From assembly GCA_902785055.1 (NCBI GenBank), contig CACZXG010000002.1, positions 19,232-78,353 on the forward strand: 59,122 bases of DNA, given 5' to 3'. This stretch comes from an uncultured Lachnospiraceae bacterium (GTDB lineage: Bacteria > Bacillota > Clostridia > Lachnospirales > Lachnospiraceae). Both the position numbers and the translations under genes were made by a program. How positions within the stretch are numbered: the first letter of the stretch is position 1; each line of letters starts with the position of its first letter. Below the pieces are notes generated by a model. The model searched no databases. It was given only the letters and a program-made list of their open reading frames with translations, and was not told the DNA's origin. This document shows positions 1 to 59,122 of this stretch, piece after piece.

Positions 1-699
1 CGCGGATTCATACATCCGGCGCAGATCCCGGTTGCTCTGCTCGCAGAGCGGATCGGGATCGAGGTTGATCATGTGGCCGTGGATGAAGTCGTAGGAAGGC
101 AGGCGCTGCAGGATTCGGTCGACCCGGCGGTAGCCGATGTGGCCGGGAAGGGTCAGGAGGACGTTAAAATCGTGGAGGGAGCGGATGCCTTTGAGGATCT
201 CTTTTTTGACAGCGCCCGGGAAGTACGGGGCGATGACGTCTGCAGCCCTGTTGGATGCATGGATATGGGCGGCAAGGTTCCGGCGGATCGGGTCGAGGCC
301 GTCTTCTTCGAGAAGGATCCGGTCGAATTCGCTTTCGATCTCTTCGTGGGAGACCCGGCCGCGCGCGGCGAGATCGTTGATGTAGCCGTGGCAGGCGCAG
401 TCAAGGGCGAAGTGGCACAGGAAGCCGCACAGGTAGGCGTAGTCTGCTCTGCGGGCGCCGCGGGCGAGGAATGTCCGGCCGGCCTGCGTGAAGTAGTCTT
501 TCCCGGTCAGGCGGTGCATCCGGCCGCCTTCCGCGTGGAGCGGGTGGTGGGAGAAGGGCTTGTAGTAGAAGAGCAGGTCCGGGCCGTGAAGACCGATGCT
601 GAACAGATCTTCTTCCTGAAGGAGAATATTTCTGGTTTTCTCCGGCAGGGCTTTCAGGACGTCCTGTCCGAAGCGGTAATGTGCATATGTTGAAGGCAT
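1..699 (-). CDS. Zinc-dependent phospholipase C-like protein (partial, C-terminus off the window)
   Basis: The reverse strand encodes a protein beginning MPSTYAHYRFGQDVL that stays open to the window edge (233 codons seen). The start at 699 follows a good AGGAG site. Histidine and aspartate motifs typical of the PF00882 zinc-dependent phospholipase C fold are visible: HYRFG near residue 7, a GLHGPDLLFYY segment near residue 36, and CGFLCHFALDCACHGY near residue 90. In Clostridia these proteins are mostly uncharacterised cytosolic family members rather than secreted toxins, and no signal peptide is seen here. The substrate is therefore unknown. A weaker frame on the forward strand over the same bases is antisense noise. 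Confidence 0.8.
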   Translation of the reverse strand, partial: MPSTYAHYRFGQDVLKALPEKTRNILLQEEDLFSIGLHGPDLLFYYKPFSHHPLHAEGGRMHRLTGKDYFTQAGRTFLARGARRADYAYLCGFLCHFALDCACHGYINDLAARGRVSHEEIESEFDRILLEEDGLDPIRRNLAAHIHASNRAADVIAPYFPGAVKKEILKGIRSLHDFNVLLTLPGHIGYRRVDRILQRLPSYDFIHGHMINLDPDPLCEQSNRDLRRMYESA

Positions 700-893
700 G
701 ACTTACTCCTTTGTTGTGACCGCGGAATCCTCAGAGCTTCGGCCGCCGCGAATGTGCAGCGCCGCTGTTGTGTGCTGATAACAATATTTTGATTACTGTG
801 CCGTCAATAATCAAGACATTTGGCCTCCCGGTGGCAAAAAAGAGAGAACTGTGGTAGGGTGGAGAAAAGTCAATTTACAAAAAGGAGAAGCTT
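700..893. other. Divergent gap between the phospholipase-like gene and xth
   Basis: A 194-bp gap with AT-rich central sequence where both genes must have promoters. I found no hexamer pair with a normal spacer that I would defend. Confidence 0.4.
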
Positions 894-1724
894 ATGCTCA
901 AACTGATATCCTGGAATATAGATTCCCTGAATGCGGCTCTGACGTCAGCGTCGCCGAGAGCGCAGCTGTCCAGGGATGTGTTGAATACGCTTAAGGGCGA
1001 AAATGCCGATATCATCGCGATTCAGGAGACGAAGCTGCCTGCCGCGGGTCCGTCCAGGAAGCATGTGGAGGCACTGGAGGAGTATTTTCCCGGCTATCAG
1101 GCCGAATGGGTGTGCTCGGAGCCGCCGGCGAGGAAGGGATACGCCGGAACTATGATCCTCTATAAGGAGGGGCTTGCGCTTCATAAGATCGTTCCGAGGA
1201 TCGGAGCCCCCGATACGATGGATGACGAGGGAAGGCTGATCGTCCTTGAGAGTGATGATTTTTACTTTGTGAATGTGTATACGCCGAACGCGGGCGACGG
1301 GCTTAAGAGGCTGAGCGAGCGGCAGGAGTGGGACAGGCTCTATGCCGATTATCTGGCTGAGCTGGATCAGAAGAAGCCCGTTATCGCATGCGGTGACTTC
1401 AATGTGGCGCACACGGAGATCGACCTGGCGCACCCCGAGAACAATCACATGTCTGCCGGGTTTACGGATGAAGAGAGGGAAGGATTCACAAATCTGCTCT
1501 CTAAGGGTTTCACTGATACTTTCCGGTTCGTGCACGGAGATGTGAAGGGCGTATATTCCTGGTGGGGACAGAGGATCCGGACCAGCAAGATCAATAACTC
1601 GGGATGGAGAATTGATTATTTCCTGGTGAGCGACCGCATCAAAGAGCAGGTCAAAAAATCGGAGATGATCGACTCCGGTCCCAGACAGGATCATACGCCG
1701 ATCCTGCTGGAGATTGACATCTGA
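894..1724 (+). CDS. xth: Exodeoxyribonuclease III (AP endonuclease family)
   Basis: A 276-residue protein of the exonuclease III / AP endonuclease family, which cuts DNA at abasic sites during base-excision repair. Motifs in order are SWNIDSLNA near residue 6, the metal-binding glutamate in IQETKL near residue 43, GDFNVAH, SWWGQR, WRIDYFLVS, and the catalytic C-terminal DHTPI. Length fits the family (about 250-280). The ATG follows AAGGAGAAGCTT. A DUF554 gene lies 89 bp downstream on the same strand. The second Asn and Gly of the canonical SWNVNGLRA segment read Asp and Ser here, which is a modest variation. Confidence 0.93.
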   Translation: MLKLISWNIDSLNAALTSASPRAQLSRDVLNTLKGENADIIAIQETKLPAAGPSRKHVEALEEYFPGYQAEWVCSEPPARKGYAGTMILYKEGLALHKIVPRIGAPDTMDDEGRLIVLESDDFYFVNVYTPNAGDGLKRLSERQEWDRLYADYLAELDQKKPVIACGDFNVAHTEIDLAHPENNHMSAGFTDEEREGFTNLLSKGFTDTFRFVHGDVKGVYSWWGQRIRTSKINNSGWRIDYFLVSDRIKEQVKKSEMIDSGPRQDHTPILLEIDI

Positions 1725-1813
1725 CACCAATGTAGTCAGAACCATGGAGACCGACATCTGACTTCAGGGAGTCAGAACTCAATAAGCAATAGATTTGTTG
1801 AAGGAAAAACTAA

Positions 1814-2539
1814 ATGATAGGACTTGGAACACTTATAAACAGCGGGGCGATCGTAGCCGGGGGACTGCTTGGAAATCTTACCGGCAAATTGTTCCGTCAG
1901 GATCAACAGGAATCGCTGAATAAAGCCTGCGGTATAAGCGTAATTTTTATTGCCATAGCCGGGGCCATGCAGGGAATGCTCGCAATTGACGGCGGTGCGA
2001 TCGCCAGCGGAAAATCTATGCTGGTCGTGCTGTGTCTGGCAGCAGGCACGATCATAGGGGAACTGATCGGGATAGAAAACGGCTTTGAGAGATTCGGGGA
2101 GTGGCTGAAAGTTAAGACCGGCAACAGCGGCGATGCAAGCTTCGTCAATGCTTTTGTCACGACGTCTCTGACAGTGTGCATCGGAGCGATGGCGATCGTC
2201 GGAGCTATTCAGGACGGAATACTGGGTGATTACTCCACGCTTGCGGTAAAATCGGTGCTGGACTTCATCATTGTGGCGGTCATGACGTCGTCCATGGGAA
2301 AAGGATGTGCTTTTTCCGCTATTCCGGTATTGGCTTTTGAGGGCAGCATAACGCTGCTCGCGAGACTGATCGCACCGATCATGACGGATATGGCGATCGC
2401 ATATCTTTCTTTGATCGGCTCGATCCTGATCTTCTGCGTGGGCGTTAATCTTGTCTGGGGGAAGAAGGTGCGGGTCGCGAATATGCTGCCGGCAGTATTG
2501 CTGGCGGTGTTGGCTGCCTATCTGCCCTGGAGCTGGTAA
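1814..2539 (+). CDS. DUF554 family membrane protein
   Basis: A 241-residue, strongly hydrophobic protein with about seven predicted membrane segments. It starts MIGLGTLINSGAIVAGGLLG, and glycine-rich segments such as LCLAAGTIIGELIGIE follow. This pattern matches the DUF554 (YdfK-like) family, whose function is not established; transporter roles have only been suggested. The ATG follows AAGGAAAAACTAA. It sits between xth and a D-Ala-D-Ala dipeptidase, with short gaps that allow co-transcription, but the neighbourhood does not point to a substrate. Confidence 0.85.
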   Translation: MIGLGTLINSGAIVAGGLLGNLTGKLFRQDQQESLNKACGISVIFIAIAGAMQGMLAIDGGAIASGKSMLVVLCLAAGTIIGELIGIENGFERFGEWLKVKTGNSGDASFVNAFVTTSLTVCIGAMAIVGAIQDGILGDYSTLAVKSVLDFIIVAVMTSSMGKGCAFSAIPVLAFEGSITLLARLIAPIMTDMAIAYLSLIGSILIFCVGVNLVWGKKVRVANMLPAVLLAVLAAYLPWSW

Positions 2540-2608
2540 TGGCGGTGCGCACAGCATATCTGAAAGGGCATTGATCGACCATAAGTGAATCGCATAGGTG
2601 ATTAAAGT

Positions 2609-3268
2609 ATGGAAAAAGATTATCAGAGAGAAGTGGAATTGAACGCGTCAGACTTTGTGCTGGTATCAGACTATGTGCCGGCTGTCATACAGGAGATCCG
2701 CTATCACTCCACTTATAATTTTGTGGGGGACCGGGTCGACGGATATGAGCAGCCCTGCGCGATCCTGACAAAAGAGGCTGCGAGAGCTCTCAAAGAGATC
2801 AGCAACAAATTGAATGTAATGGGGTACCGGATCAAAGTTTTTGACGCTTATCGCCCGGCTACCGCGGTCAGGCACTTTACCCTGTGGGGCGTGGATGATC
2901 TGGACCTGCGCATGAAGCCGTTCTTTTATCCGGATCTGGAGAAGCAGGAACTCTTCAGAAAAGGATATATCGCGAGCAAGTCGAGCCACAGCAGAGGAAG
3001 CACGATCGACCTGACGCTGCTCGATATGAAGACAGGCAAGGAAGTCGATATGGGGAGCCCCTTCGACTATTTCAGCGAGGTTTCTCATCCCGATTATAAA
3101 GGAGTTACGAAGGAACAGTATGAGAACAGGATGTTCCTGCAGGATATGATGGTCCGCGGAGGGTTCGAGCCGTACGACTGCGAGTGGTGGCATTTTACGC
3201 TGAGAGATGAGCCTTATCCGGATACATATTTTGACTTCCCTGTGTCGACGGAAGTACTGAAAAGGTGA
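2609..3268 (+). CDS. ddpX: D-alanyl-D-alanine dipeptidase (M15D, VanX/DdpX family)
   Basis: A 219-residue zinc peptidase that hydrolyses the D-Ala-D-Ala dipeptide. The family signatures are present: DAYRPATAV (substrate-binding arginine), SSHSRGSTIDL (the SxHxxGxxxD zinc motif with His and Asp), and CEWWHF (catalytic Glu and third zinc His). There is no signal peptide, so it is probably cytosolic. No vanH, vanA or vanRS neighbours are present, so a housekeeping peptidoglycan-recycling role is more likely than glycopeptide resistance. Length matches VanX/DdpX (about 200-230). The symbol is given by family similarity only. Confidence 0.85.
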   Translation: MEKDYQREVELNASDFVLVSDYVPAVIQEIRYHSTYNFVGDRVDGYEQPCAILTKEAARALKEISNKLNVMGYRIKVFDAYRPATAVRHFTLWGVDDLDLRMKPFFYPDLEKQELFRKGYIASKSSHSRGSTIDLTLLDMKTGKEVDMGSPFDYFSEVSHPDYKGVTKEQYENRMFLQDMMVRGGFEPYDCEWWHFTLRDEPYPDTYFDFPVSTEVLKR

Positions 3269-3333
3269 ACTGCCCGCCGCCCTAGAGGCGGGGTATCCTG
3301 CGATATTATTGATAAAATGAATAAACAGAAATC

Positions 3334-3386
3334 AAGCCGGTCCGGCCGCCCGCGCGGGGAAAGAACGCGGGCGGCCGGACCGGCTT
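3334..3386. terminator. Bidirectional intrinsic terminator
   Basis: A perfect 21-bp inverted repeat (3334-3354 with 3366-3386) around an 11-nt loop lies between the dipeptidase gene and the convergent permease gene. The stem is very GC-rich and is bounded by AA on one side and TT on the other, so it can stop transcripts from both directions. U-tracts are short on both strands. Confidence 0.8.
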
Positions 3387-3413
3387 TAATGATTTAAGAA
3401 ACAGGCAGTTGCT

Positions 3414-4676
3414 TTAGTGAAGGACCATATACATGATCACAGAGGCGATGGTGCTTGTGATACCGATCGCTGCCTCGAAGGGGATCAGCTTCATACGGTC
3501 GTTAATGGACAGGTTGACTGCGCCGCCCGTGGCGTGGAAGAAGGAGCCGTGGGGCAGGGAGTCGAGGACTGTCGCACCTGCGTGGATCATTGCTGCCGCC
3601 GCAAGCCCGGATACGCCGTTGGCGATAAGGGTGGGGGCAAAAGTCTGCGCGGCGACGGTTGCGCCTGCTGTTGTGGAAGCGGTAGCCGCTGCCATCAGGA
3701 TACCTGCGAGGGGCGCGAGAATGAAAGCGGGCATGTTCATTGCTTCCAGAACATTGGTGACATCATACTGGAGGGCGGAAGCTTTGATGATGCCCGCAAT
3801 CGTACCTGTACCGATCAGAAGGATGGATACGCCGATAACTTTGCTGAGGCCGAATTCCATGTATTCGACGCAGTGTTTGATCTTGCCGGTTGCCAGCATG
3901 CTCACAAAACCGCCGACGGGGAGGGCGATCAGGGGATCGATCGCGATGCCTGCGATGGGGCGGAGGGCCAGCATGATGATCACGACAACGGGACCCAGGA
4001 CAGCGGGACCGAAGCCGGGGAGGTTCTTCTCGCCGGAGCCCTCAATGTCGGAAGAGGAGATTGCGTCGCCGCTCTTTTTGCACAGCAGGGAGGCGAGGAA
4101 GATCGCCATAACAAGCGCAAAGAGTGCAGGGACGAAGTTTCTCATCATGACAGCTGTCAGATCCTGCTCAAAAGCTTCGGAGACAGCGATCGTGTTGGGG
4201 TTGGGCGAAATGATGTTTCCGGCCTTGCCGCCGCCGATCATCGCGATGAGGATCCCGCTCTTGGAGAGGTTTGCTCTTTTGCCGATCGCAAGGGCAATAG
4301 GGGCGACCGTGATGACAGAGATATCGATGAATACGCCGACTGCGCAGATGATCATGGTTGCGATCGCGATCGCCGCGACGGCTCTTTTTTCACCGAGTTT
4401 TTCGACGATGGTCTCGGCGATCTTCTCCGCCGAGCCGGTCTTGATCAGCGCGCCGGCCAGAATACCGCTGGTCAGGATCCTCAGGATCGAGGACATCATA
4501 GATCCGGCGCCGCTTACCATAGTGCTTACTGTTGTAGCGAGTCCGCCTCCGCCGATCAGGCCGCCGATCAGCGCGCCGAGGATCAGGCTGTATGCGGGCT
4601 GTACTTTTCTGATGATCAAAACAATTGCAATAACGAGACCGATTATAGCTCCTATTGTTGTGAATTGTGCCTCCAT
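3414..4676 (-). CDS. GntP family permease (gluconate/glycerate-type H+ symporter)
   Basis: A 420-residue polytopic membrane protein with about twelve hydrophobic segments. It carries the GntP-family loop GNIISPNPNTIAVSEAF in the middle and a C-terminal GATVLDSLPHGSFFHATGGAV segment. GntP members import gluconate or related sugar acids, including glycerate. It lies 89 bp downstream of a glycerate kinase gene on the same strand, which points to glycerate as the substrate; this is inference from context. Start at 4676 follows GAAAGGAATAAATC. The long open frames on the opposite strand here are antisense shadows. Confidence 0.88.
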   Translation of the reverse strand: MEAQFTTIGAIIGLVIAIVLIIRKVQPAYSLILGALIGGLIGGGGLATTVSTMVSGAGSMMSSILRILTSGILAGALIKTGSAEKIAETIVEKLGEKRAVAAIAIATMIICAVGVFIDISVITVAPIALAIGKRANLSKSGILIAMIGGGKAGNIISPNPNTIAVSEAFEQDLTAVMMRNFVPALFALVMAIFLASLLCKKSGDAISSSDIEGSGEKNLPGFGPAVLGPVVVIIMLALRPIAGIAIDPLIALPVGGFVSMLATGKIKHCVEYMEFGLSKVIGVSILLIGTGTIAGIIKASALQYDVTNVLEAMNMPAFILAPLAGILMAAATASTTAGATVAAQTFAPTLIANGVSGLAAAAMIHAGATVLDSLPHGSFFHATGGAVNLSINDRMKLIPFEAAIGITSTIASVIMYMVLH

Positions 4677-4765
4677 GATTTATTCCTTTCTGTGAAGACC
4701 CGTATATCCGGGTGATGAAAACGGAAGAGTTGTATATTAGCGGAAGGGACCGGCTTGCCCCAAAA

Positions 4766-5902
4766 TTACAGCTTCATGCCTACGCGTACCATGCGGAACA
4801 TGCGGATCGCGCCCTTGTAATAGAGATCCTCTGCGTTGTCCAGAGCCTTGGCAAGCGCCATGGGACCATCGACGGTCGTCATGATGGAGTCGATGCCGTG
4901 CTCGTAGATCTGTTCGTAGCCCTTGCCGAGTCCGCCGCAAAGCGCTGTCACAGGGATGTTGTGCTTTTTCGCGCGGTCGCCTACGCCCTGCATTACTTTG
5001 CCAAAACAGCTCTGCCAGTCAGTTCTTCCCTCACCGGTGACGATCAGGTCCGCATTCTCGATCAGGCTGTCGAAATCGATCAGGTCAAGAACTGTCTCGA
5101 TGCCGGATTTCATCTCAGCGTCCAGGAAGATCTTCAGAGCCGCGCCGAGTCCGCCTGCCGCGCCTGTGCCGGGCGTATCGTCAGGATTGACGCCGAATTC
5201 TCTGATGATCACATCGCGGTAGTGGCACATGCCCTTTTCGAGCTGGTCCAGGATCTCAGGGGTGCCGCCTTTCTGCTTGCCGAAAGTGTAGGTCGCGCCG
5301 TCCTTGCCGCAGAGAGGATTGGTGACGTCGCACATAACTGTGAAATGTGCTTTTTTGACATTCTCGTCGAGGCCGCTCATGTCGATGTGAGCTACTTTCT
5401 CGAGGTCGCTTCCTTTGCCTTCCAGAGCATTTCCGTCCTTATCGAGGAAGCGGATGCCCAGGGCGCTCGCAAAGCCCATGCCGCCGTCATTTGTGGCGGA
5501 GCCGCCGATCGCGATCGAGATATCTGTGAAGCCCGCGTCTACAATGGCCTTCACCAGCTCGCCGGTTCCGTAAGTTGTCGTGTTGAGCGGGTTCCTAAGT
5601 TCTTCGGGAACCATGGGGAGACCGGAGGCCTGCGCCATCTCCAGAACCGCTTCCGTCTCGCTGAGCTTGCCGTAGTAAGCGATCGCGTCTTCCATTAAAG
5701 GTCCGTGAACAGGCACATACACTTTTTTGCCCTTTCTGGCCAGGATCACCGCGTCTGTGGTTCCCTCGCCGCCGTCCGCGACCGGAACGCCGACCGTCTC
5801 GCAGGGGCCGAACACTTCGTGTGCCGCCTTGGTGAGGAATTCTACGGTCTGTTCGCTGCTGACTGTTCCCTTAAAAGAATCTGATGCAAATACAAGTTTC
5901 AT
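4766..5902 (-). CDS. Glycerate kinase (glycerate 2-kinase, GarK/GlxK family)
   Basis: A 378-residue protein of the type-1 glycerate kinase family, which phosphorylates D-glycerate to a phosphoglycerate that enters glycolysis. Signatures include the N-terminal SDSFKGTVSSEQ, VADGGEGTTDA, IGGSATNDGGMGFASALG near the middle, and TGEGRTDWQSCFGKV near the C-terminus. Length matches the family (about 370-390). The ATG follows AAAGGAGGGCAAC. It is followed by a GntP permease and preceded by a CdaR-like regulator, all on the minus strand, so the three probably form an uptake and use module. Confidence 0.93.
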   Translation of the reverse strand: MKLVFASDSFKGTVSSEQTVEFLTKAAHEVFGPCETVGVPVADGGEGTTDAVILARKGKKVYVPVHGPLMEDAIAYYGKLSETEAVLEMAQASGLPMVPEELRNPLNTTTYGTGELVKAIVDAGFTDISIAIGGSATNDGGMGFASALGIRFLDKDGNALEGKGSDLEKVAHIDMSGLDENVKKAHFTVMCDVTNPLCGKDGATYTFGKQKGGTPEILDQLEKGMCHYRDVIIREFGVNPDDTPGTGAAGGLGAALKIFLDAEMKSGIETVLDLIDFDSLIENADLIVTGEGRTDWQSCFGKVMQGVGDRAKKHNIPVTALCGGLGKGYEQIYEHGIDSIMTTVDGPMALAKALDNAEDLYYKGAIRMFRMVRVGMKL

Positions 5903-6078
5903 GTTGCCCTCCTTTTTGTTTTGCTATACCAAATGCCTTTTTTCTCTTTCCGCATTTCATCACTGCCTGTCAAAACAGTGACGACCGCTTTGTTTATTGA
6001 GGTTTTTCGTGATCTCTCTTTGATCTGTATTAAGAATACTGTCAGTGTGTGGATTTTTGTAGATTCGTACACAATAAA

Positions 6079-6123
6079 AAGAACACACGATATTTGTATT
6101 TAAAATACAAAACGTGTGTTCTT
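6079..6123 (-). terminator. Terminator-like palindrome downstream of the CdaR-type regulator
   Basis: An 11-bp inverted repeat, AAGAACACACG with CGTGTGTTCTT, encloses a second near-perfect repeat (TTTGTATT with AATACAAA), giving a 45-nt hairpin. On the minus strand the hairpin is followed by TTCTTTTTATTG, as expected for a terminator of the regulator gene. It lies 177-221 bp upstream of the glycerate kinase start, so an operator role is an alternative. Confidence 0.65.
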
Positions 6124-6149
6124 GAGGACGTATTATTTCTGTGCGGGCT

Positions 6150-7286
6150 CTATTTTGCCAGATAAATGTATAAGAGCTCCATAAATCCTCTGTCCAGCGA
6201 ACGCTCCAGAGGATCTACGCCGAGCATGTCCTTGAATTTGTTGTAGCGGTAGATCAGGGTGTTTTTGTGAATGTAAAGTTTGGCAGCCGACTCGGAGAGA
6301 TTGTAATTGGTTTCCTCAAAGGCCCGCATCATCTCGATGAACTGCTGCTTGCTTTCCTCCGGCATCTGCTGCCCATAGATGATAAAAGCTCTCTGCAGTT
6401 CCTGGCGGGGGATCAGAGTCCGGAAGTATTCCCGGACATAGTCGTTAAAAAAAACGATCTCGTCAGGTTCCCGAAGGTGGGACTCAAGCCATTTGCAATG
6501 GCGGTAAGTGTAATAATACTGAGTGAAGGAGGTTTGGAGCGATCCGACATAGAAGACGGCTCGCGCGCCTTTGTTGTGCAGCCAGTTCCTGATGTGCTCA
6601 AGGTACTCAGTGAGTTCCTCCCTGTAATCGACGAAGTTCTTCCTGCCATTGAGCTTTACCGTCTTGTAGACCAGCAGATGCGTCTCATCCAGAACAGCGC
6701 TGAAGTCCTGGACCCAGTGTCCCTTTCCGCGCCGCAGCTCTTCGAGGGCTTCCTCCGGGCCGGGCAGGTTCGCATTCGCACCTGTGAGACGGCATACGAT
6801 CGAAACCCGGACCAGCGACTCGTCGAGTCCCAACTGCCTTGCGATCCCCCTCAGCTCCGAGGAATCCGCGAACTCCTTCTGTGTCAAAATATTGAGAAAG
6901 TGCTCTTTCCTGTTCCTGCGCAGTCGGATCTCTTCCTGCTGTTTTTCGTAGCGGAGCATGGTCTCCATGGCGAGCCTTGTGATCAGCGCGACTTCGTGGA
7001 TCCTGTCAGGATCACCGGTCACGCCGATGACGCCTTCCTTGCGCCCCTGGTGAGTGATCGCCATATTGATGCCGGGCAGAACGCCGGGGAATTCTTTCTC
7101 ATCCCGGATCACGATCATATCCTGTTCGCCGTGAATGATCCGGTCCGCCACTTCGTGATAAGTGCCGACCCTCGCGGGATCGCGGCTGGCGATGATCACG
7201 CCGTTCTCATTCATGATATTGATGTTGTATTCTGTGTACTGTGTGAGCCGTTCGATGAATTTTCTCGCCAGTTCGGGTTCGATCAT
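6150..7286 (-). CDS. CdaR-type sugar-diacid transcriptional regulator
   Basis: A 378-residue regulator. The N-terminal ~130 residues (from MIEPELARKFIERLTQY) match the sugar-diacid recognition domain, with GVIIASRDPARVGTYHE and GVIGVTGDPDRI. The C-terminus carries a PucR-type helix-turn-helix (LSESAAKLYIHKNTLIYRYNKF). In E. coli CdaR activates glycerate, galactarate and glucarate genes. Position upstream of a glycerate kinase and a GntP permease supports control of that module. The start at 7286 is chosen because AAGGAAGTGTCCC precedes it and the domain begins there; a longer frame to 7457 adds 57 residues without family features. Confidence 0.88.
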   Translation of the reverse strand: MIEPELARKFIERLTQYTEYNINIMNENGVIIASRDPARVGTYHEVADRIIHGEQDMIVIRDEKEFPGVLPGINMAITHQGRKEGVIGVTGDPDRIHEVALITRLAMETMLRYEKQQEEIRLRRNRKEHFLNILTQKEFADSSELRGIARQLGLDESLVRVSIVCRLTGANANLPGPEEALEELRRGKGHWVQDFSAVLDETHLLVYKTVKLNGRKNFVDYREELTEYLEHIRNWLHNKGARAVFYVGSLQTSFTQYYYTYRHCKWLESHLREPDEIVFFNDYVREYFRTLIPRQELQRAFIIYGQQMPEESKQQFIEMMRAFEETNYNLSESAAKLYIHKNTLIYRYNKFKDMLGVDPLERSLDRGFMELLYIYLAK

Positions 7287-7487
7287 GGGACACTTCCTTA
7301 TCCGGCAGCCTTCGCCGCCTCTTATCCGGGTCTGATAACCATATAAATGATTATATACCGCGCAGGGCCTGCAATGAGCACAAAATAGTGCATAAAACTC
7401 CTGATTTTGTCTATTGCATAAGCGGGCGATCCGTTCTAAGATTACCTGGATTGTCAAATTGATATTGAATATAAAGGAGTATGTTTT

Positions 7488-8459
7488 ATGAGTTCGGATA
7501 CAATACAGACAGCCTCCGGGAAGGACAGAGTGATCTGGGCATGGTTTCCGGTGACGCTTCTTACAGCGATTTTCTGCTGCGTGCTGTGGGGCAGCGCTTC
7601 CCCGGCGATCAAGATCGCATATGAGCTGTTTAAGATCGGCCCGGAAGATACCGCGTCGAGGATCATGCTGGCGGGCGCCAGATTTATGATCGCGGGAGTG
7701 ATGACGATTCTGTTTGGCTCTCTTTTGGCACGTAAGTTCCTGCTCCCTAAGAAGGAGTCATGGAAGAATGTCCTGGTCCTGTCACTGGTGCAGACGGTGG
7801 GACAGTATTATTTCTTCTTTATGGCGCTGGCGAACACGTCAGGCGTGCGCGGATCGATCATCAACGCGTCGGGCAACTTTATCGCGATCCTGTTCGCGGT
7901 CTATATCTTCCATTTTGAGAAGATGACGCTCAAGAAGTTCGCGGGCTGCCTCGTCGGATTTGCCGGAATCCTTCTGATCCTCGGAGGCGGGCAGGCGCTC
8001 ATGGAAGGCGGGCGTGTGACGCTTGCCGGCGAAGGCGCGATGCTGGCGGCTGATTTCTTCTATGCGGCATCCGGCTGCCTGATCAAAATATTCTCGAGGG
8101 ACGAAAACCCGGTCGCCCTGAGCGGCTACCAGTTCCTGATCGGCGGCGTGATCCTGTACGCGATCGGATCGCTGATGGGCGGACAGCTTGTATTCTATAC
8201 GGCAAGCTGCGCGCTGAACCTGCTCTATATGGGCTTCATTTCCGCGGGCGCTTACACGCTCTGGGGCGTCCTGCTCAAGTACAACCCGGTCAGCCGTGTA
8301 TCGATCCTTGGGTTTGTCAATCCCGTGATGGGTGTTCTGCTCTCGGCTTTGTTCCTGGGAGAGGGCAGGGAGGCGTTCTCCCTGACAGGACTCCTCGCTC
8401 TGCTCCTTGTCAGCGCGGGCATTGTGATCGTCAATACATCCGAAAAGTCCATAAATTGA
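7488..8459 (+). CDS. EamA/DMT family transporter
   Basis: A 323-residue membrane protein with about ten hydrophobic segments in two repeated halves, the layout of EamA (drug/metabolite transporter) proteins. The first half has CCVLWGSASPAIKIAYELF and the second a similar GYQFLIGGVILYAIGSL region. Such proteins usually export metabolites or amino acids, but the substrate cannot be read here. The ATG follows AAAGGAGTATGTTTT. It is divergent from the CdaR-type regulator with a 201-bp gap, so shared control is possible. Confidence 0.88.
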   Translation: MSSDTIQTASGKDRVIWAWFPVTLLTAIFCCVLWGSASPAIKIAYELFKIGPEDTASRIMLAGARFMIAGVMTILFGSLLARKFLLPKKESWKNVLVLSLVQTVGQYYFFFMALANTSGVRGSIINASGNFIAILFAVYIFHFEKMTLKKFAGCLVGFAGILLILGGGQALMEGGRVTLAGEGAMLAADFFYAASGCLIKIFSRDENPVALSGYQFLIGGVILYAIGSLMGGQLVFYTASCALNLLYMGFISAGAYTLWGVLLKYNPVSRVSILGFVNPVMGVLLSALFLGEGREAFSLTGLLALLLVSAGIVIVNTSEKSIN

Positions 8460-8558
8460 TAGTTTTAAGATATTACTAAATTGCGGGCATAATGCGATAC
8501 TAATTTGTAGAGAGATGTTTAATGCAAGGCAATATTTTGCCGGAATAGGAGGTCCGCA

Positions 8559-9803
8559 ATGCCCGTACATGTAATTAATGAAGCTAATCGCTGCCTGCAG
8601 TGCAAGAATCCCCGCTGCCGTATGATGGGATGTCCTATTCAGACGAATATCCCGGAAGTCATCCGCCTGTTCAAGGAGAACAGGATGATGGAAGCGGCTG
8701 AGATCCTCTTTGAGAACAACCCGCTGTCCGTTGTCTGCTCCCTCGTCTGCAACCATGAGAATCAGTGCGAAGGGCATTGCGTCCGTGGAATCAAGGGCGA
8801 GCCTGTTCACTTTTCTTCTATCGAAAACTATATTTCCGACTCCTGCTTTGAGAGGCTCGATCTTTCCTGCGCACCGTCTAACGGTATGAAGGTCGGCGTC
8901 GTCGGAGCAGGTCCTGCGGGAATCACGATCGCGATCATCCTGGCCCGCCGCGGCTACAAGGTCACAGTTTTTGAGACTCGTGAGAAGATCGGCGGGATCC
9001 TTCGCTACGGTATTCCGGAGTTCCGTCTTCCCAAGTCCATTCTGGACAGATATTACCGCAGGATGCGCGATATGGGCATCATGTTCCGTCCCAACTTCGA
9101 ACTGGGCGGATCCACAGGTATCCAGGACCTCTTTGACGACGGTTACCGCAGCGTCTTCGTAGGAACCGGCGCCTGGAAGCCGCGCAAGCTGGGCGTGCCC
9201 GGAGAGACTTTCGGTCATGTCTTCTACGCGATCAACTACCTGAACAACCCCGATGTATACGAACTGGGCGACAAGGTAGCGATCATCGGCGCAGGCAATG
9301 CGGCTATGGACGTGGCCCGCACCGCGATCCGCCACGGTTCCCGCGACGTCACCGTTTATGTCCGCGGCGACAAGGTGGCTGCATCGGAGAACGAGTATAA
9401 TTATGCTGTGCTTGACGGCGTTCACTTCGAGTTCAGAAAGGATATCGTACGCATTGTTGATGAAGGCGCGGTATTCTGCGACAGAGTTGAGGATCCGGAG
9501 ACCGGCAAGCTTGTGGATGACCATTCCACTGATCATCTGGTAGAGGCGGACAGTGTCATGATCTCCATCTCCCAGGTTCCCAGGGACAGGCTTGTAAGCA
9601 AGGATCACGATCTGCAGTTGAATCAGCGCGGAACTCTTCAGATCGACGAGCAGGGCGAGACTACGATGGACGGCGTATTTGCCTCCGGCGACGTAGTAAC
9701 AGGTGCCAAGACAGTTGTGGCCGCTGTTGCCGCTGCTAAGCAGATCGCCGAGAATATGGACGCGTATATGCAGGAGAGGTTCGGCAGTAAGAGCGCTGAG
9801 TGA
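8559..9803 (+). CDS. NAD(P)-dependent FAD oxidoreductase, GltD-like (glutamate synthase small-subunit family)
   Basis: A 414-residue flavoprotein. The N-terminus carries the Fe-S-cluster cysteines of the GltD family (CLQCKNPRCRMMGCP and CSLVCNHENQCEGHC). An FAD-binding GxGxxG (GVVGAGPAGI) lies near residue 113 and a second nucleotide-binding GxGxxA (IIGAGNAAMD) near residue 245. The C-terminal FASGDVVTGAKTVVAAVAAAKQ binds flavin. No gltB large subunit is adjacent, so it may act alone or with another partner, as many clostridial GltD homologues do. Start follows AGGAGGTCCGCA. A strong terminator follows. Confidence 0.88.
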   Translation: MPVHVINEANRCLQCKNPRCRMMGCPIQTNIPEVIRLFKENRMMEAAEILFENNPLSVVCSLVCNHENQCEGHCVRGIKGEPVHFSSIENYISDSCFERLDLSCAPSNGMKVGVVGAGPAGITIAIILARRGYKVTVFETREKIGGILRYGIPEFRLPKSILDRYYRRMRDMGIMFRPNFELGGSTGIQDLFDDGYRSVFVGTGAWKPRKLGVPGETFGHVFYAINYLNNPDVYELGDKVAIIGAGNAAMDVARTAIRHGSRDVTVYVRGDKVAASENEYNYAVLDGVHFEFRKDIVRIVDEGAVFCDRVEDPETGKLVDDHSTDHLVEADSVMISISQVPRDRLVSKDHDLQLNQRGTLQIDEQGETTMDGVFASGDVVTGAKTVVAAVAAAKQIAENMDAYMQERFGSKSAE

Positions 9804-9850
9804 TAAAAAAGAGAGATGATTAATTAAATACGCCGTGAAGAGCGGCACAG

Positions 9851-9907
9851 AAAGAGCCCTTCAGAATGAGCGTCGGTGATCCGATACCCGTTCTGAAGGG
9901 CTCTTTT
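9851..9907 (+). terminator. Intrinsic terminator after the GltD-like gene
   Basis: A 16-bp perfect stem (9851-9866 with 9891-9906) beginning AAAGAGCCCTTCAGAA is followed by TTTT. The 24-nt apical part can pair further. It stands 48 bp after the stop codon. Confidence 0.9.
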
Positions 9908-10050
9908 GAAAGGGGGGAAAATGATAAACAATACTTTCTTCAGGGAGAAATCCTTGAGGGGGGAGTTGATTTCTTTGTTCCCTGTCGATGATTAGATAAT
10001 AAGGGGTAATTATGTTCAATTCGAGGATTTCCTGTGAAGAAACTGTGAAA

Positions 10051-10989
10051 TCATACCGGGAAGAGCATCTGGAACAGAAAGATCATCATCGGGATCGTCA
10101 CAACACACAGGATTGTTGACATAACGTTGTAGATACTTCCCTTCATCGCGTCTTTGCCGCCGAGGACAGCCATTTGGACGATAGAAGCACCGCATGGAGC
10201 ACTGGCACCGATCACGACGACCAGCGCTACGGGCCGCATATCCGGATGGCGCTGCACATAGCCGCTTATATAGAGCAGCAGAATGCAGATCACAGGCAGT
10301 ACGACGAGCCGCAGAAGAGAGATCAGATACGCTTTCTTATATGTAAAGACGCTCTTTAAGTCGCTTCCCGCGATGATCATGCCGATCAGCAGCATGGAGG
10401 AGGCAGCCACCATATCGTGGTAGCCCTTGACAGCTACATCTATGACGCCCGGAAGGCGCAGCTGTGTCACCAGCAGGAAAAGCCCCAGAGCCAGTGCGAT
10501 CAGAGGGGGATTGGTGAGCATTTTTTTGAGCTTGAGCCGCTTTCCGTCCATGAAGATGGAGTAGCAGTGAGTCCAAAGCAGCAGATTAAAGGGAACCTGA
10601 AAAGTGCTGCCGTAGAAGACCATTTCATCTCCGAGCGACATACTGATCAGAGGAAGGATCAGGTTGCCCACATTTGCGTAGGTGAGAGCGGCCCGGTCGA
10701 CGGGATCCAGATTCCAGACCTTTTGGAAAAGCTTCGCGAAAAGAATGCAGAAGAGCATCGAGATCGAAGAAGCTGCTGTTGCGAACAAAAATCCCTGCAT
10801 TCGGTCGGGAGTCAGCTCGATCTGAAGGGAGCGAAGGATCATACAGGGCTGGATCACAAACAGCAAAAGGGCTGATATGACCCGGCTGTCCTCCTGTTTG
10901 AGAGTTCCCAGCTTAACCAATGCGTATCCGACTATGGCCATCAGCGCCATGGAGATGAGTTTGTTCAATAATACGAGACTGAATTCCAT
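10051..10989 (-). CDS. AEC family transporter (auxin efflux carrier type)
   Basis: A 312-residue membrane protein with about ten hydrophobic segments. It matches the AEC permease layout: an N-terminal LMAIVGYALVKLGTL segment, NVGNLILPLISMSLGD in the first half, and the C-terminal GASAPCGASIVQMAVLGGKD. Bacterial AEC proteins often move organic acids such as malate; the substrate is not evident here. It lies 42 bp downstream of rlmH on the same strand, so it is likely co-transcribed. No strong Shine-Dalgarno is visible before the start. Confidence 0.85.
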   Translation of the reverse strand: MEFSLVLLNKLISMALMAIVGYALVKLGTLKQEDSRVISALLLFVIQPCMILRSLQIELTPDRMQGFLFATAASSISMLFCILFAKLFQKVWNLDPVDRAALTYANVGNLILPLISMSLGDEMVFYGSTFQVPFNLLLWTHCYSIFMDGKRLKLKKMLTNPPLIALALGLFLLVTQLRLPGVIDVAVKGYHDMVAASSMLLIGMIIAGSDLKSVFTYKKAYLISLLRLVVLPVICILLLYISGYVQRHPDMRPVALVVVIGASAPCGASIVQMAVLGGKDAMKGSIYNVMSTILCVVTIPMMIFLFQMLFPV

Positions 10990-11031
10990 TTTTTGACCAA
11001 CTTTCTTTATGATTACAGGGATGTATGCCGG

Positions 11032-11505
11032 TTACTTATGATATTTCCTTCCGTTCAGGATCATGAAAGCCCGGTAGATCTGTTCCAGAACGAGGACTCT
11101 CGTCATAAGATGGGTAAAGGTCAGGTCGGAGAGTTTCCAGCGCGCGTTGGCGCGGGCGATGAGGGCCGGAGAGGGACCAAGGGATCCGGCGATCACAAAG
11201 GTGAGAGTAGATGCGGCGGTCTGCCAGCTTCCGAGTTTTTCGGCAAAGGTCTCGCTGTCCCAGTGAGAACCGTGCAGGTCCAGAAGGATCACGAACTCGC
11301 CGTCTTTTATCTGGGAGAGAGCCCGTTCGCCTTCTTTTTCTTTGGCCAGGGCGGCTTCTTTTTCGCGCTCGATGCGCTCATTGGGCTCATCGCGGACTTC
11401 GATGATCTCTATTTTGCTAAAGGCCTTCAGCCGCTTTTCATATTCTTCTTCAAGCATATGAAGAGCCTTGTCTTTCATCTTTCCTATACAGATTATGCGG
11501 ATCAT
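11032..11505 (-). CDS. rlmH: 23S rRNA (pseudouridine1915-N3)-methyltransferase RlmH
   Basis: A 157-residue SPOUT methyltransferase that methylates pseudouridine 1915 in helix 69 of 23S rRNA. Signatures are IICIGKMKDKAL at the N-terminus, the SAM-binding FVIAGSLGPS near residue 104, and the diagnostic C-terminal LTFTHLMTRVLVLEQIYRAFMILNGRKYHK-type tail. Length matches the family (155-160). Start at 11505 follows GGAAAGGGAATTTC. The usual glycine-leucine after SLG is Pro-Ser here. It is followed by the AEC transporter gene. Confidence 0.96.
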   Translation of the reverse strand: MIRIICIGKMKDKALHMLEEEYEKRLKAFSKIEIIEVRDEPNERIEREKEAALAKEKEGERALSQIKDGEFVILLDLHGSHWDSETFAEKLGSWQTAASTLTFVIAGSLGPSPALIARANARWKLSDLTFTHLMTRVLVLEQIYRAFMILNGRKYHK

Positions 11506-11679
11506 GAAATTCCCTTTCCGGACATTTTAATCATTACATCGTAATATTTTGAACTTTTTGGGGGGCATCCGTCAATCGGAAGAAGTCCCAATTTTTGCGG
11601 GAAAACAAGCCGCGTTTTTTCCTTCGGCGCGCAGGTCTGTTATTTTACCGCACTTTTTTATGCCGAAGAGGGAGTAGTT

Positions 11680-11697
11680 TGCTATAATGTCCTTATG
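11680..11697 (+). promoter_or_regulatory. Extended -10 promoter placing +1 on the start codon
   Basis: TG-C-TATAAT (TATAAT at 11683-11688) is an extended -10 element. The usual start point, about seven bases after the hexamer, falls at 11695, the A of the ATG. No Shine-Dalgarno lies between. The -35 region is poor, as is common for extended -10 promoters. Confidence 0.6.
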
Positions 11698-14385
11698 CAG
11701 ACTCCTATAGATTTTGGAAAGAATTTTTTGAATAGCTATTTCAGCAGCAGAGATCCGGACCTGTGCCTGGAAGACATGGCATATGACGTGGTCTGGATCA
11801 CGCCCAAGCAGATGCATCATCTTCTCTCCGCCAAGGAGATCAGGGATTTCCTCCAGGAGGAGATGACAGCGAGGCCCGAGCGGTACTATGTGGACATCGT
11901 GTCGATCAAGAGTTCACCCAGCGCCGCGGATATTTCGACGGTGGCATACGAGATCAACCTCGTGCCCAAGGAGGAGGATAAAGCCGTCTATCTTCGCTGC
12001 AGCATGGCCATCTGCAAGCGCGGTCAGCACTTTGAGATCACGTTTATCCACATGTCCGAGAAACAGGGCGTCGGTGGAATGGAGCAGATCAGGGAGTTTA
12101 CCGAGAATCTTCCCTGCGGCGTGCTGATCTTCGCATATATGAAGGAAGAGGGCCCCAAGACTCTCTTTTATAATGACTATTTCTGGAAGAAACTCCATTA
12201 CAAGGAGGACCAGTTCCAGAAGCAGATGGAGAGGGATCCCTTCTTCATGGTCCCGGAGGAAGAGCGCGACAAGATCATGAACCGGCTCAGGGAGATCCAG
12301 GGGACCAGCGGTCATATCGCGGTCAATCTGACGTTTTTCAGGCGGGACGGAAACCGCTTCCAGTACCGCATGATAGGCGCGCCCGCTTACCAGGAGGGCG
12401 AGAATACTGTATATTACTGTGTTTTCCAGGAGACAACGGGCTTCAACCAGATGCACGCCCAGATGCAGGAGCGCGTCGCGCAGGCCTCAGAGATACTTGG
12501 CAAAATACCGGGAGCCCTCTGTGTACTGACAGGAGAGCCGGGAAACTGGCATCCCGTCTATGTCACCAGGCATTTCCCCGAGCAGTTCGGCATGACTATG
12601 GCCGGATTCGCTGAGGAAGTCGCCAAGGATCCTTTCTACCGGCTGGAGATGACCAGCATCACGAGAAAGAGGCTCACCGAAGCCCACATAGAGATGGTCT
12701 CCAAGGATCCCTATCTGGGTATTTTCGAGATGGAAATGGCGGACGGCAGCAAGCGCTGGACGGATGTCTACCTGCTGGGAGGCACTGACCACACAGGAAA
12801 GCGCATGCGAATGCTTTTCTATGTGGACAGGGATGAGGTCAAAAAGGCGGCGGATCTCCAGATCGCCAAGGCCGAGCAGACTTCGAAAATGCAGCAGGAA
12901 AGGGCGCGGGTGGAGATCCGCGAGGCCCAGGAGAAGGCGAGACTTGAGGTAGAGGAGACCCGCACAACGGTCCGCAAGGAGATCGAGGAAGCCCAGGCCA
13001 AGACTCAGGAGCAGATCGAGTCTTTCCGCCTTAAGATGAATCAGGTGCTGAACTCCCAGAAGGAGTCGGCGGAGGATATGGAGAAGAAACTGCGCCTGGA
13101 GTACGACGCAAGGGAGCAGGAGATCAAGAGATCCTATGCGGACAAGGAGCAGATGCTCGAGAAGCAGATGGAGAATTACCGCAGAGCCCAGGAGTCGGAG
13201 CTGGCCAAACAGCAGAGGACCATCGATCTTTTGACGGCAGATTGCGACAGGGAACTGCAGAACAAACAGAAAGAGGTCGCCAGGCTCGAGGAGGAGCTCA
13301 AGAAGACGATGGACGCGCTCCGCGAGTCCGAAGAGATCCGGGAACAGCAGCGGCGCAGCAGCGAGCTGCGTGAGAAGGAGCAGCGCAGCACGGTCAAGAG
13401 GCTGCAGGATATGGTGGAATCGCTGCAGAAGAGCGGCGTGACAGCACCGGCGGCCGGCGTATCGGCACCGATGGCAGGCATGTCGGCACCCGGGAGCGGC
13501 ACCGGAGCAGCAGTGACAGGCACCGCGGCGGCCGGGAAAGCTGCAGGAACGTCTGCAGAAGACAGCCTTGCCGGCGCGAGGGGACAGAGAACGGAACCTG
13601 CCGCTGTCTCCGGTATTGAGGACGGCTGGATGGACGGCCTGGCAGGAGGATCAGACGGAAGCGTGATCCGAAGAGGCGCGGTCAACAGGCAGAGCCGTAT
13701 GCCTTTCAGCAGCGGACTTCGCCCTGAGACGGCTTCCGCGGCAAGCGAGCCTAGACGCACGGAGCCGATCCGCAGAGGATTCGCGCCGCGTCAGGAAGAG
13801 CCCGTTCGAAGAGGATTCGCACCCCGGCAGGAGGAGCCCGCACCTGTGGACGCAGGTCCGGCCAGGAGCTCGGTCATGGACGATCTTGTCCAGATGGCCG
13901 CGTCCGATGACGGAGTACTCAGAGAAGAGCTTTTCTCCATTGATGACTGCCTGGAGAACGTAATGGTACTCCAGGAGCCTGTGTGCGCCAAGAAGAGAAT
14001 AAAACTGGAACTGAAGAAGAGCGTTTCGATGCCGGATCAGGCCATAGGCGACAAGGCCAAGCTCCAGAGAGCGCTTGTCAGCCTCCTCGAGAGCGCCATC
14101 GAACAGACGCCCGGAGGCGGTGTGATCAATCTCGGCTGCAGGGCGGACAGAGCGTCCGGAAACAGGGCTTATATGTACTTCACCATCAGGGACAGCGGCA
14201 GCAGTATTGCCAGCGACCTGATGCAGGGCATGTTCGAGATGAAGGACGAGAAGGATGACCCGCTCCGCGCAGGGCTATACATCGCGCGGGAGATCGTCAG
14301 TATCATGGGCGGAAATGTGAGAGTCCGAAGCCGCAGAGGCGAGGGCACGGAGTTTATGGTGACGGTTTGTATGAAGCTGCCGTAA
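11695..14385 (+). CDS. NTF2-like/PAS/coiled-coil protein with degenerate histidine-kinase ATPase domain (putative pseudokinase)
   Basis: An 896-residue, probably cytosolic protein. In order: an NTF2/SnoaL-like domain (about 1-130), two PAS-like domains (about 145-265 and 270-385), a long charged coiled coil (about 382-580), a Gly/Ala/Pro/Arg-rich linker (about 582-722) with a directly repeated RRGFAPRQEEP, and a HATPase_c-like domain (about 735-893). The ATPase N-box reads SLLESAIEQT (796-805), with Ser in place of the metal-binding Asn. The G1 box reads DSGSSI (833-838) and the G2 region RAGLYIA. No histidine occurs anywhere from about residue 382 to the end, so no phospho-acceptor exists. 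It may sense and scaffold rather than phosphorylate. An alpha/beta hydrolase gene follows. The domain calls are by pattern and moderately certain. Confidence 0.75.
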   Translation: MQTPIDFGKNFLNSYFSSRDPDLCLEDMAYDVVWITPKQMHHLLSAKEIRDFLQEEMTARPERYYVDIVSIKSSPSAADISTVAYEINLVPKEEDKAVYLRCSMAICKRGQHFEITFIHMSEKQGVGGMEQIREFTENLPCGVLIFAYMKEEGPKTLFYNDYFWKKLHYKEDQFQKQMERDPFFMVPEEERDKIMNRLREIQGTSGHIAVNLTFFRRDGNRFQYRMIGAPAYQEGENTVYYCVFQETTGFNQMHAQMQERVAQASEILGKIPGALCVLTGEPGNWHPVYVTRHFPEQFGMTMAGFAEEVAKDPFYRLEMTSITRKRLTEAHIEMVSKDPYLGIFEMEMADGSKRWTDVYLLGGTDHTGKRMRMLFYVDRDEVKKAADLQIAKAEQTSKMQQERARVEIREAQEKARLEVEETRTTVRKEIEEAQAKTQEQIESFRLKMNQVLNSQKESAEDMEKKLRLEYDAREQEIKRSYADKEQMLEKQMENYRRAQESELAKQQRTIDLLTADCDRELQNKQKEVARLEEELKKTMDALRESEEIREQQRRSSELREKEQRSTVKRLQDMVESLQKSGVTAPAAGVSAPMAGMSAPGSGTGAAVTGTAAAGKAAGTSAEDSLAGARGQRTEPAAVSGIEDGWMDGLAGGSDGSVIRRGAVNRQSRMPFSSGLRPETASAASEPRRTEPIRRGFAPRQEEPVRRGFAPRQEEPAPVDAGPARSSVMDDLVQMAASDDGVLREELFSIDDCLENVMVLQEPVCAKKRIKLELKKSVSMPDQAIGDKAKLQRALVSLLESAIEQTPGGGVINLGCRADRASGNRAYMYFTIRDSGSSIASDLMQGMFEMKDEKDDPLRAGLYIAREIVSIMGGNVRVRSRRGEGTEFMVTVCMKLP

Positions 14386-14410
14386 CAGGCAGGTGAAGGG
14401 ACTTTACGCA

Positions 14411-15436
14411 ATGAAGAATAAGAAGGACATGATAACGGAAAAGAAACGGCAGCAGAAGGAGAGATCCGCTCTGCGCGAGGCAGTGGGTTTCGTGTCGGAG
14501 ACAGGACTGTGGGCCGGAGCCGGTGCTTTGGTCGGGATCGCGAACTATTTTTACGATTTTTCGATGAAGCCCGTAAAGCATGATCCCGCCAGGGACGGTG
14601 ACCCCGATGAAATGCCTTACACAAAGGGCCGCATATGGATGAACACCCATCCCGAGAGACGCGACTGGTATGAAAGAGCTGAAGACGGGCTCCGGATTCA
14701 CGCCAATTTCATCCCCTCTACTGTTGACGGAGGCGATCACCGCTATGCGATCTGCGTACACGGCTATGCAGATACCTCTGAGAGCGTGGGACAGTTCGCG
14801 CAGGTCTACCATGATGTGTACGGCATGAACGTAGTGCTGCCGGATCTTCGCGGTCACGGAAAGAGTGAAGGGACTTATGTCGGATACGGTTATCACGACA
14901 GGCTGGATCTTATCATCTGGATCGACAGAATCCTGGAGATCGATCCCGAAGCGGTCATCATACTGCACGGCATTTCCATGGGAGCAGCCACTGTCATGAT
15001 GGCCACCGGAGAGAAACTTCCCTCCAATATCAAAGCCTGCATAGAGGACGCCGGATTCAGCACTGCTCTGGAGGAGTTCGCCCACGTCTACAGCACGCTC
15101 AAACAGAAACCGCCGATCTCTTCGGATGTCCTTCTGCCGATCCTTCGCCAGATCGGAAAGGTGCGGGCCGGTTATGACCTCAATGACGCCGCGCCGATCG
15201 AGGCAGTGAAGCACTCTGTTACCCCGACGCTTTTCATCCACGGCGAGGCGGACAAATTCATCCCCTGCAGCATGATGAACAAGCTGTTCGAGGCGGCTTC
15301 CTGCGAGAAGATGTGCATGGTGGTGCCCGGCGCGGATCACGTCATGAGCGTTGTAGTCGATCCCGAGGGCTACTGGGCCAAAGTAGAGATGTTCCTGCGC
15401 AATGTGGATCCGGCCATTGTAGAGCGGAGAGGCTGA
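14411..15436 (+). CDS. Alpha/beta hydrolase
   Basis: A 341-residue hydrolase with an N-terminal hydrophobic stretch (AGAGALVGIANYFYDFS, near residue 40) that may anchor it to the membrane. The fold markers are CVHGYADTSES (oxyanion region), DLRGHGKSEG, the nucleophile elbow GISMGA with Ser near residue 189, a late Asp in HGEADKFIP, and His in GADHVMSV. This matches the Bacillus YqkD/YuxL-like group of uncharacterised serine hydrolases. The ATG at 14411 is preferred because GAAGGG sits about ten bases before it; an in-frame GTG at 14393 is the alternative. It starts 25 bp after the pseudokinase gene, so they are likely co-transcribed. Confidence 0.88.
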   Translation: MKNKKDMITEKKRQQKERSALREAVGFVSETGLWAGAGALVGIANYFYDFSMKPVKHDPARDGDPDEMPYTKGRIWMNTHPERRDWYERAEDGLRIHANFIPSTVDGGDHRYAICVHGYADTSESVGQFAQVYHDVYGMNVVLPDLRGHGKSEGTYVGYGYHDRLDLIIWIDRILEIDPEAVIILHGISMGAATVMMATGEKLPSNIKACIEDAGFSTALEEFAHVYSTLKQKPPISSDVLLPILRQIGKVRAGYDLNDAAPIEAVKHSVTPTLFIHGEADKFIPCSMMNKLFEAASCEKMCMVVPGADHVMSVVVDPEGYWAKVEMFLRNVDPAIVERRG

Positions 15437-15692
15437 GCCTACGCTTATGTGACACGCCCCTTATTTATTACGTTGAATTCGCGGGGATTCACACTGATCC
15501 TTTCCTTCGCTTCGGAGGGAACCGCATCCCCAAACTCGACGTCCGGTCTGATGTCCGGACGTCTCAGACAAGTGTGCTTTCAGGCTGCAAGTATTGCAGC
15601 CTTCATTCCCTCCTCCGCTTCCCTCAGGATCAGGTTCATCCAGCCGCTCATTCAAAGCAATAAATAAGGGACATGTCACAACCGCTCAGGCT
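15436..15692. repeat. 257-bp imperfect palindromic element with two internal hairpins
   Basis: The outer arms, each about 75-90 bp, are imperfect inverted copies of each other. The best-matched part begins TGTGACA...CCCTTATTTATT at 15448 and ends with its complement at 15680, and similarity extends outward to AGCCT/AGGCT. Inside lie two perfect hairpins: GACGTCCGG/CCGGACGTC at 15538-15563 and GGCTGCAA/TTGCAGCC at 15583-15601. Short frames read on both strands are near mirror copies (both start MTxPLFI.LN) and are a by-product of the symmetry. It could be a MITE-like remnant or a branched non-coding RNA. No clear target-site duplication is seen. Confidence 0.7.
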
Positions 15693-15739
15693 GATCCTGA
15701 TGCCGGATGGACAGCACCCATATTAAATCATGACATGAT

Positions 15740-15774
15740 AAAGACCAGGCTCCAAAGGGATTGCCTGGTCTTTT
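15740..15774 (+). terminator. Intrinsic terminator downstream of the palindromic element
   Basis: AAAGACCAGGC pairs with GCCTGGTCTTT around a 12-nt loop and is followed by T residues. It would end a transcript coming from the hydrolase gene through the palindromic element. Confidence 0.8.
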
Positions 15775-15835
15775 ATATGCTGTGTTCCTTACCGTGACCT
15801 GGTGTGGAGACCGTCCTTTCAGAAATTCTTATTGA

Positions 15836-16272
15836 ATCGATGGAGCGATATGTATCTTAAGAGAAAAGACTCCATCGAACTTTAGAACATTAGAAAATGG
15901 ATGGATGGTAAAATACCGGTCCTGCATGAACTCTACATCCACTCTGGCTTGCTGCCAAAATCCGATGGGGCCTGAAACGACAGTCTGACACAACTTCTAC
16001 ATCTATTTCGGGCTTGCCGCCATATCCGTTGGATTGCGAAAGCTACTATCTCCATCCTTTTTTTGATTCAGCTTAATCCGATGACACAGTTCACTTAAAA
16101 TGCAAAAACAGGCTACATCCATATCTCAGTTTAATTAAATCCGATGGTGCAGTTCACCTAAAATGCAAAAATAGGCTACATCCATATCTTAGTTCAAACA
16201 AATCCGATGGTACGTTTCACTATAATACCAGAATAGGGCCCATCCAATAACACGTATCGCTTAATCCGATGG
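15836..16272 (+). repeat. Degenerate array of about 63-bp units (array 1, eight units)
   Basis: A gene-free stretch between the hydrolase and the NYN gene. ATCCGATGG or a close variant begins at 15836, 15897, 15960, 16024, 16076, 16139, 16202 and 16264: spacings 61, 63, 64, 52, 63, 63 and 62. In the better units a TACATCC-type box starts 25-26 bp earlier (15934, 15998, 16114, 16177; CATCC in the last). The DNA between boxes is largely unlike from unit to unit, except units 4 and 5. All units have the same orientation. The same boxes, geometry and period occur in the array at 51251-51668. Stops interrupt every frame, so it is not coding. Function unknown. Confidence 0.75.
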
Positions 16273-16302
16273 AGGCTGCCAAGTCATGCGAACAGGAAAT
16301 CA

Positions 16303-16352
16303 CAAAAAAGTGCAACTGGCAGGGGTAATTACTCCCTGCCAATTACACTTTT
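16303..16352. terminator. Intrinsic terminator of the NYN gene (bidirectional)
   Basis: AAAAGTG..CTGGCAGGG pairs with TCCCTGCCA..ACACTTTT around a short loop. Read on the minus strand it ends in CTTTTTT, suiting the convergent NYN-LOTUS gene whose stop codon is at 16386. Confidence 0.8.
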
Positions 16353-16385
16353 ATGGTACATAGGGATATTTTGCCAAGCGCCGGC

Positions 16386-17516
16386 TTATTTTTTTAGCAG
16401 GACATGCCTTCCGTTGACTTCCACCGACCCGATCATGCGGTTGAGATACACGGAGAATCTTGTCACGCCGCTCCGGCGGATACTGGCCTCCAGGTTGGGA
16501 TTGAGTTCCAGCAGCTCCTTTTTGAGCGTCGCCAGATACATGTCATCGGTGTCGTGCTTTTTAAAGATGCGGAGGATCTGCTGCTCGATCTCGCTGTCGG
16601 GCGAACTGTTGAGGGAGACCCAGACCGCGCTGTCGCGGTTCTCTACCTTCAGGGACGGGAAATCCTTGAGGTACTCGGAGAGCTTGCTGTAGTGATAATT
16701 GCGGACGTCGAAATCAGGGAAGATCTTGACCAGACGGGACCCGATCTCGCCAAGGCCCGTCTCCTTGCCCTCCGCGTTGTTGTCTGTGATAATGCTCACG
16801 ATAGCCGCCTCGATGGTGGCTTTGTCTGTGAAGGACGCCTCGGAATCGCTGTCAAAATCCTGATCGACCTCAGGCTCTTCCTGGACTTTCGCAGGTGCCG
16901 GTGAGGCCTTGTAGGATACTGCCGGTTCTGAGACCGCGGCTCTTTTTCTTCTTGAAACGGTCTGTGCCGATGCGCCGCGCCCCGGGCTTTCCGAAGAGCT
17001 GCCGGAGGAAGATTCGGCAGAATAAAACTGGGAATTGGAATATCCGTAGGGATCCGCGCTGTCACGCTGGTTTCCGGAATCTCCCGCGTCGATGACATCG
17101 AGGAATATAAAGCGCTCACAGGACGCGCGGAAGGACTCCGGCGTCTTCTTCTCGCCCATCCCTATGACAAACTTGCCGGCTTCGCGAAGTCTGGTGGCAA
17201 GTTTATTGAAATCGCCGTCGCTGGATACGAGGCAGAATCCCTGGACATCGCCGGTGTAGAGTATGTCCATTGCGTCGATGATCAGGCCGATATCGGATGC
17301 GTTCTTGCCGGGGGTGTTGTTGGGCTGCATGACGGGTGTAAGAGAGAAGCGGGATGAGCATCTCATCCAGGAATGAAGCCGGTCCTGGGACCAGTCGCCG
17401 TACATGCGGCGGATCGTGATCTTTCCGTATTTGGACAATTCGCTTAAGATGCCCGAGATATAGCGCGGACTGACGTTGTCCGAGTCGATCAGAAGGGCGA
17501 TATTGAGATCTTCCAT
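16386..17516 (-). CDS. NYN domain protein with two OST-HTH/LOTUS domains
   Basis: A 376-residue protein. The N-terminal NYN (PIN-like) nuclease domain, about residues 1-150, shows the acidic positions LLIDSDNVS, NASDIGLIIDAMDIL and LVSSDGDFNKL, where metal-binding aspartates are expected. After a Ser-rich low-complexity linker, two LOTUS/OST-HTH RNA-binding modules follow (about 230-305 and 310-375), each with a conserved hydrophobic pattern. The NYN-LOTUS arrangement is widespread in bacteria and thought to act in RNA metabolism; targets are unknown. The start at 17516 follows GAAAGGAAACA; an upstream GTG at 17546 would add ten residues. It is divergent from mrp and converges on the repeat array, separated by a terminator. 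Confidence 0.88.
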   Translation of the reverse strand: MEDLNIALLIDSDNVSPRYISGILSELSKYGKITIRRMYGDWSQDRLHSWMRCSSRFSLTPVMQPNNTPGKNASDIGLIIDAMDILYTGDVQGFCLVSSDGDFNKLATRLREAGKFVIGMGEKKTPESFRASCERFIFLDVIDAGDSGNQRDSADPYGYSNSQFYSAESSSGSSSESPGRGASAQTVSRRKRAAVSEPAVSYKASPAPAKVQEEPEVDQDFDSDSEASFTDKATIEAAIVSIITDNNAEGKETGLGEIGSRLVKIFPDFDVRNYHYSKLSEYLKDFPSLKVENRDSAVWVSLNSSPDSEIEQQILRIFKKHDTDDMYLATLKKELLELNPNLEASIRRSGVTRFSVYLNRMIGSVEVNGRHVLLKK

Positions 17517-17613
17517 ATATTGTTTCCTTTCGAGACAAAACCTCACTGCTACTTTTCAAACAGTAAAGTTTCTATTATTATTAGACGTGCGGGGTCAAAT
17601 CCGCGCGCATTAC

Positions 17614-17665
17614 AAACCTGTTATCCGGGGCAGGAGCTGCCCTTCCTTAATACTATAACAGGTTT
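17614..17665 (+). promoter_or_regulatory. Inverted repeat in the mrp upstream region
   Basis: AAACCTGTTAT (17614-17624) is matched by ATAACAGGTTT (17655-17665), with an inner GGGCA/TGCCC hairpin. TTTTGAG follows. It lies 46 bp before the mrp start in the gap shared with the divergent NYN gene. It could be a leader hairpin, a weak terminator or an operator. Confidence 0.5.
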
Positions 17666-17710
17666 TGAGTGCTGAACACTATTTTTCGACAAGAATGGAG
17701 GAACCTAAAC

Positions 17711-18523
17711 ATGAGTGCACAGAACAACAACGGAGCACCGAAGCCGCCCAAGCCGGCGGATTTCCATATTGAAGCCAATAAGGGGAGCCATGTGAATAAG
17801 GTGATCGCGGTCGTCAGCGGCAAGGGAGGCGTCGGAAAGTCTTCCGTAACAGCGATGAGCGCGCTCTGGTCCAGGAGAAACGGCTACCAGACAGCGATCC
17901 TCGATGCGGATATCACAGGCCCCAGCGTGCCGAAGATGTTCGGCGTGGGATATGCGGATCTCGTGGCTACAGAGGAATGTCTCTATCCCGCAACCACCGT
18001 CACGGGTATCAAGGTCATGTCCATGAACCTTCTGACCAAGCAGGAGGACGCTCCCGTTATCTGGAGAAGCCCTGTCATCACAGGCGCCCTCAAGCAGTTC
18101 TGGACTGACGTAGCATGGGGCTATGTGGACTATATGTTCATCGATATGCCTCCGGGAACCGGCGACGTTCCGCTTACCGTATTCCAGTCTCTGCCGGTCG
18201 ACGGCATCATCGTTGTTACCACTCCTCAGGACCTGGTGAGTATGATCGTCAAGAAGGCGCTTGGCATGGCCAAACTCATGAAGGTGCCGGTACTGGGCAT
18301 CGTTGAGAACATGAGTTATGTGAAGTGCCCGCACTGCGGCGAAGAGATCCGCATTTTCGGCGACAGCCGCGTGGAGGAGATCGCAGCCAAAGAGAACATT
18401 CCGGTCATCGCCAGGATCCCGATCGATCCCCAGATGACATCCTTTATGGACACCGGAAAAGCGGAGTACTATGAGAGCACTTTTATGGAAGGCCTCAAGG
18501 ACGTGCTGCCTCCGATCGAGTGA
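17711..18523 (+). CDS. mrp: Mrp/NBP35 family ATP-binding protein (Fe-S cluster carrier)
   Basis: A 270-residue P-loop ATPase of the Mrp/NBP35 family, which carries and transfers iron-sulfur clusters in the cytosol. The deviant Walker A GKGGVGKSSVT lies near residue 37, a Walker B-like MFIDMPPGTGDVPLT near residue 140, and the cluster-binding CxxC as CPHCGE near residue 205. Start at 17711 is chosen for the preceding GGAGG; an upstream in-frame non-ATG start at 17669 lacks a site. A terminator follows, so it is transcribed apart from ftsH. Confidence 0.93.
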   Translation: MSAQNNNGAPKPPKPADFHIEANKGSHVNKVIAVVSGKGGVGKSSVTAMSALWSRRNGYQTAILDADITGPSVPKMFGVGYADLVATEECLYPATTVTGIKVMSMNLLTKQEDAPVIWRSPVITGALKQFWTDVAWGYVDYMFIDMPPGTGDVPLTVFQSLPVDGIIVVTTPQDLVSMIVKKALGMAKLMKVPVLGIVENMSYVKCPHCGEEIRIFGDSRVEEIAAKENIPVIARIPIDPQMTSFMDTGKAEYYESTFMEGLKDVLPPIE

Positions 18524-18563
18524 TAAGGAGCGGAGCAGCTGATCTCAATAAAAAGTCAGGATT

Positions 18564-18603
18564 GACGGCATGGTCCCTGCAGGGGCTGTGCCGTCTTTTT
18601 TTG
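18564..18603 (+). terminator. Intrinsic terminator after mrp
   Basis: GACGGCA pairs with TGCCGTC, with inner pairing of a CCCTGCAGGGG segment, and a run of seven T residues follows. Confidence 0.88.
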
Positions 18604-18610
18604 CAGAGAC

Positions 18611-18637
18611 TTGCGTAAAATTCCTACATCATATAAT
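18611..18637 (+). promoter_or_regulatory. Candidate promoter for ftsH
   Basis: TATAAT at 18632-18637 follows TTGCGT at 18611-18616 with a 15-bp spacer, which is short. It sits after the mrp terminator and 85 bp before the ftsH start. The -10 is perfect; the -35 is uncertain. Confidence 0.45.
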
Positions 18638-18721
18638 ATGAATCATAGCGCATTTTTCGCGGATGGGGCCGGAAAGGCCTCTGCGCAGAGTATTTGTTAA
18701 GAAAGAAAGAGTGATCAGAGA

Positions 18722-20965
18722 ATGTTAAGAGAGCTTTTTGATAATAAGAAAGAGAGAGACAATCTCGAACGCTATGACGACAAGCGCCGCCAGGACAACA
18801 GAGGAAACGGGGGCGGAAACGGCAGCGGCGAAGGAGACGACAACCGCGGGAACAGCGGGAAGGGACCGAACCGCCAGAACCTGATGATCATGCTTCTGGC
18901 GACGGTGATCGCTCTGGTGGTGATCAGTTATGTGATGAACATGGGATCCGAGGGTGCGACAAGGATCAGCTACAATGAGTTTCTGCAACTGGTGAATGAC
19001 AACAAGGTAGAGGAGGTCAATGTCCGGTCGGACCGTCTGGAGATCAAGCTGAAGGATACAGACGCGATCCGCTATACAGGCATTACTGAAGAGAATACAG
19101 CGCTGACGCAGCGGCTTCTTGACGCCGGCGTCACTGTCAACGGGTACATACCGGACAGTTCGGGAATGGTCATCTCATTCCTTCTGTCTTATGTGCTGCC
19201 CATTATCTTCCTGTGGGTGATCATGGGCTTCATTTTCCGAAGAGCCGGCAGCGGCGGACTCATGGGAAGTGTGGGAAAGAGCACTGCCAAGGAGTATGTA
19301 CAGAAGGATACCGGCGTTACATTTGCTGATGTGGCCGGAGAAGACGAGGCCAAGGAGTCCCTGCAGGAAGTTGTGGATTTCCTGCACAATCCGGGCAAGT
19401 ATGTCAAGATCGGCGCCAAGCTCCCCAAGGGAGCTCTGCTGGTGGGCCCTCCCGGCACAGGTAAGACCCTGCTCGCCAAGGCTGTCGCAGGAGAGGCGCA
19501 CGTGCCTTTCTTCTCGCTGACGGGCTCCGACTTTATTGAATTGTATGTAGGTGTAGGTGCATCCCGTGTGCGCGACCTGTTCAAGGAAGCCAACAAGAAC
19601 GCGCCCTGCATCATCTTTATCGACGAGATCGACGCCATCGGCCGCAGCCGTGATTCCAAGTACGGCGGAGGCAACGAGGAACGCGAGCAGACCCTGAACC
19701 AGCTGCTCTCCGAGATGGACGGTTTTGAGCCGGCCAAGGGTATTCTCGTGCTCGGTGCCACCAACAGGCCCGAGATCCTGGATAAGGCGCTCCTGCGCCC
19801 CGGCCGTTTTGACCGTCGGATCATCGTGGACAGGCCTGACCTGAAGGGACGTATCGCTATTTTGAAAGTGCACGCCAAGGACGTCAGGATGGATGAGACC
19901 GTGGACCTGGAGGAGATCGCGTTGGCGACCAGCGGAGCGGTAGGTTCCGATCTGGCCAACATGATCAACGAGGCTGCCATTAACGCGGTCAAGAACAATC
20001 GTAAATACGTAAATCAGCAGGATCTTTTCGAGGCAGTCGAGCAGGTCCTGGTCGGCAAGGAGAAGAAGGACAGGATCATGAGCCAGAAGGAGAGGCGGAT
20101 CGTGTCCTACCACGAGGTCGGCCATGCACTGATCAGCGCAGTGCAGAAGAACTCCGAGCCTGTGCAGAAGATCACCATCGTTCCCAGGACTATGGGCGCG
20201 CTGGGCTATGTAATGCAGGTGCCTGAGGAGGAGAAATATCTCAATACCAAGGCAGAGCTGCACGATATGATCGTGGGCATGCTGGGCGGACGCGCCGCCG
20301 AGGAACTCAAATTCGAGACGGTGACCACCGGCGCTTCCAACGATATCGAACGGGCAACGGCGATCGCCCGCAATATGGTCACTCAGTACGGCATGAGCAG
20401 CAAGTTCGGCCTGATGGGCCTCGCGACCGTGGAGAGCCAGTATCTCGAGGGCAGAGCTGTGCTCAACTGCAGCGATGTCACGGCGGCAGCAGTGGATGAG
20501 GAAGTCCGCCTGATCATGGAAGAATGCTACAATGAGGCGAAGGCTATTCTCTCCGAGAATATGGAAGCTATGGACCTGATCGCCGATTATCTGATCCGCG
20601 AGGAGACGATCACCGGCAAGGAATTCATGCAGCTCTACAGGCAGGCGAAGGGCATTCCGGAGCCCGAAGAGGGCGAGGACAGCGCTGAGGCCGCTATTGA
20701 AGCTGAGAGAAAGGAAATTGCCAGGGTAGAGGCGATGCCCGCTTCGATCCCGGAGATTAGGGCTGAGGCGGAAGCCAAAGCGGAAGAAAAGCCTGCGCCC
20801 AAAATTGTCAAGGCAGAGCCTGCGCCTGAAATTGCCAAGGCAGAGGCCGCGCCTGAAGCAGACGACGAGGAGGAAGAAGCTGAGGAGAAGCCGGCAAAGA
20901 ACGGCCCAAGAGGCAGGTTTACGGATGTGCCTCAGGAGGATGTGGACCGGTTTTTCAAGAAGTGA
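18722..20965 (+). CDS. ftsH: ATP-dependent zinc metalloprotease FtsH
   Basis: A 747-residue membrane-anchored AAA+ protease that degrades misfolded membrane and some regulatory proteins. After a Gly/Asn/Arg-rich N-terminal tail (about 1-57), a membrane segment (MIMLLATVIALVVISYVM) and a second one near residue 150 bracket an extracytoplasmic domain. The AAA module has GPPGTGKT, IIFIDEIDAIG and the SRH ATNRPEILDKALLRPGRFDR. The zinc site is HEVGH, and the distal metal ligand lies in TTGASNDIERAT. The C-terminus is extended by about 110 acidic, Ala/Glu/Pro-rich residues with repeated KAEPAPEI motifs, longer than the usual 600-650 residues. uvrC starts 13 bp later. Confidence 0.97.
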   Translation: MLRELFDNKKERDNLERYDDKRRQDNRGNGGGNGSGEGDDNRGNSGKGPNRQNLMIMLLATVIALVVISYVMNMGSEGATRISYNEFLQLVNDNKVEEVNVRSDRLEIKLKDTDAIRYTGITEENTALTQRLLDAGVTVNGYIPDSSGMVISFLLSYVLPIIFLWVIMGFIFRRAGSGGLMGSVGKSTAKEYVQKDTGVTFADVAGEDEAKESLQEVVDFLHNPGKYVKIGAKLPKGALLVGPPGTGKTLLAKAVAGEAHVPFFSLTGSDFIELYVGVGASRVRDLFKEANKNAPCIIFIDEIDAIGRSRDSKYGGGNEEREQTLNQLLSEMDGFEPAKGILVLGATNRPEILDKALLRPGRFDRRIIVDRPDLKGRIAILKVHAKDVRMDETVDLEEIALATSGAVGSDLANMINEAAINAVKNNRKYVNQQDLFEAVEQVLVGKEKKDRIMSQKERRIVSYHEVGHALISAVQKNSEPVQKITIVPRTMGALGYVMQVPEEEKYLNTKAELHDMIVGMLGGRAAEELKFETVTTGASNDIERATAIARNMVTQYGMSSKFGLMGLATVESQYLEGRAVLNCSDVTAAAVDEEVRLIMEECYNEAKAILSENMEAMDLIADYLIREETITGKEFMQLYRQAKGIPEPEEGEDSAEAAIEAERKEIARVEAMPASIPEIRAEAEAKAEEKPAPKIVKAEPAPEIAKAEAAPEADDEEEEAEEKPAKNGPRGRFTDVPQEDVDRFFKK

Positions 20966-20978
20966 GTGAACGAGCAGG

Positions 20979-22883
20979 ATGTTCGATGTACAGGAAGAAC
21001 TGAAGAAACTGCCGCCCAAACCGGGCGTATATATCATGCATGATGAGCGGGATGCGATTATTTATGTGGGAAAGGCGGTGAACCTCCACAATCGTGTCCG
21101 CTCTTATTTTCGTAAGATCGTAGGGAGAGGTCCGCAGATCGACCAGATGGTGAAGCAGATCGCGCGCTTCGAGTATATTGTCACTGACTCGGAGCTGGAG
21201 GCGCTGATCCTGGAGAACAATCTGATCAAGGAGCACCGGCCAAAATATAACACGATGCTCAAGGACGACAAGACTTATCCTTACATCAAGGTGACAGTCG
21301 CGGAAGCCTATCCCAGGATCCTCTTCGCGAGGAGACAGCAGAAGGACAAGTCGCGATATTTTGGCCCCTATACAAGTGCCCAGGCGGTGAAGAGCACCAT
21401 CGAGCTGCTGAACAGAATGTACGGACTGAGGGACTGCTCCAGAGTGCTTCCCAGGGATTTCGGGAAGGAGAGGCCCTGCCTGAACCTCCACATGGAGCGC
21501 TGCTGCGCGCCCTGTACGGGAGATGTGCCGGAGGAGGAGTACAGAAAGCGGGTGGACATGGCGCTGGAGTTCCTTTCCGGGCACTATGATCCCATCATAA
21601 AAGACCTGACGCAGAAGATGACGGAAGCGTCGGAGGCGATGGAGTTCGAGAAGGCGATCCGGTACAGGGACCTTCTGAACGATGTGCAGCAGGTCGCCCA
21701 GAAGCAGAAGATGTCCGAGAATCTCGGGGAGAACAGGGACATCCTGGGCATCGCGGTGGACAATTCCAGCCCTGATTCCGACGGCGTCGTACAGACTTTC
21801 TTCCTTCGGGATGGAAAGCTGATCGGCCGCGAGCACTTCTACATGACCCATGTGGCCGGAAGGAAGAAGTCGGACATCCTGTCCGAATTCATCAAGCAGT
21901 TCTACGGGGGAACCCCGTCGATCCCCAGGGAGATCTTTCTTCCCTGCGAGCTGGATGACAGGGAACTGCTGGAGCAGTGGCTGACAGCCGTCAAGGGGAG
22001 CAAAGTTGTTCTGCGGGTGCCTGTCAAGGGACAGAAAGAGAAGCTGGTCGAACTTGCCAACACCAACGCGGGCCTTGTCCTTGACAAGGACCGGGAGCGG
22101 CTCAAGAGAGAAGAGGGAAGGACTATCGGCGCGGTTCGGGAGATCGAGCAGCTGCTGGGCCTTAAGAAGGCGGAACGGATGGAGGCCTTCGATATCTCCA
22201 ATATCAGCGGATTCGCCAATGTCGGATCCATGGTGGTTTACGAGAAAGGAAGACCCAAGCGCAGCGATTACCGCAAATTCCGGATCAAAACAGTATCGGG
22301 CCCCAACGACTACGCCTGTATGAAGGAAGTGCTCACGAGGCGCTTCCGCCACGGAATGGACGAACTCAAAGACCTGGACAGGAGCATGATCGACAGGGAA
22401 TTCGGGAGTTTCACCAGATTTCCGGATGTCCTGATGATGGACGGCGGCAGAGGCCAGGTAAATATCGCCCTGCAGGTGCTCGATGAGCTGGGACTTAAGA
22501 TCCCGGTCTGCGGAATGGTGAAGGATGATCACCACAGGACCAGAGGTTTGTATTACAATAATATAGAGATCCCTATTGACCGCTCGAGCGAAGCCTTCAA
22601 GCTGATCACGCGAATTCAGGATGAAGCCCACAGATTCGCCATCGAGTATCACCGGTCGCTCCGGGGCAAGGCGCAGACATCTTCCGCGCTGGAAGAGATC
22701 CCCGGGATCGGGCCGGCCAGGAAGAAAGCGCTGATGCGAGAATTCGGCTCCATCGAGGAGATCGCGGCGGCGGATGTCGAAAGGCTTGCGCAGGTGCCGG
22801 AGATCACGGCGGGAGCTGCAGAGGAGATCTATCGATATTTTCACAAAGGAAAAGAAGTGCCCGCGGAGAATTCCGGGGCCTGA
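20979..22883 (+). CDS. uvrC: Excinuclease ABC subunit C
   Basis: A 634-residue nuclease that makes both incisions in UvrABC nucleotide-excision repair. The GIY-YIG domain is at the N-terminus (PGVYIMHDERDAIIYVGKA), a UVR helical motif for UvrB contact near residue 205-240, the RNase H-like domain after residue 380 (AFDISNISGFANVGSMVVY), and tandem helix-hairpin-helix motifs at the end (IPGIGPARKKALMREF). Length fits the family (about 600-630). The start lies 13 bp after ftsH with only a weak, close GAGCAGG before it, so expression probably depends on the upstream transcript. Confidence 0.97.
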   Translation: MFDVQEELKKLPPKPGVYIMHDERDAIIYVGKAVNLHNRVRSYFRKIVGRGPQIDQMVKQIARFEYIVTDSELEALILENNLIKEHRPKYNTMLKDDKTYPYIKVTVAEAYPRILFARRQQKDKSRYFGPYTSAQAVKSTIELLNRMYGLRDCSRVLPRDFGKERPCLNLHMERCCAPCTGDVPEEEYRKRVDMALEFLSGHYDPIIKDLTQKMTEASEAMEFEKAIRYRDLLNDVQQVAQKQKMSENLGENRDILGIAVDNSSPDSDGVVQTFFLRDGKLIGREHFYMTHVAGRKKSDILSEFIKQFYGGTPSIPREIFLPCELDDRELLEQWLTAVKGSKVVLRVPVKGQKEKLVELANTNAGLVLDKDRERLKREEGRTIGAVREIEQLLGLKKAERMEAFDISNISGFANVGSMVVYEKGRPKRSDYRKFRIKTVSGPNDYACMKEVLTRRFRHGMDELKDLDRSMIDREFGSFTRFPDVLMMDGGRGQVNIALQVLDELGLKIPVCGMVKDDHHRTRGLYYNNIEIPIDRSSEAFKLITRIQDEAHRFAIEYHRSLRGKAQTSSALEEIPGIGPARKKALMREFGSIEEIAAADVERLAQVPEITAGAAEEIYRYFHKGKEVPAENSGA

Positions 22884-22934
22884 GACAGAGGTACAAGCAG
22901 TTTATCCCGGCGCATAAGCCAGAGAGGAATGAGT

Positions 22935-23879
22935 ATGGCAACCGTTCGATTAAATGAGGTGATCGCCAAGATGAACCTCGAAAATCTGACACCGCAGATC
23001 GATGTCACCAAGATCAGGATCCGGCAGCCCGATATCAACCGGCCCGCAGTACAGATGACGGGATATTTTGAACACTTTGCCGCGGGAAGAATCCAGATCA
23101 TCGGTCTGGTTGAATATTCCTACATGCAGCAGATGAGTCCGGAGCGGAAAGACGAGATCTATCAGAGATTCCTTTCCATGGATATTCCGTGTGTCGTATT
23201 CTGCAGAGAGCTGGAGCCCGATGAACTCTTCATGAAATACGCCCTGAAAAACGGAGTTGCGCTCCTGATGACCAAAGATGCCACCTCCAACTTCATGGGA
23301 GAGATCATCCGCTGGCTGAATGCGCGGCTGGCACCCTGCATCACGATCCACGGTGTATTGATCGACGTATACGGCGTCGGCGTCCTGATCACAGGTGAGA
23401 GCGGCATCGGTAAATCCGAGATGGCGCTGGAACTGATCAAGAGAGGACACAGACTGGTGTCCGACGATGTCGTCGAGATCCGCAAAGTGAGCGAGGATAC
23501 GCTGATCGGAACTGCGCCCAAGATCACGAAGCACCTGATCGAACTGAGGGGTATCGGCATTATCGATGTTAAGACTCTGTTCGGCGTCTCCAGCGTCCGC
23601 AACAGCCAGAATATCGATCTTGTCATCGAACTGGAGGAGTGGAGCAAGGACAAGGAATTTGACCGCCTGGGCCTTGAGGAGCACCATATCGAGTATCTCG
23701 GCAACCGCGTCGTGTGTCACAAGATCCCGATCCGTCCGGGCCGGAATCTCGCGATCATCTGTGAGGCGGCTGCCGTCAACCACAGACAGAAGCTCATGGG
23801 CTATAACGCGGCCCAGGAGTTATATAAGCGCGTTCAGGCCAACCTGATGGGCGGCAACAGAGATGATGAGGACGATTAA
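22935..23879 (+). CDS. hprK: HPr kinase/phosphorylase
   Basis: A 314-residue bifunctional enzyme that phosphorylates and dephosphorylates Ser46 of HPr and Crh, central to carbon catabolite control in Bacillota. The N-terminal domain (about 1-130) is followed by the P-loop GESGIGKSEMALELIKRGH, the capping LVSDDVVEI, and the family signature IELRGIGIIDVKTLFG and NRVVCHKIPIRPGRNLA. The ATG at 22935 is preferred because AGAGGA is six bases before it; an ATG at 22929 overlaps that site. The GTG start of murB abuts its stop. Two HPr-like genes with an intact regulatory serine are also in this window. Confidence 0.96.
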   Translation: MATVRLNEVIAKMNLENLTPQIDVTKIRIRQPDINRPAVQMTGYFEHFAAGRIQIIGLVEYSYMQQMSPERKDEIYQRFLSMDIPCVVFCRELEPDELFMKYALKNGVALLMTKDATSNFMGEIIRWLNARLAPCITIHGVLIDVYGVGVLITGESGIGKSEMALELIKRGHRLVSDDVVEIRKVSEDTLIGTAPKITKHLIELRGIGIIDVKTLFGVSSVRNSQNIDLVIELEEWSKDKEFDRLGLEEHHIEYLGNRVVCHKIPIRPGRNLAIICEAAAVNHRQKLMGYNAAQELYKRVQANLMGGNRDDEDD

Positions 23880-24812
23880 GTGATTACAGAAGGTTTAGTC
23901 AGTGAGCTTATTAAGATCGCGGCTCCGGAGAGAGTGAAAAGAGATGAATTACTGTCGGGGCACTGCTCCTTCAGGACCGGCGGACCGGCAGACCTGTTTG
24001 TACAGGTGTGCACAGAGGAGGAACTGGTAAAGACCCTTGAACTGCTGGAAGCGTCGGATGTCGACGTATTCCTGCTTGGCCGAGGCACAAATCTCCTGAT
24101 CGGAGACAAAGGCTTCAGGGGAGCCGTCGTGACCATGTGCGCTCCTTCGGGAACGAAGTCCGATCTTTGCAATGTGAAGATCGACGGGAGCCGCCTGAGA
24201 GCAGGGGCGGGCGCCTCTCTTCTCAAAATAGCGATGGCTGCCAGAGACGCTGCTCTTGCCGGGTTTGAATTTGCGGCGGGCATCCCCGGATCCCTCGGCG
24301 GAGCGGTCATGATGAACGCCGGCGCTTACGGCGGCGAGATGAAGGATGTGGTAAGGTCCGTGAGGATCTTTTACCCGGGTTCCGGGATCAGGGAATTGTC
24401 AGGGGAAGAGATGAAATTCGGATATCGTACGAGCCGCCTCAAACAGGAGCGCGGTATCGTGTTGAGCGCCGAGATGGAACTTGAACCCGGCGACAGCCGG
24501 AAGATCACGGAAAGGATCACGGAGCTCGCGCAGAAGCGCATGGGCAAACAGCCTCTGGAGTATGCCAGTGCGGGCAGCACTTTTAAACGGCCGGAAGGCT
24601 ATTTTGCCGGCAAACTGATCCAGGACGCGGGCCTTATGGGCTTTAGCGTGGGAGACGCCCAGGTGTCGGAGAAACACGCGGGATTTGTGATCAACCGGGG
24701 AAACGCCAGTGCGGCGCAGATCCGGGAGCTGATCGAGGAAGTACAGAGAGTCGTGCTGGAGGATTCCGGCGTGCAGCTTGAGCGGGAAGTGATCTTTTTG
24801 GGAGAATTCTGA
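23880..24812 (+). CDS. murB: UDP-N-acetylenolpyruvoylglucosamine reductase
   Basis: A 310-residue flavoenzyme of peptidoglycan precursor synthesis; it reduces UDP-GlcNAc-enolpyruvate to UDP-MurNAc. FAD-binding motifs GRGTNLLIGDKGFRG and GIPGSLGGAVMMNAGAYGGEM are clear, followed by YRTSRLK and the catalytic-serine region AGSTFKRPEGYFAGKLI, and the C-terminal Glu in LEREVIFLGEF. The type is the shorter class II enzyme (about 300 residues) typical of Gram-positives. The start is a GTG directly after the hprK stop, with GAGGA seven bases upstream, so the two genes are translationally close. Confidence 0.96.
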   Translation: MITEGLVSELIKIAAPERVKRDELLSGHCSFRTGGPADLFVQVCTEEELVKTLELLEASDVDVFLLGRGTNLLIGDKGFRGAVVTMCAPSGTKSDLCNVKIDGSRLRAGAGASLLKIAMAARDAALAGFEFAAGIPGSLGGAVMMNAGAYGGEMKDVVRSVRIFYPGSGIRELSGEEMKFGYRTSRLKQERGIVLSAEMELEPGDSRKITERITELAQKRMGKQPLEYASAGSTFKRPEGYFAGKLIQDAGLMGFSVGDAQVSEKHAGFVINRGNASAAQIRELIEEVQRVVLEDSGVQLEREVIFLGEF

Positions 24813-24864
24813 GCGCCCGGGCGGAGATTCCGGCGGCAGGCCGGACTCTGCGGAAAGGATGAAA

Positions 24865-25719
24865 ATGAGATTTGTTGTAGTCACAGGCATGAGCGGCGGA
24901 GGGAAACTCACGGCGATCCGCTTTCTGGAGGATATGGGCTATTACTGTGTGGACAATCTTCCCGTCCGCCTGATCGACCCCTTCATGGAACTCGTATCCG
25001 CGCCCGGCAGCGACGTCGACAAGGTCGTGCTGGGGCTTGATGTCCGCGCCGACAAATCCTTCGACAACGTGGAGCAGGTGCTCGCAGCGCTCAAAAAGAA
25101 AGGCTATAAGTATGAGATCCTCTTCATGGATGCCAGCGACGAGGTCCTGATCAAGAGATACAAGGAGACCAGGCGTCAGCATCCCGTAAGTCCGACCGGC
25201 CGCGTGGAAGACGGCATCGCGCAGGAGAGAAAGATCCTGGAGCAGATCAAAAAAGAGGCGGACTATGTGATCGACACTTCAGGGCTCCTCACCAGAGTCC
25301 TCAAGGAAGAACTGGTCAAGATCTTCGTCAAGGACGAAAAATACAACTCCCTGATGATCTCCATCATGTCCTTCGGCTTTAAGAACGGTATTCCGGCTGA
25401 CGCGGACCTGGTCTTTGACGTCCGCTTCCTGCCCAATCCCTTCTATGTGGAAAGCCTCAAGAAACTGACGGGGAACGACAAGCCTGTCCGGGATTACGTC
25501 ATGTCCTTCCCGGAGGCGGGGCAGTTTATGGAGAAACTTGAGGATATGATCTCATTCCTGATTCCCGGTTATGTCAAAGAGGGCAAGAACCAGCTTGTCA
25601 TAGCCATCGGATGCACCGGCGGACAGCACCGCAGCGTGACGATCGCCAACGCGCTGGCCGAGAAGCTCAGGGGCGGCGATTACGGGATCAACCTCTACCA
25701 CAGAGACGCTAAGCACTAG
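24865..25719 (+). CDS. rapZ: RNase adapter RapZ / YvcJ family nucleotide-binding protein
   Basis: A 284-residue protein of the RapZ/YvcJ family, which binds and hydrolyses nucleotides; in E. coli RapZ controls GlmZ decay, and in Bacillus YvcJ affects competence. The N-terminal P-loop reads GMSGGGKLT (residues 8-16): the Ser/Thr that normally follows the lysine is Leu. The C-terminal half has the conserved SFGFKNGIPADADLVFDVRFLPNPFYV and the terminal IGCTGGQHRSVTIANALAE. The ATG at 24865 has AAAGG six bases upstream; an in-frame ATG at 24859 overlaps it. whiA follows. The yvcK gene often found between rapZ and whiA is absent. Confidence 0.93.
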   Translation: MRFVVVTGMSGGGKLTAIRFLEDMGYYCVDNLPVRLIDPFMELVSAPGSDVDKVVLGLDVRADKSFDNVEQVLAALKKKGYKYEILFMDASDEVLIKRYKETRRQHPVSPTGRVEDGIAQERKILEQIKKEADYVIDTSGLLTRVLKEELVKIFVKDEKYNSLMISIMSFGFKNGIPADADLVFDVRFLPNPFYVESLKKLTGNDKPVRDYVMSFPEAGQFMEKLEDMISFLIPGYVKEGKNQLVIAIGCTGGQHRSVTIANALAEKLRGGDYGINLYHRDAKH

Positions 25720-25737
25720 AACGGGCGGGTGATCACT

Positions 25738-26760
25738 ATGTCTTTTTCTTCTGAAGTGAAGGCGGAGATCGCCTCCGACATCCCGTCGGCCAGACATTGC
25801 CGGATCGCGTCTGCGGCAGTCCTTCTTACGTGCATAGGCAGATTTGAGAGGGACCCGGACGGGAAATACAGGCTCCTGCTGAGTCGGGACAACGGTGAAG
25901 CCCTTAGAAAGTGCTTTACTTTAGTATGTAAAACCAGTAATATTAGAACCGTGATGTGTTCGCCGGTCAATACAGGAGGCCGGGAACCGAGGGGATGGTT
26001 GCAGGCAGACCTTTCCTCAGATACAGTCAGAGAGCTCGCGCAGAAGATCAGGGCGTGTGACAGCGCCGGAAATCTGCGGGGAGATGACGACTGCACAGTG
26101 CCGGCAGAATTGCTGGGACGAAGCTGCTGCAGGAGGAATTACGTAAGAGATCTCTTTCTGTGCTGCGGATCGGTGAGCGATCCCCGTAAAGAGTATCATC
26201 TGGAGTGGAGCTGCGGCTCGAAAGAGCAGGCTTCACAGCTGAAGGAAATACTTCTGAGTTTTGGCAAGGAAGCCAAAGCCGTACTTCGCAAGAAAGTCCA
26301 TGTTGTGTATTTCAAGGATTCCGAGGATATCGTCGATCTCCTGAACCTGATGGGAGCACCTATCAGCATGATGGAGATGGAGAATCAGAGGATCCTCAAG
26401 GGACTGCGCAATTCTGTCAACCGGCGTGTGAACTGTGAGACAGCCAACATAGGGAAGACAGTGAGCGCATCCAGAAAGCAGATCATCGATATCCGTTTTC
26501 TGGAGGATTCCGGAATTCTCAGGACGCTTCCGGAGAGCCTGAGGAAAATGGCCGAACTGCGCTTGCAGTATCCGGACACTCCTCTGCGGGAGCTGGGTGA
26601 CCTGGCTGTTCCCCCCATCGGAAAGTCGGGGGTGAACCACAGGCTGAGAAGACTGACAGAAATCGCTGAGAAACACAGATCGGATTCGCGAAGCGGGAAA
26701 CAGGTTTCAGGAGCCGGACAGGAGAAGCAGCCGGACAGCGCAGTCAAGGAGAGTGTGTAA
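25738..26760 (+). CDS. whiA: DNA-binding protein WhiA
   Basis: A 340-residue protein with the WhiA layout: an N-terminal half related to LAGLIDADG homing endonucleases but without nuclease function (MSFSSEVKAEIASD..., LLSRDNGEALRKCF), and a C-terminal helix-turn-helix (PDTPLRELGDLAVPPIGKSGVNHRLRRL). In Bacillus WhiA affects cell division and chromosome segregation; in Streptomyces it controls sporulation. The ATG at 25738 gives the family N-terminus MSFSSEVK; an upstream GTG at 25729 is less likely. A low-complexity tail of about 20 residues precedes the stop, which overlaps the Crh-like gene by one base. Confidence 0.95.
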   Translation: MSFSSEVKAEIASDIPSARHCRIASAAVLLTCIGRFERDPDGKYRLLLSRDNGEALRKCFTLVCKTSNIRTVMCSPVNTGGREPRGWLQADLSSDTVRELAQKIRACDSAGNLRGDDDCTVPAELLGRSCCRRNYVRDLFLCCGSVSDPRKEYHLEWSCGSKEQASQLKEILLSFGKEAKAVLRKKVHVVYFKDSEDIVDLLNLMGAPISMMEMENQRILKGLRNSVNRRVNCETANIGKTVSASRKQIIDIRFLEDSGILRTLPESLRKMAELRLQYPDTPLRELGDLAVPPIGKSGVNHRLRRLTEIAEKHRSDSRSGKQVSGAGQEKQPDSAVKESV

Positions 26761-27029
26761 TGATGAAGAAATCTATTAAGATCTCATGCCCGGGAGGCCT
26801 CGAACCCAGACCTATCGCTGAGCTGGTGCAGGTTGCCAGCAAATATGAGAGCAAGATTTATCTCGAGACAGATACAAAGCGTGTAAACGCGAAGAGTATC
26901 ATGGGGATGATGTCTTTGAATCTCGCAAACGGTGATCTTCTCACCGTATCGGCAGATGGGAATGATGAGGAAGGCGCGATGGACGAGATCCAGAGCTTTC
27001 TCAAGGATAAGCTCAATCTTGTGAGCTGA
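26760..27029 (+). CDS. HPr-like protein, Crh type (His15 replaced by Glu)
   Basis: An 89-residue HPr-fold protein. Numbered as HPr, position 15 is Glu in GGLEPRPIAEL, where HPr has the phosphoryl-accepting His (GxHARP) and Bacillus Crh has Gln. Arg17 is kept. Ser46 is exactly in place in VNAKSIMGMMSL, so it should still be a substrate of HprK, encoded 3.8 kb upstream in the same run of genes. Gene order (rapZ, whiA, HPr-like) matches the Bacillus yvcJ-yvcK-whiA-crh locus. It probably acts in catabolite signalling, not PTS transport. The start overlaps the whiA stop, with AAGGAG eight bases before. Confidence 0.9.
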   Translation: MMKKSIKISCPGGLEPRPIAELVQVASKYESKIYLETDTKRVNAKSIMGMMSLNLANGDLLTVSADGNDEEGAMDEIQSFLKDKLNLVS

Positions 27030-27095
27030 CTATCTGATCAATGACGCGCGGGGGATCCGGCGCAGAGTTTACAATAATGAATAGGGAGTAAGAAG

Positions 27096-27142
27096 ACCGG
27101 CATCGCTGTCAGGGAAATCCTGGCGGAGATGCCGGTTTTTTT
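27096..27142 (+). terminator. Intrinsic terminator ending the hprK-to-Crh gene run
   Basis: ACCGGCATC pairs with GATGCCGGT, with further inner pairing, followed by seven T residues. It lies 67 bp after the stop of the Crh-like gene. Confidence 0.9.
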
Positions 27143-27195
27143 AGTGCGCGGCCCCAAATAGTCCGGAAAACAAAAAAACTCCCATAAAAGGGAGG

Positions 27196-27222
27196 ATGCC
27201 AGGTACACTAGGTACCTGGCAT
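27196..27222. repeat. Perfect 11-bp inverted repeat of unknown role
   Basis: ATGCCAGGTAC and GTACCTGGCAT flank a 5-nt spacer in an AT-rich, gene-free stretch (27030-27423). A smaller CTCCC/GGGAG hairpin precedes it at 27179-27194. It has no T-run. It may be an operator or a REP-like remnant. Confidence 0.5.
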
Positions 27223-27265
27223 GTTATGAAAAAGTTATTTGTAAACCAATAAATGGATATAAGCT

Positions 27266-27294
27266 TTGTTTGTTGTCTATGGTTGTATTATAGA
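27266..27294 (+). promoter_or_regulatory. Candidate distal promoter of the acetyltransferase gene
   Basis: TTGTTT (27266-27271) and TATAGA (27289-27294) are 17 bp apart. Transcription from here would give a leader of about 120 nt. Confidence 0.4.
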
Positions 27295-27384
27295 TGTCAA
27301 TCGTGTACAAAGATTTAGTAAAGATTGAAGAATGTAAAAATAAAATATGAACAAAATATGAACGGCTCCGTTCTTACTTCCGCT

Positions 27385-27413
27385 TTGCAAACCGATGTAG
27401 GACTTTGTATAAT
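27385..27413 (+). promoter_or_regulatory. Strong sigma-A-type promoter next to the start codon
   Basis: TTGCAA (27385-27390) and TATAAT (27408-27413) are separated by 17 bp. The expected start point, near 27420, is about four bases from the ATG at 27424, leaving no room for a Shine-Dalgarno. Confidence 0.65.
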
Positions 27414-27423
27414 GATGCATAGT

Positions 27424-28290
27424 ATGGTCAAGAAAGTAATATTTTATCTGGAAGAACAATGGTATAAGGAATGCCTGCCCGAAGCGGCGGAAGCAGTTCG
27501 GACTTTTAAGGGGTATGGATTTGAATCGGACCTTTGGGTGGTCGAAGGCGGCGAAGAGCTGCCTGCCCCGGAGTATGACGCGCTGTACATTGCGGATTCG
27601 GAGCGGCTGCTGCGGCAGCTTCAGGATCCGGGAGCCGCATTCTGCGGGTATTCCCACAGCGGGAACACATCACAGAACCTGAAAAGGGCTGACTATATTT
27701 TGATGGAACCTCAGTGGGTCGACAGAGATTCCCTGGTCAAGATCTGGCAGCGGCAGAGGCACCTGCCCTGGACGATCCTGGAGACGGCGCGCTGCGAAGT
27801 GCGGGAGTTCGTGCCGGAAGACCTTGAGGCCATCCGTTCGCTCTATGACGAAGAAGCCGTGAGATTCCTCGAAGCGCCTTCGGAGGACACTGCGAAGGAG
27901 AAGAAGATCCTTGAGGCCTATATCGACAGAGTCTATCGGCTCTGCGGATACGGCCACTGGGCGGTGCTCTCCCGGCAGACAGGTGAACTTGTGGGCAGGA
28001 TCGGCTTTTCCTTCCCGAACAGTTCTGCGCCCGGACCGGCGCCGGACGCGTCCTTTGGATATCTGGTCCGTAAGGACTGGCGGGGGAAAGGAATAGCCCG
28101 GGAGGTCTGCGCGGCCCTTATAGAGTACGGCTTTTCACAGCTCGGATTCGAGCGGATCGGGGCCGATACGGCGCTCTCCAATACCGCTTCCGACAAAATA
28201 TTGCGATCTTTTGGTTTCAGAGAGGTAGCGCGCAGGGAAGATCAGCGCTATTATATACTGAATAAAAATGAATGGAGTTACATTTTATAG
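27424..28290 (+). CDS. GNAT family N-acetyltransferase with an extra N-terminal domain
   Basis: A 288-residue protein. The C-terminal half (about 120-285) is a GNAT acetyltransferase of the RimJ type, with WAVLSRQTGELVGRIGFSF, the acetyl-CoA-binding VRKDWRGKGIAREVCAALIEYGF, and IGADTALSNTASDKILRSFGF. The N-terminal ~110 residues (YDALYIADSERLLRQL, GYSHSGNTSQNLKRADYILMEP) resemble the fused accessory domain seen before GNAT domains in some Lachnospiraceae; I cannot name its fold. The substrate is unknown. The start is uncertain: no candidate has a Shine-Dalgarno, and 27424 lies just after a perfect -10. Upstream non-ATG starts would place the promoter inside the gene. Confidence 0.75.
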   Translation: MVKKVIFYLEEQWYKECLPEAAEAVRTFKGYGFESDLWVVEGGEELPAPEYDALYIADSERLLRQLQDPGAAFCGYSHSGNTSQNLKRADYILMEPQWVDRDSLVKIWQRQRHLPWTILETARCEVREFVPEDLEAIRSLYDEEAVRFLEAPSEDTAKEKKILEAYIDRVYRLCGYGHWAVLSRQTGELVGRIGFSFPNSSAPGPAPDASFGYLVRKDWRGKGIAREVCAALIEYGFSQLGFERIGADTALSNTASDKILRSFGFREVARREDQRYYILNKNEWSYIL

Positions 28291-28314
28291 AAGATACATG
28301 GCGGAGGAACTCAA

Positions 28315-29508
28315 ATGATCAATGAACATTATCTGAACATGCTGTCCAATAAATCGGTGATCCGTACACTTTCGGAGTACGCCACTGCAAGGGGAAAAGA
28401 AGTGGGTTATGAGAACGTATTCGACTTCAGCCTCGGAAACCCTTCTGTGCCCGCGCCTGCAAGCTTTAAGGACGTTTCGATCTCGCTCCTTGAGACAATG
28501 GAGCCCCTCAAACTCCACGGCTACAGCCCTACCCTCGGCATTCCCGAGGTGAAGGAGAAGGTCGCGGCCTCCCTGAACCGCAGGTTCGGTATGAATTATA
28601 CGGGCAATCATATTTTTGCCACTTCCGGAGCGGCCGGCGCTCTTGCGCACGCTCTGCGCGCGGTGACGAAGCCCGGCGATGAGGTGCTGGTATTCGCGCC
28701 TTATTTCCCGGAATACAATCCTTACATCAATGACACAGGAGCCAGGATCAAGGTGGTTCCCGCCGATCTTGAGACTTTCCAGATCAACTTCGCGGAAGCG
28801 GAAGAATACCTGACAGAGAACGTGGCAGCGGTCCTGATCAACACCCCCAACAATCCTTCGGGAGTGCTGTACAGCGAGGAGACACTGCAGAAACTCGCAG
28901 ATCTTCTGACAAGGAAGTCTGCGCAGTTCGGCCATAATGTGTTCCTGATCTCCGACGAGCCTTACAGGGAGATCATCTTCGATGGCAAAAAAGCGCCGTA
29001 TGTGGCGAAGTTCTATCCCCACACGCTGACCTGCTATTCCTTCTCCAAGTCCCTATCCGTGCCCGGAGAGCGTATCGGCTACGTGGCAGTCAACCCTGCC
29101 TGCGAGCACGTTGAGGATCTGGTGCCCATGTTCGGACAGATCTCCAGAGGAATCGGCCACAACTGCCCGTCCTCGCTGATCATGCTGGCTATGGCCGAGA
29201 CAGTGGACGATACGGCGGATCTCTCAGTCTATGAGACGAACATGAACCTGCTGTACGACACTTTTAAGGAACTCGGATTCACCGTGGTCAGACCCGGCGG
29301 CACTTTCTATATCATGCCCAAGGCTCTGGAAGAAGATTCCGTGGCATTCTGCCGGAAGGCGCTCAAGTATGACCTGATCTTTGTCCCTGCGGACGGCTTC
29401 GGGGCACCCGGCTTCTTCCGCGTCGCTTACTGCATCGACACGGAGAAGGTGGAGAGGGCACTGCCCAGGATCCGCGAATTCGTTCAGGCAGAGTATGCGG
29501 GAAAGTGA
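28315..29508 (+). CDS. Pyridoxal-phosphate aminotransferase, class I/II (AspC-like)
   Basis: A 397-residue fold-type I aminotransferase. Visible motifs are FSLGNPSVPAP near the N-terminus, TSGAAGALAHALRAV, NTPNNPSGVLYSEE, DEPYREIIFD, the PLP lysine in YSFSKSLSVPGERIGY, and a C-terminal arginine in FFRVAYCI. The pattern fits amino acid aminotransferases in Clostridia, but the exact donor is not readable. The ATG follows CGGAGGAACTCAA. It starts 24 bp after the acetyltransferase and 18 bp before uppP, suggesting one transcript. Confidence 0.9.
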   Translation: MINEHYLNMLSNKSVIRTLSEYATARGKEVGYENVFDFSLGNPSVPAPASFKDVSISLLETMEPLKLHGYSPTLGIPEVKEKVAASLNRRFGMNYTGNHIFATSGAAGALAHALRAVTKPGDEVLVFAPYFPEYNPYINDTGARIKVVPADLETFQINFAEAEEYLTENVAAVLINTPNNPSGVLYSEETLQKLADLLTRKSAQFGHNVFLISDEPYREIIFDGKKAPYVAKFYPHTLTCYSFSKSLSVPGERIGYVAVNPACEHVEDLVPMFGQISRGIGHNCPSSLIMLAMAETVDDTADLSVYETNMNLLYDTFKELGFTVVRPGGTFYIMPKALEEDSVAFCRKALKYDLIFVPADGFGAPGFFRVAYCIDTEKVERALPRIREFVQAEYAGK

Positions 29509-29526
29509 TGGAAAGGAGAATACTGA

Positions 29527-30390
29527 ATGCAGTTATCTGTAATTGAAATACTCAAAGCTATTTTGTTCGGTGTCGTGGAGGGCGTCACCGAGTGGCTTCC
29601 CATCAGCAGCACCGGACATATGATCCTGCTCAACGAGTTCGTGAAGCTGGACGTCTCCCCGGAGTTCTGGAACCTGTTCCTGGTGGTCATTCAGCTCGGC
29701 GCGATCCTCGCGGTGGTCATTCTCTATTGGAAGACCATCTGGCCTTTCAAAAAAGTTACATTAAAATCAGGCAAGTCCAAGATCGTGTTAAGAAAGTCGA
29801 CGCTCATGCTCTGGCTCAAGGCTCTTGTGGCCTGCATCCCCGCCGGCGTCGTGGGCGTTCTGGCGGATGACTGGCTGGACGCGCACTTCTACAACGCGAT
29901 CGTCGTCGGAGCAGCCCTGATCATCGTTGGTATTGCCTTCATTATTATTGAGACCGTTAACAAGAACAAAGTTCCCAGAGTCGACAGGCTTCGGGATCTC
30001 ACCTTCAAGGATGCCTTCCTGATCGGCCTTTTCCAGCTGATCGCGGCGATCTTCCCCGGGACCTCACGCTCCGGCGCTACCATCGTCGGTGGACTGCTGA
30101 TTGGCGTTTCCCGCACGGTGGCCGCTAAGTTCACCTTTATCCTGGCAATTCCGGTCATGGCCGGCGCGAGCCTTCTCAAGATCGTCAAGTACGGCTTCCG
30201 CTTCTCAGGCGGCGAACTGATCCTCCTCGGCACAGGCATGCTGATCGCATTCCTGGTCTCCATGGTGATCATCGCGTTCCTGATGAACTACATCCGAAAG
30301 CACGACTTCAAGGTCTTTGGCTGGTACAGGATCGTCCTCGGCGCCCTTGTACTGCTATACTTCCTGGTGATCAAGGCGCCTGTCTATTGA
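29527..30390 (+). CDS. uppP: Undecaprenyl-diphosphatase (BacA/UppP)
   Basis: A 287-residue membrane enzyme that converts undecaprenyl diphosphate to the monophosphate lipid carrier for cell-wall synthesis and gives bacitracin tolerance. Both signature regions are present: EGVTEWLPISSTGHMIL near residue 18 and FPGTSRSGATI near residue 178. About eight hydrophobic segments fit the family. A charged insert (KKVTLKSGKSKIVLRKS) separates segments two and three. The ATG follows AAAGGAGAATACTGA. Confidence 0.96.
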   Translation: MQLSVIEILKAILFGVVEGVTEWLPISSTGHMILLNEFVKLDVSPEFWNLFLVVIQLGAILAVVILYWKTIWPFKKVTLKSGKSKIVLRKSTLMLWLKALVACIPAGVVGVLADDWLDAHFYNAIVVGAALIIVGIAFIIIETVNKNKVPRVDRLRDLTFKDAFLIGLFQLIAAIFPGTSRSGATIVGGLLIGVSRTVAAKFTFILAIPVMAGASLLKIVKYGFRFSGGELILLGTGMLIAFLVSMVIIAFLMNYIRKHDFKVFGWYRIVLGALVLLYFLVIKAPVY

Positions 30391-30408
30391 TGGAATCATG
30401 CCGAAAAG

Positions 30409-30437
30409 TTGACAAAATCAGACAACTGCGCTATTTT
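30409..30437 (+). promoter_or_regulatory. Sigma-A-type promoter of the DUF6465 gene
   Basis: TTGACA (30409-30414) and TATTTT (30432-30437) are 17 bp apart, 76 bp before the start codon. The same -35/-10 pair with the same spacing precedes hrcA. Confidence 0.7.
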
Positions 30438-30512
30438 AGATGAAGTTTTTGGGGAATGTTCATATTTGCACACTGCGGGGGTCTATATTTTTACTTAAGG
30501 AGAATTTGAACC

Positions 30513-30914
30513 ATGACAGAAGCAAAGAAAACAGCAAAGGCAACCGTTAAGAAGCCTGTAGCAAAGGCAGCAGCAGAGAAGACCGTTGCAGAGACAACAG
30601 CCAAGAAGACAACTGCTAAGACTACAGAGACCAAGACTACAGCAGCTAAGACTACTGCAGCAAAAAAGACAACAACAAGAACTGCAGCCGCTAAGACCAA
30701 GAAGGCAGCGGCCGTCAAGGAGAGCATCTCCATCCAGTTCGCAGGCAAGGAATACACAACAGAGCAGCTTGTCAAGATCGCCAAGGACGTTTGGGAATTC
30801 GACCTTGCGAAGGATCCCGCTGATTTCAAGGAAGTTCAGCTGTACGTTAAGCCCGAGGAAGCAAAGGCTTACTACGTGATCAACGGAACTGAGACAGGAA
30901 GCTTCGACATCTGA
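30513..30914 (+). CDS. DUF6465 family protein with a lysine/alanine/threonine-rich N-terminus
   Basis: A 133-residue protein in two parts. Residues 1 to about 70 are almost wholly Lys, Ala and Thr (repeats such as KTTAAKTTAAKKTT), like histone H1-type or nucleoid-associated tails, and strongly basic. The C-terminal ~60 residues form a small folded domain (ISIQFAGKEYTTEQLVKIAKDVWEF...YYVINGTETGSFDI) that I recognise as DUF6465, found in Clostridia. Function is unknown; nucleic-acid binding is plausible from composition only. It has its own promoter, a good Shine-Dalgarno (AAGGAG) and a terminator, so it is monocistronic and probably well expressed. Confidence 0.85.
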   Translation: MTEAKKTAKATVKKPVAKAAAEKTVAETTAKKTTAKTTETKTTAAKTTAAKKTTTRTAAAKTKKAAAVKESISIQFAGKEYTTEQLVKIAKDVWEFDLAKDPADFKEVQLYVKPEEAKAYYVINGTETGSFDI

Positions 30915-30946
30915 TCCTGATCTTTTGTTTGAATTAATGAATTGCC

Positions 30947-30980
30947 GAGGGGCAGCACCGCATGGTGCTGCCTCTTTTTT
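30947..30980 (+). terminator. Intrinsic terminator after the DUF6465 gene
   Basis: GAGGGGCAGCACC pairs with GGTGCTGCCTC around a short loop, followed by six T residues. Confidence 0.9.
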
Positions 30981-31061
30981 GTCCGGGGGAGGTGCCTCTT
31001 CATATATAAAAAATGTCCCGATTCCTTAATAAACATTTTAGAAATTCGCAAATAAACCATG

Positions 31062-31090
31062 TTGACATCCAATTGGCCTAGTGCTATTTT
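31062..31090 (+). promoter_or_regulatory. Promoter of the hrcA-grpE-dnaK operon
   Basis: A consensus TTGACA (31062-31067) and TATTTT (31085-31090) are 17 bp apart. The CIRCE operator begins 15 bp downstream, so HrcA would cover the transcription start region. Confidence 0.85.
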
Positions 31091-31104
31091 ATACAAGAAA
31101 GGTG

Positions 31105-31131
31105 TTAGCACTCGACCAAGATGAGTGCTAA
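31105..31131 (+). promoter_or_regulatory. CIRCE operator (HrcA binding site)
   Basis: TTAGCACTC - 9 bp - GAGTGCTAA is a perfect match to the consensus CIRCE element. HrcA binds it and represses class I heat-shock genes; repression is relieved when GroE is titrated by unfolded protein. The gene directly downstream is hrcA, so the operon is autoregulated. Confidence 0.98.
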
Positions 31132-31195
31132 TAATGGAACCGGATCCGATCACCGAAGTTGGTGAGAGGATATCGATCCCGATACGGAGGATATT

Positions 31196-32221
31196 ATGGA
31201 ACTGCAAGATCGCAAGATGAAAATATTGCAGGCTATCATCCGCAATTACCTGGAGACCGGCGAGCCGGTAGGCAGCAGGACGATTTCCAAGTACACCGAT
31301 CTCAAGCTGAGCAGTGCAACGATCAGAAATGAGATGGCTGACCTTGAAGAGATGGGACTGATCATGCAGCCGCACACGTCGGCCGGACGTATTCCTACTG
31401 ATGCGGGTTACCGCCTCTACGTGGACAACATGCTGGGGTCGGAGCGGCAGCAGGTGGAAGCGATGAAGAACGTGCTCCTGCAGAAGCAGGACAGGCTGGA
31501 GAATCTTCTGCAGCAGGTCGCCAAGCTTCTGGCCGCGAACACTCAATACGCATCGATGATCTCATCGCCGGTGATCCGCAGGAACAAGATCAAGTTCATT
31601 CAGCTCTCGCAGCTGGATGACAGCAACATCCTGGCGGTGATCGTGCTTGAAGGGAATCTTATCAGGAACAGGGTAATTCCGGTGGACATGCCGCTGGACG
31701 CGGAGCAGATGCTCAGACTTAACATGCTGCTCAACACGAACCTGTGCGGACTTCCCATTGAGGAGATCACGCTGGGGTTGATCGAGTCCATCAAGAGAGA
31801 CGCCGGTATTCATACGCAGATCGTCAATGACGTCTTTGACGCGGCGGCGGAGATCGTTCGGAAAGAGGAAGACCTGAAGATCTATACAAGCGGAGCCAAG
31901 AACATTTTCAAGTATCCGGAGCTCGCTGATCATAACAAAGCGAGCGAGATCATCAGTGACTTCGAAGAGAAGCAGGCACTTGGGAGTATTGTACAGGAAT
32001 CTCTGTCAGGCAGCAGTGAGACCGGAATTCAGGTTTACATCGGCGAGGAAATGCCGGTGGCCAGCATGAAGGACTGCAGTGTTGTTACCGCCACTTATGA
32101 TCTGGGTGACGGCATGAAGGGAACGGTGGGAATCATCGGACCCCGAAGAATGGACTACGAGAGAGTCGTCGATGTGCTCCGGCATATGATGGAGCAGCTC
32201 GACGATCTGTACAAACAATAA
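31196..32221 (+). CDS. hrcA: Heat-inducible transcription repressor HrcA
   Basis: A 341-residue repressor with a winged-helix DNA-binding N-terminus (MELQDRKMKILQAIIRNYLETGEPVGS, then SSATIRNEMADLEEMGLI) and the long HrcA effector domain. The segment MQPHTSAGRIPTDAGYRLYVD is diagnostic. It represses from the CIRCE element 65 bp upstream. The ATG follows CGGAGGATATT. grpE, dnaK and dnaJ follow on the same strand, the usual Bacillota order. Confidence 0.97.
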   Translation: MELQDRKMKILQAIIRNYLETGEPVGSRTISKYTDLKLSSATIRNEMADLEEMGLIMQPHTSAGRIPTDAGYRLYVDNMLGSERQQVEAMKNVLLQKQDRLENLLQQVAKLLAANTQYASMISSPVIRRNKIKFIQLSQLDDSNILAVIVLEGNLIRNRVIPVDMPLDAEQMLRLNMLLNTNLCGLPIEEITLGLIESIKRDAGIHTQIVNDVFDAAAEIVRKEEDLKIYTSGAKNIFKYPELADHNKASEIISDFEEKQALGSIVQESLSGSSETGIQVYIGEEMPVASMKDCSVVTATYDLGDGMKGTVGIIGPRRMDYERVVDVLRHMMEQLDDLYKQ

Positions 32222-32283
32222 GAGAGCAGGAATGAGCACCTTGCCGGATCTGGACACAGAGAGTGCGGTGCGGAAAGGAATAT

Positions 32284-32961
32284 ATGGCAGAAGCTGAAAA
32301 CAGAATGAATGAACAGCCCGGCACCGAACCCGAAGAGATCATGGACGAGACTGCGGAAGAGATTACAGACGAGACTGCGGAAGAGACTACAGACGAAACT
32401 GCGGAAGAGACCATGGACGAGACCGGGACTGAGGAAGCCGCGGAGGAGACGCCTGATGCGGAGAGCAATGCAGAGGAATCTGCTGAAGAACCTGAACCGC
32501 AGGCACCTGCCGGAAGCAGGGAGAAAGCGCTTCAGGATAAGGTGGCCGCTCTTGAGGACAAGGTTAAGCGCCAGATGGCGGAGTTCGACAACTTCCGCAA
32601 GCGCACGGCCAAGGAAAAAGAGCAGATGTTCTCCATGGGCGAGAAGAACGTGATCGAGAAGATGCTTCCCGTAGTGGACAACTTCGAGAGAGGCCTGGCG
32701 GCGGTTCCCGAGAATGAGAAGGGCAGCGCGATCGTCAGTGGCATGGAGATGGTCTACAAGCAGTTGATGAAGCAGCTGGAAGATTTGGGAGTAAAGCCCA
32801 TTGAGGCGGTCGGCAAGGAATTTGACCCCGGCTTCCACAACGCGGTGATGCAGGTTGAGAGCGACGAGTTTGAGACAGGCATTGTGGCGCAGGAATTCCA
32901 GAAGGGCTATACATACCATGATATGGTGGTCCGCCACTCAATGGTGGGCGTTGTCCGCTGA
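32284..32961 (+). CDS. grpE: Nucleotide exchange factor GrpE
   Basis: A 225-residue co-chaperone that drives ADP release from DnaK. The N-terminal ~75 residues are a disordered, acidic tail containing an eight-residue DETAEExx repeat. The coiled-coil dimerisation helix follows (EDKVKRQMAEFDNFRKRTAKEKEQMF) and then the beta-domain (LEDLGVKPIEAVGKEFDPGFHNAVMQVE, GYTYHDMVVRHSMVGVVR). The start at 32284 follows AAAGGAATAT; an upstream frame extension to 32263 lacks a site. Family length is usually 180-220, so the tail is somewhat long. Confidence 0.96.
   Translation: MAEAENRMNEQPGTEPEEIMDETAEEITDETAEETTDETAEETMDETGTEEAAEETPDAESNAEESAEEPEPQAPAGSREKALQDKVAALEDKVKRQMAEFDNFRKRTAKEKEQMFSMGEKNVIEKMLPVVDNFERGLAAVPENEKGSAIVSGMEMVYKQLMKQLEDLGVKPIEAVGKEFDPGFHNAVMQVESDEFETGIVAQEFQKGYTYHDMVVRHSMVGVVR
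32344..32427 (+). repeat. 24-bp tandem repeat inside grpE
   Basis: About three and a half copies of a 24-bp unit encode DETAEEIT, DETAEETT, DETAEETM and a partial DETGTEEA. Copies differ by a few bases. Confidence 0.75.
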
Positions 32962-33072
32962 GACGGACAGATCTGAGTCAGAACATTGATCTGACCGGAT
33001 GGCAAAACAGTGAAAATTACGGTTCCGTTCCTTTAAGGGACGCAGCCGAGGCATATATATTTTGGCAAATAA

Positions 33073-34986
<1,914 letters not shown>

Positions 34987-34993
34987 AAATTCA

Positions 34994-35015
34994 AAAAAGT
35001 GCAATAGCACTTTTT
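34994..35015 (+). terminator. Intrinsic terminator after dnaK
   Basis: AAAAAGTGC pairs with GCACTTTTT around a 4-nt loop, eight bases after the dnaK stop. It would separate dnaK from dnaJ or lower read-through. Confidence 0.8.
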
Positions 35016-35022
35016 AGAATTA

Positions 35023-35048
35023 GAAGGTTTGACCAAAGTCAAACCTTC
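35023..35048. repeat. Perfect 11-bp hairpin in the dnaK-dnaJ gap
   Basis: GAAGGTTTGAC pairs with GTCAAACCTTC around CAAA. It lies directly after the dnaK terminator and before the putative dnaJ promoter; it has no T-run of its own. Confidence 0.6.
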
Positions 35049-35079
35049 AGGATTTACCCAATACGGCAGTTATTGAGTA

Positions 35080-35106
35080 TTGAAATATAAAAGAAAATGA
35101 TATAGT
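35080..35106 (+). promoter_or_regulatory. Candidate dnaJ promoter
   Basis: TATAGT (35101-35106) has a possible TTGAAA (35080-35085) upstream with a short 15-bp spacer. The expected start, near 35112, coincides with the first base of a strong hairpin. No CIRCE element is seen here. Confidence 0.45.
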
Positions 35107-35110
35107 TTAA

Positions 35111-35152
35111 GGAGTGCCCAGGTCGCGCTTACCACGCGGCTTGGGCAACTCC
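35111..35152 (+). ncRNA. 5'-terminal hairpin of the dnaJ leader
   Basis: GGAGTGCCCAGGTCGCG pairs with CGCGGCTTGGGCAACTCC (17 pairs, two G-U, one bulged base) around a 7-nt loop. It ends 45 bp before the dnaJ ATG. No T-run follows, so it is not a normal terminator. A stabilising 5' stem is one explanation. Confidence 0.55.
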
Positions 35153-35197
35153 CTTGTAAACAGAGAAAAACACGCGAGAGAACGAAAGTATTATATT

Positions 35198-36361
35198 ATG
35201 GCTGAACAGAAACGTGATTACTATGAAGTGCTTGGAGTAGCCAAGGACGCGTCCGAGGAGGATATCAAGAAGGCATACAGGAAACTTGCCAAAAAATACC
35301 ATCCGGACATGAATCCCGGCGACAAGAATGCGGAAGCTAAATTCAAAGAGGCCTCTGAAGCCTATGCGATCCTGAGCGACGCGGAGAAGCGCCAGAAATA
35401 CGATCAGTTTGGCTTCGCGGCATTTGACGGATCCGGCGGCTTTGGCGGCTTTGATTTCAATTCGGCCGATTTCGGCGATATTTTCGGCGATCTGTTCGGC
35501 GATTTCTTCGGCGGCGGAAGACGCGGACCGGCAAACGGCCCTATGAAGGGGGCCAATGTCCGCACCAGCGTGAGGATCACATTCCTCGAAGCAGTTACCG
35601 GCATCGAGAAAGAGATCACGCTTAATCTCAAGGATCCCTGCCCGACCTGCTCGGGAACGGGCGCGAAGCCGGGTACGACCCCGCAGATGTGCCCCAAGTG
35701 CGGCGGTAAAGGCCAAGTGGTATTCACGCAGCAGTCCTTCTTCGGTACTGTCCGAAATGTGCAGACATGCCCTGACTGCGGAGGAAGAGGACAGATCATC
35801 AAGGACAAGTGCACGAACTGCAGCGGCACAGGTTATGTAAGCAGCAAGAAGACTATCAAAGTGTCCATTCCGGCCGGTATCGACAACGGACAGAGCGTAC
35901 GGATCCGCGACAAGGGCGAGCCCGGCGTGAACGGAGGACCCAGAGGAGATCTTCTTGTGGAAGTGATCGTAGAACCCCATCCGGAGTTCATGCGTCAGGA
36001 TTACAATGTTTTCTCCACAGTGAACATTTCCTACGCGATGGCAGCTCTGGGCGGAAGCATTGTCATCAACACCGTGGACGGCAAGGTGATCTACGATGTT
36101 AAGCCCGGCACGCAGAGCGATACGAGAATAAGGCTCAAGAATAAGGGTATTCCCACGATCCGCAACCAGCAGATCCGGGGTGATCACTATGTGACCCTGG
36201 TAGTGGAGACACCCACCAAACTCAGCAAGGAAGCAAAGGATCTGCTCAGGCAGTTCGACGCCCTGACAGGGGATTCCCTTAATCAGGCTGAGCGCGAAAC
36301 CGCAGAGAAGGACGCTCCCAAGAAAGAATCGAATAAAAAGAAGAAATTCTGGAAGAACTGA
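35198..36361 (+). CDS. dnaJ: Chaperone protein DnaJ
   Basis: A 387-residue Hsp40 co-chaperone. The J domain (about 4-70) has the HPD triad in [12 protein letters not shown] Gly/Phe-rich stretch ([19 protein letters not shown]) follows, then four CxxCxGxG zinc repeats ([32 protein letters not shown]) and the C-terminal substrate domain. The ATG at 35198 gives the family N-terminus [14 protein letters not shown]; upstream in-frame extension is not family-like. The Shine-Dalgarno is weak (GAGAACGAAAG at a distance), unlike the other genes in the operon. Confidence 0.97.
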
Positions 36362-36416
36362 GCAGTTCAGAGCCTGATCCGGAGAAAAGCCGGGTCAGAA
36401 GAGACTAAATACAGTC

Positions 36417-36448
36417 AGCCGGCAGCGCGATCATGCGCTGCCGGCTTT
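36417..36448 (+). terminator. Intrinsic terminator after dnaJ
   Basis: AGCCGGCAGCGC pairs with GCGCTGCCGGCT around a 6-nt loop, followed by TT. It closes the heat-shock operon. Confidence 0.8.
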
Positions 36449-36486
36449 GGTGCGTTATTACTTATATAAAAACAGAGGGACAGAAT

Positions 36487-37482
36487 ATGAAATGGATGGC
36501 ATTCAGAGTCCGCACGAGAGCAGAGGCGGAGGACATAATCATCAGTTCCATGCAGGATATCGGCCTGTACGGAGCGCAGATCGAGGACCATGTGCCGCTT
36601 ACGGCCGCGGAGAAGGAGCAGATGTTCGTCGACATCCTGCCCGATGCGGGGGAAGATGACGGAACTGCGGTGCTCAGTTTCTTCCTGGAGGAGACAGAGG
36701 ACGGGCATGTTCTTGTAAACGACGAGCCCATGACTCCTGAAGAGGTGAAAGCCTCCATTGTGGATGAACTGGCAATGCTTCGGACTTATACGGAGATCGG
36801 AGACGGCACAGTGACCATTGAGGAGACTGAGGACGTCGACTGGATCAACAACTGGAAGCAGTATTTCCACCAGTTCTGGATCGATGACATTCTTGCGATC
36901 CCCTCCTGGGAGAAGCCTGAGATCACCGATAAAGAGCCGGCGCTGGTCTTCCATATCGATCCCGGAACAGCTTTCGGAACAGGCATGCACGAGACCACAC
37001 AGCTCTGCATCAGGCAGATCCGCAAATACCTGACTCCGGAGACGGTAATGCTGGATGTGGGAACAGGAAGCGGAATTCTCGCTATTTTGGCATTGATGTT
37101 CGGCATAAAGAGCGCCGTGGGAACAGATCTGGATCCCTGCGCCCCTCCCGCGATCGAGGACAATCTGCGCACTAACGGCGTTGATCCCGCAAAGTTCCAT
37201 GTGATCCTCGGAAATCTCATCGATGACGAGAAGGTGCAGGAGGAAGTGGGAACAGAGAAATATGACATTGTGGCGGCCAACATCCTGGCGGATGTGCTGA
37301 TCCCGCTGACACCCCATGTAGTGCCGACCATGAAAGCCGGCGCGTACTACATCACTTCAGGGATCCTTGAGGGGCGCGAAGACAGCGTCGCAGAGGCGAT
37401 GAGAGAAGCCGGCCTGGAGGTCATCAGTGTGACCGCGCAGGGCGAATGGCGCTGCGTTGTGGGCAGGAAGCCGCTGGCGTAA
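36487..37482 (+). CDS. prmA: Ribosomal protein L11 methyltransferase
   Basis: A 331-residue SAM-dependent methyltransferase that trimethylates ribosomal protein L11. The N-terminal substrate domain is followed by PGTAFGTGMHETTQLCIR and the SAM motif DVGTGSGILAILALMFG, then NILADVLIPLTPHV. Start at 36487 follows AGAGGGACAGAAT. rsmE begins 12 bp later, the usual partner order after dnaJ in Clostridia. Confidence 0.96.
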   Translation: MKWMAFRVRTRAEAEDIIISSMQDIGLYGAQIEDHVPLTAAEKEQMFVDILPDAGEDDGTAVLSFFLEETEDGHVLVNDEPMTPEEVKASIVDELAMLRTYTEIGDGTVTIEETEDVDWINNWKQYFHQFWIDDILAIPSWEKPEITDKEPALVFHIDPGTAFGTGMHETTQLCIRQIRKYLTPETVMLDVGTGSGILAILALMFGIKSAVGTDLDPCAPPAIEDNLRTNGVDPAKFHVILGNLIDDEKVQEEVGTEKYDIVAANILADVLIPLTPHVVPTMKAGAYYITSGILEGREDSVAEAMREAGLEVISVTAQGEWRCVVGRKPLA

Positions 37483-37494
37483 GGAGTTGAGCAA

Positions 37495-38241
37495 ATGCTG
37501 CATATCTTTGTAGATCCCGCGCAGATGCAGGGAGACCTCCTGTATGTGACGGGCAGGGACGTCAACCATATTAAGAACGTGCTGCGCATGAAACCCGGTG
37601 ACGAGATCAGCGTGCGGACAGGGCAGGACGAGCGCGAATACCGCTACGGCATCGAGGAGTTCACGGACTCGGAAGTGGTGTGCAGGCTGCGTTTCGTCAA
37701 GGAGTCCGACGTGGAACTTCCCGTGAAAGTATATCTTTTCCAGGGACTACCCAAGTCCGACAAGATGGACCTGATCGTGCAGAAGGCGGTGGAACTGGGC
37801 GCGGCCGAGATCATTCCGGTGCAGATGCGCCGCAGCGTCGCCAAACTCGAAGGTGCCAAAATAGCGAAGAAGACACAGCGCTGGCAGACCATAGCGGAAT
37901 CGGCGGCCAAACAGAGCCGCAGAGCCGTGGTCCCGCTGGTGCGCGAGCCCATGACAATGGAGGAAGCTGTCCGATTCGCGAAGGAGAACACACAGACACG
38001 CCTTCTTCCCTATGAACTGCAGGAAGAGGACGGCAGCACCAGAGAGCTCATCGAGAAGATCAAAGAGGGAAGCTCAGTTTCCATATTTATCGGACCGGAG
38101 GGAGGGTTCGAGCCCGGCGAGGTTGAACTGGCTAAGGCGGCCGGAATTCTGCCGATCTCCCTCGGCAGGAGGATCCTTCGGACCGAGACAGCGGCACTGG
38201 TAGTGCTCTCCTGGCTTATCTACCGCTTTGAAACCTGCTGA
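37495..38241 (+). CDS. rsmE: 16S rRNA (uracil1498-N3)-methyltransferase
   Basis: A 248-residue SPOUT methyltransferase that modifies U1498 of 16S rRNA. The N-terminal PUA-like part has HIFVDPAQMQGDLLYVTGRDVNHIKNVLRMKPGD. The knotted domain shows KSDKMDLIVQKAVELGAAEIIPV, SRRAVVP, FIGPEGGFEPGEVELA and the terminal ISLGRRILRTETAALVVLSWL. It follows prmA with an AAGGAG site. Length is typical (about 245). Confidence 0.96.
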   Translation: MLHIFVDPAQMQGDLLYVTGRDVNHIKNVLRMKPGDEISVRTGQDEREYRYGIEEFTDSEVVCRLRFVKESDVELPVKVYLFQGLPKSDKMDLIVQKAVELGAAEIIPVQMRRSVAKLEGAKIAKKTQRWQTIAESAAKQSRRAVVPLVREPMTMEEAVRFAKENTQTRLLPYELQEEDGSTRELIEKIKEGSSVSIFIGPEGGFEPGEVELAKAAGILPISLGRRILRTETAALVVLSWLIYRFETC

Positions 38242-38331
38242 TTCGCAGGCGAACGGTTTGTAATCGGCAAAATGATGTGTTATCATGCAGGGTACGGCAA
38301 ATATCCCGCAACTATTGATTTGAGAGGAAAC

Positions 38332-39489
38332 ATGAGAGAAGCGTATCTGGACAACTCTGCTACGACCCGGTGCTTTCCGGAAGTAGTGGAGCTGATGAAC
38401 AAAATATATCTGGAAGAGTACGGTAATCCCTCCAGCATGCACCACAAGGGAGTGGAGGCTGAGAGGCAGATCACCGAGGCGAAGAGGACCCTGGCACAGA
38501 TTCTGAAGGTGAATGAGAAAAATCTCATCTTCACATCTTGCGGAACGGAGTCTGACAACATCGCTATTATCGGCGGTGCCATGGCCAATATGAGAAGGGG
38601 ACGCCATCTGATCACAACGAACATCGAGCATCCCGCGGTCCTGGAGTCCATGAAATATCTGGAGTCACAGGGGTTTGAGGTGACATATCTGCCGGTAGAC
38701 GAATTCGGGATCGTCTCTCCGGATCTGGTGGAGCAGACCGTAAGGGACGACACGATCCTGGTGTCAGTTATGCACACCAATAATGAGATTGGCGCGGTAG
38801 AGCCGGTCAGGGAGATCGCGAAGCGCATTAATGCAAAAAATCCTTCCGCGCTCTTTCATGTGGACGCGGTGCAAGGTTTTGGCAAGGCACAGATCTATCC
38901 CAAGAAGTGGGGGATCGACCTTCTGTCTGTCAGCGGACACAAGATCCACGCGCCCAAGGGAACCGGTTTCCTCTATATCGGCGACAAGGTGAAGGTGAAG
39001 AACCTGATCTTCGGCGGCGGACAGCAGGGCGGAATGCGCTCCGGCACAGAGAATGTGGCCGGCATCGCGGCTATGGGCCTTGCGGCGAAGATGCTGTATC
39101 AGGATTTTGACAATAGTATCGACAGGCTGTACGGACTGCGGGAGAAATTCCTCGACGAGATCGCTGACATCCCGGACCTTCGGGTAAACGGACCTGCGGG
39201 CAGAAAGTGCGCTCCGCATATCATCAGCCTGACAGTGCCCGGCGTGCGTGCGGAAGTGCTGCTGCACGCTTTGGAGGAGAGGGGCGTCTATGTCTCATCG
39301 GGAAGCGCCTGCGCATCAAACAAGCCCCACACATCGGCGACTCTGGAAGCGATCAAGCTCCCCAGAGCCTACCTCGACAACACCATCCGCATAAGTCTCT
39401 CAGAGATGACCACGGAAGAGGACATCTTTCAGGCAACATCGGCCTTGCATGAAATCGTTCCTTTTTTAAGAAAATATACAAGACACTGA
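38332..39489 (+). CDS. Cysteine desulfurase (NifS/IscS family)
   Basis: A 385-residue PLP enzyme that mobilises sulfur from cysteine. It starts MREAYLDNSATTRCFPEV; PLP is bound by the lysine in LSVSGHKIHAPKGTGFLY, and the catalytic cysteine lies in SSGSACASNKPHTSATL, a loop of the group I (NifS/IscS) type. thiI follows 146 bp downstream on the same strand, so it is likely the sulfur donor for tRNA thiolation, though a role in Fe-S assembly cannot be excluded. Start at 38332 follows GAGAGGAAAC. Confidence 0.93.
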   Translation: MREAYLDNSATTRCFPEVVELMNKIYLEEYGNPSSMHHKGVEAERQITEAKRTLAQILKVNEKNLIFTSCGTESDNIAIIGGAMANMRRGRHLITTNIEHPAVLESMKYLESQGFEVTYLPVDEFGIVSPDLVEQTVRDDTILVSVMHTNNEIGAVEPVREIAKRINAKNPSALFHVDAVQGFGKAQIYPKKWGIDLLSVSGHKIHAPKGTGFLYIGDKVKVKNLIFGGGQQGGMRSGTENVAGIAAMGLAAKMLYQDFDNSIDRLYGLREKFLDEIADIPDLRVNGPAGRKCAPHIISLTVPGVRAEVLLHALEERGVYVSSGSACASNKPHTSATLEAIKLPRAYLDNTIRISLSEMTTEEDIFQATSALHEIVPFLRKYTRH

Positions 39490-39490
39490 A

Positions 39491-39595
39491 TTCGGAGTGC
39501 TCCGAAAGGGCGTCAGCGGCTAAGGCCGCCACTATGCCCCTTCGGGCGACTCATCTCGTAAGTAGGGCGGAGCCCGAAGGGGTATAGTGGCGGCC
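39491..39595 (+). repeat. Strongly structured gap between the cysteine desulfurase gene and thiI
   Basis: Two hairpins: TTCGGAG/CTCCGAA (39491-39506) and a 23-bp stem starting GGCCGCCACTAT (39524-39546 with 39573-39595, one mismatch that is G-U in RNA) around 26 nt. There is no T-run. It ends 40 bp before thiI. Confidence 0.65.
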
Positions 39596-39635
39596 GTAAC
39601 CCTCACACCTTTTTCATCACCACGACGGAGGAATT

Positions 39636-40865
39636 ATGAAGTATCAATCTTTTCTTATAAAGTACGCCGAGATCGGCATCAAGGGCAAAAACCGCCACAT
39701 ATTTGAGGAGGCGCTGGTGCGCCAGATCAAGCACGCGCTCAAGCCCTGCGAGGGAAACTTTGCCGTGCACAGAACCTACGGAAGAGTCTTCGTGGAGTGC
39801 CTGTCGGACTATGACTACAGCGAAGTTACCGAGGCTCTCAGCCGCGTGTTCGGCATTTCCGGCATCTGCCCCATCGTGGAAACGCCGGTGGTTCCTATCG
39901 AGGAACTCAGGAAGGCAGCAGCTGCTTTCATGAAGGAGGAATATCCTGAAGGGGAGGCGACCTTTAAGGTACACGCAAGAAGACTGAACAAGGAATACCC
40001 TCTTGACTCCATGAAGGTCAACGAGGAACTTGGGGAAGCCGTTCTTGATGCCTGCCCCAATCTCACAGTTGACGTGCATAAGCCCGAGATCATGCTTCAT
40101 GTGGAGATCCGGGAGAAAATATATATCTATTCGACGATCATACCCGGACCGGGCGGACTTCCCGTCGGCGTAGGCGGAAAGGCTATGCTCCTTCTCTCCG
40201 GCGGAATCGACTCCCCTGTCGCAGGCTACATGATCGCCAAGAGGGGCGTGAAACTGGACGCGGTATATTTTAACGCGCCGCCCTACACCAGCGAGAGAGC
40301 GCTGCAGAAGGTCGTTGACCTGGCGAGCCAGGTGGCTGCCTATACCGGACCGATCTGGCTGCACAACATCAACTTCACGGAGATCCAGCTCTACATCTAC
40401 GAGAAGTGCCCTCACGACGAGCTCACCATTATCATGCGCAGATTTATGATGCGCATCGCGGAGAGGCTTGCTAAGGAGTCAGAATGCCTTGCCCTGATCA
40501 CGGGCGAGAGTATCGGCCAGGTCGCTTCCCAGACTATGACGGCACTGGGCGTCACTAACGAAGTGTGCACGCTCCCTGTCTTCAGGCCGCTGATTGGCTT
40601 TGACAAGGAGGAGATCGTCAAGGTCTCCAAGAAGATCGGCACATTTGAGACATCCATCCTGCCTTACGAGGACTGCTGCACGATCTTCGTGGCCAAGCAC
40701 CCCGTGACAAAGCCGCGCCTTGACGTCATCAAGCGCCACGAGAAGAATCTCGACGAAAAGATCGACGAGATGGTGGAGCGGGCGATCGCCACAGATGAGA
40801 TTATGATCGTGGGCAAGGACGAGACCAGGATCGTCAAGCAGAGAGACGGAGAACTGCAGATCTGA
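39636..40865 (+). CDS. thiI: tRNA 4-thiouridine synthetase
   Basis: A 409-residue enzyme that adds sulfur to U8 of tRNA. It has the N-terminal ferredoxin-like and THUMP domains (about 1-165) and the PP-loop pyrophosphatase motif LLLSGGIDSPVAGYMIAKRG near residue 185. There is no C-terminal rhodanese domain, as usual in Gram-positives, which instead use a dedicated cysteine desulfurase, here encoded next door. A cysteine pair lies in LPYEDCCTIFVAKHPVTKPRL. The ATG follows CGGAGGAATT. Confidence 0.95.
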   Translation: MKYQSFLIKYAEIGIKGKNRHIFEEALVRQIKHALKPCEGNFAVHRTYGRVFVECLSDYDYSEVTEALSRVFGISGICPIVETPVVPIEELRKAAAAFMKEEYPEGEATFKVHARRLNKEYPLDSMKVNEELGEAVLDACPNLTVDVHKPEIMLHVEIREKIYIYSTIIPGPGGLPVGVGGKAMLLLSGGIDSPVAGYMIAKRGVKLDAVYFNAPPYTSERALQKVVDLASQVAAYTGPIWLHNINFTEIQLYIYEKCPHDELTIIMRRFMMRIAERLAKESECLALITGESIGQVASQTMTALGVTNEVCTLPVFRPLIGFDKEEIVKVSKKIGTFETSILPYEDCCTIFVAKHPVTKPRLDVIKRHEKNLDEKIDEMVERAIATDEIMIVGKDETRIVKQRDGELQI

Positions 40866-40879
40866 CAAAACACGCAAAA

Positions 40880-40912
40880 AAAGCCCCGAAACCGGTAAGG
40901 CTTCGGGGCTTT
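40880..40912. terminator. Bidirectional terminator between thiI and the HPr-like gene
   Basis: AAAGCCCCGAA pairs with TTCGGGGCTTT around an 11-nt loop. A-rich sequence lies to the left, giving a long T-run on the minus strand, and TTTC to the right. Confidence 0.85.
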
Positions 40913-40928
40913 CATCTTAATAAGCTGA

Positions 40929-41159
40929 TCAGACGATATAGGGCTTGAGGGTCTCAAGAACCGCGTCAGCGCCCTCCTCGGCGTGAATGTTGAGCTCGAT
41001 GGGCTTGCTCAGGTCCAGGGAAAAGATGCCCATGATGGACTTGGCGTCAATAACATAACGGCCGGATACCAGGTCGAAGTCATAGTCAAAACGGGAAATA
41101 TCATTGACGAAGGACTTAACTTTATCGATAGAATTTAATGAGATCATTACGGTTTTCAT
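40929..41159 (-). CDS. HPr-like protein without the active-site histidine
   Basis: A 76-residue protein of the HPr fold. The regulatory-serine loop is intact (DAKSIMGIFSLDL, Ser41), but the N-terminal active loop reads ISLNSIDKVKSFVNDISRF with no histidine and no HARP motif. Only one His occurs, at a non-equivalent place (NIHAEEG). It therefore cannot carry phosphate from enzyme I but may be phosphorylated by HprK. The start at 41159 follows AAGGAGGCAAACACCT. It is divergent from mtaB and has its own promoter. Confidence 0.85.
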   Translation of the reverse strand: MKTVMISLNSIDKVKSFVNDISRFDYDFDLVSGRYVIDAKSIMGIFSLDLSKPIELNIHAEEGADAVLETLKPYIV

Positions 41160-41199
41160 AGGTGTTTGCCTCCTTATTGCATTCCTTTGAGTTAGTCTT

Positions 41200-41228
41200 A
41201 TAGTAAATACTGGTCGGTGAAAAGTCAA
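41200..41228 (-). promoter_or_regulatory. Promoter of the HPr-like gene
   Basis: On the minus strand TTGACT (41223-41228) and TACTAT (41200-41205) are 17 bp apart, 41 bp before the start codon. Confidence 0.65.
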
Positions 41229-41262
41229 TGTCGTATAAATACAATTTGGAAGAGGAAGAAGC

Positions 41263-42714
41263 TTGAAACGTGTAGCATTTCACAATCTCGGGTGTAAAGT
41301 AAACAGTTACGAACTGGACATAATGCGGCAAAAAATGGAGGAACACGGGTATATTTCCGTCCCTTTTGAGGAAGAGGCGGAGGTCTATGTGATCAACACC
41401 TGCACGGTTACCAATATCGCCGACAGAAAGAGCCGACAGATGATCCACAAGGCCAAAAAGAGAAATCCCGGCGCGGTGGTCATCGCGGTGGGATGCTACG
41501 TGGAGACGGATCCCGCGCGGGTCGGAACAGACAGCTCCATCGACCTGGCAATAGGAAACAACAAGAAGGCTCAGATCGCGGAGCTTCTGGATGAATTCCT
41601 TGCGGGGATCGGCGGTGAGAAAGAGAACGCAGGAGGCGAAGCGCAGGAAGAAGCCGGGAGTCTTGACAGGCGCACTCTGGGCGGCAGGACTATGACCGAC
41701 CTGACGCACAGGCCTGACTATGAGGATATGCAGCTCGAGGACCCGGGCCACACCAGAGCCTTTGTCAAAATACAGGACGGCTGCAATCAGTTCTGCACCT
41801 ACTGCATCATTCCCTACGCCAGGGGAAGGATCAGGAGCAGAAGACCGGGCGAGATCCTCAAAGAGATCAGGACCATTGCGGATAAGGGGATCCGGGAAGT
41901 GGTCCTGACCGGAATTCACGTGAGCTCTTATGGCCTTGAGTGGGACGCGCAGACAGACGCGGTGAAGTTCGACCCTGAGAAATCGGGGGCTTACTTATTG
42001 GATCTGATGGACCGGATCCGGGGAATAGAAGGTATCGAGAGGATCCGCCTCAGCTCCCTCGAGCCCAGGATCATGACGGAATCTTTCGTCAGAGGGATCG
42101 CTGCAATGCCCGAAGTGTGCCCGCACTTCCATCTCTCCCTGCAGAGCGGCTGCAACGCGACGCTGCGCAGAATGAACCGACACTACACGACAGAGGAATT
42201 TCTGGAAAGCGTAAAACATCTGCGAAGATACTATGAAAACCCTGCTGTTACGACGGATGTGATCGTGGGATTTCCGGGGGAATCCAATGCCGAATTTGAG
42301 GAGACAGTGAGATTTCTCGAGGAAGTGAACTTCTATGAGATGCATGTCTTCAAATACTCGGTGCGTAAGGGAACTGCGGCAGCGGCCATGCCGGTTCAGA
42401 TCCCGGAGCCGGTAAAGAGCGCGCGCAGCGATATTTTGCTCGAGATGACGCAGAGACAGTCGGAGCAGTTCCGGGCACAGTTTATCGGAAAACAGGACGA
42501 GCTCCTTCTGGAGGAGAAGGCGCAGATGCCCTTCGGCCTCTGCTGGAGAGGCCATACAAAGCGCTATGTGGAGGGATACATCCTCTGCGAAGGCGATCCC
42601 GGCGCCAAAATGGAGGAAGGACAGCTCATTTCGGGCGTATTTACAGGTGCCGCGGCCAGGGCACAGGGCCTTATGTTTGCGCCTCTAGTTGAAAGAGACG
42701 GTAAAATAGGGTAA
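41263..42714 (+). CDS. mtaB: tRNA (t6A37) methylthiotransferase MtaB
   Basis: A 483-residue radical-SAM enzyme that converts t6A37 to ms2t6A37 in tRNA. The N-terminal UPF0004 domain has the cluster cysteines in LGCKVNSYE, INTCTVTNIADRKSRQ and GCYVE; the radical-SAM triad is CNQFCTYCIIPYARG; a TRAM-like domain closes the protein. The NTCTVTNIADRKSRQ pattern separates MtaB from MiaB and RimO. The start is a TTG at 41263 with GAGGAAGAAGC before it. A 55-residue insert between the first two domains (about 115-160) is rich in Gly, Glu and Ala. Confidence 0.95.
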   Translation: MKRVAFHNLGCKVNSYELDIMRQKMEEHGYISVPFEEEAEVYVINTCTVTNIADRKSRQMIHKAKKRNPGAVVIAVGCYVETDPARVGTDSSIDLAIGNNKKAQIAELLDEFLAGIGGEKENAGGEAQEEAGSLDRRTLGGRTMTDLTHRPDYEDMQLEDPGHTRAFVKIQDGCNQFCTYCIIPYARGRIRSRRPGEILKEIRTIADKGIREVVLTGIHVSSYGLEWDAQTDAVKFDPEKSGAYLLDLMDRIRGIEGIERIRLSSLEPRIMTESFVRGIAAMPEVCPHFHLSLQSGCNATLRRMNRHYTTEEFLESVKHLRRYYENPAVTTDVIVGFPGESNAEFEETVRFLEEVNFYEMHVFKYSVRKGTAAAAMPVQIPEPVKSARSDILLEMTQRQSEQFRAQFIGKQDELLLEEKAQMPFGLCWRGHTKRYVEGYILCEGDPGAKMEEGQLISGVFTGAAARAQGLMFAPLVERDGKIG

Positions 42715-42800
42715 GATAAAGAGATGTAAACGGGCGTTCTTTTGTGAAACTCGTTTGCATAGGAAATACTAACAGTATAGGACGAGGTCGGTTGTAATTT

Positions 42801-43097
42801 ATGGATCAGAACAATAACAGGAAGTCCGGGATGGACTTGGGGAACACACAGTATTTCAAGGTGCAGCCGGATCAGGAGACGGGAGTGAAGAAGATTCTCT
42901 CCGTCGTCTATGAGGCGCTGCTGGAGAAGGGATACGATCCCGTCAATCAGATTGTCGGCTATATCATGTCAGGAGATCCGACCTATATCACCAACTATAT
43001 GGGTGCGAGAAGTCTCATCATGAAGGTGGAGCGTGATGAACTCGTAGAAGAGATCATGAACGACTACATCGAGTTCAACCACTGGAAGAAGAAATAA
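42801..43097 (+). CDS. ireB: IreB family regulatory phosphoprotein
   Basis: A 98-residue protein of the IreB (formerly UPF0297/DUF965) family. In Enterococcus, IreB is phosphorylated by the PASTA kinase IreK and negatively affects cephalosporin resistance. The conserved core is TQYFKV...VYEALLEKGYDPVNQIVGYIMSGDPTYITNYMGARSLI. It is followed by ruvX and DUF1292, the standard Bacillota order. A GAGGT site lies slightly far from the ATG. Confidence 0.95.
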   Translation: MDQNNNRKSGMDLGNTQYFKVQPDQETGVKKILSVVYEALLEKGYDPVNQIVGYIMSGDPTYITNYMGARSLIMKVERDELVEEIMNDYIEFNHWKKK

Positions 43098-43103
43098 TCC
43101 GCC

Positions 43104-43553
43104 ATGAGACTTATGGGACTGGATTTTGGCTCCAGGACATGCGGCGTGGCGCTCAGCGACGAACTTCTTATGACCTCCCATCCGCTGGAGATCATAAGGC
43201 GCGACAGAGCTAATAAGCTTCGCAAGACTTTGTCCAGGATCGAGGAACTGTGCGCGCAGTACGATATCAGACTCATCGTGCTGGGCCTGCCCCTCAACAT
43301 GGACGATTCCGCCGGGTTTAGAGCCGAAGATACATTGGCGTTCCGTGAGGATGTGGAGCGCAGGACAGGTCTGCCTGTCGTGATGTCTGATGAGAGACTC
43401 ACGACTGTGGAGGCCTATGAAATTATGGATAAAATGGAGATTCGCCGGGAAGACAGAGGCCGCTACGTGGATATGATCGCGGCCAGTATCATTCTCCGGG
43501 AGTATATGGAGAACCATCGCGGCGAATTGGAACAGATGAGGAAAGAAGAATAA
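43104..43553 (+). CDS. ruvX: Holliday junction resolvase-like protein RuvX/YqgF
   Basis: A 149-residue RNase H-fold protein of the RuvX/YqgF family, involved in rRNA 5'-end maturation and proposed as a junction resolvase. Motifs are MGLDFGSRTCGVALSD at the N-terminus, LIVLGLPLNMDDSAGF, the acidic DERLTTVEAYEIM and the C-terminal DMIAASIILREYME. It begins six bases after ireB and its stop overlaps the DUF1292 start. No clear Shine-Dalgarno precedes it, so translation may be coupled to ireB. Confidence 0.95.
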   Translation: MRLMGLDFGSRTCGVALSDELLMTSHPLEIIRRDRANKLRKTLSRIEELCAQYDIRLIVLGLPLNMDDSAGFRAEDTLAFREDVERRTGLPVVMSDERLTTVEAYEIMDKMEIRREDRGRYVDMIAASIILREYMENHRGELEQMRKEE

Positions 43554-43819
43554 TGGAAAAGATCAGATTGGTACCGACCGACTCTGCGGAGCCGGAGGAG
43601 TTCTATGTGCTGGAACAGGTCAAACTCGGCGGTAAGATGTACCTGCTCGTCACAGACGAGGAGGAAGGAGACGGCATGGCCCTGATTCTGAGAGATGACG
43701 CCGAGGAAGGGTCCGACGAGAGCCTCTACGCCGTTGTGGAAGACGACAACGAACTCTCGGCAGCACTCCTTCTCTTCAGCGACAAACTGGAAGAGATGGG
43801 GATTCTGATCGAGGAATAA
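43553..43819 (+). CDS. DUF1292 family protein (YrzB-like)
   Basis: An 88-residue acidic protein of the DUF1292 family (Bacillus YrzB). The pattern EFYVLEQVKLGGKMYLLVTDEEEGDGMALILRDDA is characteristic. Function is unknown; it occurs almost always next to ireB and ruvX. Its ATG overlaps the ruvX stop by one base, and rnj follows 11 bp later. Confidence 0.9.
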   Translation: MEKIRLVPTDSAEPEEFYVLEQVKLGGKMYLLVTDEEEGDGMALILRDDAEEGSDESLYAVVEDDNELSAALLLFSDKLEEMGILIEE

Positions 43820-43830
43820 GAGGATATAAC

Positions 43831-45525
43831 TTGAAGAAAACTATAGAAAAGGAACAGAGACAGCCTGCTCTCAGGATCATTCCCCTGGGCGGGCTCGAAC
43901 AGATCGGAATGAACATTACTGCCTTCGAATATGAGGACAGTATTATTGTTGTGGACTGCGGTCTGGCGTTTCCGGAGGACGATATGTTCGGAATTGACCT
44001 TGTCATTCCGGACACGACCTATCTTGAGAACAACATCGACAAGGTCAAGGGGTTTGTCATAACCCACGGACACGAGGACCACATTGGCGCGCTGCCCTAT
44101 GTCCTTCAGAAGATCAACGTCCCGGTATTCGCAACAAGGCTCACCATGGGCATCATTGAGAACAAGCTCAAGGAGCGCGGCATGATGGAGACGACCCAGA
44201 GGAAGGTCATCCCGTTCGGCTCCTCCGTGAGTCTGGGATGCTTCAGGGTGGAGTTTATCAAGACCAACCACAGCATTGTTGACGCAGCGGCGCTCGCTAT
44301 TTATACACCTGCGGGGATCGTTGTGCATACGGGCGACTTTAAGGTCGACTATACGCCTGTTTTCGGAGACGCGATCGACCTGCAGAGGTTCGCGGAACTG
44401 GGCAGAAAGGGAGTCCTGGCACTTCTGTGCGACTCCACAAATGCGGAACGCCCGGGCTTTACGCCTTCGGAGAAAACGGTCGGAAAGACCATCGACCAGC
44501 TCTTTCAGGAGCACAGCGACACGAGGATCATCATCGCGACTTTCGCTTCCAACGTGGACAGGGTGCAGCAGATCATCAATTCCGCTTACAAGTACGGCAG
44601 AAAGGTAGTCGTGGAAGGCCGCAGCATGGTCAATATCATCGCGACGGCTTCCGAACTGGGCTGCCTCAATGTACCCGAGAAAACCCTGATCAGTGTGGAC
44701 GACCTCAAGAACTATCCCGGAGAGCAGACCGTCATCATCACGACGGGAAGCCAGGGAGAGAGCATGGCGGCCCTCAGCCGCATGGCTGAGAGCATCCACA
44801 GGAAGATCTCGATCGGACAGGGAGATACCGTTATCTTCTCATCCAGCCCCATCCCGGGCAATGAGAAGGCGGTCACCAACGTGATCAACAAGCTCCTTTT
44901 AAAGGGAGCGGACGTCATTTTCCAGGACGTCCATGTCTCGGGCCACCCCTGTCAGGAAGACATCAAGCTGATCTATACTTTGGTTCAGCCCAAATATTCC
45001 GTGCCTGTACACGGCGAATACCGCCATCTCAAGGCACAGGCCAAGCTGGTCAGGGAGCTGGGGATCGACAAGGAGAACATTTTCATCCTGCAGTCGGGAG
45101 ACGTGCTTGAACTGACCCCTGACAGCGCGAAGGTGACGGACAGTGTTCCGGTCGGCAACATCCTGGTTGACGGACTCGGCGTGGGAGACGTGGGCAACAT
45201 CGTTCTCAGAGACCGCCAGCACCTGGCAGAGGACGGCATTGTCATCGTGACATTCGCCATGGAGAGCGGTACAGAGAAGATCGTATCAGCTCCGGAGATC
45301 ACTTCCAGGGGCTTTGTATATATCAAGGAAGCGGACGTTCTGATGAACGGCGCGAATCTCGTAGCGCAGGGCGCGCTCTATGCCTGCCAGGAGAGAAGGA
45401 CCCTGGACCGCAACCGCATCAAGGCGGTAGTAAGGGACAATCTGAGCGATTATTTCTGGAAGAAGACCCAGAGAAGACCCATGATCCTTCCGATCATCGT
45501 GGAGATCGGCAGAGATAACTATTAA
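43831..45525 (+). CDS. rnj: Ribonuclease J
   Basis: A 564-residue metallo-beta-lactamase-fold RNase with 5'-3' exonuclease and endonuclease activity, central to mRNA decay and rRNA maturation in Bacillota. The zinc motif HGHEDHIGALPY lies near residue 75; the beta-CASP domain includes STNAERPGFTPSEKTV, and motifs FASNVDRVQQII and HVSGHPCQEDIKLIYTLVQPKYSVPVHGEYRHL follow. The C-terminal RNA-binding domain is complete. The start is a TTG at 43831 with AGAGGA before it. Confidence 0.96.
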   Translation: MKKTIEKEQRQPALRIIPLGGLEQIGMNITAFEYEDSIIVVDCGLAFPEDDMFGIDLVIPDTTYLENNIDKVKGFVITHGHEDHIGALPYVLQKINVPVFATRLTMGIIENKLKERGMMETTQRKVIPFGSSVSLGCFRVEFIKTNHSIVDAAALAIYTPAGIVVHTGDFKVDYTPVFGDAIDLQRFAELGRKGVLALLCDSTNAERPGFTPSEKTVGKTIDQLFQEHSDTRIIIATFASNVDRVQQIINSAYKYGRKVVVEGRSMVNIIATASELGCLNVPEKTLISVDDLKNYPGEQTVIITTGSQGESMAALSRMAESIHRKISIGQGDTVIFSSSPIPGNEKAVTNVINKLLLKGADVIFQDVHVSGHPCQEDIKLIYTLVQPKYSVPVHGEYRHLKAQAKLVRELGIDKENIFILQSGDVLELTPDSAKVTDSVPVGNILVDGLGVGDVGNIVLRDRQHLAEDGIVIVTFAMESGTEKIVSAPEITSRGFVYIKEADVLMNGANLVAQGALYACQERRTLDRNRIKAVVRDNLSDYFWKKTQRRPMILPIIVEIGRDNY

Positions 45526-45571
45526 TCATCATAAACTTTAGTACAGCGGACGGCAGTACGGGAGGCGTGTA

Positions 45572-46039
45572 GTGAGAAAAATGCGCACCACTATCGGGGT
45601 TGTGATCGATACCCTCGGCAGTATCATCATTTACGCAGTGATCGCGGCGGCGATCCTGTTCATGGCGGGACAGGCCAAACACTACTATGACGTAGGTTAC
45701 GGCGTGTTTTCCCAACAGGGAAAAGATGCAAGGGGAACCGGCAAAGTAGTGGCTTTCACTGTGGAAGAGGGCGTCAAGGTCACTAAGCTCGCTGAGCAGC
45801 TCGAAGAGCAGGGGATCATAGATTCCGCGAGACTCTTCCTGATCCAGGAGAGGGTGTCCGATTACGCTGGCATGTATGTCGCGGGAACTTACGCGCTTTC
45901 TTCTGAAATGACGACTGAGGAGATCATGAGGGTGATCTCCGCGAAAGAGGCTTCTCCCTATGAGATGCCCGCCGAAGAGCAGCCCGTTGAAGGAACAGAC
46001 GGCGGAGAAGAAACCGAAGGCGAAGGAGAAGAGGGCTGA
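45572..46039 (+). CDS. Short MltG/YceG-like membrane protein (catalytic domain absent)
   Basis: A 155-residue protein with one membrane segment (about 14-33, LGSIIIYAVIAAAILFMAGQ) and an outside part resembling the first subdomain of the MltG transglycosylase (VAFTVEEGVKVTKLAEQLEEQGIIDSARLFLIQERV...YVAGTYALSSEMTTEEIMRVI). Full MltG is about 340 residues and ends in a catalytic-Glu domain, which is missing. A Glu/Gly-rich tail follows, so it is a natural short form, not a frameshift. It may modulate cell-wall glycan release or be non-enzymatic. The GTG start follows GGGAGG. Confidence 0.75.
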   Translation: MRKMRTTIGVVIDTLGSIIIYAVIAAAILFMAGQAKHYYDVGYGVFSQQGKDARGTGKVVAFTVEEGVKVTKLAEQLEEQGIIDSARLFLIQERVSDYAGMYVAGTYALSSEMTTEEIMRVISAKEASPYEMPAEEQPVEGTDGGEETEGEGEEG

Positions 46040-46043
46040 GAGG

Positions 46044-46063
46044 ATGATCAGGATCCTGATCAT
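46044..46063. repeat. Perfect 20-bp palindrome with three GATC sites
   Basis: ATGATCAGGATCCTGATCAT is fully self-complementary with no spacer. It lies between the MltG-like stop and the methyltransferase start, six bases before the ATG, where the Shine-Dalgarno would be. Confidence 0.7.
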
Positions 46064-46069
46064 GAGAGT

Positions 46070-46780
46070 ATGACAGACTATATGGAAAAATTTGCGGCGC
46101 AGAGGGAGACAGGGGAGCGGATCAGCGTATTCGCGGAGTCTCTGCTCGCGGAACAGTCCCCCGAACTGAGAAAATTGGAGAAAAAGGCTCTGGAGGAAGG
46201 AGTACCGATCATTCGGCCCCACACCCGGGGCCTTATTCAGTGTCTGCTGGAAATGCTGGCGCCGCGCAGGATCCTGGAGATCGGCACGGCGGTGGGATAT
46301 TCGGCACTGGTCATGTATACCTATGCGCCCGCATCCTGCGAGATCATTACCATTGAGCGGGATGAAAAGAGAGCAGGTGAGGCCCGGCTGAATTTTGACA
46401 GATTCGGGGCGGACAGGATCACGCTCCTGGAGGGAGATGCGGCTCAGATCCTGCCGGAGCTCACGGGAACTTTCGACCTGATCTTTATGGACGCGGCCAA
46501 GGGCCAGTACATCCGGTTCCTGCCGGAGGTGATCAGACTCCTTTCGGAGGGCGGCGTTCTACTGTCCGACAACGTTCTCAAGGAAGGTGAGATCCTGGAG
46601 TCGAAGTTCTCGGTGACGCGCCGCAACCGAACGATCCACAAGAGGATGCGGGAATATCTGGCAGCGGTCTCGCAGGACCCGCGCCTTCGGACAATACTGC
46701 TTGAGACGGGCGACGGAGCGGCGCTTTCCGTGCGCCGGCGAAACGTGGAAGATAATATTGAAGCCGGAGATCTCCGGTGA
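46070..46780 (+). CDS. Class I SAM O-methyltransferase, TrmR-like (tRNA 5-hydroxyuridine methyltransferase)
   Basis: A 236-residue methyltransferase of the YrrM/TrmR type. SAM-binding motifs are ILEIGTAVGYSALVM near residue 66, TIERDEKRAGEARLNF, and LIFMDAAKGQYIRFLPEV; then LLSDNVLKEGEI. Bacillus TrmR methylates 5-hydroxyuridine at tRNA position 34. The next gene is a U32 peptidase-family protein like TrhP, which makes that hydroxyl group, so the assignment is supported by context. A palindrome occupies the normal Shine-Dalgarno position. Confidence 0.88.
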   Translation: MTDYMEKFAAQRETGERISVFAESLLAEQSPELRKLEKKALEEGVPIIRPHTRGLIQCLLEMLAPRRILEIGTAVGYSALVMYTYAPASCEIITIERDEKRAGEARLNFDRFGADRITLLEGDAAQILPELTGTFDLIFMDAAKGQYIRFLPEVIRLLSEGGVLLSDNVLKEGEILESKFSVTRRNRTIHKRMREYLAAVSQDPRLRTILLETGDGAALSVRRRNVEDNIEAGDLR

Positions 46781-46791
46781 TGAGGAATACT

Positions 46792-48078
46792 ATGACACAG
46801 GATGCAAAAAAGAGAAAGACGGAACTTCTTCTCCCCGCCAAGGACCTGGAAGTGCTCAAAACCGCCGTCCGATACGGAGCGGACGCGGTCTATATAGGGG
46901 GAGAGGCCTACGGGCTGCGGGCCAAGGCGAGAAACTTTTCGCCGGCGGAGATGGCTGAAGGAATACGATATGCCCATGAAAGAGGGGTAAAGGTTTATGT
47001 AACCGCCAACATTCTCGCCCACAACAGTGATCTCGCGGGGGCTGAGCAATATTTTGGCCAGTTGGCGGAGATGAAGCCTGACGCGATCCTGGTGGCGGAT
47101 CCCGGAATGTTCATGCTGGCGAAGAAAACGTGCCCGGAGATCCCGCTGCACATCTCCACCCAGGCCAACAACACCAACTACGGGACATTCAATTTCTGGT
47201 TCGACCTGGGAGCGGAGAGAGTGGTCTGCGCGAGAGAACTGAGCCTTGTGGAGATCGCGCAGATCCGCAGGCATATCCCCGAGGACAGGGAGATCGAGGC
47301 ATTCGTGCACGGGGCGATGTGCATCTCATATTCGGGAAGATGCCTTTTGTCCAATTACTTTACGGGCAGAGACGCCAACCACGGTGCCTGCACGCACCCC
47401 TGCAGGTGGAAATACGCCGTCATGGAGGAATCCAGGCCGGGTGTCTATCTTCCGATCGAGGAAAATGAGAGAGGGACATTCGTTTTCAACTCCAGGGACC
47501 TGTGCATGATCGAGCACATCCCGGACCTTCTGAGGGCAGGCGTGGACAGCCTCAAGATCGAGGGCCGCATGAAGACAGCGCTCTATGTGGCGTCGGTGGC
47601 CAGGGCTTACAGGCAGGCGCTCGACGACTTTGACAAGAGCGAAGAACTCTATCAGTCAAGGATCCCGGAGTATCAGGACGCGATCAAAAAGTGCACCTAC
47701 AGAAGGTTCACCACAGGGTTTTACTATGGCAGGCCTGATGAGGAGGCCATGGTCTACGACAGCAATACTTATGTCAATGAGGCAGTTTTTCTGGGAATCG
47801 TTGAGGAGATCACGCCGGAGGGAAGGGCGCGCATCATGCAGAGAAACAAATTTTGCGTCGGAGACCGCATAGAGATTATGAAACCTGACGGAAGAGATAT
47901 TCCGATTATCGTAATTTCAATGTATAATCAAAATGGAGAGAGTGTAGACAGCGCACCGCATCCTAAAGAGATCATCGATCTTGAAGTGGTGAATGCCGCT
48001 GACCCGACTTTGGCTGTGGAAATAGAAATGGGCGACATTTTGAGAGTGGTTGTTGCCGACAAAGCTGAAGCGGATTAA
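46792..48078 (+). CDS. U32 peptidase family protein, TrhP-like (tRNA U34 hydroxylation)
   Basis: A protein of about 428 residues. The U32 signature is clear: EAFVHGAMCISYSGRCLLSNYFTGRDANHGACTHPCRWKY, with its conserved cysteines. The N-terminal TIM-barrel-like part has ELLLPAKDLEVLKTAVRYGADAVYIGG. In Bacillus (YrrN/YrrO) and E. coli (TrhP) such proteins are needed for prephenate-dependent 5-hydroxylation of tRNA U34. The preceding gene encodes the TrmR-like enzyme for the next step. The ATG at 46792 has GAGGA five bases upstream; an ATG at 46780, overlapping the previous stop, is the alternative. Confidence 0.88.
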   Translation: MTQDAKKRKTELLLPAKDLEVLKTAVRYGADAVYIGGEAYGLRAKARNFSPAEMAEGIRYAHERGVKVYVTANILAHNSDLAGAEQYFGQLAEMKPDAILVADPGMFMLAKKTCPEIPLHISTQANNTNYGTFNFWFDLGAERVVCARELSLVEIAQIRRHIPEDREIEAFVHGAMCISYSGRCLLSNYFTGRDANHGACTHPCRWKYAVMEESRPGVYLPIEENERGTFVFNSRDLCMIEHIPDLLRAGVDSLKIEGRMKTALYVASVARAYRQALDDFDKSEELYQSRIPEYQDAIKKCTYRRFTTGFYYGRPDEEAMVYDSNTYVNEAVFLGIVEEITPEGRARIMQRNKFCVGDRIEIMKPDGRDIPIIVISMYNQNGESVDSAPHPKEIIDLEVVNAADPTLAVEIEMGDILRVVVADKAEAD

Positions 48079-48104
48079 TTGTTGCAAAAAAAGGGGAAGA
48101 GAGA

Positions 48105-49460
48105 ATGAAAATCATAGTGGTTGGCTGCGGCAAGGTCGGTGCAGCCCTTACGGCCCAGCTGAGCCAGGAGGGACACGACATTGCCGTCATTGACTTGGAC
48201 AGCAGAGTGGTCACTGACATCTCAAACAATTACGACGTGCTCGGACTTGTGGGAAACGGTGCCAGTCATGCAGTGCAGATGGAGGCGGGGATCGAGAAAG
48301 CCGACCTTTTGGTAGCGGCGACGGATTCCGACGAACTGAACCTTCTGTGCTGCCTGATCGCGAAGAAAGCCGGCGGATGCAGTACTGTCGCGAGAGTACG
48401 AAATCCCGTTTATAACAGCGAGATCGATTTTATCAAGGAAGAACTTGGACTGTCCCTCACCGTAAATCCCGAGTACGCGGCGGCGACAGAGGCTGCAAGG
48501 GTGCTCCGGTTCCCTTCCGCTGTTCAGATCGAGACTTTTGCCAAGGGCAAAGTGGAGATCATTAAAGTCAGGATCCCGGAGGACTCCGTTCTGGACGGCT
48601 GCCCTCTCGCCCAGATCCACAAGAGGACCGGCACAGACGTGCTGATCTGCACGGTGGAGAGAGGCACTCAGGTTGAGATCCCCAACGGCTCGTTCGTACT
48701 CAAGGCCGGGGATATCATCAGTATCGTCGCGTCCAAACAGAACACCAGGGACTTTGTGGCGAGGATAGGACTTAAGAGCCGCAGAGTCAGGGACTGCATG
48801 ATCATAGGCGGCGGCAAGATCGCCTTTTACCTTGCGCAGCAGCTGATCGAGACCGGTATCCGCGTCAAGATCATCGAGCAGGACAGGGACCGCTGCGAGG
48901 AGCTGTGTGATCTGCTTCCCAAAGCTACCATCATCAATGCTGACGCCGCCAACCAGAATATCCTCATGGAAGAGGGCATCAGGGAGTGCGAGTCCTTTGT
49001 GACACTTACGGGCATGGACGAGGAGAACCTGTTCCTGTCCCTGTTTGCCCAGGAGAGTTCCAAGGCTAAGGTCATCACCAAGGTGGACCGGCTGGATTTT
49101 GACAATATCATCAAGCGGCTCGACCTGGGAACACTCCTGCATCCCAAGAATATTACGGCGGATAATATCCTGCGCTATGTGCGCGCGCTGCAGAATTCCA
49201 TCGGCAGCAACGTGGAGACTCTTTATAAGATCATTGAAAATAAGGTGGAAGCTCTGGAATTCAAGATCCAGACCGATTCGCCTGTAGTTGGGATCCCGCT
49301 GTCCCAGCTCAAGGTTAAGCCGAATGTCCTCGTCGCATGCATCAGTCACGATGGCAGGATCAGTATCCCGAACGGAAATTCCATCATCCGCGTGGGCGAC
49401 AGCGTAGTTGTGGTCACTTCCCATCTCGGATTCAGGGATATCAGGGATATTCTAAAGTGA
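48105..49460 (+). CDS. trkA: Trk potassium uptake protein TrkA (peripheral regulator)
   Basis: A 451-residue cytosolic protein with two RCK modules, each with TrkA_N and TrkA_C parts. The first nucleotide-binding motif is VVGCGKVGAAL (residue 5). The second is IIGGGKIAFYL, where the last glycine is Ala. It gates the TrkH channel in response to NAD(H) or ATP. trkH follows 16 bp later. Start follows GGGGAAGAGAGA. Confidence 0.95.
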   Translation: MKIIVVGCGKVGAALTAQLSQEGHDIAVIDLDSRVVTDISNNYDVLGLVGNGASHAVQMEAGIEKADLLVAATDSDELNLLCCLIAKKAGGCSTVARVRNPVYNSEIDFIKEELGLSLTVNPEYAAATEAARVLRFPSAVQIETFAKGKVEIIKVRIPEDSVLDGCPLAQIHKRTGTDVLICTVERGTQVEIPNGSFVLKAGDIISIVASKQNTRDFVARIGLKSRRVRDCMIIGGGKIAFYLAQQLIETGIRVKIIEQDRDRCEELCDLLPKATIINADAANQNILMEEGIRECESFVTLTGMDEENLFLSLFAQESSKAKVITKVDRLDFDNIIKRLDLGTLLHPKNITADNILRYVRALQNSIGSNVETLYKIIENKVEALEFKIQTDSPVVGIPLSQLKVKPNVLVACISHDGRISIPNGNSIIRVGDSVVVVTSHLGFRDIRDILK

Positions 49461-49476
49461 CGGACAGGAGGCGATT

Positions 49477-50919
49477 ATGAATTATTCCATTATTCGGAAA
49501 ATACTCGGCGTCGTCATTCAGTTCACCGGGGCTTTTCTGGCGCTTCCGGCCGTCTGCGGCCTGTTCTACGGGGAGAAGCAGGCGATCGTCTACGCGGCCC
49601 TCTCCATCGCCTATTTCGTGATCGGAAGGATCATTTCCGGAATTAAACTGAAAAGCCACGCCTACTACGCAAGGGAAGGCCTTGTGATCGTGGGTATGAG
49701 CTGGATCGTCATCAGTATACTGGGCGCGATCCCTCTGGTGATCACGAAGGACATCCCGAACTTCACGGACGCGCTGTTTGAGACGGTCTCCGGCTTTACG
49801 ACGACGGGATCCAGCATCCTGAGCGATGTCGAAGCCCTGAGCCACACGGGTCTCTTCTGGCGAAGCTTCACTCACTGGGTGGGCGGCATGGGCGTCATCG
49901 TCTTTATCCTTGCCGTGCTCCCTATGACCGGCGGCTACAACATGAACCTCATGCGTGCGGAGAGCCCGGGCCCTACGGTCGGCAAACTGGTCCCGCGCAT
50001 GAAAGACACTGCCAAAATATTGTATTCCATCTATTTCGGGATCACCGTGGCGGAGATCATCGTCCTCGTTATTGTGGGAATGCCGCTGTTTGACGCGCTC
50101 TGCATTTCCTTCGGCAGCGCCGGAACGGGAGGTTTCGGCGTGCGCAATGACAGCTGCGCCGGATATTCCAGTCTGATGCAGAGTATCATCACGGTGTTCA
50201 TCCTCATGTTCGGCGTCAACTTCAACGCTTACTTCTTCATTCTGAGAAGGAAGTTTGATGAAGTCTTCAAGATGAGCGAGCTGAAGGGATATTTTGGCAT
50301 CGTAGCATTCTCGATCATCACGATCACGATCAACGTGCGGAATATGTTCCCTTCACTGTATCAGGCGTTCCATCACTCAGCGTTCCAGGTAGCTTCGATC
50401 ATCACGACCACAGGTTTCGCTACGACGGACTTCGACCGGTGGCCGCAGTACTCCAGGGCGCTGCTGGTACTGATCATGTTTGTAGGCGCCTGCGCAGGCA
50501 GTACAGGCGGCGGTATGAAGGTCTCCCGTATCATGCTTATGTTCAAGACCGTGTACCGCGAGATCCGCAAGTACCTGCATCCCCGCGCGGTGACGAACGT
50601 CACTATGGACGGCAAGACAATGGACAGAAGCACACTGCACAGCGTCAGCGTCTACCTGTCCACATACATGCTGCTGTTCTCGGTGTCAGTACTGGCGATC
50701 ACCCTCTTTGAGAACCTTGACCTCGAGACAGTGTTCACTTCAGTGGCATGTACATTCAACAACATCGGACCCGGCCTTTCCAAGGTCGGCCCGACCTGCA
50801 ACTTCGGATTCATGCAGCCGGTCACCAAGTATATCCTCATGTTCGATATGCTTGCAGGCCGCCTCGAGCTGTATCCCATGCTGATGCTGCTGACACCCGC
50901 TGTGTGGAAGAACGCGTAA
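49477..50919 (+). CDS. trkH: TrkH family potassium transporter
   Basis: A 480-residue membrane protein of the Trk/Ktr superfamily. Four pore loops are visible, such as FETVSGFTTTGSSIL, SFGSAGTGGFGVRNDS, ITTTGFATTDFDRWP and CTFNNIGPGLSKVGP. The GGMKVSRIMLMFKTVYREIRKYLHPRAV loop and the terminal LGRLELYP-type motif (MLAGRLELYPMLMLL) match TrkH. It works with TrkA. Start follows CAGGAGGCGATT. Confidence 0.95.
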   Translation: MNYSIIRKILGVVIQFTGAFLALPAVCGLFYGEKQAIVYAALSIAYFVIGRIISGIKLKSHAYYAREGLVIVGMSWIVISILGAIPLVITKDIPNFTDALFETVSGFTTTGSSILSDVEALSHTGLFWRSFTHWVGGMGVIVFILAVLPMTGGYNMNLMRAESPGPTVGKLVPRMKDTAKILYSIYFGITVAEIIVLVIVGMPLFDALCISFGSAGTGGFGVRNDSCAGYSSLMQSIITVFILMFGVNFNAYFFILRRKFDEVFKMSELKGYFGIVAFSIITITINVRNMFPSLYQAFHHSAFQVASIITTTGFATTDFDRWPQYSRALLVLIMFVGACAGSTGGGMKVSRIMLMFKTVYREIRKYLHPRAVTNVTMDGKTMDRSTLHSVSVYLSTYMLLFSVSVLAITLFENLDLETVFTSVACTFNNIGPGLSKVGPTCNFGFMQPVTKYILMFDMLAGRLELYPMLMLLTPAVWKNA

Positions 50920-50934
50920 GATTGAATTCCTTGA

Positions 50935-50973
50935 GCCGGAGGGACTTTTGAGTACCCTCCGGCGGTTTTTTTT
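50935..50973 (+). terminator. Intrinsic terminator after trkH
   Basis: GCCGGAGGG pairs with CCCTCCGGC around an 11-nt loop, followed by eight T residues. Confidence 0.92.
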
Positions 50974-51023
50974 GTATGTCGGGCCGGGACTTCGCGGGCA
51001 CGGAAAATTTTTTAAAAAAGGAC

Positions 51024-51052
51024 TTGCAAAAACGGGAGTCATCCTCTATAAT
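51024..51052 (+). promoter_or_regulatory. Promoter of tRNA-Gln
   Basis: TTGCAA (51024-51029) and TATAAT (51047-51052) are 17 bp apart, 42 bp before the mature tRNA 5' end. Confidence 0.8.
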
Positions 51053-51094
51053 CATAATTCGTAGCCGACAGATATGTCGTTTACATAGATCCAT

Positions 51095-51167
51095 AGGGCT
51101 ATAGCCAAACGGTAAGGCAGCGGACTCTGACTCCGTCATTTTGAAGGTTCGAATCCTTCTAGCCCTG
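51095..51167 (+). tRNA. tRNA-Gln (anticodon CTG)
   Basis: All arms can be folded: a 7-bp acceptor (AGGGCTA with TAGCCCT), a D arm, an anticodon arm GCGGA-CTCTGAC-TCCGT with anticodon CTG, and a T arm GAAGG-TTCGAAT-CCTTC. G is the discriminator and CCA is not encoded. CTG reads CAG glutamine codons. It stands alone, with its own promoter and terminator. Confidence 0.95.
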
Positions 51168-51174
51168 TTCATTT

Positions 51175-51208
51175 GAGGCTTTCATCTTTCGAGATGGAAG
51201 CCTTTTTT
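51175..51208 (+). terminator. Intrinsic terminator of tRNA-Gln
   Basis: GAGGCTTTCATCT pairs with AGATGGAAGCCTT around a TTCG tetraloop, followed by a T-run. Confidence 0.9.
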
Positions 51209-51250
51209 CATGTCTTTTTCATATCCGGAAGCATGATTGAATGGAAATCA

Positions 51251-51668
51251 TACATCCATCTTCGGTATGAGCCGAATCCGATGGCACGCGAAAAGCTTCT
51301 CTGGCACAAATCATACATCCATCTTCAGTTTGAGCCGAATCCGATGGCACGCGAAAAGCTTCTCTGGCACAAATCATACATCCATCCTCAGTTTGAGCCG
51401 AATCCGATGGCACGCGAAAAGCTGCTCTGGCACAAATCATACATCCATCTTCAGTTTGAGCCGAATCCGATGGCACGCGAAAAGCTTGCCTGGCACAAAT
51501 CATACATCCGTTTTCGACTTCGACCGAATCCGATGGTGCACCTGACAAATATCGCCCAATAGCGCTACACCCATATCAAGCTATATGCCGAATCCGATGG
51601 CACATCCGGCAAGAAGCGCCTCAAAAGGCTACATCCACATCAAACTATATGCTAAATCCGGTGGATAC
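51251..51668 (+). repeat. Regular array of seven 63-bp units (array 2)
   Basis: TACATCC-type boxes start at 51251, 51314, 51377, 51440, 51503, 51566 and 51630: exactly 63 bp apart except for the last step (64). In each unit ATCCGATGG starts 25-26 bp later. Units 1-4 differ by only about two bases each; in units 5-7 the boxes remain while the other bases diverge. Box ends CCATC and GATGG form an inverted pair about 19 bp apart, so each unit can fold. Because 63 is divisible by three, repeated 21-residue frames appear on both strands, but no plausible start exists. The unit also forms array 1 at 15836-16272. Confidence 0.9.
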
Positions 51669-51848
51669 AAATTGCGAACAATGAAAAATCTCCAATTTTG
51701 ACCACAAAAAGTTGTGCACATCTACTAAATAATAAAATAGTATAAATATTTAGTGACAAAATGTTAAATAAATGTTAACATTCTAATTGTAGATGTTACA
51801 ACTCATTGCGAAAATGATTACCGTCATCACAAAAGATCGGAGGAGACT

Positions 51849-53684
51849 ATGAAAAAGCATACCGCTATCGCATTAGTATCGGCCATCGCAATCGCTGCAG
51901 GAACCCTTTCCGCAGTGAATCTGACGAACACATCCCGGGACGCGCAGGAGAGTGCCGTAAGTTCCGGAGAGAGCGCAGGCATTTCTTATGAAGATGCGAT
52001 CGCGGATCTTTATGCGCGCAGCACATCTATTTCAGATCAGGAAATTCTCGATATTGCCCGTAAAATGAAACCTGACTGCAGCGCCGTGACTGATGAGCTC
52101 GGTGAGGCACAGGCCAACAGAATAATTGAGACGCTTTCTGCTTATGAGGAAGAAAAGGCTTCTTATCTGCTCGCCGGTACGGCTGCGGAGGCGGATGACG
52201 CTATTACAGCAGAGTGGGAGAGACAGAGAGATTACACACAGATGGGAATCTCCGGTTCTCAGAAGCTGACAAGGCTGATCCCCGGCTATACGGTAACTTC
52301 CTGTGAGGAGGAGAACGGCAGGGTCCTGGTCGATGTCGACGAGTGGATGACGGAAGGCTATACAGAGGGAGAGCAGGATACAGAAAATGTCTCCGCTTAC
52401 CGCTATTATTACACGGCAGTTCTTGAAGAGAGCGCCGGAGGAAACTGGGAAGTGGTTTCTGTCATTAATACGGACAGGAACTTTGCATGGCTTGAGGACG
52501 CGGAGGTCCAGCAGCAGATGCTCGGGGAATCCGCAGCACAGGCAGGCGCAGACCTGCAGAACAGTATAGAGACCGGCGCAGAAGCTGGCGCAGAGTCCGC
52601 CGCGGACCTTCAGAGCGATAGCGGGATGAAGACCGCAAGCCTTAAGACCTATGGCGACGGCAAGTACTCTTACAATGCTGACAACGCGATCGCGTATGCC
52701 GACAAGTGGGCGACTTCCAGAAATCCCGAGTACAAACAGTATCCCGGAGTGGACTGCTGCAACTTCGTCTCCCAGTGCCTGTATGCGGGCGGAATGCCCA
52801 AGAACAGCGCATGGTATCCCGCGTCCTACGCATGGATCAACTGCAGCGGAGCTATCGACAATTTCAAGAAATACGGCGCATTTATGAGTGCCAATAACGG
52901 CAATGTCCTCAGGGGCAACCCGGTATATTACGACTGGAACAGCAACGGTGTCTATGACCACACAGCGATCTGCGTGGGCAAGAACAGCTCGGGCACTCCG
53001 ATCATCGACGCGCACACCGGAGATCACTATCATGTGACATGGACTCTCGGCAGCAACGGAACAAGAGCTACGATCCAGCTCAGGGGCAACGGCTCCGTAA
53101 GCGGAAGCAGCACAGCGAACGCTTCCGGCGGAAGCTGGAAGAAAGAGAACGGATCCTGGTATTACTATACTGCCGACGGAAGCATGCTGAAGGCAAGTTG
53201 GATCAAGTATCAGAACAATTACTATTATCTCCGCGCCAAGGGCCCCATGGTGACCGGATGGGCGAGAATCGGCGGTTCCTGGTACTACTTCAACGGTGCC
53301 GGTGTCATGAAGACAGGCTGGATCAAGAGCGGCGGCAAGTGGTATTATCTGTCAGACCAGGGCGCTATGAAGACGGGCTGGGTCAAGGTCAGCGGCAGCT
53401 GGTATTATATGGCGGATGACGGACATGCCGTCACCGGATGGAGAGATATCAAGGGAAAGACTTATTACTTTGGCGGCGACTGCAAGATGAAGACCGGACT
53501 TTGCACGATAGACGGGATGAAGTACTATTTTGGCTCCCAGGGACAGATGACCCTCGGATGGATCACAACGGGCGGAAAGAAGTATTTCTTCAGCCCTTCC
53601 GCAGGAGGCAGAGCGGCCACAGGCAGCTGGCAGATCAACGGCAGGACCTATAACTTCAACTCTGAAGGCGTTCTGATCGACTGA
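51849..53684 (+). CDS. Secreted choline-binding protein with an amidase domain
   Basis: A 611-residue secreted protein. A signal peptide (MKKHTAIALVSAIAIAAGTLSA) is followed by a region of about 240 residues with no recognised domain. Residues about 265-415 form an Amidase_6/NlpC-P60-like cysteine peptidase domain, with the probable catalytic Cys in YPGVDCCNFVSQCL and His in GVYDHTAICV. The C-terminal ~190 residues are about nine choline-binding (CW_binding_1) repeats of the type GGSWYYFNGAGVMKTGWIK, which anchor to cell-wall teichoic acid choline or similar. It may remodel the wall at the surface. The ATG follows GGAGGAGACT. Upstream is the 63-bp array and AT-rich DNA. Confidence 0.9.
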   Translation: MKKHTAIALVSAIAIAAGTLSAVNLTNTSRDAQESAVSSGESAGISYEDAIADLYARSTSISDQEILDIARKMKPDCSAVTDELGEAQANRIIETLSAYEEEKASYLLAGTAAEADDAITAEWERQRDYTQMGISGSQKLTRLIPGYTVTSCEEENGRVLVDVDEWMTEGYTEGEQDTENVSAYRYYYTAVLEESAGGNWEVVSVINTDRNFAWLEDAEVQQQMLGESAAQAGADLQNSIETGAEAGAESAADLQSDSGMKTASLKTYGDGKYSYNADNAIAYADKWATSRNPEYKQYPGVDCCNFVSQCLYAGGMPKNSAWYPASYAWINCSGAIDNFKKYGAFMSANNGNVLRGNPVYYDWNSNGVYDHTAICVGKNSSGTPIIDAHTGDHYHVTWTLGSNGTRATIQLRGNGSVSGSSTANASGGSWKKENGSWYYYTADGSMLKASWIKYQNNYYYLRAKGPMVTGWARIGGSWYYFNGAGVMKTGWIKSGGKWYYLSDQGAMKTGWVKVSGSWYYMADDGHAVTGWRDIKGKTYYFGGDCKMKTGLCTIDGMKYYFGSQGQMTLGWITTGGKKYFFSPSAGGRAATGSWQINGRTYNFNSEGVLID

Positions 53685-53721
53685 TACAGGGGCAAAAAAC
53701 TGACGGAGCAGGGTAAAGAGA

Positions 53722-54450
53722 ATGTACACATTTGACGGACGTATCAGGTACAGCGAAGTCGACAGAAGCCGGAAACTGACTGCGGAGAAGACGATCGATT
53801 ACTTTCAGGACAGCACTTCGTTTCAGTCGGAGGATCTGGGGATCGGGCTCGATTACATGGCTGAACGGGGGATCGCGTGGGTGATCAATTACTGGCAGAT
53901 CCACTTCTTCAGGCGCCCTGTCATGGGGGAGGCTGTGAGGATCGGCACGCAGCCTTACGATTTCAAGGGTCTTATGGGACTTAGAAATTTCATGATGGAG
54001 ACCCTGAATGGCGAGAGGCTGGCGGTTGCCAATTCCGTATGGACTCTGCTGGACATGGAAAAGATGTATCCGATGAGAGTTCCGGAAGAGATCATTGAGA
54101 AGTACGATCTCGCTCCGAGGCTGGACATGAAATACAGTCCCAGAAAGATCGCCGTCCCCAAAGAGGGCGGTGAGAGAAAAGAAGATGTTGTGGTGAGAAT
54201 GCACCATCTTGATACTAATCAACATATGAACAATGCACAGTACGTGCATTTCGCAGTGATGTATCTGCCCGCGGACAGCGAGATCAGAGAACTGCGGGTG
54301 GAATACAGGCGCCAGGCCGTGCTTGGAGACCACATAACGCCGGTGATCTACCGGACCGCCGAGGATGTATACCTGGTGAGCATGAACGATGAAGAAGGCA
54401 AGCCGTATGCAGTGGTGGAAATGAAACTGTGTAAAGAGGTGGGAAAATGA
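53722..54450 (+). CDS. Acyl-ACP thioesterase (FatA/FatB family)
   Basis: A 242-residue double hot-dog thioesterase that frees fatty acids from acyl carrier protein. The N-terminal hot dog has YFQDSTSFQSEDLGIGLDYM and AWVINYWQIHFFRRP; the second carries the active-site segment HHLDTNQHMNNAQYVHFAVMYLP, with Asn and His. Bacterial homologues occur in Clostridia and Lactobacillales. The chain-length preference cannot be read. Its stop overlaps the ATG of cvfB by four bases (ATGA), so the two are coupled. Confidence 0.93.
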   Translation: MYTFDGRIRYSEVDRSRKLTAEKTIDYFQDSTSFQSEDLGIGLDYMAERGIAWVINYWQIHFFRRPVMGEAVRIGTQPYDFKGLMGLRNFMMETLNGERLAVANSVWTLLDMEKMYPMRVPEEIIEKYDLAPRLDMKYSPRKIAVPKEGGERKEDVVVRMHHLDTNQHMNNAQYVHFAVMYLPADSEIRELRVEYRRQAVLGDHITPVIYRTAEDVYLVSMNDEEGKPYAVVEMKLCKEVGK

Positions 54451-55280
54451 AACTGGGTGAACTTCAGACACTGACAGTTGAAAAGACAGTGCCGTTCGGC
54501 ATTTATCTCAAAGGAGAGGATCCGGAGGAGGGACGAGTTCTTTTGCCCCGTTCTCAGGTACCTGAGGGGGTATCCGAGGGGGATAAACTGGAGGTCTTCC
54601 TCTACAAGGATTCCGAGGACAGAATGATCGCGACCCGCAGGAAGCCCAAGCTCATGCTTCATCAGGTTGGTTATCTGACTGTGCTTCAGGTCGGCAGGAT
54701 CGGTGCTTTTCTGGACTGGGGCCTGGACAAAGACCTGCTGCTGCCTTTCCACGAGCAGCCCAGGGAGAGGGTCAAGGAGGGACAGGAAGTCCTGGTTGCC
54801 GTATATCTGGATAAGAGCGAGAGGCTGTGCGCCACGATGAACGTCTATCCCTATCTCAGCAAGGAGAGCCCCTACAGGACGGGCGACCAGGTGACGGGCG
54901 TCGTCTATGAGACCAGCCGCAATTTCGGTGCTTTTGTCGCGGTGGACAGCATGTTCTCCGCGCTGATCCCAAGAAGAGAGCTGGTGAGAGACCTGCGCGT
55001 CGGCGACGTGATCTCAGCGAGAGTGACGGCTGTCAAGCCGGACGGAAAGCTGGACCTGAGCATCCGCGAGAAAGCGCCTCTTCAGATGGACCGCGATATG
55101 GACCGCATCATCGCCAGGATGAACGCGAACGGAGGCATCCTTCCCTTTAACGACAGGGTGTCGCCCGATGTCATCCGCGAGCAGATGCAGATGAGCAAGA
55201 ACGAGTTCAAGAGGGCTGTAGGCCACCTCCTCAAACTTGGCAAAATAGAGATCGGCCCGGACAGCATCCGGATGAAATGA
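54447..55280 (+). CDS. cvfB: S1-like RNA-binding protein CvfB
   Basis: A 277-residue protein of the CvfB (YitL) family, which has three S1-type RNA-binding domains and a C-terminal winged helix. Visible parts are VGRIGAFLDWGLDKDLLLPFHEQ, YETSRNFGAFVAVDSMFSALIPRREL, and the winged helix NGGILPFNDRVSPDVIREQMQMSKNEFKRAVGHLLK. In Staphylococcus CvfB affects virulence-gene expression. A terminator follows. Confidence 0.93.
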   Translation: MKLGELQTLTVEKTVPFGIYLKGEDPEEGRVLLPRSQVPEGVSEGDKLEVFLYKDSEDRMIATRRKPKLMLHQVGYLTVLQVGRIGAFLDWGLDKDLLLPFHEQPRERVKEGQEVLVAVYLDKSERLCATMNVYPYLSKESPYRTGDQVTGVVYETSRNFGAFVAVDSMFSALIPRRELVRDLRVGDVISARVTAVKPDGKLDLSIREKAPLQMDRDMDRIIARMNANGGILPFNDRVSPDVIREQMQMSKNEFKRAVGHLLKLGKIEIGPDSIRMK

Positions 55281-55305
55281 TCGTAAACCAGAGAAAAACG
55301 ACAAC

Positions 55306-55336
55306 AAAAGCCATGCGGTTTCCGCATGGCTTTTTT
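55306..55336 (+). terminator. Intrinsic terminator after cvfB
   Basis: AAAAGCCATGCGG pairs with CCGCATGGCTTTT around TTT, followed by further T residues. It is symmetrical enough to work on both strands. Confidence 0.93.
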
Positions 55337-55407
55337 GGGAGAATTTATCAAAAATACACAAATTTTACACTATTTTTTATGGATTTTTGTGTGCTTATAG
55401 TCTAAAA

Positions 55408-55413
55408 TATAAT
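55408..55413 (+). promoter_or_regulatory. Candidate -10 box of the CdaR/PucR-type regulator gene
   Basis: TATAAT lies 61 bp before the start codon. A TTGTGT 15 bp upstream is a poor -35. Confidence 0.4.
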
Positions 55414-55473
55414 AGACGGTAAATTTTTTGGCATCGTAAACTGTGGGGTTGATTACGAAAGCGTGAGGGGGAC

Positions 55474-56562
55474 ATGGTTTCAAATCAGGTATTACAGAAC
55501 ACTATAGAGGGTATTAAAGAAATATCGCATCTTGAACTCGGGATCATGGATTCCGACGGAAGAGAGGTCGCAGTCACAGCGCCTGTGTTCGCAAATGCGG
55601 CCGGTGCAATTCCGGATTTTGCCAATTCACCTGCGGACAGCCAGTCGGCGGGACCTTACCAGTTCTTTAAGGTAATGGACGAGCAGCAGCTGGAGTATGT
55701 CATCGTGGTATACGGTGAGACGGACAGCTCCCTGCTGATCGGGCGCATGGCGGCATTCCAGCTCAAGGGGCTGATGAGTGCTTTCAAGGAGCGCTACGAC
55801 AAGGACAGTTTCATGAAGAACCTGCTCCTGGACAATCTTCTTCTGATCGATATTTACAGCCGCGCCAAGAAGCTGCATATCGCGTCAGACGCCCAGAGAG
55901 TCGTTATGATCATCGAGACGGGAATTGAGCGCGACAGAAATGTGCTGGAGGTAGTGCAGGAATTTATAGGCTCTACGACGACGGACTTTGTCACCGCGGT
56001 GGATGAGAGCAATGTCGTGGTGGTCAAGGATCTCACGGACGGAAGCCGGATCAAGGACATCGAGAAGACGGCGAACGCCATCGACGCGTACCTGAGAAAG
56101 CTTGGCATAGGCGGAGTGCGCATCGCGTACGGTACAGTCGTGGGCGAGATCAAGGAAGTCAGCCGCTCCTACAAGGAAGCCAAGATGGCGCTTGATGTCA
56201 GCAAGATCTTCTTTGAGGACCGCACTGTGATCGCGTACAACGAGCTCGGCATCGGCAGGCTGATCTATCAGCTTCCCATCCCGCTCTGCAAGATGTTCAT
56301 CAGAGAGATTTTTAAGGGCAAGAATCCCGAGGAGTTCGACCAGGAGACGCTGGCTACGATCAACAAATTCTTTGATAACAGTCTGAACGTATCCGAGACA
56401 TCAAGACAGCTGTTCATTCACAGAAATACGCTGGTTTACCGTCTGGACAAGCTTCAGAAGAGCACAGGACTCGATCTTCGGGTATTTGAGGATGCCATCA
56501 CATTCAAGATCGCTTTGATGGTCGTCAAGTACATGAAGTATATGAAGCAATTCGAATACTGA
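55474..56562 (+). CDS. CdaR/PucR-type helix-turn-helix regulator
   Basis: A 362-residue regulator. The C-terminus has the PucR/CdaR helix-turn-helix (LNVSETSRQLFIHRNTLVYRLDKLQKSTGLDLRVFEDA) and a GGDEF-like central part (GGVRIAYGTVVGEIKEVSRSYKEAKMAL). The N-terminal ~110 residues (LELGIMDSDGREVAV) resemble a diacid-sensing domain. It differs clearly from the glycerate-linked regulator at 6150-7286. No metabolic genes are adjacent, so its target is unknown. The start follows GAGGGGGAC. Confidence 0.88.
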   Translation: MVSNQVLQNTIEGIKEISHLELGIMDSDGREVAVTAPVFANAAGAIPDFANSPADSQSAGPYQFFKVMDEQQLEYVIVVYGETDSSLLIGRMAAFQLKGLMSAFKERYDKDSFMKNLLLDNLLLIDIYSRAKKLHIASDAQRVVMIIETGIERDRNVLEVVQEFIGSTTTDFVTAVDESNVVVVKDLTDGSRIKDIEKTANAIDAYLRKLGIGGVRIAYGTVVGEIKEVSRSYKEAKMALDVSKIFFEDRTVIAYNELGIGRLIYQLPIPLCKMFIREIFKGKNPEEFDQETLATINKFFDNSLNVSETSRQLFIHRNTLVYRLDKLQKSTGLDLRVFEDAITFKIALMVVKYMKYMKQFEY

Positions 56563-56600
56563 GGCTGAGCGGATCAGCCCAATTCAGAAAGGAATTCGAG

Positions 56601-56628
56601 ACAAGCGCCCTACCGGGCGCTTGTTTCT
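56601..56628 (+). terminator. Terminator-like hairpin just before ctpA
   Basis: ACAAGCGCCC pairs with GGGCGCTTGT around TACC, followed by TTCTGA. It ends about 15 bp before the ctpA start, with no visible promoter in between. Confidence 0.75.
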
Positions 56629-56640
56629 GAGAAAAGCGAA

Positions 56641-57873
56641 ATGGAAGAACGGAAAGAGAATCGGAACAGATTAAAGGGCTTTTTGCCCGGTATGCTGGCG
56701 GGAATCCTGGTGGCGATCATTGCTGTCGGGATATTTTTTGCCCTGACCGGAGGGAGCAGCCAGATTGCAGTGCAGTCTTCCGGAGCCGATTCCGCAGTCA
56801 ACAAGGAGTCCATCAACAAACTGAGCGTACTCGAACAGTACCTGGACCGCTATTACTATAAGTCTTCCGAGATCACGAAGGAGGACAAGGAGAACGGGAT
56901 CTACAAGGGCCTCTTCGAGTCCCTGGGAGATGTCTACTCCTGCTACTACACTCCCGAGGAATATAAGGCGCTGGCAGAACAGACCCAGGGTGTTTATTAC
57001 GGGATCGGCGCTTATGTGAGCCAGGACGTCGAGACCGGTATCTGCGCCATCTCCGGAGTCATCAGGAATTCACCGGCCGAGGCGGCAGGCCTGATGGAAG
57101 GTGATCTCATCTATAAGGTCAACGGCGAGGATATGACAGGGTTCGATCTTGATGAAGTCGTAAGCCATATCAGGGGTGAAGAAGGAACAGAGGTCACGCT
57201 GACCCTGGTCCGCGGCGGAGAAGAGATAGAAGTCAGCCTCAAGAGAGCCAAGGTCGATACGCCTACGGTTGAATCCGAAATGCTCGACGACGGGATCGGC
57301 TATCTGCAGATCACGGAATTCGATGACGTGACGGTGGGCCAGTTCACTGAGAACCTCAATAAGCTCAAGGAACAGGGCATGAAGGGACTGATCATTGACC
57401 TCAGGGGAAACCCGGGCGGAAGCGTCACTTCCGTTTGTTCGGTGGCGGATCATCTGCTGCCTGACGGCCTGATCTTCTACATGGAGGACAAAGACGGCAA
57501 CAGGACCGAATACAACTGCGAAGGGGTAGATTTCGGCCTGCCGCTTGTGGTCCTTGTGAATGAGTACAGTGCCAGCGCCGCTGAGATCCTCTCGGGCGCG
57601 ATCAAGGATTCGGGCATAGGCAAACTGGTCGGCAAGAAGACTTTCGGAAAAGGAATTGTACAGGACGTCATTCCTCTGCAGGACGGTTCTGCTTTCAAGC
57701 TGACGGTCGCCAACTACTACACCAGGGGCGGCAACGACATCCACCTCAAGGGGATCGAACCTGACATTGAGGTCGAACTGGATGCGGACGCCTTCCTTGA
57801 AGACGGGACTGATACACAGCTGGATAAAGCGGTGGAAGTGATCCTCGAAGAGATGGGGAGCCAAGGAGACTGA
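56641..57873 (+). CDS. ctpA: C-terminal processing peptidase, S41 family
   Basis: A 410-residue membrane-anchored serine protease outside the cytosol. One N-terminal membrane segment (about 16-37) is followed by a PDZ domain (YGIGAYVSQDVETGICAISGVIRNSPAEAAGLMEGDLIYKVNG) and the S41 catalytic core with the Ser in NEYSASAAEILSGAIKD and the Lys in VGKKTFGKGIVQ. It cleaves protein C-termini. There is no good Shine-Dalgarno, and a terminator-like hairpin lies just upstream. Confidence 0.93.
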   Translation: MEERKENRNRLKGFLPGMLAGILVAIIAVGIFFALTGGSSQIAVQSSGADSAVNKESINKLSVLEQYLDRYYYKSSEITKEDKENGIYKGLFESLGDVYSCYYTPEEYKALAEQTQGVYYGIGAYVSQDVETGICAISGVIRNSPAEAAGLMEGDLIYKVNGEDMTGFDLDEVVSHIRGEEGTEVTLTLVRGGEEIEVSLKRAKVDTPTVESEMLDDGIGYLQITEFDDVTVGQFTENLNKLKEQGMKGLIIDLRGNPGGSVTSVCSVADHLLPDGLIFYMEDKDGNRTEYNCEGVDFGLPLVVLVNEYSASAAEILSGAIKDSGIGKLVGKKTFGKGIVQDVIPLQDGSAFKLTVANYYTRGGNDIHLKGIEPDIEVELDADAFLEDGTDTQLDKAVEVILEEMGSQGD

Positions 57874-58076
57874 TGCCTGAAAATACAGGGCGCGAACGGA
57901 TGTGATATCCGAAAATGCGGTGACTATTTTGACAAAATTGCAAAAAAAATGTGTCCTGTGTACAGTTTTTGGTGGCATTTACGTATTATATGTTAGAATA
58001 TACATGATAGCTGCCCGGCGGGGATGCTGAGCAGTTACCATGAATAAAGCGCATCTGCGAAAAACGGAGAAAAGAA

Positions 58077-58259
58077 TTGGCTAATACAAACAGCTGCGAC
58101 ACCTGTGCTTACTGTGGCTACGATGAGGACTATGGGGAATATGTGTGCGACATAGACATGGACGAGGATGACTACATCCGCTTTTTGTCGGACCGCCACT
58201 CCCAGTGCCCTTATTACCGCAACGGAGATGAGTATCTGGTCGTTCGCAGTCAGATGTAA
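58077..58259 (+). CDS. DUF6472 family small cysteine-rich protein
   Basis: A 60-residue protein with five cysteines, including CDTCAYCGYDEDYGEYVC and CPYY, which may bind a metal. I recognise the DUF6472 pattern common in Lachnospiraceae; function is unknown. The start is a TTG with GGAGAAAAGAA before it. An SPFH gene begins 17 bp later, so they may be co-transcribed. Confidence 0.8.
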   Translation: MANTNSCDTCAYCGYDEDYGEYVCDIDMDEDDYIRFLSDRHSQCPYYRNGDEYLVVRSQM

Positions 58260-58276
58260 AACTAAGGAGGTAAACT

Positions 58277-59122
58277 ATGGGACTTATCACAGCAGCAGGC
58301 GCATCACTGGCATCTGTACTTGGAGATCAGTGGAAAGAGTATTTTTACTGCTCGGAGATGGACGCGGACGTTCTTGTAAGGAAAGGCCAGCATCACACCG
58401 GCAAATCCGGCCTTCTTAACAGAGGCGGAAGCGAGAACGTTATCACGAACGGCTCTACGATCGTTGTAAACGAGGGCCAGTGCATGATCATTGTGGATCA
58501 GGGCGCGATCGTGGATGTCTGCGCGCAGCCCGGCGCCTACACCTATGACGCCTCCACAGAGCCCAGCGTGTTCACCGGCGGCCTCGGCGCAGGTCTTGCG
58601 GCAAGCTTTGAACAGTTCAAGGCCCGCTTTACTTACGGCGGAGTAACAGCACACGATCAGAGGGTTTACTATTTTAACACCAAGGACATCATCGGCAACA
58701 AGTATGGAACAGCTAATCCGGTTCCCTTCCGCGTTGTCGACAAGAATATCGGTCTCGATGTAGATATCGCGATCCGCTGCTTCGGCGAATATGCTTACAG
58801 GATCAGCGACCCGATCCTGTTCTATAAGAATGTCTGCGGCAATGTCAACAGCGACTATACAAGGGACCGCATCGAGAACCAGCTGCGCACCGAGCTCCTG
58901 ACAGCTCTTCAGCCCGCGTTCGGCAAGATCTCCGATATGGGCATCCGCTACAGCTCTGTTGTCAATCACACGACAGATATGGCGAACGCTCTGAACGAGG
59001 TTCTCTCCGACAGCTGGGGCGCCAAGTACGGCATCGTCATCACCGCTTTCGGCATCAGCAGCCTCAAGGCTTCTGAGGAAGACGAGAAGATGATCAAGGA
59101 ACTGCAGAAGACCGCAGTCTTC
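58277..59122 (+). CDS. SPFH domain protein (partial, C-terminus off the window)
   Basis: At least 282 residues, open to the window edge. It starts MGLITAAGASLASVLGDQWKEYFYC after AAGGAGG. The sequence shows the SPFH/Band 7 layout seen in the YdjI-like 'virion core protein' group: LVRKGQHHTGKSG, VNEGQCMIIVDQGAIVDV, and later a coiled region (DYTRDRIENQLRTELLTALQPAFGK, YGIVITAFGISSLKASEEDEKM). There is no obvious membrane segment at the N-terminus. These proteins form oligomers at membranes; in Bacillus YdjI works with phage-shock-type systems. The C-terminal part, often with a zinc ribbon, is not in the window. Confidence 0.88.
   Translation, partial: MGLITAAGASLASVLGDQWKEYFYCSEMDADVLVRKGQHHTGKSGLLNRGGSENVITNGSTIVVNEGQCMIIVDQGAIVDVCAQPGAYTYDASTEPSVFTGGLGAGLAASFEQFKARFTYGGVTAHDQRVYYFNTKDIIGNKYGTANPVPFRVVDKNIGLDVDIAIRCFGEYAYRISDPILFYKNVCGNVNSDYTRDRIENQLRTELLTALQPAFGKISDMGIRYSSVVNHTTDMANALNEVLSDSWGAKYGIVITAFGISSLKASEEDEKMIKELQKTAVF

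Follow-up and report, generated by a model that had tools for sequence, protein, structure and literature searches.

Two tandem arrays in the window, as we call the whole stretch of 59,122 nucleotides analysed here, belong to a family of repeats (F1) that is spread over intergenic sites of the genome, keeps its paired boxes conserved, spaces its units in steps quantised by the helical turn, recurs as whole arrays at unrelated sites and turns over the units inside them. We read these arrays, with a probability of about 0.5, as an element family like BOX or BIME in which protein dimers on double-stranded DNA would touch along one face of the helix. A sister family (F2) carries different boxes within the same frame.

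Arrays in the window

Array 1 consists of seven two-box units (Table 1), and the 63-bp steps, with a single one of 64 bp, that a sequence-only reading of this DNA had reported were borne out by the unit starts. That reading had also placed TACATCC and, 25–26 bp later, ATCCGATGG in every unit. The spacing was confirmed, with 25 bp between box starts in units 1–5 and 26 bp in units 6–7, but the boxes are not invariant, each being exact in six of the seven units. Upstream lie a terminator-like hairpin, a tRNA-Gln gene and a gene for what we take to be a TrkH-like potassium transporter subunit. The downstream gene starts 185 bp past the array, and its product shows, by eye, a signal-peptide-like start and C-terminal aromatic repeats.

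Array 2, of the same family, and the dispersed family itself had been missed by the earlier reading and were found here. A degenerate two-box pattern with ≤3 mismatches gave 4 matches in the window versus 0.00 expected by shuffling, and 12 of the 14 AATCCGATGG sites (≤1 mismatch) fall inside arrays 1 and 2, with 6.07 expected in the whole window. Across the window's own genome (G000; 3.13 Mb, 87% complete), CATCCA-N12-24-ATCCGATGG matched 51 times, and the reversed control 0 times. The window also holds a tandem 24-bp repeat, probably coding, at 32332–32423.

Table 1. Features of the window (window positions) and large indels in F1 unit steps (sizes in bp, with loci).
Feature	Position	Strand	Remarks
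Array 1	51251–51664	+	unit starts 51251, 51314, 51377, 51440, 51503, 51566, 51630; steps 63 (×5), then 64 (×1)
Box 1 (TACATCC), unit 1	51251–51257	+	later boxes at the unit starts above; TACACCC in unit 6 (51566)
Box 2 (ATCCGATGG), unit 1	51276–51284	+	later units start 51339, 51402, 51465, 51528, 51592, 51656 (ATCCGGTGG, unit 7)
tRNA-Gln (CTG)	51094–51168	+	upstream neighbour of array 1
Terminator-like hairpin	51175–51204	+	between tRNA-Gln and array 1; the region has one, versus 1.0 expected from shuffling
Upstream gene	49477–50919	+	upstream of array 1 and of tRNA-Gln
Downstream gene	51849–53684	+	611 aa
Array 2	15934–16272	+	six units; steps 64, 53, 63, 63, 62
Degenerate units and leader	15812–15904	+	immediately upstream of array 2; a portion accompanies the array elsewhere
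F1 deletions			−10 (array 2 and G033), −12 (L033), −11 (L035/L187), −10 (L036/L190), −11 (L038), −10 (L255/L242), −10 (L262), −9 (L246), −10 (L241), −4 (L188)
F1 insertions			+9 (L199), +9 (L190), +9 (L252), +10 (L256/L268/L249)

A dispersed intergenic family

The window and the stretches of G000 examined contain 16 F1 arrays, all located in non-coding gaps according to a simple codon-usage gene call and variable in their orientation relative to genes. At two array ends there is an overlap, of 3 and 57 bp, with the predicted edge of the adjacent gene, and on one side of two arrays the contig ends. Contig C34 (L037) carries two of the arrays in opposite orientation, at 5741–6526 (+) and 10050–10491 (−), about 3.5 kb apart with genes between them; a matching pair is present in G013 (L194) and in G046 (L188).

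The search of related genomes with a two-box profile, which had been suggested as a check together with a count of arrays, was performed with R1, a profile derived from the sequences of 91 units. F1 was detected in 5 of 62 congeneric genomes, and none of the other 57 gave a match at E 0.001. R1 counts have an upper bound of 81, the number of candidates scored in each genome. The exact pattern, searched in 61 genomes, yielded single matches in four more genomes beyond the F1 carriers. One of these, in the otherwise F2 genome G045, has the form of a short F1 array, two or three units long, and the remaining three look unrelated by eye. Among 299 genomes of the taxonomic family, searched with strict filters and with the best 16 candidates per genome scored, matches were found in G000 and, marginally, in G183 (E 3.9e-5), at a sensitivity low enough that G000 itself returned 22 matches instead of 81. 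F1 may be absent outside the genus, a conclusion that we regard as soft. A box1-box2-box1 pattern was matched by 25 stretches of the named GTDB collection, which all come from four uncultured Lachnospiraceae MAGs (RUG14002, UBA6998, RUG12657 and SRR873608_bin.40). A housekeeping role is disfavoured because the arrays are confined to two small clades.

Quantisation of the unit steps

Steps between F1 units were pooled from 73 arrays of at least two units, fetched from five genomes and comprising 434 units and 361 steps. Each array had at least one unit with ≤1 mismatch, other units were accepted with ≤3 mismatches, and steps of up to 100 bp were allowed. The steps cluster at 51–54 bp (13) and 59–66 bp (341, including 215 of exactly 63 bp) and at 72–73 bp (6), with a stray one of 34 bp, and none of the 361 lies at 55–58 or 67–71 bp. 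The stray step aside, the spacers measure 19–21, 27–34 or 39–41 bp. The unit itself, from box 1 through box 2, has a length of 32 or 33 bp in 430 of the 434 units (29–34 bp allowed). The F2 pool of 13 arrays, with 70 units and 57 steps, gave 22 steps of 63–64 bp and 35 of 73–75 bp, with nothing between, and the step classes of both families (51–54, 59–66 and 72–75 bp) lie one helical turn apart.

At a period of 10.5 bp, the phase concentration reached 0.91 over 296 distinct F1 spacers (best periods 10.5–10.9) and 0.94 over 55 F2 spacers (best periods 10.6–11.0), with 0.59 for the 18 F1 steps outside 61–65 bp. Same-strand steps of a control REP, GACCTCTGGGGT, in the same loci showed no such phasing (0.17 over 83 steps). 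Part of the 63-bp peak stems from tandem duplication, and the independent evidence is a modest number of large indels (Table 1). Thirteen of the 14 F1 indels of ≥4 bp that were left once orthologues had been removed by hand are of 9–12 bp, which has a chance of ~9e-7 under uniform sizes of 4–17 bp; this list leaves out the stray 34-bp step, which occurs in L037 where the last unit is without box 1, and includes L255/L242, L262 and L246, which look alike and may share an origin, deduplication having been performed by eye. When units were restricted to ≤2 mismatches, the gaps at 55–58 and 67–71 bp stayed empty and 12 short and 2 long F1 steps were left; at ≤1 mismatch, 5 short and no long steps were left. 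Of the four long F1 steps that count as independent, three involve a unit carrying 3 mismatches.

The suggestion that the 63-bp period places all boxes on one helix face thus holds for the units, whose steps are quantised in classes of ~10.5–11 bp. Half-sites within one unit are ~27 bp (2.6 turns) apart and, therefore, not on one face, so only the units are in register.

Conservation of the boxes and turnover of the units

Orthologous loci of G000 and the other four F1 carriers were aligned by BLAST, which gave 21 locus pairs; the boxes were aligned in 17 of these. Differing sites amounted to 79/1740 in boxes, 1378/5187 in inner segments and spacers, 694/6719 in flanking intergenic DNA and 1424/18537 in genes. 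Boxes diverged less than inner segments and spacers in 17/17 pairs, with a bias towards intact boxes on the G000 side only, where units had been picked by box similarity. The raw divergence of 26.6% in inner segments and spacers is in part an artefact; hypermutation was rejected as its source, since the pairs are bimodal and unit turnover and shifted alignment account for most of the high values. Unit lists show that the middle units turn over and that the end units are often kept.

In the four pairs with low inner divergence (L033-L191, L034-L186, L035-L187 and L036-L190), 0/308 box sites, 28/927 inner and spacer sites and 70/1124 flanking sites differ. The whole array is closer here than its flank, which makes a recent exchange between species possible, and inner segments and spacers differ less than the flank, so the DNA between boxes is not simply drifting in these arrays. 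The proposal that the boxes are selected and not merely duplicated is supported both by these clean pairs and by the overall counts, and box conservation, which might have vanished once related arrays were aligned, persists throughout.

Recurrence of whole arrays and the tRNA-Gln site

In G000, the nearest relative of a unit in another array tends to occupy the corresponding relative position (r 0.68 over 112 units; at most 0.39 in 2000 permutations). Among the 61 arrays of at least four units, the first unit begins with TCCATC in 43 (vs 85/345 later units) and the last ends with GATGGA in 43 (vs 71/344 earlier units), which makes the array ends mirror-like. Arrays of the array-2 type were found in four unrelated contexts, namely G000 C2 with G033 C17, G003 C56 with G046 C142, G003 C94, where only the right side is on the contig, and G045 C5; a more distant relative in G000 C21 adds a fifth. 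The leader is common to five of the seven copies, and the longest match between contexts, in stretches of 1.5 to 3.5 kb, spans 91 to 379 bp in and just beside the array. By eye, no target-site duplication was seen at these contexts, and no transposase was recognised from the first residues of the neighbouring gene products.

The position of array 1 after a tRNA gene had been taken as a possible trace of old integration, a link that does not extend to the rest of the family: for the other 15 arrays in G000, no tRNA lies in the stretch that contains the array or, in the case of array 2, close by in the window. The window contains one tRNA, and the 13 stretches carrying the 14 arrays outside it contain 0. 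The tRNA as an integration site was rejected, since array 1 is the only one of the 16 with a tRNA nearby. In relatives, the tRNA-Gln site has no array in G003, a different array in G013, a remnant in G046 and other DNA in G033. In G013 (C13, L086), a 12/24-bp repeat and a 30-bp repeat, ACAAGTTCAACAAAGCTAAACCAGTCTCAA, at 2407–2509 and 2900–3008, flank the F1 array at this site. In G024, a genome without F1 or F2 matches, the contig with the tRNA-Gln site (C46, L183 4178–4603) carries two adjacent 62-bp tandem arrays of 2.3 and 3.9 copies; 62 is not a multiple of three, and these arrays are possibly another member of the phased-array class. Terminators were found in 2/15 upstream flanks of G000 arrays, one array beginning at a contig edge, and in 4/16 downstream flanks, versus 9/320 random windows, an enrichment that is suggestive only.

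A sister family with different boxes

At the tRNA-Gln site of G045 and G054, which have no R1 match, we found tandem arrays with the boxes CTACGAAATG and ATTCGTCGGT, which define F2. They have in common with F1 a 32-bp unit, a box 1 that opens with CTAC and the presence of CTTGCCTGGC in the spacer. Searching with a profile built from 17 F2 units gave 27 matches in G045 and 35 in G054, and none in the other 60 of the 62 genomes, F1 carriers included. The boxes are inverted in both families and, read outward, are GGATGTAG and CCGATGGT in F1, and TTTCGTAGGG and ATTCGTCGGT in F2. Comparison of 15 F2 loci with 34 F1 stretches revealed two sites where F1 genomes carry F1 arrays: the tRNA-Gln site, in both F2 genomes, and the site of G054 C20 and G033 C67, where G054 has ~3 kb extra on one side. 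This suggests that ancestral arrays had their boxes replaced between the F1 and F2 clades, although two sites could also be favoured insertion places.

Proposed mechanism and alternatives

In the model that we propose, each unit is a pair of inverted half-sites, rigidly 32–33 bp across, and units repeat at whole helical turns. A putative sequence-specific protein would occupy each unit of the double-stranded DNA as a dimer, and adjacent complexes would touch along one helix face, so the spacing could change only by a full turn. Whole arrays would be copied to new intergenic sites, and inside an array units are gained and lost, with the end units tending to persist. The purpose may be nucleoid organisation, regulation or the element's own spread. 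A dimeric protein bound to double-stranded DNA is favoured because of the rigid unit spacing, a freedom between units that is mostly one of whole turns, the conserved inverted boxes and the different boxes in sister clades. Box complementarity would equally serve a hairpin and is not decisive alone, but the quantised spacing favours DNA. A more far-reaching version, which we put forward tentatively and rather doubt, envisages chromosome-wide mobile operator arrays phased by the helix. The putative protein would sit on 5–13 in-register dyads in each of ~15 intergenic regions of a genome. The sequence that it recognises would have switched between clades (GATG-type vs CGT-type), with nearly all arrays following in concert and the unit geometry fixed.

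The arrays might instead be a purely selfish element, like BOX or MITEs, with the boxes as transposase or recombinase sites, the phasing as that of a synaptic complex and no gain for the host. The unrelated contexts of the array-2 type (one of the four in an F2 genome, with the distant relative at the fifth), the unit order common between arrays, the short inverted repeats at array ends and a presence that varies by species, down to the vacant tRNA-Gln site of G003, are all in keeping with this. No autonomous copy, recognisable transposase neighbour or target-site duplication was seen, however, the latter two as judged by eye, and conserved boxes run throughout the units and not just at the ends, which leaves this explanation unlikely, if far from negligible. 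RAYT (TnpA-REP) transposases mobilising REP/BIME arrays are a quite improbable source. Box 1 does carry CTAC (GTAG on the other strand), and GTAG tags one REP super-family in the portions of a REP survey consulted (PMC3733652). RAYT-like genes, that is, Y1_Tnp matches in ORFs of roughly 200–330 aa given this name on resemblance alone, are present in each of the five F1 genomes and in the two F2 genomes, but many non-carriers have them as well. Moreover, the typical first unit (TCCATC) lacks GTAG. The 20 RAYT-like loci fetched, which are not all of those in the carriers, have isolated F1 matches (≤2 mismatches) but no F1 array in their vicinity, and the four such loci of the F2 genomes have no F2 array, only one isolated match (≤3 mismatches). 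A different repeat, GACCTCTGGGGTAG, flanks the RAYT-like genes on contigs C32 and C38 of G000. RAYT-REP was rejected as the mover because each RAYT-like gene examined either is accompanied by a repeat of its own or has no array of boxes in its neighbourhood. At the two G000 loci (L137, C32:7000–12500; L138, C38:3000–9000), the genes (~250 aa) lie between repeats around GACCTCTGGGGTAGTTTG that occur in both orientations, and they constitute an apparent RAYT-REP system in Lachnospiraceae; Firmicutes is mentioned 0 times in the text of the REP survey (PMC3733652). A further genome of 4.3 Mb (G358) has 37 Y1_Tnp (PF01797) matches, several with identical scores, likely an IS200-like expansion.

An RNA element of transcribed tandem hairpins, in which box 1 pairs with box 2, appears improbable. 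Segments from box 1 through box 2 fold below the shuffle mean in 95/120 (plus strand) and 99/120 (minus) of the F1 units sampled and in 54/62 (plus) and 38/62 (minus) F2 units. In the hairpin between the boxes 70.4% of cells pair, a value reached in 2/500 shuffles and above all slid versions, and complementarity is kept in F1 and F2 boxes alike. With the boxes fixed, however, the real inner sequence gives a lower folding energy than its shuffled versions in just 63/109 and 67/109 F1 and 9/16 and 7/16 F2 representatives, and this small inner effect means that the folding energy is explained mostly by the boxes. RNAalifold found no pair on 91 units. Two-sided pair changes, the compensatory changes proposed earlier as a check of the paired box ends, are no commoner than in shuffles, of which 459/500 and 186/500 reach the observed values; box-end association is absent within the unit (P 0.62) and to the next unit (P 0.44), and weak for GATGTA alone (P 0.04). 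The terminator-like hairpin between tRNA-Gln and array 1 also argues against transcribed hairpins, and helical quantisation would be unexpected for RNA loops. The RNA stem entertained in the sequence-only reading is thus a weak candidate, given no consensus fold, limited covariation and a small inner-hairpin effect. A guide array of CRISPR or TIGR type, with two alternating repeats and two variable segments per unit, would account for the alternation of short repeats with variable inner segments and spacers, and for end units that are often conserved around a middle that turns over. It is nonetheless very improbable: a Nop-domain gene was found in 0/7 carrier genomes searched (control genomes, from archaea, match in 4/14), and the inner segments of 16–18 bp and spacers of ~20, 31 or 42 bp exceed the 9 nt given as the rule in the accessible part of the TIGR report (PMC12045711). 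TIGR-Tas was rejected on these two grounds. Many spacers are visibly related, aligning with each other, which agrees with the earlier statement that this is not a CRISPR array. Decayed protein-coding repeats of 21 codons can practically be dismissed. Although 63 is a multiple of three and some frames stay open for >100 codons, the three codon phases have equal column entropy (1.02, 1.12 and 1.06 over 63 units), the longest open frame differs in frame between arrays, and steps of 62, 64, 52 and 74 break any frame; coding repeats were rejected for lack of a phase effect and of shared frames.

Comparison with known systems

Bacterial interspersed repeats are usually explained by hairpins and transposases. 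In the arrays described here, the constraint that shows best is the geometry of double-stranded DNA, as box sequence and helical register are kept and other parts vary, and two sister clades have different boxes in one frame, all of which points to a protein. Rfam matched only the tRNA in the whole window and nothing in 51150–51850 at E up to 1, and no title or abstract opening among the papers listed from the openly licensed PubMed Central literature describes this repeat; within these two sources, the earlier impression of no known repeat class stands.

In the parts of the BOX report consulted (PMC3049150), the BOX elements of Streptococcus pneumoniae are likewise intergenic and dispersed, with distinct start and end modules and variable tandem middle modules that differ in number between genomes. 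In our arrays, too, the first and last modules are distinctive and enclose middle ones whose number varies; the likeness is one of architecture, not of compared sequence, and they differ from BOX in their two-box units, helix-quantised steps and lack of a stable consensus RNA fold. BIME/REP elements with RAYT are, in the survey portions consulted (PMC3733652), interspersed palindromic repeats clustered outside genes with CTAC/GTAG beside the palindrome, the REPs being palindromes of 20–40 bp and often inverted dimers. By eye, CTAC opens most internal box 1 sequences of F1 and F2, but it overlaps the palindrome and is missing from the typical first unit, and our units run head to tail at 63 bp, away from RAYT-like genes, which carry another repeat. 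TIGR arrays resemble ours in having two alternating short repeats and two kinds of spacer but, in the part of the report consulted (PMC12045711), have spacers of ~9 nt and 36-nt guide RNAs; here the segments are longer, the spacers are related and not foreign, and no Nop protein was found. Terminal inverted repeats as in MITEs are present (TCCATC/GATGGA, 43/61 arrays each) but are of only 6 bp. In plasmid iterons and other in-phase operator arrays, repeated binding sites are spaced by whole helical turns. Unlike iterons, the present arrays are dispersed over many chromosomal loci, and no replication gene was recognised by eye beside them. We file the arrays as a new variant of interspersed modular repeats, a member of neither BOX nor BIME, which provides a natural series for watching array copying and unit turnover.
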